From: Terriglobia bacterium | Lineage (GTDB): Bacteria > Acidobacteriota > Terriglobia > Terriglobales > Acidobacteriaceae | Direction of reading: 5' to 3' | DNA length: 64,000 nucleotides | Assembly: GCA_020073665.1 (NCBI GenBank) | Contig: JAIQEU010000003.1 | Location: 248,001-312,000 of the forward strand | Shown: piece by piece, positions 1 to 64,000 of the stretch | Position numbering within the stretch: position 1 is the stretch's first letter | How the letters are laid out: the number at the start of each line of letters is the position of its first letter | Position numbers and translations under genes: made by a program | Notes under the pieces: generated by a model | Databases searched by the model: none | What the model was told of the DNA's origin: nothing | Seen by the model: the letters and a program-made list of their open reading frames with translations, nothing else

Positions 1-615
1 CGCTGGCAGAGTGAGCGCCACCCGCCGGCTTTCACCCTGATGGGGGGAGACCTCTGCCGGGACCTTCATGCGGAAGACTTCGATGTGGCCATCGTGGGCG
101 CGGTGCAGCCCCCCTTGCTGCCCGCAGTTCTCCAGGCTCTCGAAGCCACGAACTGCCCGGTAGTGTTCGCCGGCGAGGATATCCGGCAGGCGCAGGCGAT
201 GCGGGAGACCCTGCCGCGAATCATGGTTCTGGTGCAGCGCGAAGGCTGGCTGGATGTCCTGGTGCTGTTGGTCTCGGAAGCATTGCGGCGCTGCGAGGCG
301 ATGGCCCGTGCCCGGGCCCTGGAGCAGGCCAATGCGCTGCTGGAGCGCCAGGCGGCCCTGGGTCGCTACATCCTGGAGATGCGGCACACCCTGAACAACG
401 CCCTGACCTCCATCCTGGGCAACGCCGAGCTGTTGCTGCTCGAGCCGCTGGCCTTGGGATCACGGGCGCAGCTTGAAACCGTACGCAACATGGCAGTGCG
501 GATGCACGAAATCCTACAGCGCTTTTCGTCGATCGACAAAGAGCTGAGTGTGCTGGAAAAACATCCGGACGCGGCAGGCACCACCAAGTCTCAAGCCGCG
601 GCAGCCAGCTTCTAG
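1..615 (+). CDS. Partial receiver-like / histidine-box signalling protein (5' end outside window)
   Basis: The frame is open from base 1, so the gene starts upstream; the first internal ATG is at 40. The first part (to about residue 65 from that ATG) alternates hydrophobic strands and helices like a receiver fold. It is followed by an Ala/Leu/Arg-rich helix and a helix containing 'MRHTLNNALTSILGNAELL', with His at bases 385-387. This resembles the phospho-accepting H-box and dimerization helices of histidine kinases. The protein ends about 75 residues later, so no ATP-binding kinase domain follows. It may be a phosphotransfer protein or a degenerate kinase. A cheR-like gene follows 67 bases later on the same strand, suggesting a shared chemotaxis-like or motility signalling unit. 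The H-box similarity is clear to the eye; its function is inference. Confidence 0.65.
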   Translation, partial: RWQSERHPPAFTLMGGDLCRDLHAEDFDVAIVGAVQPPLLPAVLQALEATNCPVVFAGEDIRQAQAMRETLPRIMVLVQREGWLDVLVLLVSEALRRCEAMARARALEQANALLERQAALGRYILEMRHTLNNALTSILGNAELLLLEPLALGSRAQLETVRNMAVRMHEILQRFSSIDKELSVLEKHPDAAGTTKSQAAAASF

Positions 616-682
616 CGGCTGCGAAGAATTTGAGCCCTCCCCTGGACGAGCCAACGTGTGCAAGTAGAGGAGTTGTCGGTCA

Positions 683-1600
683 GTGGACGCGAACCATTCG
701 AAGTGCTTGGATGGTGAGCGGCCGCTGGGCGGTGCGGTTTTGCCAATGAATACGCTCTCCACCAGCGTCCTGGAGCACGAACTGTCCGAACTCCGCCTTA
801 TCCTGGAGCGGCAAGCCGGGGTCTTGCTGGATACTCCCGCGGAAATACTCAGCGACGTCCTGCGGAAGTATCTGCTGAGCAAGCACCAGGGCAGTGTCCA
901 GGACATGCTTAGCCTGTTGCGTTCGTCGGACGCGGAGTGTGAACGTCTGCTGGAACCGCTGCTCGATCCCCAAACCGGTTTTTTCCGCTATCCCCAGGCG
1001 TTCGAAGCGCTGGCCACCCTGGTTCTGCCTGACCTCCAGACTCGCAAGCTGGCCGAGAACCCCCACAGCCTGCGCGTCTGGAGTGCTGGTTGCTCGAGTG
1101 GCGAGGAGGCTTATTCGATTGCCATGTCGGTGTGCGATGCCTTGAACTGCAATGGCGGCGGCTGGAACGTCCGCATCATCGGCAGCGACATTCGCCGTCC
1201 GGCGCTCGAAGTTGCCCAACGCGGCCTTTATCCAGAAAGCGGGTTGCAACAAGTTTCCCGCCAGCGCGTCCAGACCTACTTTGTGCGAGTTGGCCAGCAC
1301 CTTTTGGTGAAGCCTCGGGTGCGAAACCTGGTCACGTTTACACCCATGAATCTGGCCAAGCCTGATTACCTAGGCCGCTTCGACTGCATTTTCTGCATGG
1401 ACGTGCTACCCCATTTCTCCATGTCCCAGAGAGTTGCGCTGACGCAGCGCCTGCACCTGTACCTGGAGCCGGGCGGATATCTGTTCCTGGGTCAGAACGA
1501 GAAGTTGCCTGCGGTAGACGTGGCTTTCCGCCCTCACAAAACTGGAAGTTACACGCTGTACCAGAAGCCCATGGCCGCGGCGGCCGGGCAGGGCCGCTGA
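683..1600 (+). CDS. cheR: CheR-type SAM-dependent protein methyltransferase
   Basis: This is a 305-residue protein of the chemotaxis receptor glutamate methyltransferase family, which methylates receptor glutamates using S-adenosylmethionine in the cytoplasm. Family marks are 'TGFFRYPQAFEAL' near residues 98-110 and the SAM-binding loop 'WSAGCSSGEEAYSIAM' near 133-148, with a Rossmann-like core after it. The usual 'FCRNVLIYF' segment reads 'FCMDVLPHF' here (237-245), so two normally conserved positions differ and activity or target may be altered. The GTG start at 683 has AGGAG at 668-672; an ATG at 746 would give a form 21 residues shorter. The upstream neighbour is the partial His-box protein. 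No cheB or receptor gene is visible, so the substrate is unknown. Confidence 0.85.
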   Translation: MDANHSKCLDGERPLGGAVLPMNTLSTSVLEHELSELRLILERQAGVLLDTPAEILSDVLRKYLLSKHQGSVQDMLSLLRSSDAECERLLEPLLDPQTGFFRYPQAFEALATLVLPDLQTRKLAENPHSLRVWSAGCSSGEEAYSIAMSVCDALNCNGGGWNVRIIGSDIRRPALEVAQRGLYPESGLQQVSRQRVQTYFVRVGQHLLVKPRVRNLVTFTPMNLAKPDYLGRFDCIFCMDVLPHFSMSQRVALTQRLHLYLEPGGYLFLGQNEKLPAVDVAFRPHKTGSYTLYQKPMAAAAGQGR

Positions 1601-1621
1601 AAGCTAATCTCGACGAGTTTC

Positions 1622-2194
1622 TCAGCGGGGCACGGCAGTGCCCCTCAGTATCTTCTGCTCGGGCCCGCCATCTACGCTGGCGAACTCATCCAGCGTGAAC
1701 CCACCGCCCCGAGTCGGGCGCGTCTCGCTCCGGAACTTGACGTGTTTTCCGTCTAATTCGAACTCAGCGTGATAGGCCAGCGTATCGCCCTCGAAACGTC
1801 CAACATACGTCCACTGATCGGGCGAGTCATACCAAAGCGAGTGGTCCCTGTATACCTTTTCTTTCGGATCCCACGTCATGATTTCAATCCCTTCGTAGTT
1901 ATCCCCGGTCCCATGAGACACGAAAGCGTTGACTATGGAACGCCCTTGCGGCCCGATCTGGCCGGTCCAGGTTCCGGTGTTCCGTCCGCCATTCGGGAAA
2001 AGCGCGGATTTCTCGTAAACCTCGGAGTAGCTCCAGTCGCCGACGTAGAAATTCAGGCGATCCAGTTCCGGGCTGCTGACCGAATTTGCAAGGCTACCTG
2101 CGGTTTTGCTGCGGTCCTGACCGGCGATTCGAGCGATTGGCCCCGCAAGAAAGATCGCCACCACGACAATGGAGAAAAGTCGCATTCTAGTCAT
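1622..2194 (-). CDS. Secreted DUF1579-like protein
   Basis: A small protein of about 190 residues with an N-terminal signal peptide ('MTRMRLFSIVVVAIFLAG'), followed by a compact beta-rich region. The motif 'LDRLNFYVGDWSYSEVY' resembles the 'L..l.G.W' opening of DUF1579 and related lipocalin-like secreted proteins. The ATG at 2194 is preferred because AGGAGG lies nine bases upstream; a longer frame to 2230 has no such site. It begins 33 bases after the uvrB stop codon on the same strand and may be co-transcribed, although no functional link is obvious. The biochemical role is unknown. Export to the periplasm or surface is inferred from the signal peptide only. Confidence 0.6.
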   Translation of the reverse strand: MTRMRLFSIVVVAIFLAGPIARIAGQDRSKTAGSLANSVSSPELDRLNFYVGDWSYSEVYEKSALFPNGGRNTGTWTGQIGPQGRSIVNAFVSHGTGDNYEGIEIMTWDPKEKVYRDHSLWYDSPDQWTYVGRFEGDTLAYHAEFELDGKHVKFRSETRPTRGGGFTLDEFASVDGGPEQKILRGTAVPR

Positions 2195-2226
2195 GCGGAG
2201 AATTCCTCCTTTCGATCCGCCGCGCT

Positions 2227-4218
2227 TCACGCGAACAAGAACTCTTTCGTCCTCAACTCCTTGATCGTGTCTCGCAGCTTCGCGGCCTTCTCGAACTCGA
2301 ATCGTTTGGCGGCCTCGCGCATGTCGCTCTCCAGCTTGCCGATGTAGGTGTCCAACTCCTCCTGCGACTTGAACTCTGGTGTGCCTTCGACTTCTCCGCC
2401 GGTCAGATCGGTATAGTCGGCCTCGACAATGCGAGCCAGTGACATTTCCAACGGGCGCACGATGGACTCCGGAGTGATTCCATTGGCATCGTTGTAGGCC
2501 TGCTGGATGGCCCGTCGGCGGTCCGTCTCGCCGATGGCTTTATTCATGGAATCGGTCATGCGGTCGGCGTACAGCACCGCTCGGCCATTCAGGTTGCGGG
2601 CGCAGCGGCCAATGGTCTGGATTAGTGACCCGCTCGACCGCAAGAATCCTTCTTTGTCTGCATCCAGGATGGCTACCAGCGAAACCTCCGGCAGGTCGAG
2701 TCCTTCGCGCAGCAGGTTGATGCCGATGAGCACATCAAACTCGCCCTTGCGCAGATCGCGCAGAATCTTCACCCGCTCCAGGGTTTCAATCTCCGAATGC
2801 ATGTAGCGGCACTTCACCCCCACCTCGCTGTAGTACTCGGCCAGATCCTCGGCCATGCGCTTGGTGAGCGTAGTTACGAGCACGCGTTCGCCCCGCGCCA
2901 CCCGATTGCGAATTTCGTGCAGCAGGTCATCAATCTGGCCTTTGACCGGGCGGATTTCGACCGGGGGATCCACCAGGCCGGTGGGCCGGATGATCTGTTC
3001 CACCACCACGCCCGCCGACTTGGTCAGTTCGTACGGCCCGGGCGTGGCGGAAACGTAGACCATCTGGTTCATGCGATGTTCGAACTCCTCAAACGTTAGC
3101 GGCCGGTTGTCGAGCGCCGAGGGCATGCGAAAGCCATACTCCACCAGGGTTTCCTTGCGCGAGCGGTCGCCGTGATACATGCCGTGCAACTGCGGAACGG
3201 TCTGGTGCGACTCATCGATGAACATCAGGAAGTCTCGCGGAAAATAATCCAGCAGGGTCGGCGGAGGCTCCCCCGGCAGGCGGCCGGTGAAATGCCGCGA
3301 ATAATTTTCGATGCCATGGCAGTAGCCCATGGACTTGATCATCTCCAGGTCGAACATGGTGCGCTGGTGAATGCGTTGTGATTCGACCAGGCGGCCCTGC
3401 TTTTCCAGTTCCACTTCCCACCAGGCGAGTTCTTCCTTGATGGAGTGCACCGCGTGGTCGCGAGTCTCAGGCTTCATCACGTAGTGGGTCTTGGGATAGA
3501 TAGGCAGGCGCACGTATTTCTGCTTTACCGTGCCGAACAGGGGATCGATCTGCGAGAGTGATTCGATCTCGTCGCCCCAGAGTTCCACGCGGTAGGCCAT
3601 GTCGTCATAGGTGGGGAAGATCTCGATCACGTCGCCACGTACCCGAAACGTGCCGCGGCGGAAGTCGCCATCGGTACGCTCGTAGAGAATATCCACCAGC
3701 TTGCGGGTAATGTCCTCACGCTTGATCTTCTGGCCTTTTTCCAGGAAAAGCAGCATGCCGTAGTAGGCTTCCGGCGATCCCAAGCCGTAAATGCAGCTCA
3801 CCGAAGACACGATCAGGACGTCGCGCCGCTCAAACAGCGAGCGCGTGGCCGAAAGCCGCAGCTTGTCCAGTTCATCATTGATCGTGGACTCTTTCTCGAT
3901 GTAGAGATCGGCCGCAGGCACGTAGGCTTCGGGTTGGTAATAGTCATAATAGGAGACAAAGTATTCCACCGCGTTGTGCGGGAAAAAGCTCTTGAACTCG
4001 TGGTAAAGCTGTGCGGCCAGGGTCTTGTTGTGGGCCATCACAATCGTCGGCCGGTTGGCCAGCTCAATGACTTTGGCCATGGTATAGGTCTTGCCCGAGC
4101 CGGTCACGCCCAGCAGGACCTGGTGCTGCTCGCGGTCGAAGATACCCTTGGCCAGGGACTGGATCGCCTGGGCCTGGTCACCCTGCGGCTTGTAGGTGCT
4201 GACTAGCTTGAAGTCCAT
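2227..4218 (-). CDS. uvrB: UvrABC excinuclease subunit B
   Basis: UvrB is the damage-verifying helicase-like subunit of nucleotide excision repair. It receives DNA from UvrA and recruits UvrC for incision. The 663-residue length is typical. The protein opens with '[19 protein letters not shown]', has Walker A 'GVTGSGKT' (37-44), the hairpin region '[14 protein letters not shown]' that clamps DNA, the Q/R-rich helicase motif 'QTIGRCARN', and a C-terminal UVR domain (about the last 40 residues) that contacts UvrC. An in-frame extension to 4335 has no family similarity and is rejected. No strong Shine-Dalgarno precedes the ATG. uvrA and uvrC are not in the window. A SOS box was not recognised upstream. 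Confidence 0.97.
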
Positions 4219-4423
4219 AAAACAGCTCTTAGCCTTTAGCTCCTGGCCCTCATATGTCCACGTAGGCACGGCTGCCCTTCGGCTTCGCTCAAGGCAGGCT
4301 CTCGCCTGGCCGTCTGGCAGAAATAATGCCCCCACCCCTCACAGAACAGCATTTCTGCGAGTGGGCATCTCATGATTATATCGCGGTCGGGAAGAGCCGA
4401 ATTGGCGGCGGAGAAGCGTTCTA

Positions 4424-4461
4424 AAGCAAAACGGCGCGGAGATTAAAATGTCTCCGCGCCG
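4424..4461 (-). terminator. Rho-independent terminator downstream of the receiver-TonB gene
   Basis: A perfect 11-base-pair stem (CGGCGCGGAGA at 4432-4442, its complement at 4451-4461) with an 8-base loop is followed on the minus strand by a T-rich stretch (A-rich at 4424-4431 on the plus strand). It lies 22 bases after the stop of the 4484-6376 gene and should end transcripts coming from the two receiver-TonB genes. Confidence 0.85.
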
Positions 4462-4483
4462 CGTGAACAGGTTGGCTGATGAA

Positions 4484-6376
4484 CTACGGCAGCTTGAAGT
4501 TGACCGTGATCTGCGTCTGAATTTCGATGGGTTCCCCATTCAGGTAATAGGGCTTGTACTTCCATTGGCGGACCGCATCCATGGCGGCGCGGGCCAGAAT
4601 ACCGTCGCCACTGACGGCTTTGAGGTTGGTTACGCTTCCATCTTTGCCGATAGTCGCTTGCAACTGCACCGCTCCCTGTACGCGCATCTGCATGGCCTGC
4701 TCTGGGTAAGCGGGTTGCACCCTCTTGGACAACAAACCCTGCGAAACGCCTTGGGAAACCCGCACGGTTTGTGGAGCAATCGCTTTGGGTACGCTCACCG
4801 GCGCGCTACTGACGAGGCCAGAGATGGTCTTCTCGTCCGAGTTCGAGCCAATCCCCAGAGCTTCCGGAGCAGCGGGCTGGGGTGTTTCTGCGGCGGCGGG
4901 CTGCGTCGTCCGCTGGGCGGAGACTTCATTCTTTACAACCAGGGGCTCCTGCGCTGCTTGCCTCACGATGACTTCCGGTTCCTTGGCTGCGGACGTAGCC
5001 CCGGCAGCAGGTGCAATTTTGGTTGCTGGAGACGGCTTGGTGCTGGCTGAGGACGCGCCATGCTGCGGTTGCGTCGGGGCCTCAACGACTTCTGAAGGTG
5101 ATCCCTGGGCCGAGCCTGCCGGTTCCTGGCTTGATGTGCCAGGCTGCTGCCCTGCGAGTGCCGGGGCCTGTTGCGTGGCCGGAGCCACCTGCTTCATCGC
5201 GCTCGATGGCGTACCCGTCGAGTGCATCTTGGTCCATCCGAAATAGCCGGCTGAAATGATCAGAACGGCCGCCACCACCAGGAACAGCTTGTTCTTGCCG
5301 CCACCTTCTTCCGGGACTTCTTCGTGGTCTTTCACCGAGTACGCCGAGAATGTCGGCGGCTCAATTACGGGTGGAGCCGCGGGAATGGTGACCACTTTCT
5401 TCGTCGCTGGTTCCGATGGGCTTTCGATCCCAACTGCTTCGACCGGTGCAGCAGTCGGGGTCACAGCGACCGGCACCGCCGGAAACGGTTTCACGGTAGG
5501 CCGTACTGCCTCTTTTTCCTTGGCTGGAGCGGTTGCAGTCGCCGCACTTGAGCTGGATCCCTCATGGGCGCTCGATGAGTTGCCCTCTTCGGCAGCGTCG
5601 GTCTGGCTGGAGACGGTCGGCTTATGGGCGGCTTCCTCAGCTCGCCGCAGCGCCGATGCCATGGGTTCGGAAAGCGGTTTGGATACCGGTTGCCACGGAT
5701 ATTCTTTCGAACTGCCCGCCGGCGCCCGGTGGGGCTGGCCAACCGGAGATACGGGATCGGGCATGGATTCGAGCAGCGCCGCCTCGGTTGAATCAGGCGC
5801 TGGACTCGGATCACTTTCCACTTCAAATCCTGATTTCGTGGCCACTGGAACTTCGGTCGCCGGCGGCGCCTTGGGCGAGGAGAATGACGGAGTACCTTTC
5901 AGCGCTGGCGTCAACGGCGCAAACGGACGTGCCGGACTGGGCGTAGTGGCTGTATGTGTCGGATGATCCTGCGAAACCGCGGTGCTGCCGGCTGGTTTGG
6001 CGGAATCCGCCTTGCGCAGCAGTCCGCGAGCCACGCGCAGCGTGCCCTTCGACTGTTCCACATTGATGGGCTTGGTTAGAACCAGGTTGGCGCCGATGCG
6101 GAATGCTTTTGCGACTCCCGCCTGCCCCTCGACGACGGCTACGGAAAGCGAACTCTGATTGGTCCCTGAATTACGCGCGCTCTTGAACAGCAGGGCTGCG
6201 TTCTGCTCGTTGTCACAGTCCACCACGATGGCATCGAAATGTTGTGCCATCAGCTTCTTGACCGCGGCAAACGGCTCATTGCAAGGTTCAACCGTAAAGT
6301 CCAGCTCGGTCAATACTTGCGTCACTACACGAGCTGTCTTGTCGTCGGGGCAGAACAGTAACGCTTGGTAACTCAT
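4484..6376 (-). CDS. Receiver-like / transmembrane / TonB C-terminal fusion protein (paralogue 1)
   Basis: 630 residues. Residues 1-122 form a receiver-like domain: acidic pair D11-D12, β3 Asp53 in 'AIVVDCDNEQ', and Lys102 in 'LVLTKPIN'. The conserved Thr/Ser at the end of β4 is Glu83. A 240-residue Pro/Ala/Ser-rich cytoplasmic linker leads to one transmembrane helix (363-381). A second Pro/Ala/Gln-rich segment, presumably periplasmic, follows, and then a TonB C-terminal domain (about 553-630; 'VQPAYPEQAMQM', 'AVRQWKYKPYYLNGEP'). The topology matches TonB energy transducers, with a signalling module added on the cytoplasmic side. The next gene upstream (6500-7993) is a paralogue with the same layout, about 120 bases away. 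No ExbB/ExbD genes are nearby. The function (energising or signalling to an outer-membrane partner) is inference. Confidence 0.85.
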   Translation of the reverse strand: MSYQALLFCPDDKTARVVTQVLTELDFTVEPCNEPFAAVKKLMAQHFDAIVVDCDNEQNAALLFKSARNSGTNQSSLSVAVVEGQAGVAKAFRIGANLVLTKPINVEQSKGTLRVARGLLRKADSAKPAGSTAVSQDHPTHTATTPSPARPFAPLTPALKGTPSFSSPKAPPATEVPVATKSGFEVESDPSPAPDSTEAALLESMPDPVSPVGQPHRAPAGSSKEYPWQPVSKPLSEPMASALRRAEEAAHKPTVSSQTDAAEEGNSSSAHEGSSSSAATATAPAKEKEAVRPTVKPFPAVPVAVTPTAAPVEAVGIESPSEPATKKVVTIPAAPPVIEPPTFSAYSVKDHEEVPEEGGGKNKLFLVVAAVLIISAGYFGWTKMHSTGTPSSAMKQVAPATQQAPALAGQQPGTSSQEPAGSAQGSPSEVVEAPTQPQHGASSASTKPSPATKIAPAAGATSAAKEPEVIVRQAAQEPLVVKNEVSAQRTTQPAAAETPQPAAPEALGIGSNSDEKTISGLVSSAPVSVPKAIAPQTVRVSQGVSQGLLSKRVQPAYPEQAMQMRVQGAVQLQATIGKDGSVTNLKAVSGDGILARAAMDAVRQWKYKPYYLNGEPIEIQTQITVNFKLP

Positions 6377-6499
6377 ACGAGCTCATCGTAGGTACACTCG
6401 TTAGCCCCAGCAAGTTACGTAGGTAATTGGCAAACTCGGAAACAGCGGAATTTCCGACGGGTTTTCCGGCCAGTTGCGCCCTGGCTGCCAGCGCAATCG

Positions 6500-7993
6500 C
6501 TATCGGCGTGCCGGAGGGACAAACTTCAGTGAGACTTTCGTTTGGAAGGCGGTGGGCTGCCCGTTCTGATAGTAAGTTTCGTAGCGCCACTGCCTGACGG
6601 CTCCCACGGCCGCGGACGCGAACGCAGGATTGCCGCTCAAAACTTTTGCCGAGTCAACGGTTCCGTCGCGGTTGACCATGGTCAGCACCACGACTTCGCC
6701 CTTCAAGCCTTTGCGGCGCGCAGCCTCGGGATAGGTGGGACGCACGCGGTGGGTGACGTGCTCGTCAGCGGTTTCTTCCGCGACGTCCACCGGTTCGCTG
6801 TCGCTATCGGGCTTGTCGGTGGCCACCGGGTTTACCGGTGAAGTTGTGGCCGAGGCTGATTTGTTTGCCGCTGCGTCTCCGGAGAAACCTTGGGCCGGCG
6901 CGGCAGCAGCTGGAGCAAAGCCGTCGGGCACCGGACTGGCTGCCGGGGTGCTGGCCGAGGCATTCGGGTTAGGGGCCGGAGCACTGGCCGGTATCGCCGC
7001 CGGTTTCACTGCCGCTCGCGGCTGCACTGGAGCCGGAGTAGCAACTGGCTGCGATGCTGGCGCCCTTCCCGTGAGTCGCGATTGCAGGTTGTTGTACTGC
7101 GAAAGAACCGCAGCCCGGAATCCTGGCTCCATGGTCCATGCCGCATAGAAACCGCCAGCGATCAGAAGCAACCCGACCACGGCCAGCAGGCCCGAACGCG
7201 CTTTGCGCGGTTCCCGTTTCTCGATCATGCCAAACGTAGGCGCAGCGTGGCTTACCGCAGCGCCGTCGCTTTCGAAGGCGCGTGCTTTCAAACGCGTTGC
7301 CTTGGGCGCGGTGAACTGCTCGGTGAGCTGATTGATGTTGGTTTGCGCAGTCGAAAACAGGGTGCGCTTCGGCGTTGCCGGAACTGGGCTTGGCGAAGTC
7401 TCGCCCGCATGAGTTCCTGGGGCAGCAGCGGCGCTTGCCTGTGGTGCGGCTGTGGCATGCGGTTGCGCGGCGGCCGGTTTCGGCGCGGAAGGCGGAATCG
7501 CTGGACGCGCAGGGGCGGAAGGATCCTCGCCCATCTTTTGGACGCTGCCGGTGGTCGATGAAAGCGTGCTTGCAGACGTGCTTCCTTGCGCTGCCGCAGC
7601 CGCCAAGGTCTTGCTCTCCGGCGCTGTCTTACGCCGCATCGCGATGGCGTTGCGAATGGTGCCTCGGGCCTGCTCGAGCGAGACCGGCTTGGTCAGAACC
7701 AGGCTGGCGCCCAGACGAAACGCATTGGGTACTCCGCCCTTGCCGTCCACAATGGCAATGGTGATGGCGCCCTGGTTGGCGCTCGAACTCCTGACCGTAT
7801 TGAATACCTGGGTGGCGCTCTTTTCGTTGTCGCAGTCGACCAGGACCGCGTCGTAGTGCTGGCTGGACAGGCGCTTTACCGCCAAAGAAGCTTCGTGGAA
7901 GTGCTCAAAGCAGACCTCCAGCTCACCCATGACCTGGGTGACCGCGTCGAATGCCTTCTCGTCGGTACAAAGAAGGAATGCACGTGTGGGCAT
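6500..7993 (-). CDS. Receiver-like / transmembrane / TonB C-terminal fusion protein (paralogue 2)
   Basis: 497 residues, the same architecture as its downstream neighbour. The receiver-like domain (1-120) has Asp53 in 'AVLVDCDNEKSA', Asp83 replacing the switch Thr/Ser, and Lys102 in 'LVLTKPVS'. These are the same three positions as in paralogue 1 and in the PilZ protein at 31194. An Ala/Pro-rich linker precedes a transmembrane helix (267-287). A shorter periplasmic linker and a TonB C-terminal domain (about 418-494; 'VRPTYPEAARRKGLKGEV', 'AVRQWRYETYYQNGQP') follow. The tandem pair probably arose by gene duplication and has diverged strongly in the linkers. The protein ends with 'KFVPPARR'. 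Function is unproven. The degenerate switch residue suggests either non-canonical phosphorylation or a purely structural input domain. Confidence 0.85.
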   Translation of the reverse strand: MPTRAFLLCTDEKAFDAVTQVMGELEVCFEHFHEASLAVKRLSSQHYDAVLVDCDNEKSATQVFNTVRSSSANQGAITIAIVDGKGGVPNAFRLGASLVLTKPVSLEQARGTIRNAIAMRRKTAPESKTLAAAAAQGSTSASTLSSTTGSVQKMGEDPSAPARPAIPPSAPKPAAAQPHATAAPQASAAAAPGTHAGETSPSPVPATPKRTLFSTAQTNINQLTEQFTAPKATRLKARAFESDGAAVSHAAPTFGMIEKREPRKARSGLLAVVGLLLIAGGFYAAWTMEPGFRAAVLSQYNNLQSRLTGRAPASQPVATPAPVQPRAAVKPAAIPASAPAPNPNASASTPAASPVPDGFAPAAAAPAQGFSGDAAANKSASATTSPVNPVATDKPDSDSEPVDVAEETADEHVTHRVRPTYPEAARRKGLKGEVVVLTMVNRDGTVDSAKVLSGNPAFASAAVGAVRQWRYETYYQNGQPTAFQTKVSLKFVPPARR

Positions 7994-8108
7994 GCCGCAT
8001 GCTAGGCCGCGGAATCACCCTGATTCAAGTTACGGTAGTAAGCAAGGATCTACCCGGAAATCCAGGCCGGTCATGGACCTACAGTGCCTTGGGTTCGGCG
8101 CAGGTACA

Positions 8109-8741
8109 ATGGCGGCCATGCGGGTGCCGGCCTGGCTCAAAATCGGGTGGACGGTGTGGGTGCTCGCCTGGGCGCCCGTTTACTGGAAGCAGTACGGTGC
8201 GCAGAATTTCCTGTTTTTTTGCGATCTGGGGAACCTCTTGCTGGTGGCCGGACTGTGGCTGGAGAGTTCGCTGATTTTCTCCTGGCAAGCGACCGGCCTG
8301 CTGCTCTTCCAGACCCTCTATACGATTGACCTCGCCGGGGCAGTAGTTAGCGGCAAGCACCTCATCGGCGGCACGGAATACATGTTCGACGCCAGCTTGC
8401 CCTTATTCGTCCGCCTTCTGAGCTTGTTCCACGTGGCCATGCCCCCTTTGCTGCTGTGGGCGATCCGGCGCCTGGGCTACGATGATCGGGGATGGAAATA
8501 CCAGACGCTCACCTCCTGGGTGGTCGTGCCTATCAACTATTTCTGGCGCCCGGAATACGATGTGAATTGGGCGCGGGGACCGTTTTTCCGTGAGCAGCAC
8601 GTGGTTCCAGGGCTGGTTTACCTGGCGGCATATCTGGTGGTCGTTCCGCTCGCGGTTTACTGGCCGTCACACTTGGCGTTGCAGTGGTGGACAAAACGGT
8701 GGCCGCTTACCGGCTCACTGCCTGGCCCGGGCATCAGCTAA
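8109..8741 (+). CDS. Multi-pass membrane protein of unknown function
   Basis: About 210 residues, dominated by hydrophobic helices: roughly six segments, including 'IGWTVWVLAWAPVYW', 'FLFFCDLGNLLLVAGLWL', 'SWQATGLLLFQTLYTIDLAG', 'LFVRLLSLFHVAMPPLLLWA' and a C-terminal 'LVYLAAYLVVVPLAVYW'. I do not recognise the family. Conserved-looking Trp/Tyr/His residues (for example 'NYFWRPEYDVNWARGPFF') face a loop near residues 140-160 and could form an active or binding site. The ATG at 8109 (or 8118) is chosen because upstream codons read through the promoter side of the divergent 6500-7993 gene. The 3' end overlaps the convergent peptidase gene by 27 bases. Confidence 0.6.
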   Translation: MAAMRVPAWLKIGWTVWVLAWAPVYWKQYGAQNFLFFCDLGNLLLVAGLWLESSLIFSWQATGLLLFQTLYTIDLAGAVVSGKHLIGGTEYMFDASLPLFVRLLSLFHVAMPPLLLWAIRRLGYDDRGWKYQTLTSWVVVPINYFWRPEYDVNWARGPFFREQHVVPGLVYLAAYLVVVPLAVYWPSHLALQWWTKRWPLTGSLPGPGIS

Positions 8742-10823
8742 GGCGCGCTGGGTCGCTTCGAGCAAAGCATCCGGCCCGACTGGCTTGCCGGTGGCATTCT
8801 CCATCCACAGATCGGGCGTAACGCTGCCCATCTTCGTCATGCGCTCGAATTCCGCGCCCAGGTTTCCCGCCTTCTTCATCTGCTCCTCAATCTGGTGCGC
8901 GATCAGGTGGCCGATGGGGTAATCAGGCAAATACAGGAACGAATCAATCATGTGGGAATAGACGCCCAGTAGGACCACGTCTTTCCTGTTGAAGACCGGG
9001 GCATAGTAGCGGTTCCAGATGTCCTTCGCGATTTGGACGGTGGCCTGATTCAGTTGCTGGGGCGTCGCCTGGGGATGGTCGTACATCCAGTGCCAGACCG
9101 CCATGTCAACCAGCGCGACCCCGGCAATTTCATACGTGCCCCAGAAATCGTTCAGCGTTTTTTCGGCCTGGCTCTTGGCATCGGGGGCCGGCAATCCCAG
9201 CAATTCGAGATCATGCCCCTGGAACACGAACGCCAGGGCCTCGGTGAATGCGGTGTTGGGCACGCCTTTGAGCAGGGTGTGGTCGACTTCGTTGAGCGAG
9301 AACGTCTGCTCCACGTTGTGTCCCATCTCGTGCACCGCGATGTTGAAGCCCTTGTAGTTCATGCCGCTTTTTTCCACGCGCGTGCGCAGATGCGCCTTCT
9401 CGGCGCGCATCTCCGCGCCCATAGCGTGACCCGAGCCGCGCGCCGGATCGACCACAATATGGTTAGCGACGTACTGCGCTCGTTCCGGCGAGAAGCCGAG
9501 CTTCACCAGCAGATTCGGAATGTCTTTCTGGTAAGCCTCGGGCGTGGGATAGCGCTTGGCCACCATCTCATCCAGTTGCGCTTCGGTGTACTTGCTGCCC
9601 GGGCGAAAGCCGTTGTACCAGACGTCAAACGGTTCGAGCGGGCGGCCCAGGCGTGTCTGGATCAGCTTAGCGACCTGAGGCACCAGCGGGGAAGTCAGCA
9701 CTCGCTCCAACATGGCGGTGACGCGCGCTTCCGGGATCTCGCGATCCTCGTCAAAGCGGCGAGCAATCAGTGTCGGAGCAGTGGGCGAGTAGGGGTCAGC
9801 CTTCTTCGATGCAAGAAAATCTCCCAGGAGCTTGGCGTAGCGGGTGTCGGGCTCAGGCGCGTTGCTCAGGTTCGTGGCAACCGTCACGTCTGAGTCTTTG
9901 GCCGCGGCAGGTTTCACTTCGTTGGTGTAGGGGTTCCAGTCCACCGCGGGATTGTTGACTACTACCTGAGGGATAGTCTGGGTGACAATGCGCTCCATCA
10001 CCTGCTGGATGGCGCGTTGTTTGGCCAGGCCGTCCTGCGCATCGGCATAGTCAGACTTGATTTCATCGCGCAGGTTCCAGTGGCTGAGCAAGCGCATCTT
10101 TGGCGGGAACAGTCTCCGGCCCTGCGCGTCGACCAGGTGGTACATCCAGATGTTGTAGTCGGAGATGTATTGCTCGCTCTCGGCTCCCGCCTGGGAGATC
10201 GCCAGGTTGACCTCCGCTGGAATTCGTTTGGAGAAACGTTCCGCCAGGCGGACTTCGGCCCACTGGCGGCGGCTCCAGGTTGCGCCGTCTTTCAAGCGCT
10301 CATCGAGAGTGGTAAGTGGGAAATTCAGCAGCACGACGAATGCCAGCTTGTTCTGGAAGAAGTCATCGATCACGTGTGCCGAAGGATCGTATCCGCCGAA
10401 AATTTCGTCGAAGGGAAGTATGGGCCCGAGATCCAGGTCGGTCTGCTGGCGGAACTCGCGATTGATTTCGTGCATGTGCCCGTCTAGTTGCTCCAGCAAT
10501 TGCTCGTAGCGGTTGAACGTGGTGTCGAGCGTTGCCTGGTCCCCGGCAAAATTGGCGCGTACAAAGTCCTGAAAGGCGGATTCGTCGCCATCTCCGGCCC
10601 GCCAGAATTCGCTTACCTGGAGCAAGCCGCGGTGCAAGCGGGTTCGCTGTGGCTCGCCATACTTGGCGACCAGTCCGCCTTCCAGCTTGGTGATGGAATC
10701 CTTCATCCCCGCGGGCTGGAGAGCCGCAGCTTGGGTGTTCGGCATGGCTGTCTCCTGAGATTGAGCAGGTGTGGTGAAGACTGCGCAAACAGTGAACAAT
10801 AAGAACAGATAGATCCAGCGCAC
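8715..10823 (-). CDS. Secreted HExxH zinc metallopeptidase
   Basis: About 702 residues with an N-terminal signal peptide ('RWIYLFLLFTVCAVFTTPAQSQ'). The zinc-binding motif 'HEMGHNVEQ' is at residues 498-506, and 'FTEALAFVFQ' about 30 residues later supplies a plausible third zinc ligand (Glu), as in gluzincins. The long helical N-terminal part (about 40-300) and placement of the site late in the chain recall M3/M32-like oligopeptidases, but I cannot name the family. The GTG at 10823 is chosen because GGAGG lies five bases upstream and a signal peptide starts directly; a TTG at 10844 is possible. It follows lpd by about 30 bases and may be read from the pyruvate dehydrogenase operon. Export suggests periplasmic or extracellular peptide degradation. 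Confidence 0.75.
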   Translation of the reverse strand: MRWIYLFLLFTVCAVFTTPAQSQETAMPNTQAAALQPAGMKDSITKLEGGLVAKYGEPQRTRLHRGLLQVSEFWRAGDGDESAFQDFVRANFAGDQATLDTTFNRYEQLLEQLDGHMHEINREFRQQTDLDLGPILPFDEIFGGYDPSAHVIDDFFQNKLAFVVLLNFPLTTLDERLKDGATWSRRQWAEVRLAERFSKRIPAEVNLAISQAGAESEQYISDYNIWMYHLVDAQGRRLFPPKMRLLSHWNLRDEIKSDYADAQDGLAKQRAIQQVMERIVTQTIPQVVVNNPAVDWNPYTNEVKPAAAKDSDVTVATNLSNAPEPDTRYAKLLGDFLASKKADPYSPTAPTLIARRFDEDREIPEARVTAMLERVLTSPLVPQVAKLIQTRLGRPLEPFDVWYNGFRPGSKYTEAQLDEMVAKRYPTPEAYQKDIPNLLVKLGFSPERAQYVANHIVVDPARGSGHAMGAEMRAEKAHLRTRVEKSGMNYKGFNIAVHEMGHNVEQTFSLNEVDHTLLKGVPNTAFTEALAFVFQGHDLELLGLPAPDAKSQAEKTLNDFWGTYEIAGVALVDMAVWHWMYDHPQATPQQLNQATVQIAKDIWNRYYAPVFNRKDVVLLGVYSHMIDSFLYLPDYPIGHLIAHQIEEQMKKAGNLGAEFERMTKMGSVTPDLWMENATGKPVGPDALLEATQRALADARARQ

Positions 10824-10854
10824 AAGTGCCTCCAGATCGAACAATTGAAAACCT

Positions 10855-12265
10855 TCAGCGCTTCGGCCGATACACGTGGGTGCTCGTGCCGAAGAAGACT
10901 TCGGCCGACTCCATCACCGTCTCCGACAAAGTGGGGTGCGGGTGGATGGTGAGCGCCACATCCTTGGCCAGGGCTCCCATTTCTATCGCCAGCACAGCTT
11001 CGGCGATCAGTTCTCCGCAGCCGGCGCCCACGATACCAACGCCAAGCACGCGCTCGCTGGCCGGATCAAGGATCAGCTTGGTCATGCCCTCGGGACGGTC
11101 GAGAGTGATCGCGCGGCCGGAAGCACCCCATGGGAACCGCGCGATCTTGATCTCTCGCCCGTCCTTCTGCGCTTGCGTTTCAGTCAGGCCGCACCAGGCG
11201 ATTTCCGGATCGGTAAACACCACCGCCGGTATGGCATTGGGCTCGAACGCGACTTTGTGTCCGGCGATGGCCTCGACCGCAGTCCGGCCCTCATGCGACG
11301 CCTTGTGGGCCAGCATGGGTTCGCCTACCACGTCGCCGATCGCATAAATGGCAGGGTCGTCGGTCTGCAGCTGCTTGTTGACTTGGATAAAACCGCGCGA
11401 CCCGACCTTCACCTGCGTGTTCTCCAAGCCGGGGATTTCGGAATTTGGCTTGCGCCCCACGGAGACCAGAACTTTGTCGAAGACCTGTTCGCTTGGTTGC
11501 GGCACGGCTTGCGCCTCGCCGGCCGTCGCCATCGGGCTGAAGCGCACCCGAATTCCGCCGGACTCTTCTTTCATCTCCGAGACTGTGGTGTTGAGCTGGA
11601 TGGACTCGAACATCTTCTCCAGCCGCTTGTGCAACGGCAGAACCAGGTCGCGGTCCGCCCCGGGAAGCAGTCCCGGCAACATTTCGACCACTGACACTCT
11701 GGAGCCGAGCGCAGCGTACACTGAGCCCAGTTCCAGGCCGATGTAGCCGCCACCAATCACCAGCAACGACCCGGGGACGTCGTTCAAGTCCAATGCGCTG
11801 GTGGAATCCATCACTCGCGGGCTATCAAGCCTGAGACTTGGGATTGCCGCGGGGCACGAACCGGTGGCGATGACAATTCGGTCGAAACTAAGGCTGTCTT
11901 CGCTGCCATTCGCCTTCGACACTCGCAGGGTGCTGGAACTCTCAAACCCAGCGCAGCTGACCGGTTCCGCCCGTCAGCTTCTTAACCACGTTCTCTTTAA
12001 ACCCGCGCAGGCGGGCCAGGTCGATTTTGGGTTCACCAAACTCGATCCCCCAGTTCTTGGCGTGACGCGATTCATCAATCAGCTTGGCCACGTGCAGCAG
12101 GGCCTTGGAGGGAATGCATCCGCGGTACAGGCACACTCCTCCGGGATTGACCTCCGGATCGATGAGTGTGACCTTCATGCCCAGGTCAGCAGCCAGGAAC
12201 ACGGCGGCATATCCGCCCGGCCCGGCGCCCACGACTGCAATGTGCAAGTTCGAAGTGTCGGCCAT
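10855..12265 (-). pseudogene. lpdA: Dihydrolipoamide dehydrogenase (E3), frame broken by a small internal deletion
   Basis: Two frames together make an E3 flavoprotein, which re-oxidises lipoyl groups of the pyruvate dehydrogenase complex. Part one (12265-11942, 107 residues) has the FAD motif '[11 protein letters not shown]' and the redox disulfide '[12 protein letters not shown]'. It ends '[12 protein letters not shown]' and then stops. Part two (GTG at 11922 to 10855, 355 residues) starts at 'SKANGSEDSLSFDR' and has 'IVIATGS', the NAD motif 'VIGGGYIGLE' and the catalytic 'HPHPTLSE'. Immediately upstream of it, in its own frame, the bases encode 'FESSSTLRV'. Compared with family members, about 11-12 residues between 'TGGTGQL' and this segment are missing, and the frame shifts. 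This is either a real inactivating deletion or a local assembly error. The gene lies 12 bases after aceF in the same operon. Confidence 0.8.
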
Positions 12266-12276
12266 GCGGATGTTTT

Positions 12277-13998
12277 CTATCCCTGCACCGAGAGCAAGAA
12301 TGGTTGTTCGAAGGCTTCCGCGATCCAGCGCAGGAAGCGTGCCGCATCCGCGCCATCGATCAGGCGGTGATCGTAGGACAGCGATACCGGCAGAACCAGC
12401 CTGGGCTCAAACTTACCGTTGAGCCATACCGGTTCCATGCTGGAGCGTGACAGCCCCAGAATGGCGACCTCAGGATGGTTCACGATCGGCGAGAATCCAG
12501 TGCCGCCGATGCCACCGAGGTTGGTAATGGTGAAAGTGCCGCCTTCCATCTCCGCCGGCGTGAGCTTTTTGTCGCGAGCTTTTTTAGAGAGTTGGGTCAG
12601 CTCGGCGGCTAGCTCCACGATGTTCTTCTTGTCCACATCGCGGATGACGGGTACCAGCAGTCCACGATCGGTGTCCACGGCGACACCAATGTTGATGTAC
12701 TGCTTGTAGATGATCTCCTCTTTCCCCATGTCGATGCTGGCGTTGAACTGGGGAAAAACCTTCAGAGCGGAGGCGCAAACTTTCAGCGCGATGGCGGTGA
12801 CCGTCATCTTGCCGCCTGCCTCTTCGGCCTTGGGCGCGAAGCGAGCGCGCAACTGTTCCAGTTCGGTGATGTCGGCTTTATCGTGCTGGGTGACGTGCGG
12901 AATCGTGTTCCAGGCTTCTGCCAAGTGCTGCGCGGTTTTACGTCGCACGCCGCGAATGGAGACGCGCTGGATGGTCCCAAACTTCGCAAAGTCGGGCAGT
13001 TCCGGTTCAACGAAGTGGCCCGCTCGCGGCGCTTGGGCGGCGGTGGCCGCCGAGACCAGTAGCGCCTTGGAGTACGCCTTCACGTCGTCTTCGCTGATGC
13101 GCCCGCCTGGGCCGGTGCCCGTTACCTCATGGATATCGACACCCAATTCGCGTGCCAGGCGACGCACGTGGGGTGCCGCTGGGACCGGGTCCCGATGCTC
13201 GGTGCCCGCGACCTTGCCCAGCTGCGCGGGCATGGTGAAACTAGCTGGCAAAGGTTGAGGCTGATCGGGGGGGAGCGCCTGTTCTTCCGTCTTGCCCTCG
13301 GCTTGAATCGCAGCCTGGAAGGCCAGCCGCGCAGCTTGCTGTCCCGAAAGGTGCTCGACGGGTGCGGGCTTGACCTTCTGCGGCGCGACCGCAACCCCAC
13401 CTTGCAAGGTGAAGATCACCTCGCCGACCTTGACCTTGTCGCCTTCCTTCACGCGAATATCTTTCACCACTCCAGTGACCGACGATGGCACCTCGACGAC
13501 TGCTTTGTCGGTTTCCAGTTCCATCACCGGCTGGCCCTCGGAAACGCTCTGGCCTGGCGATATCATGAGTCGCACCAGGTCGCCCTGGTCGATGTTCTCG
13601 CCTAGTTCTGGCAGTTTGAACTCGGTCGGTCCGGCTGCAGCTGCGGGAGCAGGCGAAGCGACCGGCACCGCGCGTGCAGCCTGCGCTGCGGATGGTGCTG
13701 GCGAGGCCGGCGCCGCAACCGATGATGCTTTCGCAGGCGAGGGCGCTCGCGCCACACCGCCCGATCCGTTCTCGACAGTGAAGATCACCTGGCCAACTTT
13801 GACTTTCTCGCCTTCCTTGACTCGAACGTCTTTCACCGTGCCACTCACGGAAGACGGCACCTCGACGACCGCCTTGTCGGTCTCCAGTTCCATCACCGGT
13901 TGGCCCTCGGTAATACTGACGCCGGGCGAAATCATGAGCCGCACCAGATCGCCCTGGTCGATGTTCTCACCGAGTTCCGGTAGCTTAAATTCAGTCAC
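12277..13998 (-). CDS. aceF: Dihydrolipoamide acetyltransferase (E2) of pyruvate dehydrogenase
   Basis: The E2 core transfers the acetyl group from lipoyl-lysine to CoA. Of 573 residues, two lipoyl domains (2-76 and 125-200) each carry '[12 protein letters not shown]', with lipoylated Lys at 42 and 165. They are joined by Ala/Pro-rich hinges. A peripheral-subunit (E1/E3) binding domain lies near 277-312 ('[20 protein letters not shown]'). The catalytic domain fills the C-terminal half and ends with the active-site motif '[14 protein letters not shown]'. The GTG start has a GGGAGAG stretch upstream. It lies between aceE (about 65 bases upstream) and lpd (12 bases downstream), so E1-E2-E3 form one operon. 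The two lipoyl domains are nearly identical and form a long direct repeat in the DNA. Confidence 0.95.
13399..13995 (-). repeat. Direct repeat of lipoyl-domain coding sequence inside aceF
   Basis: The DNA for the two lipoyl domains (13771-13995 and 13399-13626) is highly similar, including the stretches coding for '[20 protein letters not shown]' and '[13 protein letters not shown]'-like segments. It reflects domain duplication and could recombine or mislead short-read assembly. Confidence 0.75.
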
Positions 13999-14062
13999 GT
14001 AGCTTTCTCTCCCTTACCTTTGGCCGCTGTCCTCGAAGTTGCTGGCAGCACAGCAGCGCCGT

Positions 14063-16741
14063 TTAGCTAGTTGCCGGGTTCGGCTTGTTGGGATTGATGC
14101 CGAGATCTTTTACCGCCTGCCGGAGCAATTCCGGAGTGACCTGTTGCTCACGGGCCAGCGCGCTCAACGTCGCCAGCACGATGTGCTTCGCGTCCACTTC
14201 GAAAAAGTCGCGCAGCGTCGCCCGGTTTTCGCTCCGCCCGAAACCGTCAGTCCCCAGGACTGTAAGCGGTCGGGGCATCCAGCGGGAAATCGACTCGGGA
14301 AGCACCTTCATGTAATCGGAGGCTGCCACCAGCACGCCGGGCGCGTCTTTGAGGCACTGCGTCACGAACGGTACTCTCGGCGTTTCTCCCGGATGCAGCA
14401 GGTTCCAGCGCTCACAATCGTTGCCGTCGCGATAGAGTCCCTTGTAGCTGGTGACGCTCCATACGTCGGCCGCAACTCCATACTTTTCTTCCAGGATGCT
14501 TTGCGCCTTCAGCACTTCGAACATGATGGTGCCACTGCCAAACAGCTGGGCGCGCAATTGCGTATCTTTGTTCTCCGATGCCTTAAAGCGGTAAACACCT
14601 TTCAGGATGCCCTCACGCACCGCCGGACCCTCCGGCATCTCCGGCATGGGCAGCGGCTCGTTGGTGACCGTCAGGTAGTAGAAGATGGATTCCTGGTCCA
14701 CGTACATGCGCTTGATGCCATCTTGAATGATGACGGCGATTTCGTAGGCGAACGCCGGGTCGTACGCCAGCAGGTTCGGCACCGACAGCGCCAGCACATG
14801 ACTGTGCCCGTCCTGGTGCTGCAGGCCCTCGCCGGCCAGGGTGGTGCGTCCGGCCGTGCCTCCGATCAGGAAACCGCGGGTGCGTTCGTCCGCCGCCGCC
14901 CAGATCAAGTCACCGATCCGCTGGAAGCCAAACATCGAGTAATAAATAAAGAAGGGGATGGTGTTGATGCCGTGGTTGGAATAGGCCGTCCCCGCGGCGA
15001 TCAGCGAGCACATCGAGCCCGCCTCGGTGATGCCTTCCTCGAGAATCTGCCCGTTCAGGGCTTCCTTGTAGTAGAGCAAGGTGTCCATATCGACCGGCTC
15101 GTAAAGCTGGCCGACGCTCGAGTAGATACCCACCTGCCGGAACAGCGCTTCCATGCCGAAGGTGCGAGCCTCGTCGGGAACCACGGGCACAATCAGTTTC
15201 CCGATTTCGGGATCGCGCAGCAGCTTCGACAGCAGGCGCACGAACACCATGGTGGTTGAGGCTTCGCGTCCCTCGGTGCCTTTGTAGAACTCTTCGAAGT
15301 GGGCTTCGGAAACCGGGTTAATCGGTTTGGCGCGCACTTTGCGTTCGGGGAGGTAGCCGCCCAGTTGTTTGCGGCGCTCCTGCATGTAGCGGATTTCCGG
15401 GCTGTCGTCAGCCGGACGGTAGAAGGGAGCATCGTGCAGTTCGGCGTCGGGGATGGGAATGCCGAAGCGCGAGCGGAACATGCTCAGCTCTTCATCGTTC
15501 AATTTCTTCTGCTGATGGGTGATGTTCTTGCCTTCGCCGGCTTCACCTAGCCCGTACCCTTTGATGGTCTTGGCCAGGATAATGGTGGGAGTGCCGGTGT
15601 GATCCATTGCGGCACGGTAAGCGGCGTGCACTTTGATGGGATCGTGTCCGCCCAGGCGCATGCGGGCCAGTTGTTCGTCGGAGAGATGGTCCACCATCTT
15701 CAGCAGGCGCGGGTCAGTGCCAAAGAAGTTTTGGCGGAAATAGGCGCCGCTCTCGACAAAGTATTTTTGATACTGGCCGTCGGTGATCTCTCCCATCCTG
15801 CGGACCAGCAAGCCGTCGCGGTCGCGCTGGATAAGGCTGTCCCAGTCGCTGCCCCAGATGACTTTAATCACGTTCCAGCCGGCGCCGCGGAAAATCGCTT
15901 CTAGTTCCTGGATGATCTTTCCGTTGCCGCGCACCGGGCCATCCAGTCGCTGTAAATTGCAATTCACCACGAACAGCAGGTTGTCGAGTTTTTCCCGGGA
16001 GGCCAGCGTGATCGAGCCGAGCGACTCCGGTTCATCCATTTCGCCGTCACCGAGGAAAGCCCAAACCTTGCCGCCGGTGGACTTCTTCAACCCGCGGTTT
16101 TCCAGGTACTTGATGAAGCGCGCGTGGTAGATCGCCTGGATGGGGCCCAATCCCATGGACACGGTGGGGAACTCCCAGAAGTCGGGCATGAGCCATGGGT
16201 GAGGATACGAAGTTAATCCGCCACCCGGCTTTAGTTCGCGACGGAAGTTCTCCAGCTTTTGTGCTGGAATGCGCCCTTCCAGAAAAGCGCGGGCGTAAAT
16301 TCCGGGAGCGGCGTGTCCCTGAAAATAAACGATGTCGCGGTCGCCCCCTTCGGTCTGCGCCCGCAGGAAGTGGTTGAACGCGACTTCGTACAGGGTGGCG
16401 GCCGAGGCGTACGTGGAGATGTGGCCGCCAATGCCTTCCTGGATTTTGTTGGCACGAACCACCATGGCCAGCGCGTTCCAGCGTACCAGGCTCTTGATGC
16501 GGCGTTCCATTTCCTGGCTCCCCGGAAACGGGGCCTGCTGCCACGAGGGAATGGTGTTCTGGTAAGGCGTGGTCGCGGTGAACGGCAGGTTGACTCCGGC
16601 AGCGCGCCGGGCGTGCAGCGAAAGTTGCTGCAGCAACCGGCCCGCCCGGTCCGGACCACCCTTGGCCAGCACATAATCCAGGGAATCGAGCCACTCGCGA
16701 GTTTCGAGCACTTCCAATCCGTTCGTCTGGGTTTCCGCCAC
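14063..16741 (-). CDS. aceE: Pyruvate dehydrogenase E1 component, homodimeric type
   Basis: AceE decarboxylates pyruvate with thiamine diphosphate and acetylates the E2 lipoyl groups, feeding acetyl-CoA to the TCA cycle. The length (about 892 residues) fits the single-chain homodimeric E1 class, not the α2β2 type. Visible marks are the N-terminal 'ETREWLDSLDYVL', the thiamine-diphosphate motif 'GDGEMDEPESLG' with the following 'NCNLQ', and the C-terminal 'TDGFGRSENRATLRDFFEVD'. The GTG at 16741 gives an N-terminus that aligns with the family; a TTG at 16786 adds 15 residues with no homology. It is the first gene of the aceE-aceF-lpd operon. No pdhR-like regulator is adjacent. Confidence 0.95.
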   Translation of the reverse strand: MAETQTNGLEVLETREWLDSLDYVLAKGGPDRAGRLLQQLSLHARRAAGVNLPFTATTPYQNTIPSWQQAPFPGSQEMERRIKSLVRWNALAMVVRANKIQEGIGGHISTYASAATLYEVAFNHFLRAQTEGGDRDIVYFQGHAAPGIYARAFLEGRIPAQKLENFRRELKPGGGLTSYPHPWLMPDFWEFPTVSMGLGPIQAIYHARFIKYLENRGLKKSTGGKVWAFLGDGEMDEPESLGSITLASREKLDNLLFVVNCNLQRLDGPVRGNGKIIQELEAIFRGAGWNVIKVIWGSDWDSLIQRDRDGLLVRRMGEITDGQYQKYFVESGAYFRQNFFGTDPRLLKMVDHLSDEQLARMRLGGHDPIKVHAAYRAAMDHTGTPTIILAKTIKGYGLGEAGEGKNITHQQKKLNDEELSMFRSRFGIPIPDAELHDAPFYRPADDSPEIRYMQERRKQLGGYLPERKVRAKPINPVSEAHFEEFYKGTEGREASTTMVFVRLLSKLLRDPEIGKLIVPVVPDEARTFGMEALFRQVGIYSSVGQLYEPVDMDTLLYYKEALNGQILEEGITEAGSMCSLIAAGTAYSNHGINTIPFFIYYSMFGFQRIGDLIWAAADERTRGFLIGGTAGRTTLAGEGLQHQDGHSHVLALSVPNLLAYDPAFAYEIAVIIQDGIKRMYVDQESIFYYLTVTNEPLPMPEMPEGPAVREGILKGVYRFKASENKDTQLRAQLFGSGTIMFEVLKAQSILEEKYGVAADVWSVTSYKGLYRDGNDCERWNLLHPGETPRVPFVTQCLKDAPGVLVAASDYMKVLPESISRWMPRPLTVLGTDGFGRSENRATLRDFFEVDAKHIVLATLSALAREQQVTPELLRQAVKDLGINPNKPNPATS

Positions 16742-16884
16742 GTCTGTTTTCCCCACTCTTGTGAATGTGCCTTTAATGATAGTCAATTACGTGGAATTTT
16801 GCTGGCGGGAAGGTTTAAAGGTGCCGTCGGCTTTAGACACCTGGCCTGCAACGCTACAAGAATGGAGTCGAAGGCAGGAGACGA

Positions 16885-17628
16885 CTACTTCCACCCGATC
16901 CATAACACCAGCAGGTACGCGACCTCGGCGGTAGCAATGCCAATCCAGAATGCTTCGCGCATGCGCGAACGGGTGAGCTTGCTCATCAACTTGCTCCCGT
17001 GGGCGTGAGACGGGTCACCCGCAGGGTTAACCAGTTCGGAGGAGGATGAGGCGACCATCCCGAACTGCAAGCCGGACGCTTCAGGCAAAGCAGCAAAGCG
17101 CGGCAGAGATGGCGCGGGCACGGGCAGCGGCTTGTCGGCAACGCTCACTTTGGGCCAGCTTGCCAGCGAAGACCAGCGCAGAATTTGCATGGAGCCCGAG
17201 CGCAAGCTGGCGTTCATCGGCGCAGAACTAAGCTGCAGTGCCGGCAGTTGCTCAGGCGCGGCGGCATCCGCCAGGTTGCGCAGCAGAGAGCTCCACCACA
17301 TGTGGCTCATGCGGTCGCTGACCAGTTCGCCAACATCCACCGGGCGCGACTCCAATTCCAACGGCGGCAGCGTCTCCGGGGCGATCACGTTGCCCAGATT
17401 GGTAAAGACTGTACGGTACCAGGGCAGAGCGAGAACGTCTCCGAGCAGCATACCCACGTCCACGGGACGCGATGTCAGGTGCAGCGGAGGCAGTGGCTCG
17501 GGGAACATCCGGTCGCGGATGTTGCCTGCCAGCGACCGCCAAAGCGGACGAGTCAGGAACTCGGGCGGCGAAAAATCGATTTCGTGATTGGAGTCCGTGA
17601 GCAAGTGGTATCGGCTTGCGCTTCCCAT
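16885..17628 (-). CDS. Tail-anchored protein with internal 'LPPLxLxSRPVDV' repeats
   Basis: 247 residues, family not recognised. Three related units follow each other: 'EPLPPLHLTSRPVDVGMLL', 'ETLPPLELESRPVDVGELV' and 'EQLPALQLSSAPMNASL', each preceded by a segment of pattern 'W..l..N..d...P'. A Ser/Pro linker comes next, then one C-terminal transmembrane helix ('FWIGIATAEVAYLLVLWIGW'), so the bulk is probably cytoplasmic. From memory, similar 'LPPL.L.S.PV' segments occur at the cytoplasmic N-termini of acidobacterial TonB proteins; if so this could be a TonB-like scaffold lacking the periplasmic domain, but that is inference. No Shine-Dalgarno is obvious. The gene is divergent from the DUF4136-like gene. 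Confidence 0.6.
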   Translation of the reverse strand: MGSASRYHLLTDSNHEIDFSPPEFLTRPLWRSLAGNIRDRMFPEPLPPLHLTSRPVDVGMLLGDVLALPWYRTVFTNLGNVIAPETLPPLELESRPVDVGELVSDRMSHMWWSSLLRNLADAAAPEQLPALQLSSAPMNASLRSGSMQILRWSSLASWPKVSVADKPLPVPAPSLPRFAALPEASGLQFGMVASSSSELVNPAGDPSHAHGSKLMSKLTRSRMREAFWIGIATAEVAYLLVLWIGWK

Positions 17629-17918
17629 GGGTTGTCGCTACACCCTACGTCTGCACTATTGGACGCGCACCAAGTGAGACTGGATGCACCATCCCCACAT
17701 TCTTATAATGACATACTTGCCAACAGAAAGCTCCTCCGGACCATAGCCGCAGTTCGTGTATAGAAGGTTTCACGTTCCTTCCTCCTGGGTCGGGTCAGCG
17801 GCGCGACTTGGCCTTCCCCCAAGGCTCTTGACGCTCCAGGCTCCCCGCCGCGGCGAAACCGTCCCGGCATCGTACAATATCCCAGATTGTGAGTATGGGA
17901 CCCTTTGTGACCTGCCAG

Positions 17919-18482
17919 ATGCGACGCGCTCTCACCATTGCGGTAGTAATTTCTATCGTTCTTGGCTGTGCGCCGGGCCTGCAAGCGAAGAAACTCAAGA
18001 TTCAGGCCCAGTACAGCAAAGAAACCGACTTCACCAAATTCAAGACCTACGCCTGGATGAAACACGATGCGGTTGCCAAGCCCGAACTGAGCCTGGAGAT
18101 CGTTGGCGCAGTGGACGAGGAACTCCGCACCCGTGGCCTGAAGCAGGTCGAAAAAGACCCTGACCTGCTCGTCACCTACTATGGAGGACTTGATACCGAT
18201 ATCAGCATCGCCTCCAACGATCCCAGCTATGCCAGCAGCGGCGGAGTGCCCGCAGTCGGCTCCAGCGTGTGGACGGCTAGTACCATCGGTGGCGGACCCA
18301 GCAGTTCGGTGTACGTGCAGAGAGGGACGCTGATCGTGGACCTGCTCGATTCCCATGCCAAGAAGCTGGCCTGGCGTGGAATTGCTACCGGCACTCTCGA
18401 TACCAACTCCAACAAGGCGCTCGAAGACATAGATAAAAGTGTCGAGAAGATGTTTGCGGAATACCCGGTGAAAAAGCGCTAA
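17919..18482 (+). CDS. DUF4136-like lipoprotein
   Basis: About 187 residues starting 'MRRALTIAVVISIVLGCAPG', a signal peptide ending in a lipobox-like 'VLGC', so probably lipid-anchored. The following 'DFTKFKTYAWMK' and the long conserved middle ('DPDLLVTYYGGLD', then 'GTLIVDLLDSHAKKLAWRG') are typical of DUF4136 envelope lipoproteins, as is the end 'KSVEKMFAEYP'. In-frame starts also exist at 17889 (GTG) and 17895 (ATG); 17919 gives the most compact signal peptide but has no clear ribosome site. The role of DUF4136 proteins is unknown. The divergent neighbour is the repeat-containing tail-anchored protein. Confidence 0.75.
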   Translation: MRRALTIAVVISIVLGCAPGLQAKKLKIQAQYSKETDFTKFKTYAWMKHDAVAKPELSLEIVGAVDEELRTRGLKQVEKDPDLLVTYYGGLDTDISIASNDPSYASSGGVPAVGSSVWTASTIGGGPSSSVYVQRGTLIVDLLDSHAKKLAWRGIATGTLDTNSNKALEDIDKSVEKMFAEYPVKKR

Positions 18483-18537
18483 CGCGCCTCCTTCCGCCGC
18501 TGTTTCGACCATGCTGGGAGACAGGTGTGAGTGACGC

Positions 18538-19470
18538 TTGCAGGGCGGCGACCCTGTCGCAATTTTCAAACAAAGGAACAGGTTTGTCCGTTTGTTGACG
18601 AGAAGAAAATTTCTGCAAGCCAGCGCCACCGTGGCGGCAGCCGGCGCCGTGGCCGTGGCTGCAGACGCTATTTTTTTTGAGGCAACTCGGCCGCGGCTGG
18701 TGCAGTTGGAGATTCCGCTCGCCCGCCTGCCCGTCGCGCTCGACGGGCTCACCATCGCTCAGCTAAGCGATTTTCACTACAGCGACGATCTCGGAGAGAT
18801 TCCCATCCGCAAGGCCATCGAGATCGTGAACCGTCTTCAGCCACACCTGGTGGTTCTGACCGGGGACTTCGTGACCATATCCGTCTTCAGCGACCTTCTG
18901 CACAACGCCAAGCAGGCCGCGAACGACGCTGAACCGTGCGCTCGCCTGTTGTCGCAGCTGCACGCGCCTTTGGGGGTATTTGCCAGCCTCGGCAATCACG
19001 ATGCCGATTCCGACGCTCCGCGAATCATCGACGCTTTTCAGGCGCACGGGATCGCAGTCCTGCGCAACCGCTCGCTTCCGCTTGAACCGGACGCAGGCCG
19101 CTTATGGTTGGCTGGAGTGGATGATGTGCTGGTGGGGAAACCTGATCTCGACTTGAGCTTGCGGGGAATTCCGCGGGAGGAACCGGTCATCCTGCTCGCG
19201 CACGAACCGGACTTTGCCGACCAGGCGGTTCGCTATCCGGTGGACTTGCAGCTCTCCGGCCACTCCCACGGCGGCCAAATCCGGTTCCCGCTGATTGGCG
19301 CTCCCTACTTGCCGGAGTTAGCCCGGAAGTATCCTCGGGGGTTGCGACGGGTCGGCCCGCTCACGCTCTACACTAACGTTGGCCTCGGGACCATCCGCAT
19401 ACCGGCCCGCCTGAACTGCCCTCCCGAGGTCACGCTATTCACCCTGCGAGCGACGAACCGAGAACACTGA
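18538..19470 (+). CDS. Membrane-associated metallophosphoesterase (YkuE-like)
   Basis: 310 residues. The N-terminus contains 'LLTRRKFLQASATVAAAGA', a twin-arginine signal or anchor, so the enzyme acts outside the cytoplasm. The calcineurin-like metal motifs are complete: 'QLSDFHYSD' (D-x-H), 'LTGDFV' (GD), 'SLGNHDAD' (GNHD), 'LLAHEPDF' and 'LSGHSHGGQIRFP' (GHxH). Family members of this type hydrolyse phosphoester bonds, and some cleave UDP-diacylglucosamine-type lipids; the substrate here is not decidable. The start is uncertain: TTG at 18538 or TTG at 18592, the latter with AAGGA 14 bases upstream. The gene converges with the 19479-20159 gene, leaving eight bases between stops. Confidence 0.85.
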   Translation: MQGGDPVAIFKQRNRFVRLLTRRKFLQASATVAAAGAVAVAADAIFFEATRPRLVQLEIPLARLPVALDGLTIAQLSDFHYSDDLGEIPIRKAIEIVNRLQPHLVVLTGDFVTISVFSDLLHNAKQAANDAEPCARLLSQLHAPLGVFASLGNHDADSDAPRIIDAFQAHGIAVLRNRSLPLEPDAGRLWLAGVDDVLVGKPDLDLSLRGIPREEPVILLAHEPDFADQAVRYPVDLQLSGHSHGGQIRFPLIGAPYLPELARKYPRGLRRVGPLTLYTNVGLGTIRIPARLNCPPEVTLFTLRATNREH

Positions 19471-19478
19471 ACCGTGGG

Positions 19479-20159
19479 TTACTCCTCAGTGGCGATCTGC
19501 CAACCCTTGTCCGTCTTCATCAGAGCCAGGGTGACCTTCGTCGGCTCACCGTGATAGAAGTTGGCGCCATGCTTCTGGATCAGGGTCGCGCGATCCCAGG
19601 TGTTGAAGCTCTTTACCATCGATCCGGACGCGTCAAACAGATTGCCCAGCTTATTCGGTTCCCATTTCCAGGTGAAATCAACGAAGGCGCGGCTGGGTCC
19701 CTGCATAGTGACCTTGGAGACGCCCACCAACCGGCGCTCGGCAATCGGCACTGTGTAGGATTCGGTCCCGTCCTTCTCTTTGACCTTCGTGACCCCAAGC
19801 TCGGCCAACAATGCCTGGCCCTGCTGGGTGAGCATGACCGGAGTTATGGTTCCGTAGGCCCCGGTGTCCTTGCCCAGGTTGATCAGGCCGGCTTTCTCCA
19901 GCAAACGGTAATGGGGATCATGCGGTTTCTCGTTGACGCTCGATTTGACCATCCCCGTGACGAAGTGCACGGTCGCCGGCCCCTGCGCCTTCAGGGAGTC
20001 CACCACGATGCTGGTGGCTTCCTGGTTGCTGAGCACCTTGCGGGACTCGAGCAAATAGTAGCCGGACACTGCGACGATGCTTAGGATCAATCCCACAATC
20101 AGGAGCAACGGCACAATCGAGGACTCGCGTTTTTCCATTTCCAGCTCTTGTTCAAACAT
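19479..20159 (-). CDS. Single-pass membrane protein of unknown function
   Basis: 226 residues. A short cytoplasmic N-terminus ('MFEQELEMEKRESS') precedes one transmembrane helix ('IVPLLLIVGLILSIVAVSGYYLL'). The rest, about 185 residues, would be periplasmic: a segment 'HYRLLEKAGLINLGK' like a winged-helix or dissociation module, then a β-rich C-terminus ending 'TDKGWQIATEE'. The ATG at 20159 is preferred because GGAGGG sits just upstream; an ATG at 20174 is possible. A perfect CRP-type palindrome lies 86 bases upstream (20245-20262) and could control this gene. I do not recognise the family. Confidence 0.6.
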   Translation of the reverse strand: MFEQELEMEKRESSIVPLLLIVGLILSIVAVSGYYLLESRKVLSNQEATSIVVDSLKAQGPATVHFVTGMVKSSVNEKPHDPHYRLLEKAGLINLGKDTGAYGTITPVMLTQQGQALLAELGVTKVKEKDGTESYTVPIAERRLVGVSKVTMQGPSRAFVDFTWKWEPNKLGNLFDASGSMVKSFNTWDRATLIQKHGANFYHGEPTKVTLALMKTDKGWQIATEE

Positions 20160-20244
20160 CGCCATCCCTCCCATAACGCTTACCCGGCGGCTCCGCCTGC
20201 CGTGTACCTTCGCTACGATTGTCGGATAAAGGGCTCATAGCCGG

Positions 20245-20262
20245 ATGTGACAAACCTCACAT
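20245..20262. promoter_or_regulatory. CRP/FNR-type operator, ATGTGA-N6-TCACAT
   Basis: The half-sites ATGTGA (20245-20250) and TCACAT (20257-20262) are perfectly symmetric with a 6-base spacer, matching the classic CRP consensus. It is 86 bases from the start at 20159 (minus) and about 258 from the start at 20520 (plus). The consensus is known from enterobacterial CRP; which regulator binds here is inference. Confidence 0.5.
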
Positions 20263-20451
20263 GTTAATGTGCGCCGCGCACAGGGGAAGCGCTGGCCGAC
20301 TAAGTCGAAGTGCCCGTGACAGTTCGGCGAACCAGGTCAGCGTTATGGCCCCCGGTTTCGCGCACCAGGCGTATTTGGCGCGTTGCTCTTCAACATTACG
20401 CTCGCACAATGTCTCGCGGGAAATTTTCATCGCAACCTGCGACAGCTCATT

Positions 20452-20482
20452 GCGAAGATATATCGCGGTCGATATACTTCGC
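20452..20482. promoter_or_regulatory. AT-rich inverted repeat, possible operator
   Basis: GCGAAGATATATCG, a four-base centre CGGT, then CGATATACTTCGC: arms complementary apart from one extra T. The core TATATCG...CGATATA sits about 40 bases upstream of the start at 20520. The hairpin or operator role is inferred from symmetry and position. Confidence 0.35.
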
Positions 20483-20519
20483 CAGCATGCGGGTCGTGCG
20501 TGCCCAGGGAGCTCCGTCC

Positions 20520-21458
20520 ATGTTCTCTTCCCGGATCGCAAGGTTGGCGGCCATGGGGGTTGCTGCAGCCTGGTTAATCAGTTCAGCCACTGCCCTGGGG
20601 GCTGAGCTCAAACCCGAAGAGGTGGTCGCGCGGCACCTGGAGTCAATTGGCACACCGGAGGCGCGCGCCTTTGCGAAATCACGAGTCATGGAAGCTAACG
20701 CGCACTTCAAAATGCTGGTAGGCGGGGTGGGTTTGCTGGACGGCAGCTCCGTCTTAGTCTCTGAGCAGCGTAAACTGCAATTCATGTTGAAATTCCCGGA
20801 TGTGCAGTATTCCGGCGAACGCTTCATTTGCGATGGTGACAAGGTCCAAGTCATCAGCAGTACCGCCGGGCACGTCCGCTCGTCCTTTGCCGACTTCGTT
20901 TACAACCAGGACGCCATCGTAAAGGAAGGCTTGCTGGGTGGGGTGCTTTCTACCGCCTGGCCGCTGTTTGACCTGGACGAACGCAAGGCCAAGCTCAGCT
21001 ACGAGGGTTTGAAAAACGTCGACGGCCGATCCCTCCATGATGTTCACTATCGGCCCAAGAAGAGCACGGACCTGGACGTCCATCTTTACTTCGAGCCTGA
21101 GACCTTTCGCCACGTTCTGACCGTTTACACTCTGACAGTGAAGCCGTCACTTGGTCATCACGAGCCAGGCATCAATGATGTTTCCAGGCCGCTGAAAGCA
21201 TCGGAGGACACCGGACCGCAGGAGATCACGGAAACCAGCGAAATGAAGAATGCCCGACAGCAGGAGACACGCTACAGGCTGGAGGAAAGATTCAGCGACT
21301 TCGGCAAAGTCGACGGCCTGACTTTGCCGGCGCATTACAACATTCATTTCAGCCAGGAACTGGGCAACGGCGCGACCACCGTGTTCGAGTGGGACCTTCA
21401 TTCGACCCGGACTTTGAACAATATCAATCCTGATGCACGCAACTTCCAAGTGAGGTGA
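20520..21458 (+). CDS. Secreted protein of unknown function
   Basis: 312 residues starting 'MFSSRIARLAAMGVAAAWLI', a signal peptide with likely cleavage after 'SSATALGA'. The mature part begins 'ELKPEEVVARHLESIGTPEA' and continues with β-rich segments ('LQFMLKFPDVQYSGERFIC', 'HDVHYRPKKSTDLDVHLYF', 'GLTLPAHYNIHFSQELG'). The opening 'EEVVARHLESIG' and the run of amphipathic strands recall LolA-like outer-membrane lipoprotein-sorting folds, but the match is weak. ATG 20520 has GGGAG eight bases upstream; upstream in-frame codons to 20310 do not look coding. Regulation by the palindromes in the upstream gap is possible. Confidence 0.65.
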   Translation: MFSSRIARLAAMGVAAAWLISSATALGAELKPEEVVARHLESIGTPEARAFAKSRVMEANAHFKMLVGGVGLLDGSSVLVSEQRKLQFMLKFPDVQYSGERFICDGDKVQVISSTAGHVRSSFADFVYNQDAIVKEGLLGGVLSTAWPLFDLDERKAKLSYEGLKNVDGRSLHDVHYRPKKSTDLDVHLYFEPETFRHVLTVYTLTVKPSLGHHEPGINDVSRPLKASEDTGPQEITETSEMKNARQQETRYRLEERFSDFGKVDGLTLPAHYNIHFSQELGNGATTVFEWDLHSTRTLNNINPDARNFQVR

Positions 21459-21679
21459 AAGGGGCACGAACCGAGCTCCCGGACGAGTGTGCCCCGCAGT
21501 TCGATCAGTTGCAATTCTTTTCACACCCACCTCTAGAGACTCAGTTTGCCCTGATATAAGCCTATTGTTATCAGTATGTTGCAATCCTTCCCGGCTGGCA
21601 TGGCGATTGCGCTTGAAAGAGTTAAGAACGGGAGTCGTGGCGTTCCTCTTCTCCGCCCCCTCTCCCCGAGGATTACGTC

Positions 21680-22132
21680 ATGCCGCTTCGCAAGTTTTGC
21701 TTGATCCTTCTAGTCGCCGTCGCCCCGGCGATGGCCGTGGCCGCGGTCAGAGGCGCATCGCTGCGGGTGGGGGGTGAGCAGGCATCGCTCACCGCTCGCG
21801 AACAGCAAGTGTGGAGGTCCGCGGTTCACGACTCGGAATTTGCCGCCATTCCGCATGTATCGACCCGCAGCAGTTGTGCCGCGACCCAACCGCCGGAGGC
21901 GCTGGCCACCCCGAATCCGCTCCTGGACAAGCCCGACCCAGCCAGTAAGGTCACCGTGAGCTTCATCATCGGGACCGATGGCCGCGTGCATAGCCCATTG
22001 ATTCTTGAGAGCAATGGCACGTCCCAGGACCGCTCAGTACTCGATGCTGTGCGCTCCTGGCGGTATCGTCCCGCAATGTGCAACGGCGTCCCCACCGAGG
22101 CAGAAGCCAAGATTGAGTTTTCGAGCCGGTAA
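21680..22132 (+). CDS. Exported TonB C-terminal-domain-like protein
   Basis: 150 residues: a signal peptide ('MPLRKFCLILLVAVAPAMAV') and, after a short linker, a domain resembling the TonB C-terminal fold. Markers are 'SKVTVSFIIGTDGRVHSPLI' and 'VLDAVRSWRYRPAMCNGVPT', the same pattern as the C-termini of the proteins at 4484, 6500 and 36714. It lacks a transmembrane anchor and a Pro-rich arm, so it cannot work as a classical energy transducer; it may be a stand-alone periplasmic domain. Two Cys (in 'SSCAATQPP' and 'PAMCNGV') could form a disulfide. GAGGAT precedes the ATG. Confidence 0.7.
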   Translation: MPLRKFCLILLVAVAPAMAVAAVRGASLRVGGEQASLTAREQQVWRSAVHDSEFAAIPHVSTRSSCAATQPPEALATPNPLLDKPDPASKVTVSFIIGTDGRVHSPLILESNGTSQDRSVLDAVRSWRYRPAMCNGVPTEAEAKIEFSSR

Positions 22133-22173
22133 GGGGAACTTTTCGACTAGAATGAGCGCTACTGCATAGCGCC

Positions 22174-23175
22174 GTGGAGCACAACAAACAACCCGGGGCG
22201 GGCAGGGTTCCGCCAGCGAGCGAGCCGGACGCCGAACTGGCACAGAACCCGGCCGTAGATGAGTTTTTTACCCGCCTGAAATACGACATGCGCCACCCCA
22301 AGCCCGGCCAGGAAGCAATTGGGGCCGCCCTTGAGGCCATTCACCGCCTAGCTCAGGAAATGGATGCGGAAGATTCTGCGGACGTGACCGACTACGGCAA
22401 CGGAACCCGGCCGCGTACCTGCATGGCATGTGGCGCAGCTAATCCTGAGATAAACAGGTTTTGCGCCACCTGCGGGGTCCCGTTGCACCAAGTTTCCTCC
22501 GGGCAAATGGAGACTCCGGCGGAGATGCCTCCGACCCAAAAGTCGCCAAGCCCCGCTGGCCAGCACCACTATCATCATCACTACCATCACCACTATTTTT
22601 CGCAGCCGGGAGCCGGTGCCGAGGTCGGGGCTGAGAGCGGAGGAGCCAGCCATAGCGCAGTTGTCCGAGACGGCAGCAAGGTTCGCGCGACCCTGAACGC
22701 CCCTTCGTCAAGCCGGGCGGAAGCCGCCGTCCGCAAATTGACCCAGGAATGGGCCCTGGCCTGCAACAGCAAGCAGCTCGACGACGTGGTATCGCTTTAT
22801 GCGGCCGATGCGGTGCTGCTGCGCTCCAATCTTCTCCCCGTGCGGGGTACCGCAGCCATCCGGGAATACTTCTTTTCGGCCATTGATGCGGGTTTTGGTG
22901 AGGTCGAGATGGAACCGCTGCGGCTGGAGTTGTTCGGCGATGTTGCCTACGAGGTGGGCCGTTGCAAGATGCTGGTCCCGGTCGCCATGGGAAAGCGGCG
23001 CGAAGAGCGCGGCAAGTACCTGATCATTTCGGTTCGCCAGCAGGGAGAATGGAAACTGGTTGCGGACTGCTGGTCCAGCGACCTGAGCCTGGCGGCTACC
23101 CCCGAAGTCAGCCTGTCCCGGCCGGCGCCGAGTGGGGCTGGCCCGGCGCCGCGCCTGCCCCGAAAAGGCGTCTAG
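22174..23175 (+). CDS. Zinc-ribbon / His-rich / SnoaL-like (NTF2-fold) protein
   Basis: 333 residues with three parts. A zinc ribbon spans residues 83-100 ('CMACGAANPEINRFCATCG', four Cys in CxxC pairs). A metal-binding-looking tract at 131-140 has eight His in ten residues ('HHYHHHYHHH'). A C-terminal SnoaL/DUF4440-like domain (about 185-305) includes 'KLTQEWALACNSKQLDDVVS', 'YAADAVLLRSN' and 'GTAAIREYFFSAI', the usual NTF2-like fold of ketosteroid-isomerase relatives. No signal peptide or membrane segment is seen. The combination suggests a cytoplasmic metal-responsive or scaffold protein; enzymatic activity is not established. GTG start at 22174 without a clear ribosome site. Confidence 0.75.
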   Translation: MEHNKQPGAGRVPPASEPDAELAQNPAVDEFFTRLKYDMRHPKPGQEAIGAALEAIHRLAQEMDAEDSADVTDYGNGTRPRTCMACGAANPEINRFCATCGVPLHQVSSGQMETPAEMPPTQKSPSPAGQHHYHHHYHHHYFSQPGAGAEVGAESGGASHSAVVRDGSKVRATLNAPSSSRAEAAVRKLTQEWALACNSKQLDDVVSLYAADAVLLRSNLLPVRGTAAIREYFFSAIDAGFGEVEMEPLRLELFGDVAYEVGRCKMLVPVAMGKRREERGKYLIISVRQQGEWKLVADCWSSDLSLAATPEVSLSRPAPSGAGPAPRLPRKGV

Positions 23176-23187
23176 TCCGCAGCCCGG

Positions 23188-23799
23188 TCAGCTGCTCACT
23201 CCCAGTTTCTCCAGCTCCCCTCGCAGTTGCGCCACATTCTCCTTGCGGATGACCTGCATGCCCAGTCGCTGCGCCGCCTCCAGGTTCAGCGGGCGATCAT
23301 CAATGAAACAGCACTGTTCGGGCGGTTGCTGCGTGATTTGGAGCGCCAGCCGGTATATGCCTTCTTCGGGTTTGCGCAAGCCCACAAAACATGAACTCAC
23401 GAACAGGGAGAACAGTGCGCGCAATCCGAAGCTCTCGATGCGATACAGATTCAGTTCCGTCGATTCATTGTTGATGGTTGCCATCAGGTATTTTCCCGAC
23501 TTGGCCAGCGCCCGCGCCAGGTCCAGGGCCTCCCGATCCGGCTGCGACAAGGAGAACAAGAAGTCGCGGAATGCTTTCCGGGTGAAAGCCCGGGGCCGGT
23601 AGAAGACGGTCCGGTCAAGATACTCGTCGAGGCTGATCTTGCCCCGTTCAAAGGACGAGGCCAGCATGTCGTGACGGTCATCAAATTCGACTTCGTCCAA
23701 ATTGAAATTCTGGAGTGCATGCAAACGCTGCGCCCGGTCCCAGGCATTACTGAGAAGCACACCGCCCACATCAAAAAAAAGTGCGCTGATCTTAGGCAA
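23188..23799 (-). CDS. HAD-superfamily hydrolase (YihX-like)
   Basis: 203 residues of the haloacid-dehalogenase superfamily, probably a phosphatase. Motif I is 'ALFFDVGGVLLSN', with the nucleophile Asp but Gly at the usual second Asp position, as in several YihX-like relatives. Motif II is near 'LMATINNES', motif III Lys is in 'GLRKPEEGIYRLAL', and motif IV is 'CCFIDDRPLNLEAAQRLG'. The TTG start has a strong GGAGG six bases upstream. It converges with the zinc-ribbon gene, 12 bases between stops. The substrate is unknown. Confidence 0.85.
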   Translation of the reverse strand: MPKISALFFDVGGVLLSNAWDRAQRLHALQNFNLDEVEFDDRHDMLASSFERGKISLDEYLDRTVFYRPRAFTRKAFRDFLFSLSQPDREALDLARALAKSGKYLMATINNESTELNLYRIESFGLRALFSLFVSSCFVGLRKPEEGIYRLALQITQQPPEQCCFIDDRPLNLEAAQRLGMQVIRKENVAQLRGELEKLGVSS

Positions 23800-23868
23800 G
23801 ACTATCCTCCCGGTAATTTTCGTGGTGGATCATGATACAAGCCGGAGCCAGGACGATGCGGATCCGCG

Positions 23869-25101
23869 CTAATGACGGTACACGCTGGTGTCAGGATGGT
23901 AGTTGCGCCAATCGAACCAGTAATCCTTTAAAGCCGTGAGCCGTTGCAGGCACTTTCCAGTTGCCGGACCTGCCACGGCGCAGCCTTGGAAATTCCATTC
24001 GCTGGCGGACGCGGCATCAATCAGCATCCAATCGCTGGTCCCGCTCTTACGGAAGAACTGCACATCTGCGCCATCGATGCGGCTCAGGAAAGCGCGCACC
24101 GATTTTCCGTCTGGCCCCATCGCCAGCAGGACCGGCGCCGGGCCAAGCCGGTCCTGGGTGGGAGCCTGCGCGGACAGCGCCGCCAGCGGATAGGCTCGGC
24201 TTTGTCCCCCCGCTTCAATCCCGATCACGACATCGCGCGATTCGAGCCCACTGCCGGGAAAGTCGATGACCGTCGGCAACTTCTGCACTTCGGGCTCCCA
24301 GTTGTCTTCGTATTTTTTCTCGTAGGCAGGAACGGGTGCTAACACCTGTCCCGCGGGAGACTCCTGTTTCCACAATCCAAACGTCAATTCGTCGCTGGAG
24401 ACGGGCTCGAGGGTCTGGCCCTTCAACGGCCCGGAGATGGCTTTCCCGCTGACCTGTTGCCACCAGGTTCCGGTTTCTTCGTCGCGCATCAGGAAGTTCT
24501 GATTATTGATGCCCGCCAGGCGGAAGCGCAGGGTCCGCCCGCTCACCGTTCGTTTCCACACCAGACCGGTGTGACAGAGCGTTCAATAGGTGACCGCGAT
24601 CGGCACTCCGGCAACCACGTCGTTGACCACGTGGTGATACGCCATGGCCCGGATGGGATAAGCGCGGGCGTCGGTGCCGAAGCGGACCGCCATCACCATC
24701 TGCGCCGCGTCCAGCTTGGCCTGTTCGGCCGAGGTGAATCCGGGGGCGGCCACAGGATGGAACATCCACTCGAAGTAATCCACCCGCGACATGGCAGCGG
24801 ATGCCGAGACGAGAACCATCCCCAGGACCAGCAACGCTTTTTTCCAGTTGGAGATCCGCCGCCATAGCAGCAGGGTCAGCACAAGACACAAGCCGGCAAT
24901 AACCACGGTCCACAGGGGCGCCTGCTGCCCCACGGCCATCGCCAGCGTCAACGCCCTCGGCGACTGGTAGCTGAACGGGCGGATGACAACCGCGGGAATA
25001 AAGAAGAAACCTAGCCCGGTCAGCACCAGTACTGCGAACACCAATCCCGGGAGGAGGTTGCTCCGGCCGTTGTGCGGGCGCGCTGGGATAGTCGGATTCA
25101 T
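23869..25101 (-). CDS. DUF3179 membrane protein with in-frame TGA (candidate selenoprotein, Sec173)
   Basis: Read through one TGA (24585-24583), the frame encodes 410 residues. Three transmembrane helices lie at about 16-40, 63-80 and 88-104. A DUF3179 domain follows: 'DARAYPIRAMAYHHVVNDVV', then 'GVPIAVTY-U-TLCHTGLVW', then 'LRFRLAGINNQNFLMRDEET' and 'ESRDVVIGIEAGGQSRAYPL'. Family members have a CxxC at this place, so TGA replaces the first Cys and would give a UxxC redox motif. Both sides of the TGA stay in the same frame and both match the family. A GC-rich hairpin with loop GGTCT begins nine bases after the TGA. The ATG at 25101 has AGGA four bases upstream. Alternatives are a nonsense mutation or sequencing error. 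The function of DUF3179 proteins is unknown. Confidence 0.75.
24557..24573 (-). promoter_or_regulatory. SECIS-like hairpin just after the TGA codon
   Basis: On the minus strand the stem CACACC / GGTGTG is perfect, and the 5-base loop is GGTCT. Nine bases separate TGA and stem; 15 separate TGA and the loop GG. Bacterial SECIS elements sit directly downstream of the Sec codon with one or two G at the start of the loop, and the E. coli fdhF loop contains the same GGUCU. Binding by SelB is inference. Confidence 0.6.
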
Positions 25102-25177
25102 GGGTTCCTGAGTCTACGATTCTACCTTGCTTCCCCACGGTGGAACCACGGTGTGCCTGGCGATGCGGTCGGGTCGC

Positions 25178-25216
25178 AAAAAAAAGCCCCGACCCTGCGC
25201 AACGCAGGATCGGGGC
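25178..25216 (-). terminator. Rho-independent terminator of the minor-pilin operon
   Basis: A 14-base-pair GC-rich stem (25186-25216, one G-T pair, short loop) followed on the minus strand by eight T (A-run 25178-25185). It lies 15 bases after the stop of the PilX-like gene and separates the pilin operon from the DUF3179 gene. Confidence 0.9.
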
Positions 25217-25230
25217 GGCTGTCCTCGGGT

Positions 25231-27906
25231 TTAGTACGGAGTGAAGTCCTGACGGTAGCTCACGTTATCTACGTCGCGGAACATCGGTGTTCCTGGCGGC
25301 AGGTTGTCCGGGTTCAGGAACAGTAGGTCAAACGAATAGTCACGCGTCGGGGGCGAGTAGACCGTGGTGCAGCACTTGAATACTCCCGTGGCGTACTGGG
25401 AGTAATAGAGGCTGACCAGCGAGCCCTGGTAGTGCAGCGGGGCGCCCCAGGCTTCCACGTAGCGCAGGAAGTTGTGCAGACCGCCATCGGTCCCGTAGTC
25501 TTGGGCTCCCCAAGTCGGTTTTGGAAAGTTGAGGTTCTTGCCCGCGGCAATGGCCATCCGGTAGTAAGTCTCGGTGCCGGGGCGGTTGCCGGGGGTACTG
25601 GGGTTCTGGAAGCTGTTGATGTCGCCGTTGGGAACCCTCGAGGCGTAGTTATTCGACAGCAGCGTGACCGCGTCGGCGATGATCGCAGCCGCGGAGTGAG
25701 GATCGTTGTAGCCATGTTCACTGGTCTTGGCGTTGTAGTCACCCAGCACATACACCGGGTTTTCGGAAGCCACGGTGAACCCGCCCTTAGTCGGGTCGGA
25801 TGGCCGTTGCGGCAGGTTGCCGCGGGTGCCATCGACCAGGCGCAACACATGGCGCGCGCCGGTGACCCGGTTCTTGCGCGCCGTGGTCAGGCAAGCCACC
25901 CGGTTGTTGATGAACGGATCCGGTCGGGTTGCACTGGCAGGCGCCGCAGTGGTGTCCTTGCCGAACCCATCGCCCAAATTGACTTCTCCGAAGTAGTTCG
26001 GGAATGCGTTGCCGACACCCGCGACGTTTTCCGCAGCTTCTTCCTGGCCGTCAGGCAGACCGTTGGTCACGCCAGAGTTCACGACGTCTTCGATTCCGGA
26101 CCGACCGGTCTTAATCAGCGGCGCGGTGCTCGGATCAAGCATCATGCCGCGGCGGTCAGAGTAGTACAGCACGTAGCCGTTCTGCTTGGTCCAGTCCGTC
26201 TTGGAGCCGTTTCCGCCGTAGGTCCCGTACAACCATTGCTGCAGGTTGCGGACGTCCAGTTCGACCACGTTCATGACGCCATTCAGCGCGCAGGTGGCGC
26301 TGGTGATGTCCCGGACTTCGCCCTCGCGGGGATCGTACATGTTGATCGGCTGCCAGTTGTATTGCGAGTTGGCTCCAGTGACCGTCGGCGCTCCGCCAGG
26401 TATTCCGTCCACCGCTGCGTCAGCATTGGTCAGAAGGCCATCGGCATTGCGATCGGCCAGTTGCTGGAAGATGAGAATGGCTCGCGGATGCGCGCTATTG
26501 GGCACGCCAGCAGCGCTGTTCGGGGGCTGCAGCCCACGTGCAAAGCCCAGCTGCAACCATTCCGCAGTTACGGGCAGCCAAGTGCCGTCGGCTCGCTTGA
26601 TGTCCACCCGCAGCCAGCCGTCTACTTGCGGCCACTCGTTCACCGCAGCAGGGAATAGGTGGGCGCCGTCGCGTGCATAGATGTATCGGGGCTTGAGATA
26701 GGTGCCGGCGCTTTCACTCGCGACTTTGGCCTCGCCGAAGTAGCTAAGTCCAGCCGTGCCAGCGACCGCGATTCCCGCTTGCGCCGAGCCGGCCAGGCCA
26801 GCCGCTGCGGGGCGCAGGCCCTGCAGGGCAGCCGGTTCCAGGCTGGCGAGCTGGATATCGTTGGCGTCCACCGGGGTTCCATCGGGATGGTTCTCAGCCG
26901 GATCATCGCTTAGCTGGACTCGAATCTGCGCTTGGTTATAGAGTCGGGAAGCGCCGATGCTTGATCCCTGCAACTCGTTGGGAGGCGGCCGGCGAATAAT
27001 CTGGACTGGGCCTGCTCCACCACCTACAAATGGCAGGGACAGCGGCGTGGCGCCGGTCCGGCCATTGATGATGTAGCTGTTGTAGGTGCTCATGGAGATG
27101 GTGCTCCAGTTGGGGTTGTTGGCGCTGGTCGGCCCACCTACCTTGCTGCCCTCGCTCTGGGCCAGGTTACGGCACTTAGGCTTCGATCCGTCACAACCGG
27201 CAGCCTGCTGGGGAATGTAAACCGCTCCCGTGTAGTTGGTGCTGGTGCTGTAGCCGTTGGCCAGTTCCGCCCGGATTACTTCTTGCACTGCGGAAATCTT
27301 GTCATGCAGGGTCAACGAGCCGCCGTCCGCCAGGAACAGGTTCCCGTTGGTGTGCACGCGTCCGGCGAAATCGAAAGCCGGGCCGGGGAAGTAGCTCAGA
27401 TCACCGTCGGAAAACACACCGAACTGGAACACCGGGATGAGCGCGACTTCGACGGTGCGCACCATGCGCACCTCATCGCCCAGGGGCCGCTGTGCGGTCA
27501 CCGTAAGCGTCATGGGAACAATTTCCGCCACCAGCCCCGCGTTCTGCCCAGAGTGGATCGTGTCCACCGCACTCTTGTAGCTTCCGTCCGGGTTGGTGGG
27601 CACGTTGATCACGTATTCCGGGTAAGCGACCCCCGGAATGGTCGGCGGAAAGCCCTGCAGCGCTGCAATGGCGGCCGGGGTCGGCGCCTGTTGCGAGGAG
27701 AACAGGTTCGCCAGGTCGGCCGTCATCTTCTCCATGCCGCCTTCGGCCGCATGGAAGGCGAGACCGTTTTCCAGATCGCTGCCACCCACTCGGCTCTCGG
27801 TGTTGACCATGTACATCAGGCTTAACGCGAATGCCGAAAGCAAGAACAGCAGCAGCAGTGATGCGATCAGGGTGAAACCGCGTGAACGAAGCTGATTAGC
27901 GCCCAT
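25231..27906 (-). CDS. pilX: Very long PilX-like minor pilin / pilus-associated protein
   Basis: 891 residues. The N-terminus is a prepilin-like start ('MGANQLRSRGFTLIASLLLL') and matches the PilX N-terminal pattern with 'MYMVNTESRVGGSDLENGLA' and 'FHAAEGGMEKM'. The remaining 800 residues are far longer than ordinary PilX (about 170) and contain Asn/Gly/Pro-rich segments such as 'FPGPAFDFAGRVHTNGNLFL' and 'GLQPPNSAAGVPNSAHPRAI'. They are probably an extracellular domain presented at the pilus tip. ATG 27906 has GAGGAG nine bases upstream. It is the last gene of the operon fimT/gspH-pilV-pilW-pilX; no pilY1 follows. The large domain may take over the adhesin role of PilY1 (inference). Confidence 0.75.
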   Translation of the reverse strand: MGANQLRSRGFTLIASLLLLFLLSAFALSLMYMVNTESRVGGSDLENGLAFHAAEGGMEKMTADLANLFSSQQAPTPAAIAALQGFPPTIPGVAYPEYVINVPTNPDGSYKSAVDTIHSGQNAGLVAEIVPMTLTVTAQRPLGDEVRMVRTVEVALIPVFQFGVFSDGDLSYFPGPAFDFAGRVHTNGNLFLADGGSLTLHDKISAVQEVIRAELANGYSTSTNYTGAVYIPQQAAGCDGSKPKCRNLAQSEGSKVGGPTSANNPNWSTISMSTYNSYIINGRTGATPLSLPFVGGGAGPVQIIRRPPPNELQGSSIGASRLYNQAQIRVQLSDDPAENHPDGTPVDANDIQLASLEPAALQGLRPAAAGLAGSAQAGIAVAGTAGLSYFGEAKVASESAGTYLKPRYIYARDGAHLFPAAVNEWPQVDGWLRVDIKRADGTWLPVTAEWLQLGFARGLQPPNSAAGVPNSAHPRAILIFQQLADRNADGLLTNADAAVDGIPGGAPTVTGANSQYNWQPINMYDPREGEVRDITSATCALNGVMNVVELDVRNLQQWLYGTYGGNGSKTDWTKQNGYVLYYSDRRGMMLDPSTAPLIKTGRSGIEDVVNSGVTNGLPDGQEEAAENVAGVGNAFPNYFGEVNLGDGFGKDTTAAPASATRPDPFINNRVACLTTARKNRVTGARHVLRLVDGTRGNLPQRPSDPTKGGFTVASENPVYVLGDYNAKTSEHGYNDPHSAAAIIADAVTLLSNNYASRVPNGDINSFQNPSTPGNRPGTETYYRMAIAAGKNLNFPKPTWGAQDYGTDGGLHNFLRYVEAWGAPLHYQGSLVSLYYSQYATGVFKCCTTVYSPPTRDYSFDLLFLNPDNLPPGTPMFRDVDNVSYRQDFTPY

Positions 27907-27938
27907 AATGCTAGTCTCCTCAGATCTTTCCCCAAAGC

Positions 27939-29075
27939 TCATTGGTATCGGTCGCGGAAGCTCATATTGCGTACGCTGACCGAAGTCGCCAGGTCGATGC
28001 CCTGGAACCCCACTTTGCCGTGCATCGAACTGCGGGTCGTCATGCTGACGATGTTGACCTTGCGTATCTGGTTAGGGGACTTTCCTATCGACATCCCCGC
28101 GTCCGCCAGGTTGGAAGTGTCGGCGCCGAGGGTGTCATCGAAGATGTCATAGCTGAACTGCAAATCGCCAATGTTGTCCGCCACCGGTACTGCGGTCTGG
28201 CCGTTGACCTGGCGCATGAGTCGCGGCGGCAGATCGTCGGCGGTGTAGCGGAGGCCGTCCGGCCCGGGCGGAACATCCAGGTAATAGGTGATCGCCAGGA
28301 TCCGGATGGCAGTGGGTGCGACCGCGGGCGGAGGCGGAACCGCACCGCAAGGGTTGCAGATTGTTTTCAAGTTGCCGCCGGGCGCCGTGCTCTGGTTGAT
28401 GTTCAGCCGATCCAGGTCAGCGAAGTTGATCACGTTTCCGACGATTCCCGTCACTTCCCCGACGGCGGGCAGTCCGTTGTTGGTCACCAGGATCAGATCA
28501 CCCACCTTGATCCCCACCGCCGGGTCCTGCAAGGTCGGAATGGGAGGATTCGGCATGGGACTGGGCGGCGCCACCGTGATCGAGGTGCCGTTCGCGCCAA
28601 ACGCCGTGATGGTGTAGCCCAGGGTGAGCGGCGACGAGGGGTCGGTGTACACGATGGTGATGATGTCGGTATTGGCGCCACCGAGCTTCATCGGTATGCC
28701 CAAGCCGTCGCCCGGAATCACCCCGTACAGCTGATTGTTGGGATAGGCGACGCCGGCGGGGTTAACCCCGGAGACGTAGCATTTCACCTGGTCACAGCCG
28801 TAGATGGGGGCCCGCACGGTGCCGGTGGGCAATGCCACTCCACCCGTGGGCAGTCCGGCGCCTGCCAGACTGATGTCTTTAGCAAGCAGGCCTACCGCTG
28901 CCCGTCCGTTCTGCTGCATCTCGGCCCGCTGGCTCACCAGGAAGGTCAACTCCATGCCTTTGCTGAACAATTGCACCGCTGAACCGATGACAATGATGCC
29001 CAGCGTCAGCGCGATCATCATTTCCAGCAATGTGAAACCGCTAGCCCGAATTGCATGTTTGCGACGCATATTCAC
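27939..29075 (-). CDS. pilW: PilW-like minor pilin
   Basis: 378 residues with a type III prepilin leader and methylated helix: 'MRRKHAIRASGFTLLEMMIA', cleavage predicted before Phe. The hydrophobic stretch runs on with 'LTLGIIVIGSAVQLFSKGM', and the 'LVSQRAEMQQNGRAAVGLLA' segment is typical of PilW. The globular part contains Gly/Pro-rich loops and 'VPPGPDGLRYTADDLPPRLM', a calcium-loop-like segment also present in the neighbouring PilV-like protein. The start is GTG 29075, or ATG 29069 two codons later. The gene begins nine bases after the pilV stop. It acts with other minor pilins in priming pilus assembly. Confidence 0.82.
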   Translation of the reverse strand: MNMRRKHAIRASGFTLLEMMIALTLGIIVIGSAVQLFSKGMELTFLVSQRAEMQQNGRAAVGLLAKDISLAGAGLPTGGVALPTGTVRAPIYGCDQVKCYVSGVNPAGVAYPNNQLYGVIPGDGLGIPMKLGGANTDIITIVYTDPSSPLTLGYTITAFGANGTSITVAPPSPMPNPPIPTLQDPAVGIKVGDLILVTNNGLPAVGEVTGIVGNVINFADLDRLNINQSTAPGGNLKTICNPCGAVPPPPAVAPTAIRILAITYYLDVPPGPDGLRYTADDLPPRLMRQVNGQTAVPVADNIGDLQFSYDIFDDTLGADTSNLADAGMSIGKSPNQIRKVNIVSMTTRSSMHGKVGFQGIDLATSVSVRNMSFRDRYQ

Positions 29076-29083
29076 CTTGGCCT

Positions 29084-29680
29084 CTACCGGTACTGCGAGA
29101 TGTAAGCCGTCATGACGTAGGTCTTCTGGACCTTGAGGTTCTGACTGGTGCTGTAACGGATGGTGATGGTGATCTGCCGCAGCACCGAGTATTGGTTGCC
29201 ACTCTGGTCATTCAACGGCGTGATGGCGATCTGCCGCTGGAAATTATTCAGGGGCAGGTAAATGTCGTCGGCGGTCCCCAGCAGTCCATCCGGGCCGGGC
29301 ATCTTGATGCACTGGCTCGGTCCTGGGCAGCGGGGATCGGGATCAGCGGTATCGTCGGCGGTGCCGTCCAGGCCATCGGCTCCCTGATACTTGATGGGCT
29401 GGAAGCCGTTGAGGAAAATGCCGCCGTCGGCTACGTTCAGAATCTGCGCCCAGCTGATCTGAGAGGTATTGCGCGCAGTGAAGATGCTCTCCAGCGCCTC
29501 CGATGCCTCCTGCTTGGCGATCATGTCATCCTGCGCCGTCTGGGTGGTCGACACCGCCAGGCCAAAGACGGCCAGCAGCGAAACCAGACCTACGGTCAGG
29601 ACCATGACGGAGATCAACACTTCAATCAGCGTGAAGCCGAGCTCGGCCTTGCGAGCGGCCAATCTGCTTTTCATGATCAT
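29084..29680 (-). CDS. pilV: PilV-like minor pilin
   Basis: 198 residues with the leader 'KSRLAARKAELGFTLIEVLI' and a hydrophobic N-terminal helix ('SVMVLTVGLVSLLAVFGLAV'), as in PilV/GspI. 'GADGLDGTADDTADPDPRCP' and 'PGPDGLLGTADDIYLPL' are Asp/Gly-rich loops that look like calcium-binding sites. The ATG at 29680 overlaps the stop of the upstream pseudopilin (ATGA), indicating translational coupling; an upstream frame to 29731 would overlap that gene further. It is part of the minor-pilin operon. Confidence 0.8.
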   Translation of the reverse strand: MIMKSRLAARKAELGFTLIEVLISVMVLTVGLVSLLAVFGLAVSTTQTAQDDMIAKQEASEALESIFTARNTSQISWAQILNVADGGIFLNGFQPIKYQGADGLDGTADDTADPDPRCPGPSQCIKMPGPDGLLGTADDIYLPLNNFQRQIAITPLNDQSGNQYSVLRQITITIRYSTSQNLKVQKTYVMTAYISQYR

Positions 29681-30336
29681 TGTGGCTGCCATCCTGTTTG
29701 TCCGGAAGCGCTGTTGCTGTACAGCCGCCATCCCCGCATGCGTCCCGAAAGTCCAAACAACGTAATCGCGCGCGAGCTCAACAGCTCGCCGGGGCGGGCG
29801 ATGTAAAGCACGCCGTTGTTAATGTTGCCCAGCCGGTCGTAGGCTCCGCCGTCCGGCTTGAAGTAAATCGAGGTTCCAGCGCCGCCCCCGACGTTGACAT
29901 CGAAGTCAATCGGGTAAGCCCCTACGCCGAATTGATCGGGCGTCTGGGTGGGCAGCGTGGGAATCCCTGGTTCGTTGTCGAATTGAATATCTGTCGGCAA
30001 TTTGTAAGTGTTCAGCAGAATCGGCGCCGGCAGCGGGTTGCCCGCATCCTGCCGAAGAACCTGAATGGATCGCGGCGGCACAAAGGTCACGATGTAGGTC
30101 TTGCGATCATCGACGGCATTCTGCCGCGCCCGCCGCATGGTCATGAGAGACAGGTTGTAAGCGGTGTTGACGCGGGACTGCTTGAAGGCCAGAGTCATGT
30201 TGACCACAGCCATCGCGGCCGCGATTACAAACACGCTCAGGCAAACCAGCAGCTCAATCAGCGTCATACCCCGGCTTTTTCTGGAGCGCATGGGCCCTTT
30301 CTCGGGAGAGGCGGTAGAGCCTTTCAAGTTCTGCAA
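29677..30336 (-). CDS. FimT/GspH-like pseudopilin, first gene of the minor-pilin operon
   Basis: 219 residues. The leader ends 'SRKSRGMTLIELLVCLSVFV' with cleavage after Gly, followed by a hydrophobic helix. The C-terminal domain ('AYNLSLMTMRRARQNAVDDR', 'TYIVTFVPPRSIQVLRQDAG') is the GspH/FimT β-sandwich pattern. The TTG at 30336 has GGAGG six bases upstream; an ATG at 30291 would give a shorter leader. The end overlaps the pilV-like start by four bases. It contributes to the initiating complex of a type IV pilus or type II secretion pseudopilus. Confidence 0.8.
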   Translation of the reverse strand: MQNLKGSTASPEKGPMRSRKSRGMTLIELLVCLSVFVIAAAMAVVNMTLAFKQSRVNTAYNLSLMTMRRARQNAVDDRKTYIVTFVPPRSIQVLRQDAGNPLPAPILLNTYKLPTDIQFDNEPGIPTLPTQTPDQFGVGAYPIDFDVNVGGGAGTSIYFKPDGGAYDRLGNINNGVLYIARPGELLSSRAITLFGLSGRMRGWRLYSNSASGQTGWQPQ

Positions 30337-30586
30337 CGGGATCCTCCAACGGTCGCCGCCATCCTGGGGGACAGGCGAGCGTGCTTACCGCAGAACAATA
30401 GGGAGGTTGCGGCCTGTTATCACAGCTGCAGGCCGACGCACTAGGGCTCATCGTAAGGAGGTGGTGGGGGGGCGTCAAAGCACTAAAGTGCGGTGGTGGG
30501 GAACTGGCCTTACGTAACGTAATCGCGCCCGGTAACTGTAGTCATTTTGGCACTCGAGAGGAGCCAGATCGTAGCCCACTCCGAGC

Positions 30587-30991
30587 TCAAACTCCACGCG
30601 CTCGTGCCGCCATCGCCTTGCCCGGTTTGCGGACGGCCGGCACATAGGCACAGGAGCGGAGGTCATAGTGGTCCGCCAAACAGTTGCCGCATAGTTGCAG
30701 TTGGTGGACCTTGCATTGCACCACCGGCGCCTCGCTCCCACAAAGTTCGCAACCGCCGCGGACCCGCCGTTTGGCTGGGGCAGGTTCCGATGTCGCCTGG
30801 TTCTGCAGCGCGCGCGCTTTCACATAGAGGCCGGCGGCGATGGTCAACACACCGAATGAGAACAGGGATACGCCCAGTGCCAGCAAGCCTTGGTCGGGAC
30901 TCTCGCTCAGAGCGGTGGGGAGGAAAATCAATCCGGCAAGCATACCCAGCACACCGATTCCCACCATCCAACTGCCTGCTCGTGGCGACAT
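30587..30991 (-). CDS. Two-helix membrane protein with B-box-like zinc finger
   Basis: 134 residues. Two hydrophobic helices ('WMVGIGVLGMLAGLIFLPTA' and 'LLALGVSLFSFGVLTIAAGL') precede a Cys/His cluster: 'CELCGSEAPVVQCKVHQLQL' followed by 'CGNCLADHYDLRSC'. The spacing CxxC-Cx2H-CxxC-H-C resembles a B-box or related treble-clef finger, likely cytoplasmic and involved in protein contacts. ATG 30991 has GGA seven bases upstream; the longer frame to 31063 is Arg-rich and less likely. No family name is recognised. It is upstream of the pilin operon on the same strand but 250 bases away. Confidence 0.65.
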   Translation of the reverse strand: MSPRAGSWMVGIGVLGMLAGLIFLPTALSESPDQGLLALGVSLFSFGVLTIAAGLYVKARALQNQATSEPAPAKRRVRGGCELCGSEAPVVQCKVHQLQLCGNCLADHYDLRSCAYVPAVRKPGKAMAARARGV

Positions 30992-31193
30992 GTTCACGTC
31001 CTTCTGGCGGAGAGCAAGTCTCCGCGCGCGTCGAGCCTGGGTAACCGCGGTTACCGCCGACACGCCGAAGATATAGGTTTCCTTGGTCTAACTCCAGATG
31101 ACGAAAGTCACTCCGCCCCAATGTGGCCCACTTGTATCCGCGTGACTCTGGTAACTTGTCCCGGTTCCGGGCGGCATCTAGCATGCTGGTACC

Positions 31194-32273
31194 ATGGCCC
31201 TCACATCTCTCCTGGTATGTGCGGATACCAAGGCGGTACAGGTACTCAGCCGGATCCTGACCGATCTGAGTATCCGGGTGGAGCAGTGCAACGAACTCTC
31301 CGCTGCTTTGGCTCAGGCCACGACCCGGCCCTTCGACGCCCTGCTGGTCGACTGCCAGGACGAGCCCACAGCGACACGGTGGATTGCCAGTGTCCGTAAG
31401 GCGCCGGCGAACCAAGGCGCCCTCATCATTGCCATTGTGGACAGCCAGAACCAGGTGCGTGAGATCTTCGCCAAGGGAGCCAATTTCGTTCTCTACAAGC
31501 CCATCTCGGCGGAACGCGCCGGCACCAGCCTGCGCGCCGCACGCAGCCTGATGCGGCGGGAACGGCGCCGTTGCCAGCGCATTCCGCTGCACACTCCGGC
31601 TTCCATGGCCTATGCCGCCACCGAGGATGCGCCGGCCACGCTGCTCGACCTGAGCGAGGAAGGCATCGCCATCCAGTGCGAGCACCGGCTCCCGCCGCGT
31701 TGCAAAGTGTATTTTCAGTTCAACCTGCCGGGGCATGTGTCCACGGTGCGGCTCTCGGGCGAGGTCATGTGGCAGGATTCGTCCGGGCGGGTCGGCATTC
31801 GCTTTGCCGATGTGCCGCAAGCCTCACGGCGCGTGCTGAGTGACTGGCTGAAGACGAACACCTCACGCCAGTCCCAGGCGGCCGAGAAGGTCCCCTCGGT
31901 GACTACGCACGGCAGCAGCTCTGGACTGGGGTTGTTATCGGTTTCGAACGGCGACCGCCGCGAAAAATCGCGCCTGGCCTGCCGCTTGAGCGCGGATGTC
32001 TACCGCCTGGGTAACGGTGTCCCCAACCGTTGCAGCTTGAGCGATATCGGTACCGGCGGTTGCTATGTGGAAACCACCGAGCCTTTCCCCGCATCCACCA
32101 ATGTGGAGATTGTAGTGCGCACCAAAGATATGAAGTTGCGCGTGCAGGGGACGGTGCAAGCCATGCACCCCGGCGTCGGCATGGGAGTCGCTTTCAGCAT
32201 TCAGACCGCTGAAGAACGCGACCAGGTGCAGCAACTGATCGCCTGCCAGGCCTCCGCATCGATTCTCGTGTGA
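31194..32273 (+). CDS. Receiver-like domain with two PilZ domains
   Basis: 359 residues. Residues 1-122 are the same receiver-like module as in the TonB fusions at 4484 and 6500, with Asp53 ('LLVDCQDEPTA'), Asp83 in place of Thr/Ser and Lys102 ('FVLYKPIS') at identical positions. PilZ domain 1 has 'RRRCQRIPL' (RxxxR) and 'LDLSEEGIAI' (DxSxxG). PilZ domain 2 has 'KSRLACRLSADV' and 'LSDIGTGGCYVE', where the Ser of DxSxxG is Gly. PilZ domains bind cyclic-di-GMP, so this is likely a second-messenger receiver protein with a signalling input, acting in the cytoplasm. It sits near the minor-pilin operon. Domain 2 may bind weakly. Confidence 0.88.
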   Translation: MALTSLLVCADTKAVQVLSRILTDLSIRVEQCNELSAALAQATTRPFDALLVDCQDEPTATRWIASVRKAPANQGALIIAIVDSQNQVREIFAKGANFVLYKPISAERAGTSLRAARSLMRRERRRCQRIPLHTPASMAYAATEDAPATLLDLSEEGIAIQCEHRLPPRCKVYFQFNLPGHVSTVRLSGEVMWQDSSGRVGIRFADVPQASRRVLSDWLKTNTSRQSQAAEKVPSVTTHGSSSGLGLLSVSNGDRREKSRLACRLSADVYRLGNGVPNRCSLSDIGTGGCYVETTEPFPASTNVEIVVRTKDMKLRVQGTVQAMHPGVGMGVAFSIQTAEERDQVQQLIACQASASILV

Positions 32274-32299
32274 TGGGATTCCAAGGAATGTCTGCGATG

Positions 32300-32323
32300 A
32301 AAGACGCAGCCGAGTTGCGTCTT
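32300..32323. terminator. Hairpin between convergent genes, weak terminator candidate
   Basis: AAGACGCA and TGCGTCTT form an 8-base-pair stem with a 7-base loop in the 73-base gap between convergent stops (32273 plus, 32347 minus). No T-run follows on either strand, so a Rho-independent role is doubtful. Confidence 0.35.
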
Positions 32324-32346
32324 CACCGAAATACATAGCCAGCGAG

Positions 32347-33306
32347 CTAGGTCCGGACAGGCTTCTCTTCCAGCGTGGCCTTGCGGAAGTAGTCGAGCGA
32401 CAACCGCAGCCCGGTCTCGAGATCGATCTTCGGCTCCCAGCCCAGCAAGGTTTTCGCCTTGGTGATATCCGGACGCCGCTGCTTGGGGTCGTCCTGGGGC
32501 AGCGGTTCATACCGTATCTTGCTCTTCGATCCGGTCACCGCCAGCACCTTCTGAGCGCATTCCATGATGGTGAACTCGGTGGGATTGCCAATATTCACGG
32601 GCAGGTGTTCCGACGATTTTGACAGCCGGATGAATCCCTCAATCTCATCACTCACGTAGCAGAAGCTGCGGGTCTGGGTGCCATCGCCGTAGACCGTCAG
32701 TTCCTCGCCGCGGATCGCCTGCTTCATGAAGTTCGGGACGACACGCCCATCGTTCAGTTGCATGCGGGTTCCGTAGGTGTTGAAGATGCGCGCAATGCGG
32801 GTGTCAACCTGGTGATAACGGTGATAGGCCATGGTCGCAGCTTCGGCAAAACGCTTGGCTTCGTCGTAAACCGACCGCGGACCAATCGGATTCACGTGGC
32901 CCCAGTAGGTTTCTTTCTGGGGATGCTCCAGCGGATCGCCGTAACACTCCGAAGTCGAAGAGGTCAGGTACTTCGCCCCGTACTTGTGCGCGATGTCGAG
33001 TGCATGAAAGGTACCCAGTGAACCGACTTTCAGGGTGGCAATGCCATGTACGGTGTAGTCAACCGGGCTGGCGGGGCAGGCGAAGTGGAAAACGTAGCCC
33101 ACTTCGCCACAGTCAAAGGGTTGGTTGATATCGAGCTGCCGAAATTCAAAACGCGGTTCGTTGCGCAGGTGCTCAAGGTTGGAAAGGCGTCCGGTCAGCA
33201 GGTTGTCGACTGCGACGACAGCGTAGCCTTCGGCCAGAAGTGCGTCACACAAGTGGGAGCCCAGGAAGCCAGCTCCGCCGGTTACCAGGGCGCGTGGTTT
33301 GCTCAT
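32347..33306 (-). CDS. UDP-glucuronate decarboxylase (UDP-xylose synthase)
   Basis: 319 residues of the short-chain dehydrogenase/epimerase class that converts UDP-glucuronate to UDP-xylose with NAD. '[13 protein letters not shown]' is the NAD-binding loop (8-20). '[17 protein letters not shown]' is a hallmark of the UXS subgroup, and '[12 protein letters not shown]' holds the catalytic Tyr-x-x-x-Lys. '[10 protein letters not shown]' and '[14 protein letters not shown]' are also typical. UDP-xylose is a sugar donor for surface polysaccharides, fitting nearby envelope genes. The ATG start has no strong Shine-Dalgarno. Confidence 0.9.
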
Positions 33307-33514
33307 GCGTTCGTGAGGTTCCTCGATGGAGTGCCCGCAGTCGCGGGATGGATTTTAGAAGCCGGGCGGACCTTTCAATCGTGTCCGCCCCATGGAGAGA
33401 ATACTTTACCGCCCCCGCTTTGCCCAAATCGGGGCCCGTTTCACCTCTGGCTGTGATCCTGGTCACAGCGTCTTCGGCAGGCGTCTCCGAAAATGAGGTT
33501 AGCGGAGGTGGCCT

Positions 33515-33667
33515 ATGCCTATCCTCATCGTTGCCCTGATTGCCCTGACCGTGTTTGGCGTCATCGGGATCCTGCTGGTAGCCGCTGTCATCCTGGAGAC
33601 CCGGATGAAGCGCGCCCAGGAACAGCCCGGCCTGCATCCGCCTCTGGCGCACGTGGGCAAGCACTAG
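33515..33667 (+). CDS. Small 50-residue membrane protein
   Basis: Begins 'MPILIVALIALTVFGVIGIL' and continues with a second hydrophobic run, a charged middle ('LETRMKRAQEQPG') and the end 'PLAHVGKH'. A single transmembrane helix with a short cytoplasmic tail is likely. GGAGG at 33504-33508, six bases before the ATG, makes real translation plausible. The family is unknown and homology cannot be judged at this length. Confidence 0.6.
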   Translation: MPILIVALIALTVFGVIGILLVAAVILETRMKRAQEQPGLHPPLAHVGKH

Positions 33668-33718
33668 TTCTAGCGGCCGGAAGGTTCCGTCCCGATTGGG
33701 AAGCCGGATCCGCTGGGT

Positions 33719-35146
33719 TTACGGCGAACCCCCGCTTGCGATCTCCATCGTTCCCGGTTCTTCTCGCAGGAAGCTCTTGCCTTTGCTCTCCGAGCCCAGC
33801 GCCACCACGGTTATCAGCAGGACAATCGTGGTCATTTCAAAGGCGGCCAGCGCCCAGCCGTAGCCCAGCTTGTCACGCAGCGCGTACTCGATGGTGTTGG
33901 TCGGTGCGGCGAACAATATTCCCAACTGGTATGCCAGGCCCGGTACCAGGCCACGCGCCGCACTGGGAGACAGTTCGTTCAGGTGTGCGGGAATGATGCC
34001 CCAGGCCCCCTGCACTCCGACTTGCATGGCAAACGCGCTGGCGGCGAGCACGAGCACCGACCCACCAAACGCCCAGAAGGGAATCACCACCAGCGAGAGT
34101 GCCAGGGCCAGCCCGATACTGCGCCGGCGCCCCATGTGTTCCGACAAATGTCCGAAGATGATCGCTCCCACGATGGCGCCAACGTTGTACAGAATGACCA
34201 CCCCGGAAACCGTCGAATTCGAAAACGCATGCGCGCTCCTCAGGAAGTCCGGATACAAATCCTGGGTACCGTGAGACAGGAACATGAATAACGTCATCAT
34301 CAGGCCAAGATAGGCGAGGGCTCGCGACGCCAGCCCCAGAGACAAGAAGATTAGGCCGAACAGCACGATCATGGTCACGATCCAGGGCAGCGGAACCAGG
34401 CGGGTAACCAGGCCAGGATCGAGCAGCGAAAACGCCCATAACACCATGGGGATCAGCGAGGCCAGCAGCAGCATGTAGCGACTGCCTGCGACCGCCTTTA
34501 ATACCTCGCGGACGCTGGGGGCGCGGTGCTGTTTCCAGGCCTCGGACTCCGGCACCTTGGTGCGGATGTAGAGCGCCAGTAACGCGGGAACGCCGCCCAC
34601 CCAGAACATGGCGCGCCAGTGCCAGTCGGCCGCCGCGGGCGAGGGCTGCAGAATCCAGTTCACGATCGCTGCCAGCAGGTAGCCCACGGAGTACCCGCTC
34701 TGCAGAATTCCCGAGAGCAATCCGCGCCAGCGCGTGGGTGCGCTCTCCATGGCCAACGAAGCGCCCACGCCCCACTCCCCGCCCATGCCGATGCCGTAAA
34801 GCGTGCGCAGGACCAGGAAGGTGGTGTAGTTGGGGGCAAAGCCGCAGGCCAGTTCGATCACTGAGAAAAAAATCACGTCAGCCATCAGCGGCACGCGGCG
34901 GCCGTAGCGGTCCGCCAGCAGGCCGAAAATCAAGGCGCCCAGCGGACGCGTCGCCAGAGTGGCCGTCAGCGTCCACACGATCATGGCTTTGCTGACATGA
35001 AAGTTGACGGCAAGCGTGTCGACCAGAAACACCACTACGAAGAAGTCAAATGCGTCCAGCGTCCAGCCCAGGAAGCTGGCGGTGACCGCATGCCACCGGT
35101 CGGAGGTAGACAACGAAGCAGGCCTGGATTCTGGACTTAGGCTCAC
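33719..35146 (-). CDS. MFS transporter (SHS/MHS-like, carboxylate or sialate type)
   Basis: 475 residues with twelve hydrophobic segments. 'FLGWTLDAFDFFVVVFLVDT' is the first helix and fits the SHS lactate/sialate-porter group. The loop motif 'RPLGALIFGLLADRYGRRVP' is the MFS A-like motif between helices 2 and 3, and 'GIGMGGEWGVGASLAMESAP' follows. The second half repeats a 'GHLSEHMGRRRSIG' motif. The substrate is probably a monocarboxylate or sugar acid, but sequence alone does not decide. GTG start with GGAG about ten bases upstream. The cytochrome peroxidase gene is divergent. Confidence 0.85.
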   Translation of the reverse strand: MSLSPESRPASLSTSDRWHAVTASFLGWTLDAFDFFVVVFLVDTLAVNFHVSKAMIVWTLTATLATRPLGALIFGLLADRYGRRVPLMADVIFFSVIELACGFAPNYTTFLVLRTLYGIGMGGEWGVGASLAMESAPTRWRGLLSGILQSGYSVGYLLAAIVNWILQPSPAAADWHWRAMFWVGGVPALLALYIRTKVPESEAWKQHRAPSVREVLKAVAGSRYMLLLASLIPMVLWAFSLLDPGLVTRLVPLPWIVTMIVLFGLIFLSLGLASRALAYLGLMMTLFMFLSHGTQDLYPDFLRSAHAFSNSTVSGVVILYNVGAIVGAIIFGHLSEHMGRRRSIGLALALSLVVIPFWAFGGSVLVLAASAFAMQVGVQGAWGIIPAHLNELSPSAARGLVPGLAYQLGILFAAPTNTIEYALRDKLGYGWALAAFEMTTIVLLITVVALGSESKGKSFLREEPGTMEIASGGSP

Positions 35147-35395
35147 GCACTTCTCCGCTGGATTAAGCGACGAACCGTTTCACCAGCATTGTCCCAAACG
35201 CGCCATGAGAACATGATTGACACCGGGATGCAATGCAGTAAGAAGCCAAGCCAGTGGGTGTCCACGCCAATCTGGGTTTATCACCGGTGCCGGTGACCGG
35301 AATCACGGCTGGTCGAACCGGTGAGGACCACACTCGGGAGAGAACAAAAACGCTGTTTGGCAGCGCCTCATCCTGGGTCGCGTTGGAGGGCTCGA

Positions 35396-36505
35396 ATGAA
35401 TTCACGCAAGATTCTTTCCGTCATATTCCTGGCACTGGTGGTCGCCTGCGCGCTCGCACTCTATCGTGAGAACAACCAGAGCAGCGCGACGGCGCCGGCT
35501 GGTGCGTCGGCCATGCCGATCGGGAAGCGGGTCGAGATTAAGGCACCCCTGGGCCTACCGCCGGTACCCATACCAGCGGACAATCCTCCGACGGCGGAAA
35601 CGATCGCGCTGGGGCGTCGCCTGTACTACGATCCGGCGCTCTCCATTGACAACACGGTCTCGTGCGCCACCTGCCACAGTCCGCAAGCCGGCTTCGCCGA
35701 TCCCAAACCAGTTTCTGAAGGCGTGGGCAAGAAGACCGGGACCCGGAACTCGCCGACGGTGTTCAACGCCGCCTACTTCCAGGTGCAGTTCTGGGACGGG
35801 CGCGCGCCCAGCCTCGAGAAGCAGGCCGAGGGTCCGGTGCAGAACCCGGTGGAAATGGCCAACACGCTCGCCGCGGTAGAGCAGAAGCTGAGTGCGGATC
35901 CCAGCTATCGTGACCAGTTCGCCAAGGCCTTCGGTCCGGGCCCCATCACCTATGAGATGGTTGAGAAAAGTATTGCCTCGTTTGAGCGGACCGTGATCAG
36001 CGCCAACTCGCCGTTTGATCGCTGGAAGTACGGGCATGAAGAGACGGCGGTCAGCGATTCGGTAAAACGCGGGTTCATCGTGTTCACGTCCAAGAAAAAA
36101 GCGAATTGCGCCGCCTGCCACCTGGTTGGCGAGAAAGAGGCGCTATTCACCGACAACAAGTTCCACGACATCGGCATCGGCGTGGACTTTGGGCAAATCA
36201 CCGATCCGGGTTTGTATGCGGTCACCAAGAAGGAATCAGATCGCGGCTTGTTCAGGACGCCCTCGCTGCGCAACATCGCACTGACCGCGCCCTACATGCA
36301 CGATGGCAGCTTGAAGGATCTGAAGCAGGTCATGGATTTTTACATTGGCGCGGGAAACTCGAATCCTAACCTCGACAAGGAAATTCACACTCTGGATTTC
36401 CTGACCGGCCAGGAGCGCGCCGACCTGGTGGCGTTCCTGAATTCTCTGACCGGGCAAATACCGCCCGACTCAGGGCCGCCGGCCCAAGCCCAGGCTCAGA
36501 AGTAG
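35396..36505 (+). CDS. Diheme cytochrome c peroxidase (CcpA/MauG family)
   Basis: 369 residues. N-terminal signal or anchor 'KILSVIFLALVVACALALY'. Two heme c motifs, CATCH at 90-94 and CAACH at 238-242, fit the periplasmic diheme peroxidases that reduce hydrogen peroxide with electrons from cytochrome c. 'FADPKPVSEGVGKKTGTRNS' and 'FWDGRAPSLEKQAEGPVQNP' are family signatures. The ATG at 35396 has GGAGGG 5-7 bases upstream; an in-frame stretch back to 35321 lacks a signal peptide start. A peroxidase role is the usual one; cofactor-maturing (MauG-like) roles cannot be excluded. Confidence 0.9.
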   Translation: MNSRKILSVIFLALVVACALALYRENNQSSATAPAGASAMPIGKRVEIKAPLGLPPVPIPADNPPTAETIALGRRLYYDPALSIDNTVSCATCHSPQAGFADPKPVSEGVGKKTGTRNSPTVFNAAYFQVQFWDGRAPSLEKQAEGPVQNPVEMANTLAAVEQKLSADPSYRDQFAKAFGPGPITYEMVEKSIASFERTVISANSPFDRWKYGHEETAVSDSVKRGFIVFTSKKKANCAACHLVGEKEALFTDNKFHDIGIGVDFGQITDPGLYAVTKKESDRGLFRTPSLRNIALTAPYMHDGSLKDLKQVMDFYIGAGNSNPNLDKEIHTLDFLTGQERADLVAFLNSLTGQIPPDSGPPAQAQAQK

Positions 36506-36713
36506 GCGCGGAGGTAGCTTGTGAATGCCCTGAAAGGTGCAGATCCGGCTCCCGGCGCGGTTTTTGCAGCTTGGTTTACAGTTGACATCCCGGTGATTTC
36601 GGAGGAAACTCCGCTCAAACCGGCACTCACGTCGTTTTTCCGGCCCTGAGAGCAGACCATGAGGTCCGGCGGAAACCTGGCCACGTGCCCGTACTCAGTG
36701 CCCCGGCTACTGT

Positions 36714-38087
36714 ATGTCTCATCTGCGCATGCTGCAGCCCGACCCTTCCGATCCTTCTGAGCAGCCCCGCGCCGTGGCGGACGCGACGGAGCAGGCCGAG
36801 CCGGATGCCGGCCTGTTTCTGGCGCACTTGACGAGCACCTTGGCGGCCCATGGCGGGGGAGCAACTTCCGTCGATCTGGCCGTCGATCTCGTCCTGAACG
36901 AGATCGTCGAACAGGCACGCCTGGCGACCACTGCAACCGCTGCTGCCATTGCCCTGAGTCGCGACCAGGAGATGGTCTGCCGCGCCACCACCGGCCCCAA
37001 CGCTCCCGATCTGGGGGTGCGGCTGACTACGCACTCAGGACTTTCCGCAGCCTGCGTCACCACCCGGCAGGTGCAGCGCTGCGATGACACCGAAACCGAT
37101 CCCCGGGTGGATGCCGCTACCTGCCGGGACCTGGGAATCCGATCGATGCTGGTGGTCCCGGTGCTCGACGCGGAAGAACTGGCGGGAGTGTTCGAGATTT
37201 TCTCGCCGCGCCCGCATGCTTTCGGGGATCGGGACGTTCAAACCCTGCAAGCGCTTTCCCTGAGGATTGTCAGCACCCTGCATCGCGCAACCGAAGCGGC
37301 TTCACCGGTTACCATGCCGCCTGCCGCCACCGGCGCCAGTGACGAAAAGATCCAGGCCGAAAGCCCTTTGCCCGAGCCTCTCGTGCTCCAACCCCGCATC
37401 GCGGCGGCCCCGCCACGGGACTACGGGACGGCAATCCTGACCGCGCTGGTGGTGGCGCTGGCATTGTTGTTGGGTTGGATGCTGGGCCGCGCCGGGTGGC
37501 AAGGTGCCATGCGAACTCGCGCCGCCAGATCGGTCCAGTCGCCCAAAGGCGCGCGACTACCGCCTGGGACCGCACCGCCGCAACCCGCAATGGCTGTGCC
37601 GGTCGAGGCTGGAAAGAACGCAACCGCGGATGGCCTCTCCCCGGCCAGCGCGAAGCGGAGCAGTGCACCGCCCGACAACGCGCTGGTGGTGTACGAGAAT
37701 GGCAAAGTCATCTTCCGCATGGCGCCGGCGCAAAAGTCCTCCCAGCCTGAAGCCTCCGCGCCACTGCCGGCGAGTAGCGAGGATGCCTCCGCCCCAGCGG
37801 GAATGGCGACCCTGTCTCCAGAACTGGCGGGCAAATACTTGATCCAGCGAGTTGAGCCGGATTATCCCGACGAGGCCCGGCAGCAGCGAATTCAGGGTGA
37901 AGTGGTCATGGACACGGTTGTGGGCAAAGACGGAACCGTTCATGAGGTCAGGCCGGTCAGTGGCGATTCACGCCTGTCAGAAGCGGCGATGGCGGCGGTC
38001 CGGCAATGGCGGTACAAGCCCTACAACCCGAATGGCCAGCCGGTAGAATTCTTGACCCGCGTGGCGGTGAAGTTCACCCTGCCGTGA
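36714..38087 (+). CDS. GAF / transmembrane / TonB C-terminal fusion protein
   Basis: 457 residues. A cytoplasmic GAF domain (about 35-190; 'VDLVLNEIVEQARLATTATA', 'LGIRSMLVVPVLDAEELAGV') would bind a small ligand or light/redox cofactor. A linker and one transmembrane helix (239-257) follow. A Pro/Ala-rich, presumably periplasmic segment precedes the TonB C-terminal domain (380-457; 'VEPDYPDEARQQRIQGEV', 'AVRQWRYKPYNPNGQP'). The architecture parallels the receiver-TonB proteins at 4484 and 6500 but with a different cytoplasmic sensor. No ExbBD genes are adjacent. The ligand and partner are unknown. Confidence 0.85.
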   Translation: MSHLRMLQPDPSDPSEQPRAVADATEQAEPDAGLFLAHLTSTLAAHGGGATSVDLAVDLVLNEIVEQARLATTATAAAIALSRDQEMVCRATTGPNAPDLGVRLTTHSGLSAACVTTRQVQRCDDTETDPRVDAATCRDLGIRSMLVVPVLDAEELAGVFEIFSPRPHAFGDRDVQTLQALSLRIVSTLHRATEAASPVTMPPAATGASDEKIQAESPLPEPLVLQPRIAAAPPRDYGTAILTALVVALALLLGWMLGRAGWQGAMRTRAARSVQSPKGARLPPGTAPPQPAMAVPVEAGKNATADGLSPASAKRSSAPPDNALVVYENGKVIFRMAPAQKSSQPEASAPLPASSEDASAPAGMATLSPELAGKYLIQRVEPDYPDEARQQRIQGEVVMDTVVGKDGTVHEVRPVSGDSRLSEAAMAAVRQWRYKPYNPNGQPVEFLTRVAVKFTLP

Positions 38088-38112
38088 AAAATGCAGGCTG
38101 TGCGTCGTCCGC

Positions 38113-38844
38113 CTAGGAATTCAGGGGTAGGTTTTGCAACGGGGAAGACGCGGCTTGCGCGGAGGAGCGGCGAACGTGTCCGCGCTTGACCGCGTAGAGC
38201 GCTAGTTCCACCCGCGTTCCCACGCCGAGCTTTTCAAAAACCCGGAACAGATAATTCTTGATGGTGTGTTCGCTGAGCTGCAGCCGCCGTGAAATCTCAC
38301 GGTTGCTGAGCCCTTCCGCCACCAGCCGCGCGATCTCTTCCTCGCGCTTGCTCAAGGGGCGCGCCCCGGCCAGGCCGGTATTTTCCAGCGGCACCGGTTC
38401 CACCAGCGCCTCCAACACAAACTGCAGTTCCACCGAACCCGCCCAGACCTGCCCTTCGTGCACGCACGTGATGCACCGGCAAAGAGTCTGAAAGGAATCG
38501 GACCGGCAGAAAACCCCGTGAGCTCCGCAGCGGAATGCTTCCACGACCAGGCCGCGCTCCAACGAATCCAGCAGCACTACGACGTTCAGTTGGGGATGAA
38601 GATCGCGTACCTCGCGAACCAGCCGGAATCCGGTCAGCCCATTCTCCGCAAAATTCGCGCTGATCAGCAGGACCTGGTAAGGTGTCCGCTCCAGCGCCTC
38701 GCGGAGTTGCTTGGCCGTGACCACCGCCTCCGCCAGATAGCGTTTGCTGCGTTGCAGCGCTTCCGCCAGCAACCGGCAGCTCATGGCGACCGAATCAGCC
38801 ACCAGGACCGTGATCCGGGGATCGGGATTTGACTGTGATGCCAA
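38113..38844 (-). CDS. LuxR/NarL-type regulator with degenerate receiver (A)
   Basis: About 243 residues. The receiver-like domain starts 'ITVLVADSVAMSCRLLAEAL', but the phospho-acceptor strand reads 'YQVLLISANFAENG' (no Asp at the usual place), and the late Lys position reads 'GVFCRSDS'. The C-terminal LuxR helix-turn-helix is intact: 'LSKREEEIARLVAEGLSNRE', 'ISRRLQLSEHTIKNYLFRVF'. It likely binds DNA independently of phosphorylation. The TTG at 38844 is chosen by comparison with its paralogue at 41146; the longer frame to 39042 is rich in Cys/Arg and unlike it. It stands opposite the ExeA-like ATPase, with 446 bases between. Confidence 0.75.
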   Translation of the reverse strand: MASQSNPDPRITVLVADSVAMSCRLLAEALQRSKRYLAEAVVTAKQLREALERTPYQVLLISANFAENGLTGFRLVREVRDLHPQLNVVVLLDSLERGLVVEAFRCGAHGVFCRSDSFQTLCRCITCVHEGQVWAGSVELQFVLEALVEPVPLENTGLAGARPLSKREEEIARLVAEGLSNREISRRLQLSEHTIKNYLFRVFEKLGVGTRVELALYAVKRGHVRRSSAQAASSPLQNLPLNS

Positions 38845-39290
38845 AAGTAAGGTGACAGGACAGCAACAGGGTGACGAGCGGCGGAATTCTACGAAGAAAT
38901 AGAGAAGCTGACAAGGAGTCCTCCGCCCCTCTGTAGTCTGTCTTTCTCGAAGACCAAGACATCGGCCGTGGAATCTGCGTAAGCAATTCATAACAAACGA
39001 TGTAGGTAGATAAGTGCGGTCAGGAATGACAAAATCTTGCACAGACTTTAGTCTCCAATACTTTCATCCTCTTGTTCCACACCGCTTTTGTCGGCACAGT
39101 GAAGGGGGGTAAAATAGTGGCTGGTATCTTCGGGTACCCCCTCGCGAAGAGCCTTTTAAATCAACAACAACTTTACGCATGGGATTCGCTTTGTTGATGG
39201 GGCAAGACTTGCAATGGCCAGCCTTGCTTTTGGGGTTTACGCTAACGGATCTTGGTTGCGCGGTTCCGCCGTGGTCGTAGGAGTCAGAGC
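38845..39290. other. 446-base intergenic region before the ExeA-like gene
   Basis: No convincing gene. It holds a candidate promoter for the plus strand (39088-39115) and, at 39044-39051, the 8-base word GACTTTAG, which also occurs 200 bases upstream of the paralogous regulator gene at 41961. A GGGGGTA/TACCCCC symmetry spans about 39104-39142. I looked for a cyclic-di-GMP riboswitch and saw no match. Confidence 0.5.
39088..39115 (+). promoter_or_regulatory. Candidate sigma-70 promoter for the ExeA-like/kinase pair
   Basis: TTGTCG (39088-39093), a 16-base spacer, and TAAAAT (39110-39115), 4/6 and 5/6 matches to the -35 and -10 consensus. It would give a leader of about 170 bases before the ATG at 39291. 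Confidence 0.35.
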
Positions 39291-40328
39291 ATGTACCTGA
39301 AGTTTTTTGGACTGCGCGAACAGCCTTTCGGCGTGACCCCCGACCCGCGTTTTCTGTACCTCAGCGCGGCTCATCGCGAGGCTCTCGCGTCGCTCTATTA
39401 CGGCGTGGAAGCGGGCCGTGGTTTTCTCGGACTTATCGCCAAGCCCGGCATGGGCAAAACCACGCTCCTGTTTCATCTGCTGGAAAAATTCCGCAGCTCG
39501 GCGCGCACCGCGTTCCTGTTCCAGACCCAGTGCAACTCGCGTGAGTTCATGCGCTTCCTTCTCGCCGAACTTGGCTACGAAGGAGACGGCCAGGACTTTG
39601 TGCACATGCACGAGGAGTTCAACAAACGTCTGTTGCAGGAAGCGCGCGCCGGCAATCGTTTCATCGTGGTCATCGACGAGGCGCAGAATCTGGAACCGTC
39701 GGTGCTTGAGACAGTGCGCCTGCTGTCCGACTTCGAAACGCCCCGCGCCAAGCTGCTGACCATCATCCTGGCGGGACAGCCCGAACTGGCCGGCAAGTTG
39801 GCCAGCCCCAGCTTGTCGCAGTTGCGCCAGCGGGTATCCATCGTGAACCGGATTGAGCCGCTGCCGGCGTGGGAAATCAAGAGTTACATTGAGCACCGCC
39901 TGCAGGTCGCGGGCTACGAGGGTGAACCCTTGTTTGTCCCCGAAGCCCTGGCGGAGATCGCACGTTTCACCGAAGGCATTCCGAGAAACGTCAACAATTT
40001 TTGTTTCAATGCACTGTCGCTGGCCTGTGCCCTGCGCCAGAAGAAGGTGGACCTGGCGGTGGTTCAGGAAGTTATATCGGATCTCGATATTACCAAGCAC
40101 CTGACCGACACCCCCTTCGCGCCGCTGGCCGCGGACGATGCTGCACCGGCGGCCACCGAGGATGCGGTCGCTCCTCCTCCTCCGGGCAAGAACGGGGAGG
40201 GCTTGAGTCCGGCGGAAGCACGGTCTTACATGCAGCAGGTGGTCTTGAAACTGAAAAGCTGGGAGCAGTCGTTGACTCAGCCGACCCAACGTCCACCCGC
40301 GCGGACGCCAGAGTCGAAATCGGAATAG
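39291..40328 (+). CDS. ExeA-like AAA ATPase
   Basis: 345 residues of the ExeA/general-secretion ATPase type. It starts 'MYLKFFGLREQPFGVTPDPR', typical of the family. Walker A is 'AKPGMGKTT' (50-58), Walker B is 'FIVVIDEAQNLE', and sensor-type segments ('LAGQPELAGKL', 'LSQLRQRVSIVNRIEPL') follow. The C-terminus is an Ala/Pro-rich tail ('AADDAAPAATEDAVAPPPPG'), and no transmembrane helix is present, unlike ExeA proper. Related ATPases accompany exopolysaccharide and PEP-CTERM/exosortase loci, which fits the kinase-like partner 15 bases downstream. AGGAG lies seven bases before the ATG. Confidence 0.88.
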   Translation: MYLKFFGLREQPFGVTPDPRFLYLSAAHREALASLYYGVEAGRGFLGLIAKPGMGKTTLLFHLLEKFRSSARTAFLFQTQCNSREFMRFLLAELGYEGDGQDFVHMHEEFNKRLLQEARAGNRFIVVIDEAQNLEPSVLETVRLLSDFETPRAKLLTIILAGQPELAGKLASPSLSQLRQRVSIVNRIEPLPAWEIKSYIEHRLQVAGYEGEPLFVPEALAEIARFTEGIPRNVNNFCFNALSLACALRQKKVDLAVVQEVISDLDITKHLTDTPFAPLAADDAAPAATEDAVAPPPPGKNGEGLSPAEARSYMQQVVLKLKSWEQSLTQPTQRPPARTPESKSE

Positions 40329-40343
40329 AGCACAAAGGACGAT

Positions 40344-41111
40344 ATGAGCAAGAACTTCGAGTTATTGCAGAAACTTGGCAAAGAGCAGGAAGCTCTGCGC
40401 CCGGTTCCGGCCGCAGCCGGTCAAACCGGGCCTGCCTCAGCGGCGCCGGCGCTCACCGGAGCCGCCCCTGCCGCTGGCCTTTCCACGCCCCCTTCCGAGG
40501 AAATCAACGCCCTGGCCCAGCAAGTTTTCCTGGTGCCCGGCGCCGCTGCACCGCGCACCGTGGTGTTGACCGGTACCGAGCCCGGCACCGGTTGCACCTG
40601 GGTTTGCGCCCACTTGGGCGAAGTCCTGTCTGGGCACCTGGCCGCGTCAGTTTGCCTGGTTGATGCAAACCTCCAGGACCCCGGCCTGCATCAGCAGTTT
40701 GGCGTGGACAATTCCAGGGGCCTGTCGGATGCCCTGACCCAACTGGATCCGATTCGCGCTTTTGCCCGCCCGCTCTCGCGGCCCAATCTGTGGCTGATCA
40801 GCGGCGGTTCTGTGCCGCAGAACACCCAGGGCCTGCTGGGCTCCGATCGCATGCGGCTCAGACTCACCGAACTGCGTTCGGAATTCGACTTCATCTTGCT
40901 CGACGCTCCGGCGCTTAGCATTTCTAACGGAGCCATCGGGTTAGGTGGGATTTCGGATGGAGTGCTGTTGGTGCTGAAGGCCAATGCGTCACGGCGGGAA
41001 ACGGCCAAGCAGGCCGTTGAAGACTTGCAGGCAGCCAACGCCAAAGTCTTGGGCGCGGTGCTGAACCAGCGCACCTTCCCAATTCCCAGCTCGATCTACG
41101 GCAAACTCTAG
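40344..41111 (+). CDS. Degenerate tyrosine-kinase / ParA-like ATPase (CpsD-like)
   Basis: 255 residues resembling the cytoplasmic ATPase half of bacterial tyrosine kinases (CpsD/CapB). Walker A-like 'TGTEPGTGCTWVC' (76-88) has Cys84 where the catalytic Lys belongs. Walker A' reads 'VCLVDANLQDPGL' with Asn in place of the second Asp, while Walker B 'FDFILLDAPAL' is kept. It ends 'IPSSIYGKL', without a Tyr-rich cluster. ATP hydrolysis and autophosphorylation are therefore doubtful; a scaffolding role in polysaccharide export is possible. It is translated right after the ExeA-like ATPase and converges with regulator B. Known CpsD enzymes need the Lys; the rest is inference. Confidence 0.8.
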   Translation: MSKNFELLQKLGKEQEALRPVPAAAGQTGPASAAPALTGAAPAAGLSTPPSEEINALAQQVFLVPGAAAPRTVVLTGTEPGTGCTWVCAHLGEVLSGHLAASVCLVDANLQDPGLHQQFGVDNSRGLSDALTQLDPIRAFARPLSRPNLWLISGGSVPQNTQGLLGSDRMRLRLTELRSEFDFILLDAPALSISNGAIGLGGISDGVLLVLKANASRRETAKQAVEDLQAANAKVLGAVLNQRTFPIPSSIYGKL

Positions 41112-41145
41112 CCGAGAATTCAAACGACTCGCTGGAAGGCCACGC

Positions 41146-41961
41146 CTAGCGCAGCCGCGGTTGCATCTCCCCATTGGCGGGAGGCGTTGCCAGGCGCGGC
41201 AGTGCGCCACTGGCAACCACCTTCGGCATGCTGGTCACGGGCGGTTTGGCCACCGCAACCGGAGCATCGCTGCTCATCAGGCTGCCCAAACTGTAGGCGT
41301 ACAGCACTACCTCCACCCGCTTAGACACGCCCAGTTTGTCGAAGATGCGGAACAGGTAGTTCTTTACCGTGTGCTCGGTCAAGCCCAGGCGTTGCGCGAT
41401 CTCACGGTTCGAAAGACCTTCGGCCACGCAGCGCACCACTTCCTGCTCCCGGCGCGAGAGCAGCACAGTGCCGCGCGCGTCGACTACGTGCAGCGGCAGG
41501 GCCTCGCCCAGGGCTTCGAGCAGGTAGCGCAGTTCTTTGCTGTTGGCCCACACCTGGCCCTGGCTTACGCAATGGATGCACTTGGCCAGTGACTTCAAGG
41601 ATTCGCTGCGGCAAAACACGCCGCGCGCGCCTGCCCGGAACGATTCCACGACCTGGCTGCGTTCGGAAACGTCCAGCAGCATCACTACGCGGGTTTCGGG
41701 ATGGCTGGCGTGAAGTTCGCGCGCCAGTTCGAAGCCCTTGCGCGGGTTGTCATCGAGTTCGGCGCTGATTACCACCACCGCAGGTTTTTCCCGGGCTGCG
41801 GCCGCCACGATTCCCCGGGCATCGGGGCCGGGATCGAGTACGCGAAAACGTTTGTCGCGTTCCAGCGCAGCCGCCAGCAACTGGCTGTTCATGCGGGTAT
41901 TGTCGGCGGCCAGCACGCGGATTACTTCAGAACCTTCGGGCAGAGAGATAGCATGAGCCAT
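41146..41961 (-). CDS. LuxR/NarL-type regulator with degenerate receiver (B)
   Basis: 271 residues, paralogue of the regulator at 38113. The receiver-like part starts 'VIRVLAADNTRMNSQLLAAA' and lacks the phospho-acceptor Asp ('AVVVISAELDDNPRKG'). The Lys strand reads 'GVFCRSESL'. The LuxR helix-turn-helix is 'LSRREQEVVRCVAEGLSNRE' followed by 'IAQRLGLTEHTVKNYLFRIF'. It flanks the ATPase pair from the other side, so the two regulators bracket the ExeA-like/CpsD-like operon and may control it. ATG start with AGGA about ten bases upstream. Confidence 0.85.
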   Translation of the reverse strand: MAHAISLPEGSEVIRVLAADNTRMNSQLLAAALERDKRFRVLDPGPDARGIVAAAAREKPAVVVISAELDDNPRKGFELARELHASHPETRVVMLLDVSERSQVVESFRAGARGVFCRSESLKSLAKCIHCVSQGQVWANSKELRYLLEALGEALPLHVVDARGTVLLSRREQEVVRCVAEGLSNREIAQRLGLTEHTVKNYLFRIFDKLGVSKRVEVVLYAYSLGSLMSSDAPVAVAKPPVTSMPKVVASGALPRLATPPANGEMQPRLR

Positions 41962-42335
41962 AGGTGAATTCGTCCTACCGGTGCGGAGACTTGGAAGTTA
42001 CTCCGGCCGCTCGATTTCATCCCTAACCGGGGAAGCTGGCAACCCGCACCAGTCGTTGTGGTTAGCTTTCGGAAACGTAGCGAAATGGGCAGCGAGACGG
42101 CCCTAGGTGTACCGCAATCCAATACACCCCACAGCTACCACCCCTAGCAGCTGTCTGGGGGACTTTAGACTCACAGTAGTTCGGTGTAAATGGCACTTCA
42201 GTGCTAGATGAAAGTCTTTGCAGCCGGTTTGCAAGCCATGGAAGAACGGCCCTAATCCAGGAAATCGGCAGGTTTCCGCCGATTATGCGCTAACCTCTCT
42301 AGAATGAACGGATGTGGCCACTCGGAACCATCCGG
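41962..42335. other. 374-base intergenic region between regulator B and proC
   Basis: No gene is supported. It contains a short palindrome GCACT-TC-AGTGC (42193-42204), the GACTTTAG word at 42161-42168, and an AATCGGC/GCCGATT hairpin near 42263-42284 that lacks a T-run. Probably the promoter region of regulator B and the 3' region of proC. Confidence 0.45.
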
Positions 42336-43160
42336 CTACCCGAAAGCCAGCTCCTTGGCCCGCTGCGTCGCCTTGACCACGGCCTTGATCAGCGTGACCC
42401 GCAGCTTGCCCTCTTCCAACTCCATGATGCCGTCAACTGTGCAGCCGGCGGGAGTGGTCACCGCATCTTTCAGCAGCGCCGGATGATCTCCGGTTTCAAG
42501 CACCACGGTCGCGGCTCCGAGAGTGGTCTGGGCGGCCAGCAGGGTGGCAATGTCGCGCGGCAACCCGACTTTTACCCCTGCTTCCGCCAGCGACTCCAGG
42601 ATGATGTAGATATACGCCGGCCCGCTGGCCGAGAGGCCGGTCACCGCATCCATGTGCTTCTCATCCACCACGACTGTTCGTCCCACTACGTGAAACAGCG
42701 CGCTGGCGGCTTCCACTTGCTGTGGACTGGCGAACTTGCCCTTGCATAGCGCGGTCATCCCGACGCCGAGCACACAAGGCGTATTCGGCATGGCGCGGAT
42801 CACCGCGACCTCGGTGGCGAGTGCTTTCTCAATCTGGCTGGTGGCGACCGAAGCCGCCACCGAAATGATGATCTGGCTCCGGGATACATTCGGGCGGATC
42901 TGCTCCATCACTTCCTGCACCACCTGGGGCTTGACGCAAACGAACACGATGTCCGCGTTCTTTACCGCCGCCAGATTGTCGGTGCTGACGGGAATGCCCA
43001 GTTTCTGGGCCAGGGCGGCGGCGCGCTCTTCGTGGGCCACCGTGGCGCAGGTGGAAGCGCGCGAAAGCAGGCCTTTCTCCAGCAGGGCTTTGAGCAGAAT
43101 GCCACCCATCTTGCCCGCGCCCAGCACCGCTACTCGTTTCCCGGAAAAGTCGTATCCCAT
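42336..43160 (-). CDS. proC: Pyrroline-5-carboxylate reductase
   Basis: 274 residues. ProC makes L-proline from pyrroline-5-carboxylate using NAD(P)H. The Rossmann motif 'VAVLGAGKMGGILLKALL' is at the N-terminus. 'VIRAMPNTPCVLGVGMTAL' and the C-terminal signature 'VTGLSASGPAYIYIILESL' with 'TTPAGCTVDGIMELEEG' are the hallmark blocks. GGAGG lies just upstream of the ATG. Its neighbours are the LhgO gene upstream (about 170 bases) and regulator B downstream. Regulation is not apparent. Confidence 0.97.
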   Translation of the reverse strand: MGYDFSGKRVAVLGAGKMGGILLKALLEKGLLSRASTCATVAHEERAAALAQKLGIPVSTDNLAAVKNADIVFVCVKPQVVQEVMEQIRPNVSRSQIIISVAASVATSQIEKALATEVAVIRAMPNTPCVLGVGMTALCKGKFASPQQVEAASALFHVVGRTVVVDEKHMDAVTGLSASGPAYIYIILESLAEAGVKVGLPRDIATLLAAQTTLGAATVVLETGDHPALLKDAVTTPAGCTVDGIMELEEGKLRVTLIKAVVKATQRAKELAFG

Positions 43161-43333
43161 TGCTTGCCTCCGCCCTTGTCCTGAATTCTCGGTGAGAGAA
43201 ACTCACCGGAGGGAGAGCCAGATGATGCTCCAGCAGCAGCCACAACGCAGCTGCGAAAGGGCGGCCAGAATATCACACAACATGGTGCGAACGCCCCTGC
43301 ACCAAATACTCCTGCCTGGGCAAACGAACGTCT

Positions 43334-44557
43334 CTAAAGCCGCGATTCCAGGCCGAAGGACTTCTGCGCCATTTGCAATATCGTCCGGCCGATGGGTAGC
43401 GAAGCCGTCGCCGCCGGGGAGGGGACGTTGTACACGTGCAACTGGTTCCCGGAGGCGACAAACTGAAAGTCATCCACCATCGATCCGTCCCGCCGCAGCG
43501 CCTGCGCCCGCACCCCGGAACCATCCGCCACCAGGTCGGCGCCCGTGATTTCCGGCAGCAGCCGTTGCAGCGCGCGCACGAAAGCCGGCTTGCTGAACGA
43601 GCGATAGACCTCGCCCGCCCCGTGCCGCCAGTGTTTCGCCGCCATGCGCCAGAATCCCGGATAAGCGAACGCCGCCAGCGTATCCGCCAGGCTGAAGTCG
43701 GTACGGCGATAGCCCTCCCGCTTGAACGCCAGCACGGCATTGGGCCCGGCATCTACACCGCCCTGGATGCGTCGTGTGAAATGCACCCCCAGAAACGGAA
43801 ACTGGGGATCGGGCACGGGATAAATCAGGCCGCGCACCAGGTAGTGTTTCGCCGGCACCAGGTCGTAGTATTCGCCGCGGAAGGGCACGATCAGCACTTC
43901 CGGTTCCTGCCCCGCCATGCGGCTGACGCGGTCGCTTTGCAGCCCGGCACAGTTGATCACATAACGCGTGACAAACGATCCGCGCGTGGTTTCGACGGCG
44001 CACTCCCCGGCACGCTGAATGAGTTTGGTCACTTCCGCATTGGTCGCTATGGTGCCGCCCTGGGCCGCGATGAGTTCTGCATATTTTTCGCTGACTGCGG
44101 CGTAGTCGGTGATCCCGGTCCCGGGCACGTGCAGCCCGCGAATCCCGCCGCAATGCGGTTCAATCTCCCGCAGCGCGTCGCCATCCAGCATGCGCAGCCC
44201 GGGGATGCCGTTGGCTCGTCCACGCTCGAACAGGGCCTGCAGCCGCGGAATCTCGTCGTCGCTCGTGGCCACAATCACCTTGCCGCAGACCTCATGTGCA
44301 ATGCCGTGTTGGCGGCAGAACTCCACCATGGCCGCCGCGCCCTCGACGCACAGCCGCGCCTTCATCGATCCCGGCTTGTAGTAAATGCCGGAGTGGATCA
44401 CCCCGCTGTTGTGCCCGCTCTGGTGCGCGGCCACGCGGCTTTCTTTTTCGAGTACCAGCAGTTTCAGGCGAGGGAAGGATGCCGTGAGATGCATCGCGGT
44501 AGAGAGCCCGACAATGCCGGCTCCAATCACCACGATGTCAAAGCGCTGATCAGGCAT
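43334..44557 (-). CDS. lhgO: L-2-hydroxyglutarate oxidase
   Basis: 407 residues of the FAD-dependent DAO family; LhgO oxidises L-2-hydroxyglutarate to 2-oxoglutarate at the membrane, passing electrons to the quinone pool. The FAD motif is 'IVVIGAGIVGLSTAMHL' (8-24). 'SGHNSGVIHSGIYYKPGSMK' is a specific marker, and 'GLIYPVPDPQFPFLGVHFTR' is typical. The ATG at 44557 gives the standard N-terminus; an extension to 44686 has no FAD motif context. proC follows on the same strand, but with a 170-base gap. Confidence 0.92.
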   Translation of the reverse strand: MPDQRFDIVVIGAGIVGLSTAMHLTASFPRLKLLVLEKESRVAAHQSGHNSGVIHSGIYYKPGSMKARLCVEGAAAMVEFCRQHGIAHEVCGKVIVATSDDEIPRLQALFERGRANGIPGLRMLDGDALREIEPHCGGIRGLHVPGTGITDYAAVSEKYAELIAAQGGTIATNAEVTKLIQRAGECAVETTRGSFVTRYVINCAGLQSDRVSRMAGQEPEVLIVPFRGEYYDLVPAKHYLVRGLIYPVPDPQFPFLGVHFTRRIQGGVDAGPNAVLAFKREGYRRTDFSLADTLAAFAYPGFWRMAAKHWRHGAGEVYRSFSKPAFVRALQRLLPEITGADLVADGSGVRAQALRRDGSMVDDFQFVASGNQLHVYNVPSPAATASLPIGRTILQMAQKSFGLESRL

Positions 44558-44660
44558 ATGGATGTGGTGCGGCCGTCCCCGGCCGCGTTCTGTCGGCCCC
44601 AGGCGCCCGCTGACAAGATAAGCGCAAACTACCGGACAAGCGCAAGGATACGTGAACAAC

Positions 44661-44695
44661 AAAAATCCCCGCCCGGGCATCGACACCCGGGCGAG
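44661..44695 (-). terminator. Rho-independent terminator of the giant secreted-protein gene
   Basis: CCCCGCCCGGG (44667-44677) pairs with CCCGGGCGAGG (44685-44695), a GC-rich stem with one mismatch and a 7-base loop. On the minus strand it is followed by a T-rich run (AACAACAAAAAT on plus). It starts about 25 bases after the stop at 44721. Confidence 0.8.
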
Positions 44696-44720
44696 GATAA
44701 CTTGCCAGCCTAGGACTACG

Positions 44721-47700
44721 CTACTGCACCGTCAGCGTGACCGGGACCGAATGCGTTGGCGAACCCGCCGAAGTGGCAGTCACCGTCACTGTGAAAGTTC
44801 CTTTGGTCGTACCCGGGTTGCCACCTCCACCCCCGCCACCACCGCCTCCTCCGCACGCTACTTGTAGGCCGACCATCATGGGGACGAGCGTCAGCATCAG
44901 GAACATGGAGGAGCGTTTCCACCGGACATTGCGCCGGCCGAGCCCGCCGAAGATCAGGACCAGTCCCGGTAGCGGCAGCCACAGGGCGTAGAACAGAGAG
45001 CGCGATTCGCGGCGCAGGGCGAAGGTAGGTTTGATCGTGTTGATGGTCAGAGTGACGGTACCGGCGCCGCTCCCGGCGACCAGTGGTGTCGACGAGCAGG
45101 AGCTGTGTGCCGGCAGGCCCGAACAGGTGAGGCTTGCAGCCGCCGGGAAGGTGTTCCCCGTTCCCGTGGGCGTTACGCCTATCATAAAGGTTGCCGGTGA
45201 GCCTTGTGCCACGGTCTGCGGGCCAGAGTTGTCGGCGATTGTGTAATCGAAAGTCGAGTTGAAGGTTGCCGCAGAGATATGCGTGGTCGCTGCCCCATCC
45301 GTGCCAACCGCAGTGACGTTGAAGTTGTAGGTTTGCACGGTGGCGCTGCCCACTGTCAGCATGAACGCGGCACCGCCGGCGGTCGGCGTGGCTTGCACTT
45401 GAGGACACGTCGGGGGCCCACCGGCGCCACAATTGATATTGACGACGCTGCTGTAGCCGTTGACAGAAGTCAGCGTGCCGTTAAAGGTCGTTTGCGAGCC
45501 CGCGGCCGCCGAAGCCGACGAGTTGGACAGCGCCAGCACGTAGTCCGGGTTGGCCGTCACCGTCAGCGACAGGTTCTGGGTCTTGGCTGCGGGCGCACCC
45601 GCGGTGTTTGCCGTGACCGCTACCGTGGACACGCCCGTCGGCGTGCTCGTGGTGGTGCGGATCGTCAGGGTGACCGTTACCGGGGTGGCGGCCGTAGGAT
45701 TGACCGCCGATGAAGGCGAGAAGTTGCAGGTGGCAAACGCCGGCAATCCGCTACAGCTCAGACTGACCGTGCCGTTGAACGATCCCGAGCCCGTCACCTG
45801 GAAGGTGATGGCTTGCGAAGTGCTCGGTCGGTTCACGGTTACCGAATTGGGCGACAGCGTCCCGATGCCGAAGTCCACCACGTGCAGGGTGAGCGCGGCG
45901 TCGTGCATCAGCGTGCCATCGGTTGCGTGAGCGTTGAAGGAGTAGTCGCCAATCGCACCGGTCGCGGTCACCGTGTAAGTGGCGCCGGGAGCGGGCGTGG
46001 GAGTGACCTTGGTCGGACTCGGCGTACATGTGCCCGGAGGCGTCCCGGTGCAACTCAGCGTCACCTGAGTGTTGTAACCGCCGAGCGCGGTTAGCGTGCC
46101 ATTGAATGTCGCGTTCTGCGTGGGGAAGATCGTCAACGTCGGATTGGAAACAACGTTGGTGTAGTCCGGCACGGTAACCAGTGCGAATTCCCAGACGCCA
46201 CGTCCATAAGTGGAGGCGCGCAGCAGTTTGCTCCCCCCGGAATTGAAAATGCGCAGCGCAGTAACTGGCACGTTCGGCAGGTATCCCGGCCCGTTGCCCG
46301 GCACCGGCCCTAGCTCTGTCCAGCTGGCGCTGGCGGCTGAACTGGAGAACACGCCCACATCGGTGCCCACATGAATCGTGCTCGGACTCGTAGTGGAATC
46401 AATCACGATGGCATTCGCCGGATTATCGGGAAGATTGCCGGTGAAGTCAGTCCACGACACGCCCGCATTGATCGTTTTCCACACGTGGGAGGTGTGGAAA
46501 CCCATGACGGTGACGTAAGCGGTGCTGCCGCTTGCGTCGGACGTGTCGATGGCCACTCCTGAAATGGGGTAGCCGAAGGGATTGATACCACCTGTGCGGT
46601 CGGTCCAGGTGCCGCTTCCACCCGCCGCATTAGGAGTGACCCAGATGTGCCCACCGGGTCCGGCCGGCCCGAGGCCATCGGTGGCGGCATAGATCACGTT
46701 GGAGACGCCACCGACGATAGGCCCACCCGCGGCCAGCGCCTTCACCAGATTGATTTCCCCACCGGTACACGGCGGTACTCCGCCCGGTTCGAAATCCGGA
46801 CTGAGCGCTGATCCTCCGCCCGGGGCCCATCCATTCCCCGAACCATCGCTGTTCCCGCGCCACACCCGGCAGGTGCCCACGATGATCTTCCCGGTGTTCT
46901 GCGGATCCAGAATGTAGGGGGTATAAAAAGCTCCGGAATCGCCACCCACTTCATTGTTGCCGATCACGACCGGGAAAAACTGTGAAAGGCAACCAATCCC
47001 CAGGGTGCACCGCTGAATGCTTACGTCGGTGTTGGTGGCAAACCACTCGGTGGGATTGTTGGGGTTGATTTCGTTGTAGCCGCCATCCCCGCCGTTCACG
47101 TTCAGCCAACTGGTACTGGTTTGTGCCGTATCGGTGGCCGGTGAACCGTTGTCCTGGGTTCCGCCCAGGATGGTATGCGGATCGGTGGGATGCTGCGAGA
47201 ACGACACAAACTGGGTCATGGAACCCAGCGTCTGGTTCAGACTGTCGAAAGAGTTAGTGAGTCCGCAGGTTCCGGTCAGAAGATCAGTGTATCCATCGAG
47301 CGCGCGGTAAATGCCGCCGTCGTTGGCGAAGTACATGAGATCCTTGCCGCCGGCCACGATGAAATCCAGCGCGTGCTGGTCAGGATGGACCTTGGCAATC
47401 GCACTGCACCCGTACACGTGGGTCAGGTTGAGGAATGTATTCACACCCGCGCCGTTGCAGGTCGGCGAACCGGTGGTGATGGAGCACTTGTACACGTTGA
47501 TGGCGCCGGCATACAGATCTGTGTTGCTGGCCCCATTGGGCACCGCGGCCAATTCCAGATTGTAGCTGCCCTGTGAAGTTCCGCAGCCGAAGGAGTCTCC
47601 GCAATTCGTGATGCCGGTATCGGTAACCTTGGTCCAGGAAGAACCGCCATTGGTGGTCTTCCAAATACCCTGGTCGGTTTCGAAAACATCCACATACCAC

Positions 47701-48884
47701 ACGTACATCTCATTGCGGCCCGGGACCACAGCGATTTCGCCGCGATACATGGGGCAAGGTGGGTTCACCGTCGTGTAATTCACCGGACAAGCCGCGGTGC
47801 TCAGAAGGGCTCCGCCAGGTTGCGTCGCCAGACGCGTCCAGGTGGCGCCGTCGGTCGAACTGTAAAAGCCGTGATAGCGGACAGCGGCGAAGAACTTGCC
47901 GGCAGTCGCGTTGAATGCCACCGAAGTTGCAGAGGTGAGCGGGTTGATGGGGCCCCCTGGGTCCGTGGGGGTGCGGAGCGTCCAACTCTGACCTGCGTCG
48001 GTTGACGAATACAGCCCGCGCTGAGTGTTGGCGGTGATCTCACCGTCGAACAATCCCACCGGGGTGGTGGCCATAGCGGCCACGACCGTGTTTTTCTGGG
48101 CCGTGCTAAAGGCCATGCGGGCGGCGCCCAGGCCTGCGAATGAAAGCGTGCCAAAACCACCACCGTTCGCGGTGGAGATCAGGTTCCAGGTGCCGCCGCC
48201 ATCAGCGGAACGCAGAATTCCCAGTCCAAAATAAGAATCACCGGAACCGTTGGCTTCGCCAGTTCCCACCAACACCACGCTGGTAGCAGGATTGCTGTTG
48301 CCTGGTTGGATGGCAATGGCGCCAGCTGCGAGCGAGGCCTGAGTATCAATCACTGGCGTCCAAGTCACACTAGAGGGAAGTGCGCTCAGCGAGCCGGCGT
48401 TGGTGGATTTCCAAACTCCACCAAAAGCTCCACCGATGAAGACGGTATTTCCAGTCGCGTCGGCAGGATCAATAGCCACCGCGGTCGCGCGCCCGGAGAC
48501 CCAGTTGTAGTCCTGCAACCCCTGCCCGCTCGCATCCGAAGCCAGCGGTGCCGGCCCCAGCGCAACCCAGCCCGCCGGGGCGGCCAGAATCTGTGCCAGT
48601 GGCGCCAGGCCGGGATTCTGCTCGGCTGCAATCCGCGCGGCTCGCATCTGCATTTTTTGCAGGTGGGCGCGGTAACGCAAAGCCGCTGCACTTTCGCCGG
48701 GCACAATGCGTCCGTGCATGAACCACTGGTCGCGCTTGATGGGCTGGTCGCGATCTTGTTCTTCAATCGGCTCATACGCCGACTTCATTTTGGAGCCCTG
48801 TCCGAAAGCCACTGGCGTGGCTGCGATTAGTAACAGAACACACACGCAGGTGTGCAGGGAGTAACTGCAGGCATACTTATTCAT
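44721..48884 (-). CDS. Large secreted protein with sortilin/BNR-like propeller, Ig-like domains and Gly-rich C-tail
   Basis: 1387 residues with a signal peptide ('CVCVLLLIAATPVAFG'). The N-terminal two thirds repeat 'VWKSTNAG..W' units ('GGVWKSTNAGSLSAL', 'GIWKTTNGGSSWTKVTDTG', 'HVWKTINAGVSWTDFTG'), as in BNR/sialidase-type and VPS10-like β-propellers. After about residue 900 come Ig-like β-domains ('TFNGTLTALGGYNTQVTLSC', 'TFQVTGSGSFNGTVSLSCSG'), each about 90 residues. The C-terminus has a hydrophobic segment 'LWLPLPGLVLIFGGLG', a second one 'MFLMLTLVPMMVGLQVAC', eleven Gly and a final β-strand. This tail resembles a surface-retention or sorting signal. A surface adhesin or glycan-binding role is inferred. 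No strong ribosome site is seen. Confidence 0.8.
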   Translation of the reverse strand: MNKYACSYSLHTCVCVLLLIAATPVAFGQGSKMKSAYEPIEEQDRDQPIKRDQWFMHGRIVPGESAAALRYRAHLQKMQMRAARIAAEQNPGLAPLAQILAAPAGWVALGPAPLASDASGQGLQDYNWVSGRATAVAIDPADATGNTVFIGGAFGGVWKSTNAGSLSALPSSVTWTPVIDTQASLAAGAIAIQPGNSNPATSVVLVGTGEANGSGDSYFGLGILRSADGGGTWNLISTANGGGFGTLSFAGLGAARMAFSTAQKNTVVAAMATTPVGLFDGEITANTQRGLYSSTDAGQSWTLRTPTDPGGPINPLTSATSVAFNATAGKFFAAVRYHGFYSSTDGATWTRLATQPGGALLSTAACPVNYTTVNPPCPMYRGEIAVVPGRNEMYVWYVDVFETDQGIWKTTNGGSSWTKVTDTGITNCGDSFGCGTSQGSYNLELAAVPNGASNTDLYAGAINVYKCSITTGSPTCNGAGVNTFLNLTHVYGCSAIAKVHPDQHALDFIVAGGKDLMYFANDGGIYRALDGYTDLLTGTCGLTNSFDSLNQTLGSMTQFVSFSQHPTDPHTILGGTQDNGSPATDTAQTSTSWLNVNGGDGGYNEINPNNPTEWFATNTDVSIQRCTLGIGCLSQFFPVVIGNNEVGGDSGAFYTPYILDPQNTGKIIVGTCRVWRGNSDGSGNGWAPGGGSALSPDFEPGGVPPCTGGEINLVKALAAGGPIVGGVSNVIYAATDGLGPAGPGGHIWVTPNAAGGSGTWTDRTGGINPFGYPISGVAIDTSDASGSTAYVTVMGFHTSHVWKTINAGVSWTDFTGNLPDNPANAIVIDSTTSPSTIHVGTDVGVFSSSAASASWTELGPVPGNGPGYLPNVPVTALRIFNSGGSKLLRASTYGRGVWEFALVTVPDYTNVVSNPTLTIFPTQNATFNGTLTALGGYNTQVTLSCTGTPPGTCTPSPTKVTPTPAPGATYTVTATGAIGDYSFNAHATDGTLMHDAALTLHVVDFGIGTLSPNSVTVNRPSTSQAITFQVTGSGSFNGTVSLSCSGLPAFATCNFSPSSAVNPTAATPVTVTLTIRTTTSTPTGVSTVAVTANTAGAPAAKTQNLSLTVTANPDYVLALSNSSASAAAGSQTTFNGTLTSVNGYSSVVNINCGAGGPPTCPQVQATPTAGGAAFMLTVGSATVQTYNFNVTAVGTDGAATTHISAATFNSTFDYTIADNSGPQTVAQGSPATFMIGVTPTGTGNTFPAAASLTCSGLPAHSSCSSTPLVAGSGAGTVTLTINTIKPTFALRRESRSLFYALWLPLPGLVLIFGGLGRRNVRWKRSSMFLMLTLVPMMVGLQVACGGGGGGGGGGGNPGTTKGTFTVTVTATSAGSPTHSVPVTLTVQ

Positions 48885-49120
48885 ATACTTTTTGGGCCAA
48901 GGGGTAAGCTTGTGGATCGGCCAATGACTAAAGTATCTGGATGCCAGGCGTCTGTTGTCAACGCAAAATGACTGTACGCGGTGTGATTTCGGGAACGTTA
49001 CGAGCAGGTCATCGGTTACCAGGTGCTTGCAAAGCTAAGGCAAGAAGTTGCAGGGGCAGGTCGCAGGTGGCCGGAAGGCGGACGCCTCTGAGTCTTTGTT
49101 CAGGCCTGTTATGTGGACGC

Positions 49121-50341
49121 TTACTCGTAGCGCAGCGCTTCGATGGGATCCAGCCGCGCCGCTTTTCGTGCCGGATAGAAACCAAAGAAGATTCCCACTG
49201 CCATGGAAAATACTACGGCGGCCAGGATTGCGGCCGGGGAAACGAGCACCGGCCACTGTAGCGTCTGTGTAATCACGTAGGATGCGGCCAGGCCGAACGC
49301 AATCCCAATGGCTCCACCCACCAGGCTGAGCACGACAGCTTCGATCAGGAACTGCTGCTGCACATCGACTTCGGTGGCGCCGATGGCCATGCGGATGCCG
49401 ATCTCGCGAGTGCGCTCGGTCACCGAAACCAGCATGATGTTCATGATTCCGATGCCCCCCACCAGCAGGGAAATACTGGCGATCGACGCCAGCAGCACGG
49501 TGAACAGTTGGGCTTGCTGGTCGGCCAGGTCGGCCATGTCAGCCAGGTTGCGCACCATGAAGTCGTCATCCTGGCCGGACCGGATGCGATGGCGGTCGCG
49601 CAGCAGGGCGGTGATCTGCTGTTGCGCGGTGTAGCTGGCCTCGCGCGAAACTGCCGAGACTACGATCCAGCGCAGCCAGTTCTGACCCGTAATCTTTTTC
49701 TGCAGGGTAGTGATGGGCACAATGATGATGTCGTCCTGATCATTGCCCATGGCGGCCGAGGTACCTTTTGCCGCGAGCACGCCTACCACCTTGAACGGCA
49801 GGTTGTTGATGCGAACGGTTTCCCCGATCGGGTCGGTCGCGCCGAACAGGTTCTTGCGCACAGTCTCGCCGATGACGGCCACGTTGGCGGCGGTTTCTAC
49901 GTCATCCTGCGAGAACGATGCCCCCTCCTGAAACAGCCAGGTGCGAATCGAAAAATACTGCGGCTCGGTGCCACTGAGCTGGGTTGCCCAGTTGTCATTC
50001 TCGAACACCACCTGGGCCGACGATTGGCTGCCGGGCGCGGCTGCGCTTACCGCGGGACACTCTCTCTGGATGGCCACCATGTCGTCGTAGATCAGGGTCT
50101 TGGTCGCTCCCCAGCCCATGCGCATGCCGCCGCGGGTCACCGTGCCGGAGCCGACAAACAGCATGTTCGAGCCCATGGCCGCGATCTGTTGCTGGGCCTG
50201 TTGCTGCGCTCCCTGGCCCACGCTCACCATGGCGATCACCGCGCCGACTCCGATGATGATGCCCAGCATAGTCAGGCTGGAACGCAGCTTGTTGCGCGCC
50301 AGCGCCCGCATCGCGATCCGAATTATGGCGAGTACATCCAT
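49121..50341 (-). CDS. MacB-type ABC transporter permease
   Basis: 406 residues. One N-terminal helix ('RSSLTMLGIIIGVGAVIAMV'), a large periplasmic domain (about 45-280), then three C-terminal helices beginning 'LLVGGIGIMNIMLVSVTERT'. 'REIGIRMAIGA' is the usual coupling segment and 'ARLDPIEALRYE' the end motif. MacB proteins export peptides, lipids or macrolides as a mechanotransmission dimer. Here the ATPase is a separate gene 34 bases upstream, and a MacA-like adaptor precedes it, so the three form a tripartite system; the outer-membrane TolC partner is not in the window. Spontaneous fusion of ATPase and permease, as in classical MacB, is absent. Confidence 0.92.
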   Translation of the reverse strand: MDVLAIIRIAMRALARNKLRSSLTMLGIIIGVGAVIAMVSVGQGAQQQAQQQIAAMGSNMLFVGSGTVTRGGMRMGWGATKTLIYDDMVAIQRECPAVSAAAPGSQSSAQVVFENDNWATQLSGTEPQYFSIRTWLFQEGASFSQDDVETAANVAVIGETVRKNLFGATDPIGETVRINNLPFKVVGVLAAKGTSAAMGNDQDDIIIVPITTLQKKITGQNWLRWIVVSAVSREASYTAQQQITALLRDRHRIRSGQDDDFMVRNLADMADLADQQAQLFTVLLASIASISLLVGGIGIMNIMLVSVTERTREIGIRMAIGATEVDVQQQFLIEAVVLSLVGGAIGIAFGLAASYVITQTLQWPVLVSPAAILAAVVFSMAVGIFFGFYPARKAARLDPIEALRYE

Positions 50342-50375
50342 ACCTAGGTCCTACTCGACGATTGAGACCGATCCC

Positions 50376-51161
50376 CTAATCCTCCAGCGTGGGCAGATTC
50401 TTCAGCACCTCGCTGGCCACCGGCCGGTTCTGGATGGCCTCATCCCGCCGTATGGTGCCGTCGCGAAACTGAATGCTGCGCTTGGCAAATTGCGCCACAT
50501 CGCCCTCATGCGTAACCAGCACGATGGTCAATCCATCGTCATTCAGCTTCTGGAACACTTCCATGATTTCAACCGAGGTGCGGCTGTCGAGATTGCCCGT
50601 GGGCTCGTCGGCCAACAAGATCGACGGCTGGTTGACCAGCGCACGCGCAATCGCCACCCGCTGCTGCTGGCCTCCGGAAAGCTGGGAAGGGAAGTGCAAC
50701 ATGCGATCGCCCAGTCCCACCAGTTCGAGCGCATCCTTGGCCCGCTTCTGACCTTCTTCTTTGCTGATTTGCGCGTACAGGGTCGGCAACTCCACGTTTT
50801 CCTGGGCGGTGGTGCGCGACAGCAGGTTGAATCCCTGGAACACGAATCCGATTTTCCGATTACGGATGGCCGCCAGCTCTTTCTTGGTAAGCCCCGAGAC
50901 CTCGATCTCCTCCAGCAGGTAGCGGCCGCTGGTGGGCTTATCGAGGCAGCCCATGATGTTCATGAACGTCGATTTGCCGCTGCCACTGGCGCCCATGATC
51001 GCCACGAACTCGCCCCGCTCGATGGCCACACTCACCCCGCGCAGAGCGTGCACGCGGGTCTCGCCCAAGTCGTAATACTTGTGGACATCCTCGACCCGGA
51101 TGACGGCGCGATCGTGACTGCCGGCCGTGCCGCGGGTCGCGGGTTGTGACAGGGTGGCCAT
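50376..51161 (-). CDS. ABC transporter ATPase of the MacAB/LolD type
   Basis: 261 residues. Walker A 'GASGSGKST', Q-loop '[10 protein letters not shown]', signature '[15 protein letters not shown]', Walker B '[12 protein letters not shown]' and switch His in 'LVTHEGDVA' are all present. '[16 protein letters not shown]' is typical of this subfamily. It lies between the adaptor (stop overlap region, 5 bases apart) and the permease. It powers export through the permease. Confidence 0.95.
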
Positions 51162-51166
51162 TCTTG

Positions 51167-52558
51167 CTACCGTCCCCGTGCCGGGGTTCCGCCGCCCATG
51201 GTCGGCGGCCTCGAGGCATTGCTCAACGCCATCCCTCCGGTCACCAGTTCGTCGCCTTCGTTGAGTTGCCCCTTCAGTATCTGCACGACTTCAGTGACGG
51301 TGTGGTCGGTGATGCCGGTGCGAATCCGTACCGGCTCCAGCTCTTTTTGCGCATTCAATTTCCAGACCACCGCCACGTCCACCCGCGGAGTACGTGGTGG
51401 GGCGGCATCCCCGCCTCCGCCCTCCGCCCCTTGCGCCCGGGCCCGGTACTGTTTGCCGGTGGCGCCGCCCGCGCTCGGACCTGCGGCACTTGCGGTCGGC
51501 GCCGGTTCGGCTGAGACCAATCCGTATTTCTGGTACAGGGCGCGAATGTCCTCGGCTTTCATGTCAGGTTTGTAGCGCAGCGCTCCGTTGGGCACGCGCA
51601 CCGCGTTCTTGGCCGTTGCCACCGGAATCGTAATGTACGCCGTCATGCCGGGAAACAATTTCATGCCGGGATTATCGAAATCAACGATGGTGTTGTAGGT
51701 AACCACGTTCTGCACCGTGGTGGCATTCAAACGTATCTGCGAGACCCGTCCGGTGAATGTGTCTTTGGGATAAGCGTCCACTTTGAAGCTCACTACCTGC
51801 CCGGTGCGGATCATGCCGACGTCCGACTCGTCGGTGCTGGCGTAGACCTGCATCTTGGTCAAGTCCTGCGCGATGGTGAATAGGGTCGGCGCCTGCAGCG
51901 ACGCGGCCACGGTTTGGCCGACATCCACGTTGCGAGCGATTACCGTGCCGTCGATCGGCGCATGGATGGTGGTGTAGTCGAGATTGGTCTGGGCCACGGT
52001 CACCGCGGCTTTTTTCTGCTGGGCTTGTGCGGCGGCCTGGGTCACCTGCGCCTCTCCCGCCCCGACGGACGCGATCGCGGTGTCGGCATTTGCCTTGGCC
52101 AAGTCAAGTTGCTGCTGGCTCATGACCCCTTCTTTGGTCAGGGCAGCGGTGCGCTCGTAGTCCGCCTTGGTCTGGATTGCCGTGGCTTTCGCTTTTTCCA
52201 GGTTGGCCTGGGACGCCACCAGGTTCGCCTGGGCGTTGGCGTAGTCGGCTTTGGCCTGCAGCAAGGTGCCTTCAAACAGCGAGGGATCAATCTGCGCGAC
52301 CACCTCTCCTTTTTTCACCCGTGAGTTGAAGTCGACATAAAGACGAGAAATGGTACCGGATACTTGAGAACCCACCTGCACCATGGTCACGGCATTGATG
52401 GTGCCGGTGGCCTCAACCACCGCCCGGATGTCTCCGCGATCCACTTTGGTGGTGAAGTACTGCGGCTTGTCGTTTCCCTTGAACTGGAAGGCTGCGAATA
52501 TCGCAACGGCGACAGCCACGAGCCCCGCGATCAACCAGTGGCGCTTCAGCGTTTTCAC
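51167..52558 (-). CDS. MacA-like periplasmic adaptor (RND/MFP family)
   Basis: 463 residues anchored by 'LIAGLVAVAVAIFAAFQFKG'. 'TGTINAVTMVQVGSQVSGTI' opens the lipoyl-like domain, a long Ala/Gln helical hairpin ('QANLEKAKATAIQTKADYER', 'AGEAQVTQAAAQAQQKKAAV') follows, then β-barrel domains ('VSQIRLNATTVQNVVTYNTI'). An Ala/Gly/Pro-rich insertion ('APTASAAGPSAGGATG') in the second half is longer than usual. GTG start with GAGGA seven bases upstream. First gene of the macA-ATPase-permease operon. Confidence 0.92.
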   Translation of the reverse strand: MKTLKRHWLIAGLVAVAVAIFAAFQFKGNDKPQYFTTKVDRGDIRAVVEATGTINAVTMVQVGSQVSGTISRLYVDFNSRVKKGEVVAQIDPSLFEGTLLQAKADYANAQANLVASQANLEKAKATAIQTKADYERTAALTKEGVMSQQQLDLAKANADTAIASVGAGEAQVTQAAAQAQQKKAAVTVAQTNLDYTTIHAPIDGTVIARNVDVGQTVAASLQAPTLFTIAQDLTKMQVYASTDESDVGMIRTGQVVSFKVDAYPKDTFTGRVSQIRLNATTVQNVVTYNTIVDFDNPGMKLFPGMTAYITIPVATAKNAVRVPNGALRYKPDMKAEDIRALYQKYGLVSAEPAPTASAAGPSAGGATGKQYRARAQGAEGGGGDAAPPRTPRVDVAVVWKLNAQKELEPVRIRTGITDHTVTEVVQILKGQLNEGDELVTGGMALSNASRPPTMGGGTPARGR

Positions 52559-52710
52559 GTAAGCATCCTCAATTCCAACCTACAACGAACGGGTACTAAC
52601 ATTCGGTGCTACCTGCCCGTTATGAATAAACCCGTTCCGGCACGGCCAGGTTGCGGATAAAATCGCCTGTTCGTGAATTGGAACCGGCAACCCTAACCAT
52701 CGCACCCTAT

Positions 52711-52727
52711 ATGTACTGATGGTACAT
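52711..52727. promoter_or_regulatory. ATGTAC-N5-GTACAT palindrome upstream of modB
   Basis: Perfect 6-base arms with a 5-base spacer, about 105 bases before the small reading frame at 52816 and 153 bases upstream of macA. The ModE consensus (TATAT-rich) is different, so the binder is unknown. A direct repeat TTACAT-aagt-TTACAT follows at about 52760-52776. Confidence 0.35.
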
Positions 52728-52815
52728 CTTGCAACAGGGATGCGGCGTTGATCCCTTGTTTTACATAAGTTTACATTTCAGCGGGCAGCGGCTTGGAAGA
52801 TAACGAGACAGGCGA

Positions 52816-52911
52816 ATGGGACAAAGGCTCCTCATCGTTCTACTGACCTGGACCACCGTGCCGGGCCTTCCGGCAGCTGGCGGCTTCGCGCGGCCGCAGG
52901 AGAAACCGTAA
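52816..52911 (+). CDS. 31-residue signal-peptide-like reading frame overlapping modB
   Basis: Encodes 'MGQRLLIVLLTWTTVPGLPA' and a short tail 'AGGFARPQEKP', then TAA overlapping the modB ATG (TAATG). The first 20 residues look like an export signal, but nothing follows. In canonical order modA (periplasmic molybdate-binding protein) would stand here. It could be a leader peptide or a remnant of modA; I cannot decide. Translational coupling to modB is probable. Confidence 0.35.
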   Translation: MGQRLLIVLLTWTTVPGLPAAGGFARPQEKP

Positions 52912-53585
52912 TGGACTGGCAGGCGTTCTGGCTGACCATCCGGCTCGCCGTGCTGGTGGCGGCCATCCTGGTGGTGATCGGTTTGCCGATCGCTTATTGG
53001 ATCACCTATTCGCGCTGGCGCTGGAAGTTTCTGGCCGAGGCCGTGGTCGCCCTGCCCATCGTTCTGCCGCCCACCGTTCTGGGCTTTTATCTGCTGGTGG
53101 CGCTCGGTCCGCACAGTCCCCTCGGTCGCTGGTGGCTGCAGATGACCGGGCACACTTTGGCGTTCACGTTTGAAGGCCTGGTCATTGGATCGATCGTCTA
53201 CAGCCTGCCGTTCGCGGTGCAGCCGTTCGCGGCGTCGTTCGCTTCGGTCGACCACCGGTTGCTGTCCGCTTCCGCCACGTTGGGTGCCTCGCGCTGGCGA
53301 ACTTTTTTTCGCGTGATCCTGCCGCTCTCAGTGCCGGGGCTGGTTACCGGGTTGGCCCTGAGTTTCGCGCATACCATGGGAGAATTCGGCGTGGTGCTGA
53401 TGGTCGGTGGCAACATTCCCGGGGTGACGCGGACCGTGTCCATCCAGATCTACGACCAAGTGCAAGCCTTCCAATATGCGGCGGCCAACCAGACGGCGCT
53501 GCTGCTGCTGGCGATTTCCTTCGTCGTCCTCTCCACGGTGTACGCTCTCAATCGACGAGTATGGGCGGTATGGCCGTGGAAGTAG
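52911..53585 (+). CDS. modB: Molybdate ABC transporter permease
   Basis: 224 residues, five to six transmembrane helices ('LAVLVAAILVVIGLPIAYWI', 'FLAEAVVALPIVLPPTVLGF'). The EAA-type loop is 'LGASRWRTFFRVILPLSVPG', and 'LSFAHTMGEFGVVLMVGGNI' with 'GVTRTVSIQIYDQVQ' is specific to ModB. It forms the channel through which molybdate or tungstate enters. AGGAG lies eight bases upstream of the ATG; modC overlaps the 3' end by 25 bases. No substrate-binding ModA is in the window. Confidence 0.95.
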   Translation: MDWQAFWLTIRLAVLVAAILVVIGLPIAYWITYSRWRWKFLAEAVVALPIVLPPTVLGFYLLVALGPHSPLGRWWLQMTGHTLAFTFEGLVIGSIVYSLPFAVQPFAASFASVDHRLLSASATLGASRWRTFFRVILPLSVPGLVTGLALSFAHTMGEFGVVLMVGGNIPGVTRTVSIQIYDQVQAFQYAAANQTALLLLAISFVVLSTVYALNRRVWAVWPWK

Positions 53586-54685
53586 AGGACAGGCAGGGCG
53601 TGCTGACGGCACAGATCCGCAAGCAATTCTGCAGTTCCGGCCGTGCTTTCGAACTTCGTGCGGACTTTGCCGTTCCCCCCGGTATCACTATTCTGTTCGG
53701 CCCTTCCGGAGCAGGGAAGACCACGCTGCTCGACTGCATCGCTGGGCTCACCCGTCCCGACTCAGGCCGTATCGCGGTTGGAAACCACGTTCTATTTGCA
53801 GACGGAACCGGCGTGCCCGTTCAGCGGCGCCGGATCGGATACGTATTCCAGGATCTGGCGTTGTTTCCCCACCTGCGGGTTGAAGAAAACATCCGGTACG
53901 GACTTGCCCCGCTGGCGGCGGGCGAACGCGGTCAGCGAACCGACTCCATTCTGGAATCGTTCCGCATTGCTCACCTTCGCGCCCGCCGCCCCGGCGAGAT
54001 CTCGAGCGGCGAGCGCCAGCGAGTGGCTCTGGCGCGGGCGCTGGTGACCGATCCCTGCTTGCTTCTGCTGGATGAGCCTTTGGCGGCGCTGGACGCGGCT
54101 ACCAAGTCCATGATCGTCGAAGACCTTCGCGCCTGGAACCAGTTACATCGTATCCCGATCCTTTACGTCACCCACAGCCGAGACGAGGTATTCGCCCTGG
54201 GGGAGAACATGCTGCTGCTGGAGGAGGGGAAGGTTGTGGCGCAGGGAACACCCCACCAGGTGATGACTGCGCCGCGACGTGAGACAGTGGCACAACTGGC
54301 GGGCTTTGAAAACATCTTCACCGTGCAGGTGGTGGCTGCGCACGAGGACCGTGGCACCATGACCTGCCGGATCACGGGCAGCAAGGTGGAACTGGAAACG
54401 CCGCTGGTCCGGGCGGAAGTGGGTTCCACCCTGCGCGTCGCCATAGACGCGGGCGACATCCTGCTGGCCTCGGTCCCGCCCACCGGGCTGAGCGCGCGCA
54501 ATGTGATTCCGGGCCGGGTGATTTCACTGGAGCAACGCGACGTGATCGTAGTCGCCAAGGTGGACTGTGGGGCCGAAATGGCGGTCCATCTCACGCTGGC
54601 GGCTCGCGACGCCTTGCATCTCCAACCCGGCCGCGATGTGTGGCTGGTGATTAAGACCCATTCATGCCACCTGATGGCCGAATAG
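53561..54685 (+). CDS. modC: Molybdate ABC transporter ATPase with C-terminal TOBE domain
   Basis: 374 residues. Walker A 'FGPSGAGKTTLLD', signature 'ISSGERQRVALARAL' (Ser at the second Gly of LSGGQ), Walker B 'LLLLDEPLAALDAAT' and switch His in 'LYVTHSRDEV'. A C-terminal TOBE/Mop domain (about 305-370; 'SARNVIPGRVISLEQRDVIV') is the molybdate-sensing regulatory part of ModC. The start overlaps modB, implying coupled translation. It converges with the glycosyltransferase gene two bases away. Confidence 0.95.
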   Translation: MGGMAVEVEDRQGVLTAQIRKQFCSSGRAFELRADFAVPPGITILFGPSGAGKTTLLDCIAGLTRPDSGRIAVGNHVLFADGTGVPVQRRRIGYVFQDLALFPHLRVEENIRYGLAPLAAGERGQRTDSILESFRIAHLRARRPGEISSGERQRVALARALVTDPCLLLLDEPLAALDAATKSMIVEDLRAWNQLHRIPILYVTHSRDEVFALGENMLLLEEGKVVAQGTPHQVMTAPRRETVAQLAGFENIFTVQVVAAHEDRGTMTCRITGSKVELETPLVRAEVGSTLRVAIDAGDILLASVPPTGLSARNVIPGRVISLEQRDVIVVAKVDCGAEMAVHLTLAARDALHLQPGRDVWLVIKTHSCHLMAE

Positions 54686-54687
54686 CG

Positions 54688-56271
54688 CTATCTCGTCAGC
54701 CGCGCGTCCACCACCTGCTCCATCTCGATCACACCCACCCACTGGCCGTCCCGGGTTTCGCTGTAAACGAGTTGTCCGCCGAGAATCCGCGCAGCTGCTG
54801 CGGGCGGCACGTCGCGATGATATCCAAAGTAGCGGGTCTTCCATTCCTGCCATGTGCGCCAACCTTCGAACAGCGGGTGCTGAGGTTCGTACTTGGTGGA
54901 GAACACCAGCGCCACCTCAAAGCTTGAGCGCAAATCCGCTGCGGACATAAGCTGCTCGATCGTGAAGTCATCGATCCGTACCACGCGCATCGGGCGGGAC
55001 AGGTACCCCAGGTAGGGACGTGTAAGCTCATCACTCGCCGGCCAGGCCGTAAGCACTCGGGCCATGGGATAGCGCGCCTCGGTGAATTCTTCCGCGTGCT
55101 GGTGCAGCACGATGTAATCGCGATACGCCAGGTTGTCTTCCAGCGAAATGCCGTATCGCGGATTCGTCAACAGCCCGGCCACGAACCCGAGGATCACAAT
55201 GGCAATCACGCCGCGCCAGAGGCGCACTCTACGCCACAAGGTAGAGACGAAAATAACGATCACCAGCGGCACCGCCGGAAGCATGTAGCGCGCCAGTTCC
55301 GCCCCGCCCACCACCGCCATGGCCAGCAGGTAAGCCACGATTACCGCCAGCCAGCCGAACTGCACGTCCACCGCGATCCGGGGACGGTCTCCGTGTTCGT
55401 CCTGCACCGCAGGCAGCCACATGGCGAACAGCGCTGCCAGTGACAGCAGATACAGGTTCAAATAGCCTAACGCTTGCCACAGCCGTATCAGGAGCGCCAG
55501 CACGGCCCGCAGCGGCTGTAGCGTAGCCTGCACGTTGTAGCGGAAGAACTCCGGGTTGCCAAACACGAATCCGGTTTGCCGGTAGTGATACGCGTACCAG
55601 AGTCCCAGCGGAACCAGGGGAACCAGAAGCAGAGCAGACTTGGATATGCGTGCCGCCGGGAAGCCACCAGCCCAGCCGCCAAGCTTTGCACCAATAACAG
55701 GACGCAACCGTTCCCACAGGAATAACGCCAGCGGCGCCAGGATGGCAGTTTCCTTCGCCAGCACCGCCAGTGAGAGCCAGAAGGCGGTCGCCCCTCGGCG
55801 ATCCTCCGCATAGGCGTGCAAAGCCCAGAAGGTCAGCCCCGCCGCAGCCAAGTCCACGTGGGCAAGAGAACTCTGCGTGAAGAAGACGGAGTAAAACGCG
55901 GTGCAAAGGGTGGAAGCAGTTGCGACTTCAAAGTTGGCGACGGTTTCTGCCAGGCGAAAGAGTCCCAGCAACGAGAATGCCGCCATCACCAGCACGGCAC
56001 AGCGAGTCACCATCGGCGCATAGCCGGCGACTTTCCAGCACAATGCCAGGTAAGCCATCACCAGCGGCGGGTGCGCGTTCGAGGGAGTTGAATGCGGAAT
56101 CACACTCCCGGTCAGCAGCAGGTCGCGGGCGGCGGGAATGTAGTATCCGGCTTCGTCCCAGATGTAGGGCAGGCGCAGCAGCGGCAGGTGTGTCCCCACG
56201 AGGGTCAGCAAGATCAGCGCGAACACCAGCGCTGGATGAAGCTTGCGACGAGTGCCGGCCGGGCTGCTCAC
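54688..56271 (-). CDS. Membrane glycosyltransferase, GT39/ArnT-like (PMT family)
   Basis: 527 residues with about eleven hydrophobic helices. 'LLRLPYIWDEAGYYIPAARD' (Asp-Glu in the first loop) is the typical metal/donor motif of dolichol-phosphate or undecaprenyl-phosphate sugar transferases. 'TQSSLAHVDLAAAGLTFWAL' and 'AKETAILAPLALFLWERL' are further family landmarks. The C-terminal 130 residues are soluble. Such enzymes transfer sugars from lipid carriers on the periplasmic side; the acceptor is unknown. It starts 7 bases after the DUF3467 stop, so the two are probably co-transcribed. Confidence 0.82.
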   Translation of the reverse strand: MSSPAGTRRKLHPALVFALILLTLVGTHLPLLRLPYIWDEAGYYIPAARDLLLTGSVIPHSTPSNAHPPLVMAYLALCWKVAGYAPMVTRCAVLVMAAFSLLGLFRLAETVANFEVATASTLCTAFYSVFFTQSSLAHVDLAAAGLTFWALHAYAEDRRGATAFWLSLAVLAKETAILAPLALFLWERLRPVIGAKLGGWAGGFPAARISKSALLLVPLVPLGLWYAYHYRQTGFVFGNPEFFRYNVQATLQPLRAVLALLIRLWQALGYLNLYLLSLAALFAMWLPAVQDEHGDRPRIAVDVQFGWLAVIVAYLLAMAVVGGAELARYMLPAVPLVIVIFVSTLWRRVRLWRGVIAIVILGFVAGLLTNPRYGISLEDNLAYRDYIVLHQHAEEFTEARYPMARVLTAWPASDELTRPYLGYLSRPMRVVRIDDFTIEQLMSAADLRSSFEVALVFSTKYEPQHPLFEGWRTWQEWKTRYFGYHRDVPPAAAARILGGQLVYSETRDGQWVGVIEMEQVVDARLTR

Positions 56272-56278
56272 CGGCGCG

Positions 56279-56575
56279 TCAGTGCACCGGTCCGGGAGCC
56301 GTCATTCTCGGGTCAAGCTTGATTTCCCCGAACGCGCTCTCGTAGTTGGCCACGTTGTGCTGCAGCACCGACAACAACGCCTTGGCTTGTTGCGGGCTCA
56401 AGTAAATTCCCTGGAAGTTTTGGACTTCCATCTGGGTCTCCGACTGTTGCAGCAGGGTGCCGAACACCAGGAAGAAATCCCAGACGTTCACCCGGATCTG
56501 CACGCTGTTGGCGTAGTTCTCGCGGTAGTTGGAGGTATTGACCAGCTTGATATTGGGCTGCGTTGGGATCGACAT
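56279..56575 (-). CDS. DUF3467 protein
   Basis: 98 residues. 'NYRENYANSVQIRVNVWDFF' and 'GIYLSPQQAKALLSVLQHNV' followed by 'NYESAFGEI' match the pattern of DUF3467, a small family of unknown function with a possible tie to secretion or envelope stress. No signal peptide. It stands immediately upstream of the glycosyltransferase gene. Confidence 0.8.
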   Translation of the reverse strand: MSIPTQPNIKLVNTSNYRENYANSVQIRVNVWDFFLVFGTLLQQSETQMEVQNFQGIYLSPQQAKALLSVLQHNVANYESAFGEIKLDPRMTAPGPVH

Positions 56576-56704
56576 AAGATGCCCAGTGTAGCGGGGACAG
56601 GTCGCGGAAAGCTACTGTCACGACGGCGCAAGCCCAATCTTGTGCCCCTGTTCGGGGTAGCGCGGATCGGCGCGAGGAACCGAAGAAGAAGTCGGTCTGC
56701 GAGT

Positions 56705-57403
56705 CTATGACAGGTGAATCCCCACCGATTGCACGGTAGCCGTTCCTGAGATTCCGCCGTCGAGCTTGATTTCAATGGTGAAAAGGTAGGGCTGGCTGGA
56801 ACTCGCCGGTTTGAATTTTGCGGTCTCTGAAAGGTAAGGATCGATCGTGATCTGGTCGATGCAATAGGCAACCGGACTGGTATTGCTGCACGGGATGTCA
56901 CTCACGCCTTGCAGTGCAACACAATTCGTAGAACAAGATACTGTAGTCTTGTTGTCTTCCGTCCCGTCGCCAGTCTGTCCCAACAGGTTGCCGAAGTGAG
57001 GCCAGTTGTTGTTCGTGGTCGCGCCGTATACTGATCCCTGGATCGCGATGTCTACGCTCTGTCCTGCGGTGACATTCCATAGCCCAGACCCCACCACCAG
57101 GATCGTGTGCTTGCCGTTAGGATCCATCTTCATCTTAATATTCGAGCCATTGGATCCCAGCGCAGTGCAAAGGCTGGCCGGCGTGCTGGTGCAGGTGTAA
57201 GCGGTCCACTGCATCACGGCGGGCGCCTGCGAACAACTCGTGCCCATGTAGCTTGCAACCGTACCGTCGGCACAATCCGCCACACCGGTATTGTTAATGA
57301 CCGCCGGTTGCGAGGTAGTGCCTCCACCCCCGCATCCAGACAGGGCGAGCACCAAGCCGGCCAGCAACACTCCGGCCAGGCTGAAAGATCTCGCAGTTCG
57401 CAT
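56705..57403 (-). CDS. Lipoprotein with Cys-rich extracellular part
   Basis: 232 residues. Signal peptide ending in a lipobox ('VLLAGLVLALSGCGGGG') with Gly-rich tether. The mature part holds about eight Cys ('SCSQAPAVMQWTAYTCTSTP', 'TTVSCSTNCVALQGVSDIPC'), likely disulfide-bonded, and ends in a β-rich segment. Unknown family. Outer-membrane or surface anchoring is inferred. Confidence 0.65.
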   Translation of the reverse strand: MRTARSFSLAGVLLAGLVLALSGCGGGGTTSQPAVINNTGVADCADGTVASYMGTSCSQAPAVMQWTAYTCTSTPASLCTALGSNGSNIKMKMDPNGKHTILVVGSGLWNVTAGQSVDIAIQGSVYGATTNNNWPHFGNLLGQTGDGTEDNKTTVSCSTNCVALQGVSDIPCSNTSPVAYCIDQITIDPYLSETAKFKPASSSQPYLFTIEIKLDGGISGTATVQSVGIHLS

Positions 57404-57622
57404 GACACGACGGTACTATCCGTCCCTGGGCCACGCGAGATTACGGAGGTGCATTCTGGGTTCAATCCTGGCTCGCAACCGGGTAATTACTTACGGGTAT
57501 TTGCAGCCGAGGAGGCGGGAGCCCAATTTGCCGGCCCGGTCGGTGGTCATTATTGGGTGGCGGGGATCTCTCTGGCGCGACTCAGGCCTCGAATGGGTTC
57601 ACCTAACAATGGCTTAAGAGCG

Positions 57623-57707
57623 TGGTGCGAAAGGGGGGACTCGAACCCCCATGGGTTTCCCCGCCAGATCCTAAGTCTGGTGCGTCTGCCAATTCCGCCA
57701 CTTTCGC
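57623..57707 (-). tRNA. tRNA-Leu(UAG)
   Basis: Read on the minus strand the 7-base acceptor stem GCGAAAG pairs with CTTTCGC, the anticodon loop CTTAGGA gives anticodon TAG (57673-57671), a long variable arm is present, the T-loop GGTTCGAGTCC is standard and CCA is encoded at the 3' end. The long variable arm and anticodon identify leucine, reading CUA. Confidence 0.97.
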
Positions 57708-57881
57708 AAGTCCCAATGGCTGTTTCTCAGAAATTGTAACCGAAGAATGACCAGCCATGCGCAGGTGGGAACCCATCCGGTAGATAGCGGGCAAACAGAT
57801 AGCGAGCAAAAAAATCACCGGGAGCAGGACATGGTCTGAATCCTGTTCCCGGCGTCTAAGCGGGCATCTTGGGTTTCCTCG

Positions 57882-59159
57882 CTACAGCGACTGCACAAAC
57901 GCGACCAGCGCCGCCTGATCGCTTGGCGACAACGCTTGATACTTTCCGAGCACCGCGGCCGCTTCGCCCGTGCCGTCGGGGCTGTGTTGCAGGATGGCCG
58001 ACGGGATGTCCTTGATGCTGCCATTGTGCCAGAACGCGGTGCGATAGAAGATCCCCCATAACGGAGTCGTCCTCCACTGCTGCTGCGTGGCCTGGTTGGT
58101 GATGAGCGTGTTGGCCGGGAATGTGCCCGCGTTCTTCTTCCCCATGTCGTGCAGCAAGAGGTCGGAATATAGGTTCACCAGCTGGTTGCTCAGCGACGGA
58201 CTGGGGCCAAACTGTGTTCCCGACAGATCGGTGTCGTAAAACACCTGCGCCGGCGTCTGGTAGCTGGGCAAGTGGCATTCGTTGCAGCCTATGGACATGA
58301 AAATGGTTTGGCCCGGTAAGTTAGTTTGTTGTGGCGCCGCCGGAGCCAGGAAGCGGGCGAAATGGGAGATGTTGAAAATCCCCTTTCCGCCGCTGCCGGT
58401 GTTGGTGTTGTTGGGAACGGGTGTGTTGTCGGTGCAATTCGGATCAATATTGCAATCTCCCTGGGGACAGTCTTCGGTCTTCACCAGAGGATTGGTGATG
58501 CCCAGATCGTGTCCGAAGGCAGCGGCCACCTGCTGCAGCAAAGTCGGCTGCTGCGCTTTTCTGCCAAACCGTCCCGGCCGCAGGACCTGGTGGTAGTCCA
58601 GAACCATGTTAGCCACGCCGTGGATGCCATCGGCCTGATAGTTGTTGAGTTCGAAGGCGGCTTGATTCAGGATGTCCGCGTCGGCAATGGCGTCCACTAG
58701 GCCGAATCCGAAAACCGGCGCCGTCAAACGCTTCTCCACCGTTGCACCGACTGGGACTTGCTCGCCTTGAAGCGTGCACAGGCCGCTTTTGATGAAAGGT
58801 GCGTTGGACAGGGGTTGTAGGAACGGACCACCAAGGTAGAACTGATCGAAGCTCCCGTCTGGGTTGGTCAGACCATAGAAGGTCAAAAGCCGCGCGGCGC
58901 CGCCGCCGATCACGGGCTGTTTGTGGCAGCGGCTGCAACCACCGTCGCTGGTCAGCGGACCCAATCCTTCCTGTACACCCCACAGCCGGAAGAATTGTGA
59001 TTGGCCGGCGGTGAACGCCTTGGCCTCAGACGGCGCCAGGTTCGGCAGCGGTGACCCAAGACCACCCTGCGCCTGAGCGTTGGTGGAGCTGATTGCGACC
59101 AAGAAACTGATTGAGGCAAGAGCGAGAAATACTGTAAAGCGGCGTTGGGTGAGCGGCAT
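57882..59159 (-). CDS. Diheme oxidoreductase / putative peroxidase (DUF1111-like)
   Basis: 425 residues with a signal peptide ('FTVFLALASISFLVAISSTN'). Heme c motifs CSRCH (75-79) and CNECH (292-296). 'VFGFGLVDAIADADIL' and 'GHDLGITNPL' are DUF1111 marks; related proteins occur as diheme peroxidase-like enzymes in the periplasm. The tail 'QALSPSDQAALVAFVQSL' is typical of this family too. The ATG is four bases after AGGAGG. Its neighbour on the other side of the tRNA is the Cys-rich lipoprotein. Confidence 0.85.
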   Translation of the reverse strand: MPLTQRRFTVFLALASISFLVAISSTNAQAQGGLGSPLPNLAPSEAKAFTAGQSQFFRLWGVQEGLGPLTSDGGCSRCHKQPVIGGGAARLLTFYGLTNPDGSFDQFYLGGPFLQPLSNAPFIKSGLCTLQGEQVPVGATVEKRLTAPVFGFGLVDAIADADILNQAAFELNNYQADGIHGVANMVLDYHQVLRPGRFGRKAQQPTLLQQVAAAFGHDLGITNPLVKTEDCPQGDCNIDPNCTDNTPVPNNTNTGSGGKGIFNISHFARFLAPAAPQQTNLPGQTIFMSIGCNECHLPSYQTPAQVFYDTDLSGTQFGPSPSLSNQLVNLYSDLLLHDMGKKNAGTFPANTLITNQATQQQWRTTPLWGIFYRTAFWHNGSIKDIPSAILQHSPDGTGEAAAVLGKYQALSPSDQAALVAFVQSL

Positions 59160-59342
59160 AACGCCTCCTTGGCTCTGCAGGGCAGAGAATCAAAATCCCA
59201 TCAATTCCCTAGTTCTTTGGTGTGGCCGAGTGACCTCGGCCGGGGGCCCGAAAAACGAAGTCTTACGGGGGGTCGCACGCAAACAAATCTTACGCGGCTT
59301 CTGAGTAGAACCCGCTGGCCGAAAAAAGTTGCGGTCTTTCTA

Positions 59343-59615
59343 TCACTGCACCTGGTTCAATCCCTGGTAAATGGCGATGCCGGCGATTACCAGGATCAGG
59401 AGTCCCGAAGCAGCGCCCAGCCATCGCACGAATGGATTGAGCTTGTTCACCTTGTGCATCAGTTCGATCTGCTCCTGTTCCATGTGCGATTCGGCCTCGT
59501 CCAGGAACAGCTGATCGTCCTCATGCATAGTGAGAGTGCTGCGGTAGATGAGGAGGATCACGAGCACTCCCGTCAGAACTCCCCACACAACCAACAGAGC
59601 TATCAAAGGCGACAT
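59343..59615 (-). CDS. Small two-helix membrane protein
   Basis: 90 residues: N-terminal helix 'LIALLVVWGVLTGVLVILLI', an acidic middle with a short coiled-coil-like stretch ('LDEAESHMEQEQIELMHKVN'), and a C-terminal helix 'WLGAASGLLILVIAGIAIYQ'. GAGGTGG precedes the ATG at 59615; the longer frame to 59675 lacks such a site. Family and role unknown. Confidence 0.6.
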   Translation of the reverse strand: MSPLIALLVVWGVLTGVLVILLIYRSTLTMHEDDQLFLDEAESHMEQEQIELMHKVNKLNPFVRWLGAASGLLILVIAGIAIYQGLNQVQ

Positions 59616-59844
59616 ATGCCACCTCGGAACTGATCTTGAGTCGGGCCAGGGTTGCTCCCAAGGGCGGGATCGCACCCTTTACCCGCGTGGGCCAGTATCC
59701 CCACGCCGAGATTATAGCCCGAGATTGCAAATGCTGCACTTTTGTTTCACAGGGTGCGACCTCGGCCCCCGAAGGCTCATCTAAGGTATTGAGACACATG
59801 GGTATGCCGGGTGGTAGCTTTTCCGCAGACCCCGTGTCCGGCTT

Positions 59845-59853
59845 TGCTATAAT
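59845..59853 (+). promoter_or_regulatory. Extended -10 promoter of the Fe-S carrier gene
   Basis: TGC directly before a perfect TATAAT (59848-59853), 32 bases before the ATG at 59885. No clear -35 element, as is common for extended -10 promoters. Confidence 0.65.
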
Positions 59854-59884
59854 GCGTAATTACTAGTTTTCAAGGAGATACGAA

Positions 59885-60250
59885 ATGGCGACCAGCACCA
59901 CTCCCGAAGTGAAGCCCAAGGCAGCTCCTGTCACCTTGACTCCGAATGCCGTAGCCAAGGTCAAGGAGATCATGGCGCAGCAAAATCCCGTTCCTGCCGG
60001 TCTGCGCGTGGGCGTGGTCGGGGGCGGTTGCTCCGGCTTCTCCTACTCCATGTCGTTTGAGAATGGCGCTGGCATGATGGACAAGGTCTTCGATATGGAT
60101 GGCTTGAAGGTCTATGTCGATGCCACCTCGCAGATGTACCTGAACGGCTGCGTCGTGGACTACGTCGAGACCCTGGAGGGAGCCGGCTTCAAGTTCGAGA
60201 ATCCCAATGTGAAGAGTACCTGCGGCTGCGGCTCGTCGTTCAACGTGTAA
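59885..60250 (+). CDS. A-type iron-sulfur carrier (HesB/IscA/ErpA family)
   Basis: 121 residues. The three conserved Cys are C49 ('GGGCSGFSY'), C113 and C115 ('STCGCGSSF'), the iron-sulfur ligands of A-type carriers that pass clusters to apo-proteins. A ten-residue N-terminal extension ('MATSTTPEVK') precedes the core. An additional Cys at 89 is not part of the motif. AAGGAG sits seven bases before the ATG, and an extended -10 promoter lies upstream. It stands alone; no isc/suf genes are adjacent. Confidence 0.93.
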   Translation: MATSTTPEVKPKAAPVTLTPNAVAKVKEIMAQQNPVPAGLRVGVVGGGCSGFSYSMSFENGAGMMDKVFDMDGLKVYVDATSQMYLNGCVVDYVETLEGAGFKFENPNVKSTCGCGSSFNV

Positions 60251-60277
60251 GAGCGCTCCCGTTTGGGAAAAAGCTTA

Positions 60278-60311
60278 AAAGGCCTCATCGTTTCGATGAG
60301 GCCTTTAATTT
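60278..60311. terminator. Bidirectional Rho-independent terminator
   Basis: AAAGGCCTCATCG pairs perfectly with CGATGAGGCCTTT around a 3-base loop (60278-60306), followed by AATTTTT on the plus strand and preceded by A-rich bases that give a T-run on the minus strand. It separates the convergent Fe-S carrier and pseudopilin genes. Confidence 0.92.
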
Positions 60312-60344
60312 TTCCCAGCTCCTGAACCGCCAACCCCGTAGTCG

Positions 60345-61145
60345 CTACTGCTGGTCGGGCTGTTGTGCCGGCTGCGCCGGAGGCTGCACGGGCTGGCCGG
60401 GTTGGCCCGGAATCCCACCCTGTGCGCCGGCGGCGCCAGCCCCGATGCCACCCCCCGCGCCCTGGAGCGGCGGCTGGTTGGGCGTGCTCAGCAATCCTCC
60501 GCGGTCGCTGCTGGGGTCGTAAATGAACTGCCACTGGTTGTAATGCTTCTTCTTGTTGAACTCGCGGATGGTTTCATTTTTGCTGGCGCTTACCACTCCC
60601 ACGATGGGTCCGCCGCCAAAGGTTATTCCGCTTAGGTTATCGCCACTCGAAGAGTCGGGCTTCTTTGACGAATCATCGCCTTCACCCGCATTTTCATCCG
60701 GCGGCTTGTTGGCGGCGGCAAACTGTCGCTGCGCGGTGGCGATGGCCGAGAGTCCCTGGGCAGCGGCCGGATTCAGCCCTCCCGCCGGGGTCGCGCCCGC
60801 AATCCCCGCCCCGAAGCTGAGTTGCACTTCGCCGACGTGAAGCACCTTGAAATCCTGCCCGGTGATGGGATCCTTGTAGCGCTTGCGCAGGAAACGAAGG
60901 TTGTTGGTGTTTTCCAGTTCTTCCAGACGCGTCGGGTAACGCCCGAACTTCTTGTAGTAGTGGCGCACGGCTCGCGAGTATTGCACCCCGCGATGAATCA
61001 TTTCCTCCTCGCGATCGCGTTTGACCTGGAAAGCCAGCGTGGGAGCGATGGCTGCGGCCGCAATGGCCAGCAGCGTCACAAACAACATGAGTGTGAGCAG
61101 GATGTACCCCTGCTGGCTGCGGCGGGTTGGGTTCCGACGAAACAT
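60345..61145 (-). CDS. GspG-like pseudopilin with long disordered tail
   Basis: 266 residues. 'RRSQQGYILLTLMLFVTLLA' is a prepilin leader and helix (cleavage before Tyr). 'SRAVRHYYKKFGRYPTRLEE' and 'RFLRKRYKDPITGQDF' are GspG-type marks. After about residue 110 an Ala/Gly/Pro/Gln-rich tail, ending 'PGQPVQPPAQPAQQPDQQ', follows; pseudopilins usually stop near 150 residues, so the tail is unusual. It is the last gene of the pilMNOP-like operon, 82 bases after pilP. It likely forms the shaft or a minor part of a type II secretion/type IV pilus-like fibre. Confidence 0.78.
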   Translation of the reverse strand: MFRRNPTRRSQQGYILLTLMLFVTLLAIAAAAIAPTLAFQVKRDREEEMIHRGVQYSRAVRHYYKKFGRYPTRLEELENTNNLRFLRKRYKDPITGQDFKVLHVGEVQLSFGAGIAGATPAGGLNPAAAQGLSAIATAQRQFAAANKPPDENAGEGDDSSKKPDSSSGDNLSGITFGGGPIVGVVSASKNETIREFNKKKHYNQWQFIYDPSSDRGGLLSTPNQPPLQGAGGGIGAGAAGAQGGIPGQPGQPVQPPAQPAQQPDQQ

Positions 61146-61227
61146 ATCACTTCAAAAGCTGCGGGGCGCAAGTTGCAGGTACCTGCTTACGCCGGCCACC
61201 GGGCGCCGGCTAGCCGCGCCCTGCCAC

Positions 61228-61836
61228 CTACCCTTGGGTCAGCGGGATGCTCTGCCGGTTGTTGTTCAGCACGTCTTCTACTTCCACGGAATTGGGCGCA
61301 ATGTGCAGGATCTTGTAACGGCGATCCACAATGTCGCCTTCGCGCGCGACGAAGATGTCTTCGCCCTGCGACAGGAAAATCTTCTTAGGCCCGCCCGCTT
61401 GATTGGCAAAGCCGAAAAACTTGAGGTTGATGGGCGGTGGCGGAGGCGGTCCGGTTGGAATTACCTGCTCCACCTTGGCATGATCGGTCGTCCCGTTCCC
61501 CACCGGCTTCGGAGGCGGTTCGGCCTGGGCCAGGAAGATGTTCCGCCCCGTGCCCTCGTATTTCGTGTCCTCGCTGGCCTTGAGCCAGTCGTATCGCAGG
61601 GTAGGATCGAGAGACCTGGGCGCCGCTTCCGCTTTCTTCTCGCTGCGCGTCCGCTTCGCTGCCGCCGGTGCCGCGGTCCTTGCGGAAGCCGGGCTCGCCG
61701 CTGCGCTGGCCGCCGGATGCGCCGCCGGAGCAGCATCGGGCCCGCCAAACAGCCATTCGCCCAGGAACACGATGGCCACCACCATGAGCGCCACGGCCAG
61801 GATGAGCTTGCCCCGATTTTCCGCTCCCAGTTGCAC
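61228..61836 (-). CDS. pilP: PilP-like inner-membrane protein
   Basis: 202 residues. One transmembrane helix ('LILAVALMVVAIVFLGEWLF'), an Ala/Pro-rich periplasmic linker, and a C-terminal 'INLKFFGFANQAGGPKKIFL' plus 'SQGEDIFVAREGDIVDRRYK' domain like the β-domain of PilP/GspC, which contacts the secretin. GTG start directly after the pilO stop. The distance to pilO (none) supports a single operon pilM-N-O-P. Confidence 0.72.
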   Translation of the reverse strand: MQLGAENRGKLILAVALMVVAIVFLGEWLFGGPDAAPAAHPAASAAASPASARTAAPAAAKRTRSEKKAEAAPRSLDPTLRYDWLKASEDTKYEGTGRNIFLAQAEPPPKPVGNGTTDHAKVEQVIPTGPPPPPPINLKFFGFANQAGGPKKIFLSQGEDIFVAREGDIVDRRYKILHIAPNSVEVEDVLNNNRQSIPLTQG

Positions 61837-62376
61837 CTACGCCTCGGTCTTCAAATAAGTTTCCATCTTCATCTGCAACTTGACTACCCCACCCTGCTCT
61901 CCGCCCAATTCCACGCTGTCGATAATGAAAAATATCCGGTCACGTTCCAAAGCATTGATGAACCGCACCAGGTGCAGGTAATCGCCGGAAAGTTCGGTAT
62001 CAATTTCCACCCGGCGCAAACCCACCGGCTCGGGATCGTGCAGCTTGTATTTGACTTCGGAGAAGCCGACTCCGCTCTGCGAGGCCAACTTGCCCAGTTC
62101 TACAGAAATTTCCGAGTCGTGCTCCGCGATCCGGTCCTTGTAGAAGGTGTTGATCTGCTGGTCCGCAGTCACAATCTTCTTATCGAGGCCGCGCAGCGGT
62201 TCGACCTGCCTGGTCTTGAGCCGCAGGTCTTTCCAGAGTGCTGCCAGTTGTTCGCGGCGCGACCGCTCCGATCCCACCAGGGGAGAGAACAATACCGCTG
62301 CCGCCGCCACGTCCACCAGCAGCAGGGCCGCGATCGCAATCTTCAGCTTATGCCGAGTGTCCCGAAGTTCGGGCAT
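61837..62376 (-). CDS. pilO: PilO-like inner-membrane alignment protein
   Basis: 179 residues. N-terminal helix 'LKIAIAALLLVDVAAAAVLF', a coiled-coil region and a C-terminal ferredoxin-like fold ('RVEIDTELSGDYLHLVRFIN') typical of PilO/GspM. The ATG overlaps the pilN stop codon (TAATG). PilN and PilO form a heterodimer that links PilM to PilP. Confidence 0.8.
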   Translation of the reverse strand: MPELRDTRHKLKIAIAALLLVDVAAAAVLFSPLVGSERSRREQLAALWKDLRLKTRQVEPLRGLDKKIVTADQQINTFYKDRIAEHDSEISVELGKLASQSGVGFSEVKYKLHDPEPVGLRRVEIDTELSGDYLHLVRFINALERDRIFFIIDSVELGGEQGGVVKLQMKMETYLKTEA

Positions 62377-62975
62377 TAGCGAGCCCCCTGACTGCCGGTG
62401 CCCTTCTCGGGGACATACAGAGCACTGATGTCGAATTGCACGGCGTCTCCCGGAGTCTGGCTGCCGGCCTGGGTCCGCTCCAGGTTGATGTGGGTTTGCT
62501 GGAAGCGTTGCGATCCTTCCATCTTCCTCACCAGTTCTTCCGCGCGCTCCCGCGACTCGCCCGCCACTACCAGTTTGATTTCCAGCAAGTCATCGGGCGA
62601 CATATCGGGCCGAATGGAAACCACATGTAAGCGCGGAGGCATGACCTGCTCCAGGTCTTCGAAGACCCGAGTCCACGAAAAGGCTTTGCGCTGGAAGGCG
62701 TCGTTCAGGAACTGCGAACGATCGCGCGTGCTGCGGTTCTGAGGCAGGCCTAACAGGGCTTCCGCCTGTGCCTTCTCCTGGTCGCGAGTCGCAATCTGCT
62801 GCTGGGCCTGCTGGATCAGGCTACGGTCTTTCCGTGCCGTGACGAAGCCTGACACTGCGAAATAGAGCAACATCAGGGTCACAATGCCAAGCGCGGCCAC
62901 CCCCCCGCCCCAGCGCAGCCAGAACTGCCGCACATCTTCGTACGGGTGAGACGCGAGATTGATGTCAAGGCGCAT
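62376..62975 (-). CDS. pilN: PilN-like inner-membrane alignment protein
   Basis: 199 residues starting 'MRLDINLASHPYEDVRQFWL', which contains the 'INLA' segment that PilM binds. The transmembrane helix is 'GIVTLMLLYFAVSGFVTARK', then a coiled coil ('QQAQQQIATRDQEKAQAEAL') and a ferredoxin-like part. It lies four bases after pilM. Confidence 0.85.
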   Translation of the reverse strand: MRLDINLASHPYEDVRQFWLRWGGGVAALGIVTLMLLYFAVSGFVTARKDRSLIQQAQQQIATRDQEKAQAEALLGLPQNRSTRDRSQFLNDAFQRKAFSWTRVFEDLEQVMPPRLHVVSIRPDMSPDDLLEIKLVVAGESRERAEELVRKMEGSQRFQQTHINLERTQAGSQTPGDAVQFDISALYVPEKGTGSQGAR

Positions 62976-62978
62976 GTC

Positions 62979-63875
62979 TTAGGAGAGCAGGGCCCCCACC
63001 ACCCCGGCCAGCCTCCACCGTGGAGCCGAGCCTGCACTCGCACCCAGCTGCGAACTTCCTACCAGTTCCCGCACTTCCGCGCCGGTTTGTGCCCTTAACG
63101 CGGGCGCTGCGCCACCCGACTCCGCCAGCCCGGCCACAAAAATGCGGTCGATATTCAGATGGTAGGTGTCCTGGAAGAATACTACCGAGGGATAAACCTC
63201 TTCGGCGAGTTGCTCGCCGGTGATGCTCACGCCGCGGGCGTTCTCCAGGGTGCGGAACAACAAAAGCTCATTCTTGTCGAGGATCGCGATGCTGGTGGTA
63301 CGCGCGTCCACCTTCACCACCAGGGTCGGGCGATCGGCGTCGGCCGCGCCCAGCGCTGCCAGCATCGAAGGCAGCACCACTCCCGGACTGTATCCCGCCT
63401 CGCGGAAGGCCGATTCATAGTCCTCGACCACGCTGCTCAAGGCCACCGCCGCCACCACCCGCACGCCGCTGCTTGAAGGTTGCGAATGGTAGGAAACTTT
63501 GGCCTTGTCCACATCGAAAGGCAGCGATTTCTTCAGCCGGAAGCGGATGACGCCTTCGGCCTCTTGCCGGTTGGCCGGCAGGGAATCGAAATCCAGCAGG
63601 GCCACGCGCACCGCGGCATCCGGCAGCACGGCGATGACGTCGCGCGAGCGTCCACCCAGGCTGCCCAGGGTGTCGCGGATGGTCTGGCATACCGAATTGC
63701 GTTCGCGCAAGTTGGGCTCGGTCAGGTCCGGGACCACGCTGCCCACAGCCAGTTCGTGCGAGGCGCACATCTCGACCATGCCGCCGCCATCAGCGACGCG
63801 GGCGGCCAACACGCGGTCGGGGGCGATTTCGCACGCCAGCTTCGGCTTCGATCCCGAATTGAAGGTGCCACTCAT
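62979..63875 (-). CDS. pilM: PilM-like actin-fold ATPase
   Basis: 298 residues, cytoplasmic. 'LLDFDSLPANRQEAEGVIRF' and 'RLKKSLPFDVDKAKVSYHSQ', 'VVKVDARTTSIAILDKNELL' and 'IDRIFVAGLAESGG' are PilM/FtsA-like blocks. PilM binds ATP and the PilN N-terminus. The ATG at 63875 or a TTG at 63884 may be the start. Upstream to the window end (about 125 bases) no gene is evident; a short inverted repeat (GGCGT...ACGCC) is seen at about 63952-63971. Confidence 0.82.
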   Translation of the reverse strand: MSGTFNSGSKPKLACEIAPDRVLAARVADGGGMVEMCASHELAVGSVVPDLTEPNLRERNSVCQTIRDTLGSLGGRSRDVIAVLPDAAVRVALLDFDSLPANRQEAEGVIRFRLKKSLPFDVDKAKVSYHSQPSSSGVRVVAAVALSSVVEDYESAFREAGYSPGVVLPSMLAALGAADADRPTLVVKVDARTTSIAILDKNELLLFRTLENARGVSITGEQLAEEVYPSVVFFQDTYHLNIDRIFVAGLAESGGAAPALRAQTGAEVRELVGSSQLGASAGSAPRWRLAGVVGALLS

Positions 63876-64000
63876 GATCTTCAACTAATGAGAACCCTAG
63901 CGCGCGGGAAACGCAATAGCTGGAAGGGCACTCGGTCTATTGGCCCAATGGCCGTAGTGCAGGCGTCCTGCCCCGAACGCCTCTGTCGCTCGTTCCACTT

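Follow-up and report, generated by a model that had tools for sequence, protein, structure and literature searches.

The window, a stretch of 64,000 nucleotides from a Terriglobia bacterium, contains on its minus strand a frame of 410 codons with only one internal stop, a TGA at codon 173 (Table 1). An AGGA ribosome-binding-like sequence stands immediately 5' of the ATG. The read-through product matches DUF3179 (PF11376) over residues 117-405 (1.2e-65), and its score of 222.3 bits exceeds the curated cut-off of 27. The TGA lies in the residue context VTY-U-TLC, and residue 173 is directly followed by TLCHTG. The original prediction of one TGA in an otherwise open frame is therefore borne out, as is the UxxC context, but its description of CxxC as the family motif is not supported in that wording, since the second Cys varies. 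Ordinary annotation would label this gene truncated or split. NCBIfam offers no family for the protein of the window, nor for any of 52 DUF3179 members.

Table 1. Positions of the DUF3179 gene and associated features in the window
Feature	Position	Strand	Remarks
Probable selenoprotein gene (DUF3179)	23869-25101	minus	410 codons; ATG at 25101, end at 23869
In-frame TGA, probable Sec codon 173	24583-24585	minus	frame reading and codons of homologues
SECIS-like hairpin CACACC-GGTCT-GGTGTG	24557-24573	minus	loop begins 15 nt past the TGA
Codon of invariant His156	24634-24636	minus	52-protein alignment
Codon of Cys176, usual but variable partner of residue 173	24574-24576	minus	alignment
Three predicted helices (residues 12-39, 48-80, 85-104)	24790-25068	minus	AlphaFold2 (AF2) model
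First Rieske-type fold repeat (residues 117-258)	24328-24753	minus	models; carries His156, residue 173 and Cys176
Second Rieske-type fold repeat (residues 286-410)	23872-24246	minus	no counterparts of residue 173 and His156
Terminator-like hairpin with T-run	25186-25216	minus	between upstream pilin-type gene and DUF3179 gene

Type IV pilus minor pilin-like genes are located upstream (25231-29075, minus strand), by eye a 903-aa PilX-like and a 378-aa PilW-like one. Two terminator-like sites were found in the whole window, compared with 1.4 expected from shuffles. Downstream follows a HAD-type hydrolase gene (23188-23799, minus strand; by eye), and positions 22174-23175 of the plus strand encode, again by eye, a protein with a SnoaL-like end and a CxxC stretch resembling a zinc ribbon. 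We compared 87 stretches around DUF3179 genes, many of them shortened by contig ends. The 903-aa pilin-type gene recurred nearby and upstream in 22 of them, relatives of the hydrolase gene in 14, and relatives of the plus-strand sequence likewise in 14, and the gene neighbourhood in these 87 stretches gave no functional hint. At gathering scores, Rfam found nothing in the window except a tRNA; the sole tRNA gene is a tRNA-Leu (TAG) at 57623-57707 on the minus strand.

Codon 173 was then read in homologous loci. A first set of 104, taken at one place per locus, consisted of the window gene, the 30 loci listed with the best hits of a search through 396 genomes of the phylum, and those 73 of 79 further loci whose match covers residue 173. 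To these, 19 loci were added by choice (10 with Cys and 9 with TGA), and removal of five repeats left 118 distinct loci. The codon is TGA in 87 and Cys in 29 (TGC in 23, TGT in 6). The other two (L116 and L126) have no xLCHTG-like motif on the matching strand, and codon 173 is therefore unreadable there. Hence TGA or Cys stands at 116 of the 118 distinct loci, as expected if the original prediction is right. Because the sampling favours high-scoring, similar genes, the share of TGA should not be taken for a population rate. A quick tree of 52 proteins requires at least four changes between Sec and Cys, three of them forced by starred branches, compared to a mean of 16 changes for shuffled labels. 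One Cys clade is nested within the Sec subfamily to which the window protein belongs.

The source genome (5.42 Mb, 62 contigs) encodes the complete set of selA, selB, selC and selD that the original prediction had called for: SelA (9.4e-131), a full-length SelB of 664 aa, a tRNA-Sec with anticodon TCA, and a selD gene (L019:1414-2607) that itself has an in-frame TGA, in AAGUASKL, followed by a hairpin with GGT in its loop. A formate dehydrogenase-like gene (L183:1465-3378; 656.2 bits, just below the curated cut-off of 666.25) also contains an in-frame TGA, in NRTUHAPSV. We take both contexts to be known Sec motifs. Like the DUF3179 gene, the formate dehydrogenase-like gene has a possible GGTCT-loop hairpin after its TGA, the best simple hairpin being CGTCGTC-GGTCT-GGCGACG with a 7-bp stem. 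But the two proteins are unrelated, the loop starts 18 nt after the TGA instead of 15, and the lowest-energy fold of the 60 nt from the TGA differs from this hairpin.

Across genomes, SelA was found at E below 1e-40 in 43 of 46 TGA-type genomes among the matches listed (counted by hand). Two of the others have no SelA (G317 and G046) and one a weak match (G080, 3.5e-10); SelB exceeds its cut-off in G046, not in G317 and G080. In ten genomes of the same family that carry the Cys form, SelA never falls below 1e-40: six are without a match and four have weak ones (5.9e-5 to 9.1e-5). G210 and G352, which belong to the same family and also match DUF3179, are not part of this count. SelB did not exceed its cut-off in any of the ten either, whereas all four TGA controls were positive. 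Since SelA exceeds its cut-off in 270 of the 396 phylum genomes, weak matches included, the association with SelA alone is mild.

We subsequently analyzed the hairpin after the TGA, using a simple hairpin search and comparison with published SECIS rules. The predicted 6-bp stem with GGTCT loop is present, beginning 9 nt 3' of the TGA, and a U-G pair lengthens it to 7 bp. The original prediction had treated its occurrence in one sequence as decisive, and this could not be upheld. The fold energy of the 44 nt from the TGA is unremarkable (z -0.38; 60 of 200 shuffles are as good). Moreover, when synonymous codons for the same peptide were drawn at random, with weights pooled from homologues, 19% of 20000 draws formed a 6-bp hairpin here, and in 2.3% its loop was GGTCT. 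The hairpin in this single sequence is thus weak evidence.

It is more than chance because it is conserved across homologues. As anticipated, it is kept after TGA and decayed where Cys replaces it: within the subfamily of the window protein, all six stem pairs are formed in 71 of 77 distinct TGA loci, compared to one of ten Cys loci. The six exceptions bear other hairpins. In L068, L088 and L128 the stem is shifted by several bases (CGGGTC-TGGTCTG-GACCCG, by eye) with GGTCT still in the loop, and in L106, L144 and L145 it is 9 bp long and closes other loops. Such alternatives point to an element that can be rebuilt. A hairpin of another kind, with CGTGT or AGTTT as its loop, is common to nine distant TGA loci. 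Here 63 of 63 cells are paired, with compensatory swaps (G-C/A-T, G-C/T-A, C-G/G-C), and a stem of this type occurs in none of the 19 distant Cys loci. One more distant locus (L129), which has a hairpin of its own, was excluded from the pairing count. The loop glycine is encoded by GGT in 76 of 80 TGA loci (duplicates included), compared to one of ten Cys loci of the subfamily, the others using GGG (seven) and GGA (two). The nested Cys clade, with decayed hairpin and in genomes without strong selA or selB matches, represents a natural control for the role of this element. As a side observation, post-TGA stems of 9-10 bp with other loops were noted in L102, L106, L144 and L145.

Measured against a bacterial SECIS model as in PMC13188914, the window hairpin has a GGTCT loop, a stem of 6-7 bp and a minimum free energy of -8.7 kcal/mol alone (-11.3 kcal/mol for 44 nt), below the threshold of -7.5 kcal/mol. 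This value is reached by 89 of 90 TGA loci and three of 31 Cys loci, duplicates kept. The rule of a G in the loop discriminates little, since 21 of the 31 Cys loci satisfy it as well. In one respect, the hairpin falls outside the model: the available description gives 16-37 nt between UGA and loop for most elements, with some outside the model (PMC13188914), and the distance here is 15 nt, one below this range. The same spacing of 15 nt is found in 73 of the 90 TGA loci.

Taken together, we are highly confident that the TGA at codon 173 is to be read as a Sec codon, and infer that Sec is actually inserted there. The SelB/tRNA-Sec system would decode it, guided by the downstream hairpin. Among the other explanations of the TGA, one is that it truly ends a shortened membrane protein, or that low-level readthrough inserts another residue there, the hairpin being a stalling or readthrough signal. 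Structures 3' of stop codons can promote readthrough. But the sole readable alternative to TGA is Cys, in 29 of 29 loci; the Cys forms coincide, within the same family, with the lack of strong SelA and of SelB; and two further genes of the genome, for SelD and the formate dehydrogenase-like protein, have TGA in presumed Sec motifs. The selA and selB frames are free of TGA, which speaks against a recoded genome. We therefore consider a true stop or readthrough very unlikely.

More improbable still is that the UTLCH stretch represents a CxxCH site for c-type heme attachment in which another residue has taken the place of the first Cys. This idea has a precedent in an Idiomarina DUF3179 protein, which Table 4 of PMC9230427 lists among the CXXCH proteins and counts as heme-binding from the motif search alone. 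However, of the 52 aligned proteins only 30 have His at residue 177, while 21 of the remaining 22 have Gly, Asn or Tyr there, position 176 is Cys in 43 and something else in nine, and Sec at the first position leaves a single attachment Cys. That the gene is merely broken at codon 173, by nonsense mutation, decay to a pseudogene or sequencing error, would explain the one TGA interrupting the frame but not why many assemblies, with 87 of 118 distinct loci, have TGA at the same codon, nor the open remainder of the frame and the retained hairpin, and is extremely unlikely.

Reading codon 173 as Sec agrees with the place of DUF3179 among known families. Tables in PMC9312934 and PMC13188914 contain DUF3179 as a selenoprotein family of the type UxxC/T, the latter citing Zhang and Gladyshev 2007 (NAR 35:4952) as source; a count in PMC1794560 already gives four selenoproteins of three families for the Acidobacteria. 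That DUF3179 proteins are labelled by some pipelines as possible selenoproteins, as the original prediction had stated, is borne out: besides these two tables, the label 'DUF3179 domain-containing (seleno)protein' occurs in five of 20 plasmid records listed, which are known here by name alone and, as far as their names tell, all come from haloarchaea. Distant homologues turned up in 27 plasmid records, and according to the tool none of them covers 80% of the query. The window protein shares with the tabulated family the Sec position and the PF11376 match; it differs in that its subfamily is marked by UTLCHTG and three N-terminal helices and comes here mostly from Acidobacteriota, a phylum common in soil. 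The literature passages found to mention DUF3179 or PF11376 give neither fold nor function. The selenoprotein family is thus already known, and the new part is the predicted fold, a tandem of Rieske-type domains, together with a proposed His-Sec site.

The AF2 model of the protein (pLDDT 94.9, pTM 0.90) consists of N-terminal helices and a beta domain. By their sequence, the three helices are membrane-like and probably span the membrane, and positive residues between them suggest that the beta domain lies outside the cytoplasm. The two halves of this domain align with one another as repeats (hhalign probability 99.8, E 1.9e-30), and in a comparison of the model with the PDB, Rieske proteins match both halves; in the match list of the whole protein, the first and the 35th entry match the helices alone. 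Folded alone, repeat 1 has a pLDDT of 96.1. All 50 entries listed for it are of Rieske or NirD type by title (Rieske ferredoxins, Rieske-type oxygenases, other Rieske proteins and NirD-type subunits, many near-identical), with Z from 7.3 to 9.7, where values under 8 may, according to the tool's own warning, reflect a common arrangement. This ranking covers Foldseek's own candidates alone, so that other folds are possible. Neither for the whole protein nor for repeat 1 was any Foldseek E under 0.001, the best for repeat 1 being 0.031. At the sequence level, the profile of repeat 2 matched 24 Rieske domains of related genomes (score 39.3, E 1.3e-6, probability 90.6; best of 100 column shuffles 15.6). 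Repeat 1 gave no signal against the Rieske domains (15.5; best of 100 shuffles 20.5), and a sequence search of solved structures with profile A1 gave no match at E up to 1. The Rieske link therefore rests on repeat 2, the internal repeat and the models. Our literature search returned no passage that connects DUF3179 with this fold.

Each DUF3179 repeat has its fold in common with Rieske ferredoxins and domains (e.g., PDB 2qpz, 2de5, 5bok, 5cxm); 2qpz and the domain-1 model superimpose with Z 9.7 and an rmsd of 2.9 over 92 residues. Unlike Rieske proteins, DUF3179 keeps none of the four cluster ligands of the C-x-H and C-x-x-H boxes: at the aligned places, no Cys or His is conserved, and the invariant Asp207 of repeat 1 stands at about the place of the box-2 Cys. 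It also differs in having two repeats per chain and, in the aligned register, Sec in the turn before box 1. NirD, the small subunit of nitrite reductase (2jo6, 3c0d, 4aiv), has a Rieske-type fold as well, and 2jo6 aligns to the domain-1 model with Z 8.5 and an rmsd of 3.3 over 98 residues. The NirD of E. coli is likewise not known to have the cluster ligands. Unlike DUF3179, NirD is a single soluble domain and is not known to contain Sec. In the models, the fold of the DUF3179 protein thus looks derived from that of Rieske proteins, but the protein itself is not one of them.

A different assignment, in which Sec would correspond to the box-2 Cys in a Rieske site, was suggested by the spacing H156-x16-C173-x2-C176, which equals the Rieske H-x16-C-x2-H. 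It was rejected, since Sec falls into the turn that precedes box 1 when repeat 1 is mapped via repeat 2 onto Rieske domains, and in this register a D-x-x-T-x-S-x-W stretch occupies the box-2 place. Direct alignment of repeat 1 with the Rieske domains gave the same register, but was not significant (probability 0.7).

Six columns are invariant in the 52 aligned proteins (H156, C/U173, G197, D207, W214 and G224). H156 and C/U173 are the only Cys or His columns among them; in the register aligned to Rieske domains these two and the frequent C176 all precede box 1. At residue 176, Cys is encoded by 81 of the 87 distinct loci with TGA at codon 173 and by 26 of the 29 with Cys there. In the AF2 model, strands 158-163 and 166-173 pair as a hairpin, so that by register residue 156 should oppose residue 173. 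His156 should therefore, going by the model, face Sec or Cys at this position. The predicted product would be anchored in the membrane and combine three N-terminal helices with a tandem of Rieske-type beta folds that probably lies in the periplasm; His156 would activate the selenolate of Sec173, and Cys176 or an outside thiol would resolve it. Such selenol redox chemistry at the cell envelope is the likeliest function, with, judging from sequence and model, about even odds of being right. We would likewise give about even chances to the full picture of a duplicated, cluster-free Rieske-type domain that carries a His-Sec or His-Cys pair on its beta3-beta4 hairpin and acts as a periplasmic selenol-redox enzyme. 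The tandem fold without ligands and the invariant His beside Sec would define a concrete, testable active site. If true, this would be a selenoenzyme on the scaffold of an iron-sulphur protein, widespread in soil Acidobacteriota.

A competitor to this mechanism, which leaves the Sec reading unaffected, is that Sec173 and His156 form a metal-binding site and not a catalytic selenol. Together with a third Cys that is frequent, the invariant His and the invariant Cys or Sec could serve as ligands of a soft metal, and the Rieske-type fold is a metal-protein scaffold. But nine of 116 distinct loci have Thr, Ala or Val at this third position, and we know of no case in which such a poor site favours Sec as a structural ligand of a metal. 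We therefore regard metal binding as unlikely, although it deserves more weight than any of the alternatives to Sec itself. Apart from the residues around codon 173, a pair of Cys codons was noted in repeat 2, at codons 374 (23980-23982) and 384 (23950-23952). It is present in 17 of 26 proteins of the subfamily and in none of the 26 others, and may represent a disulphide or a redox partner.
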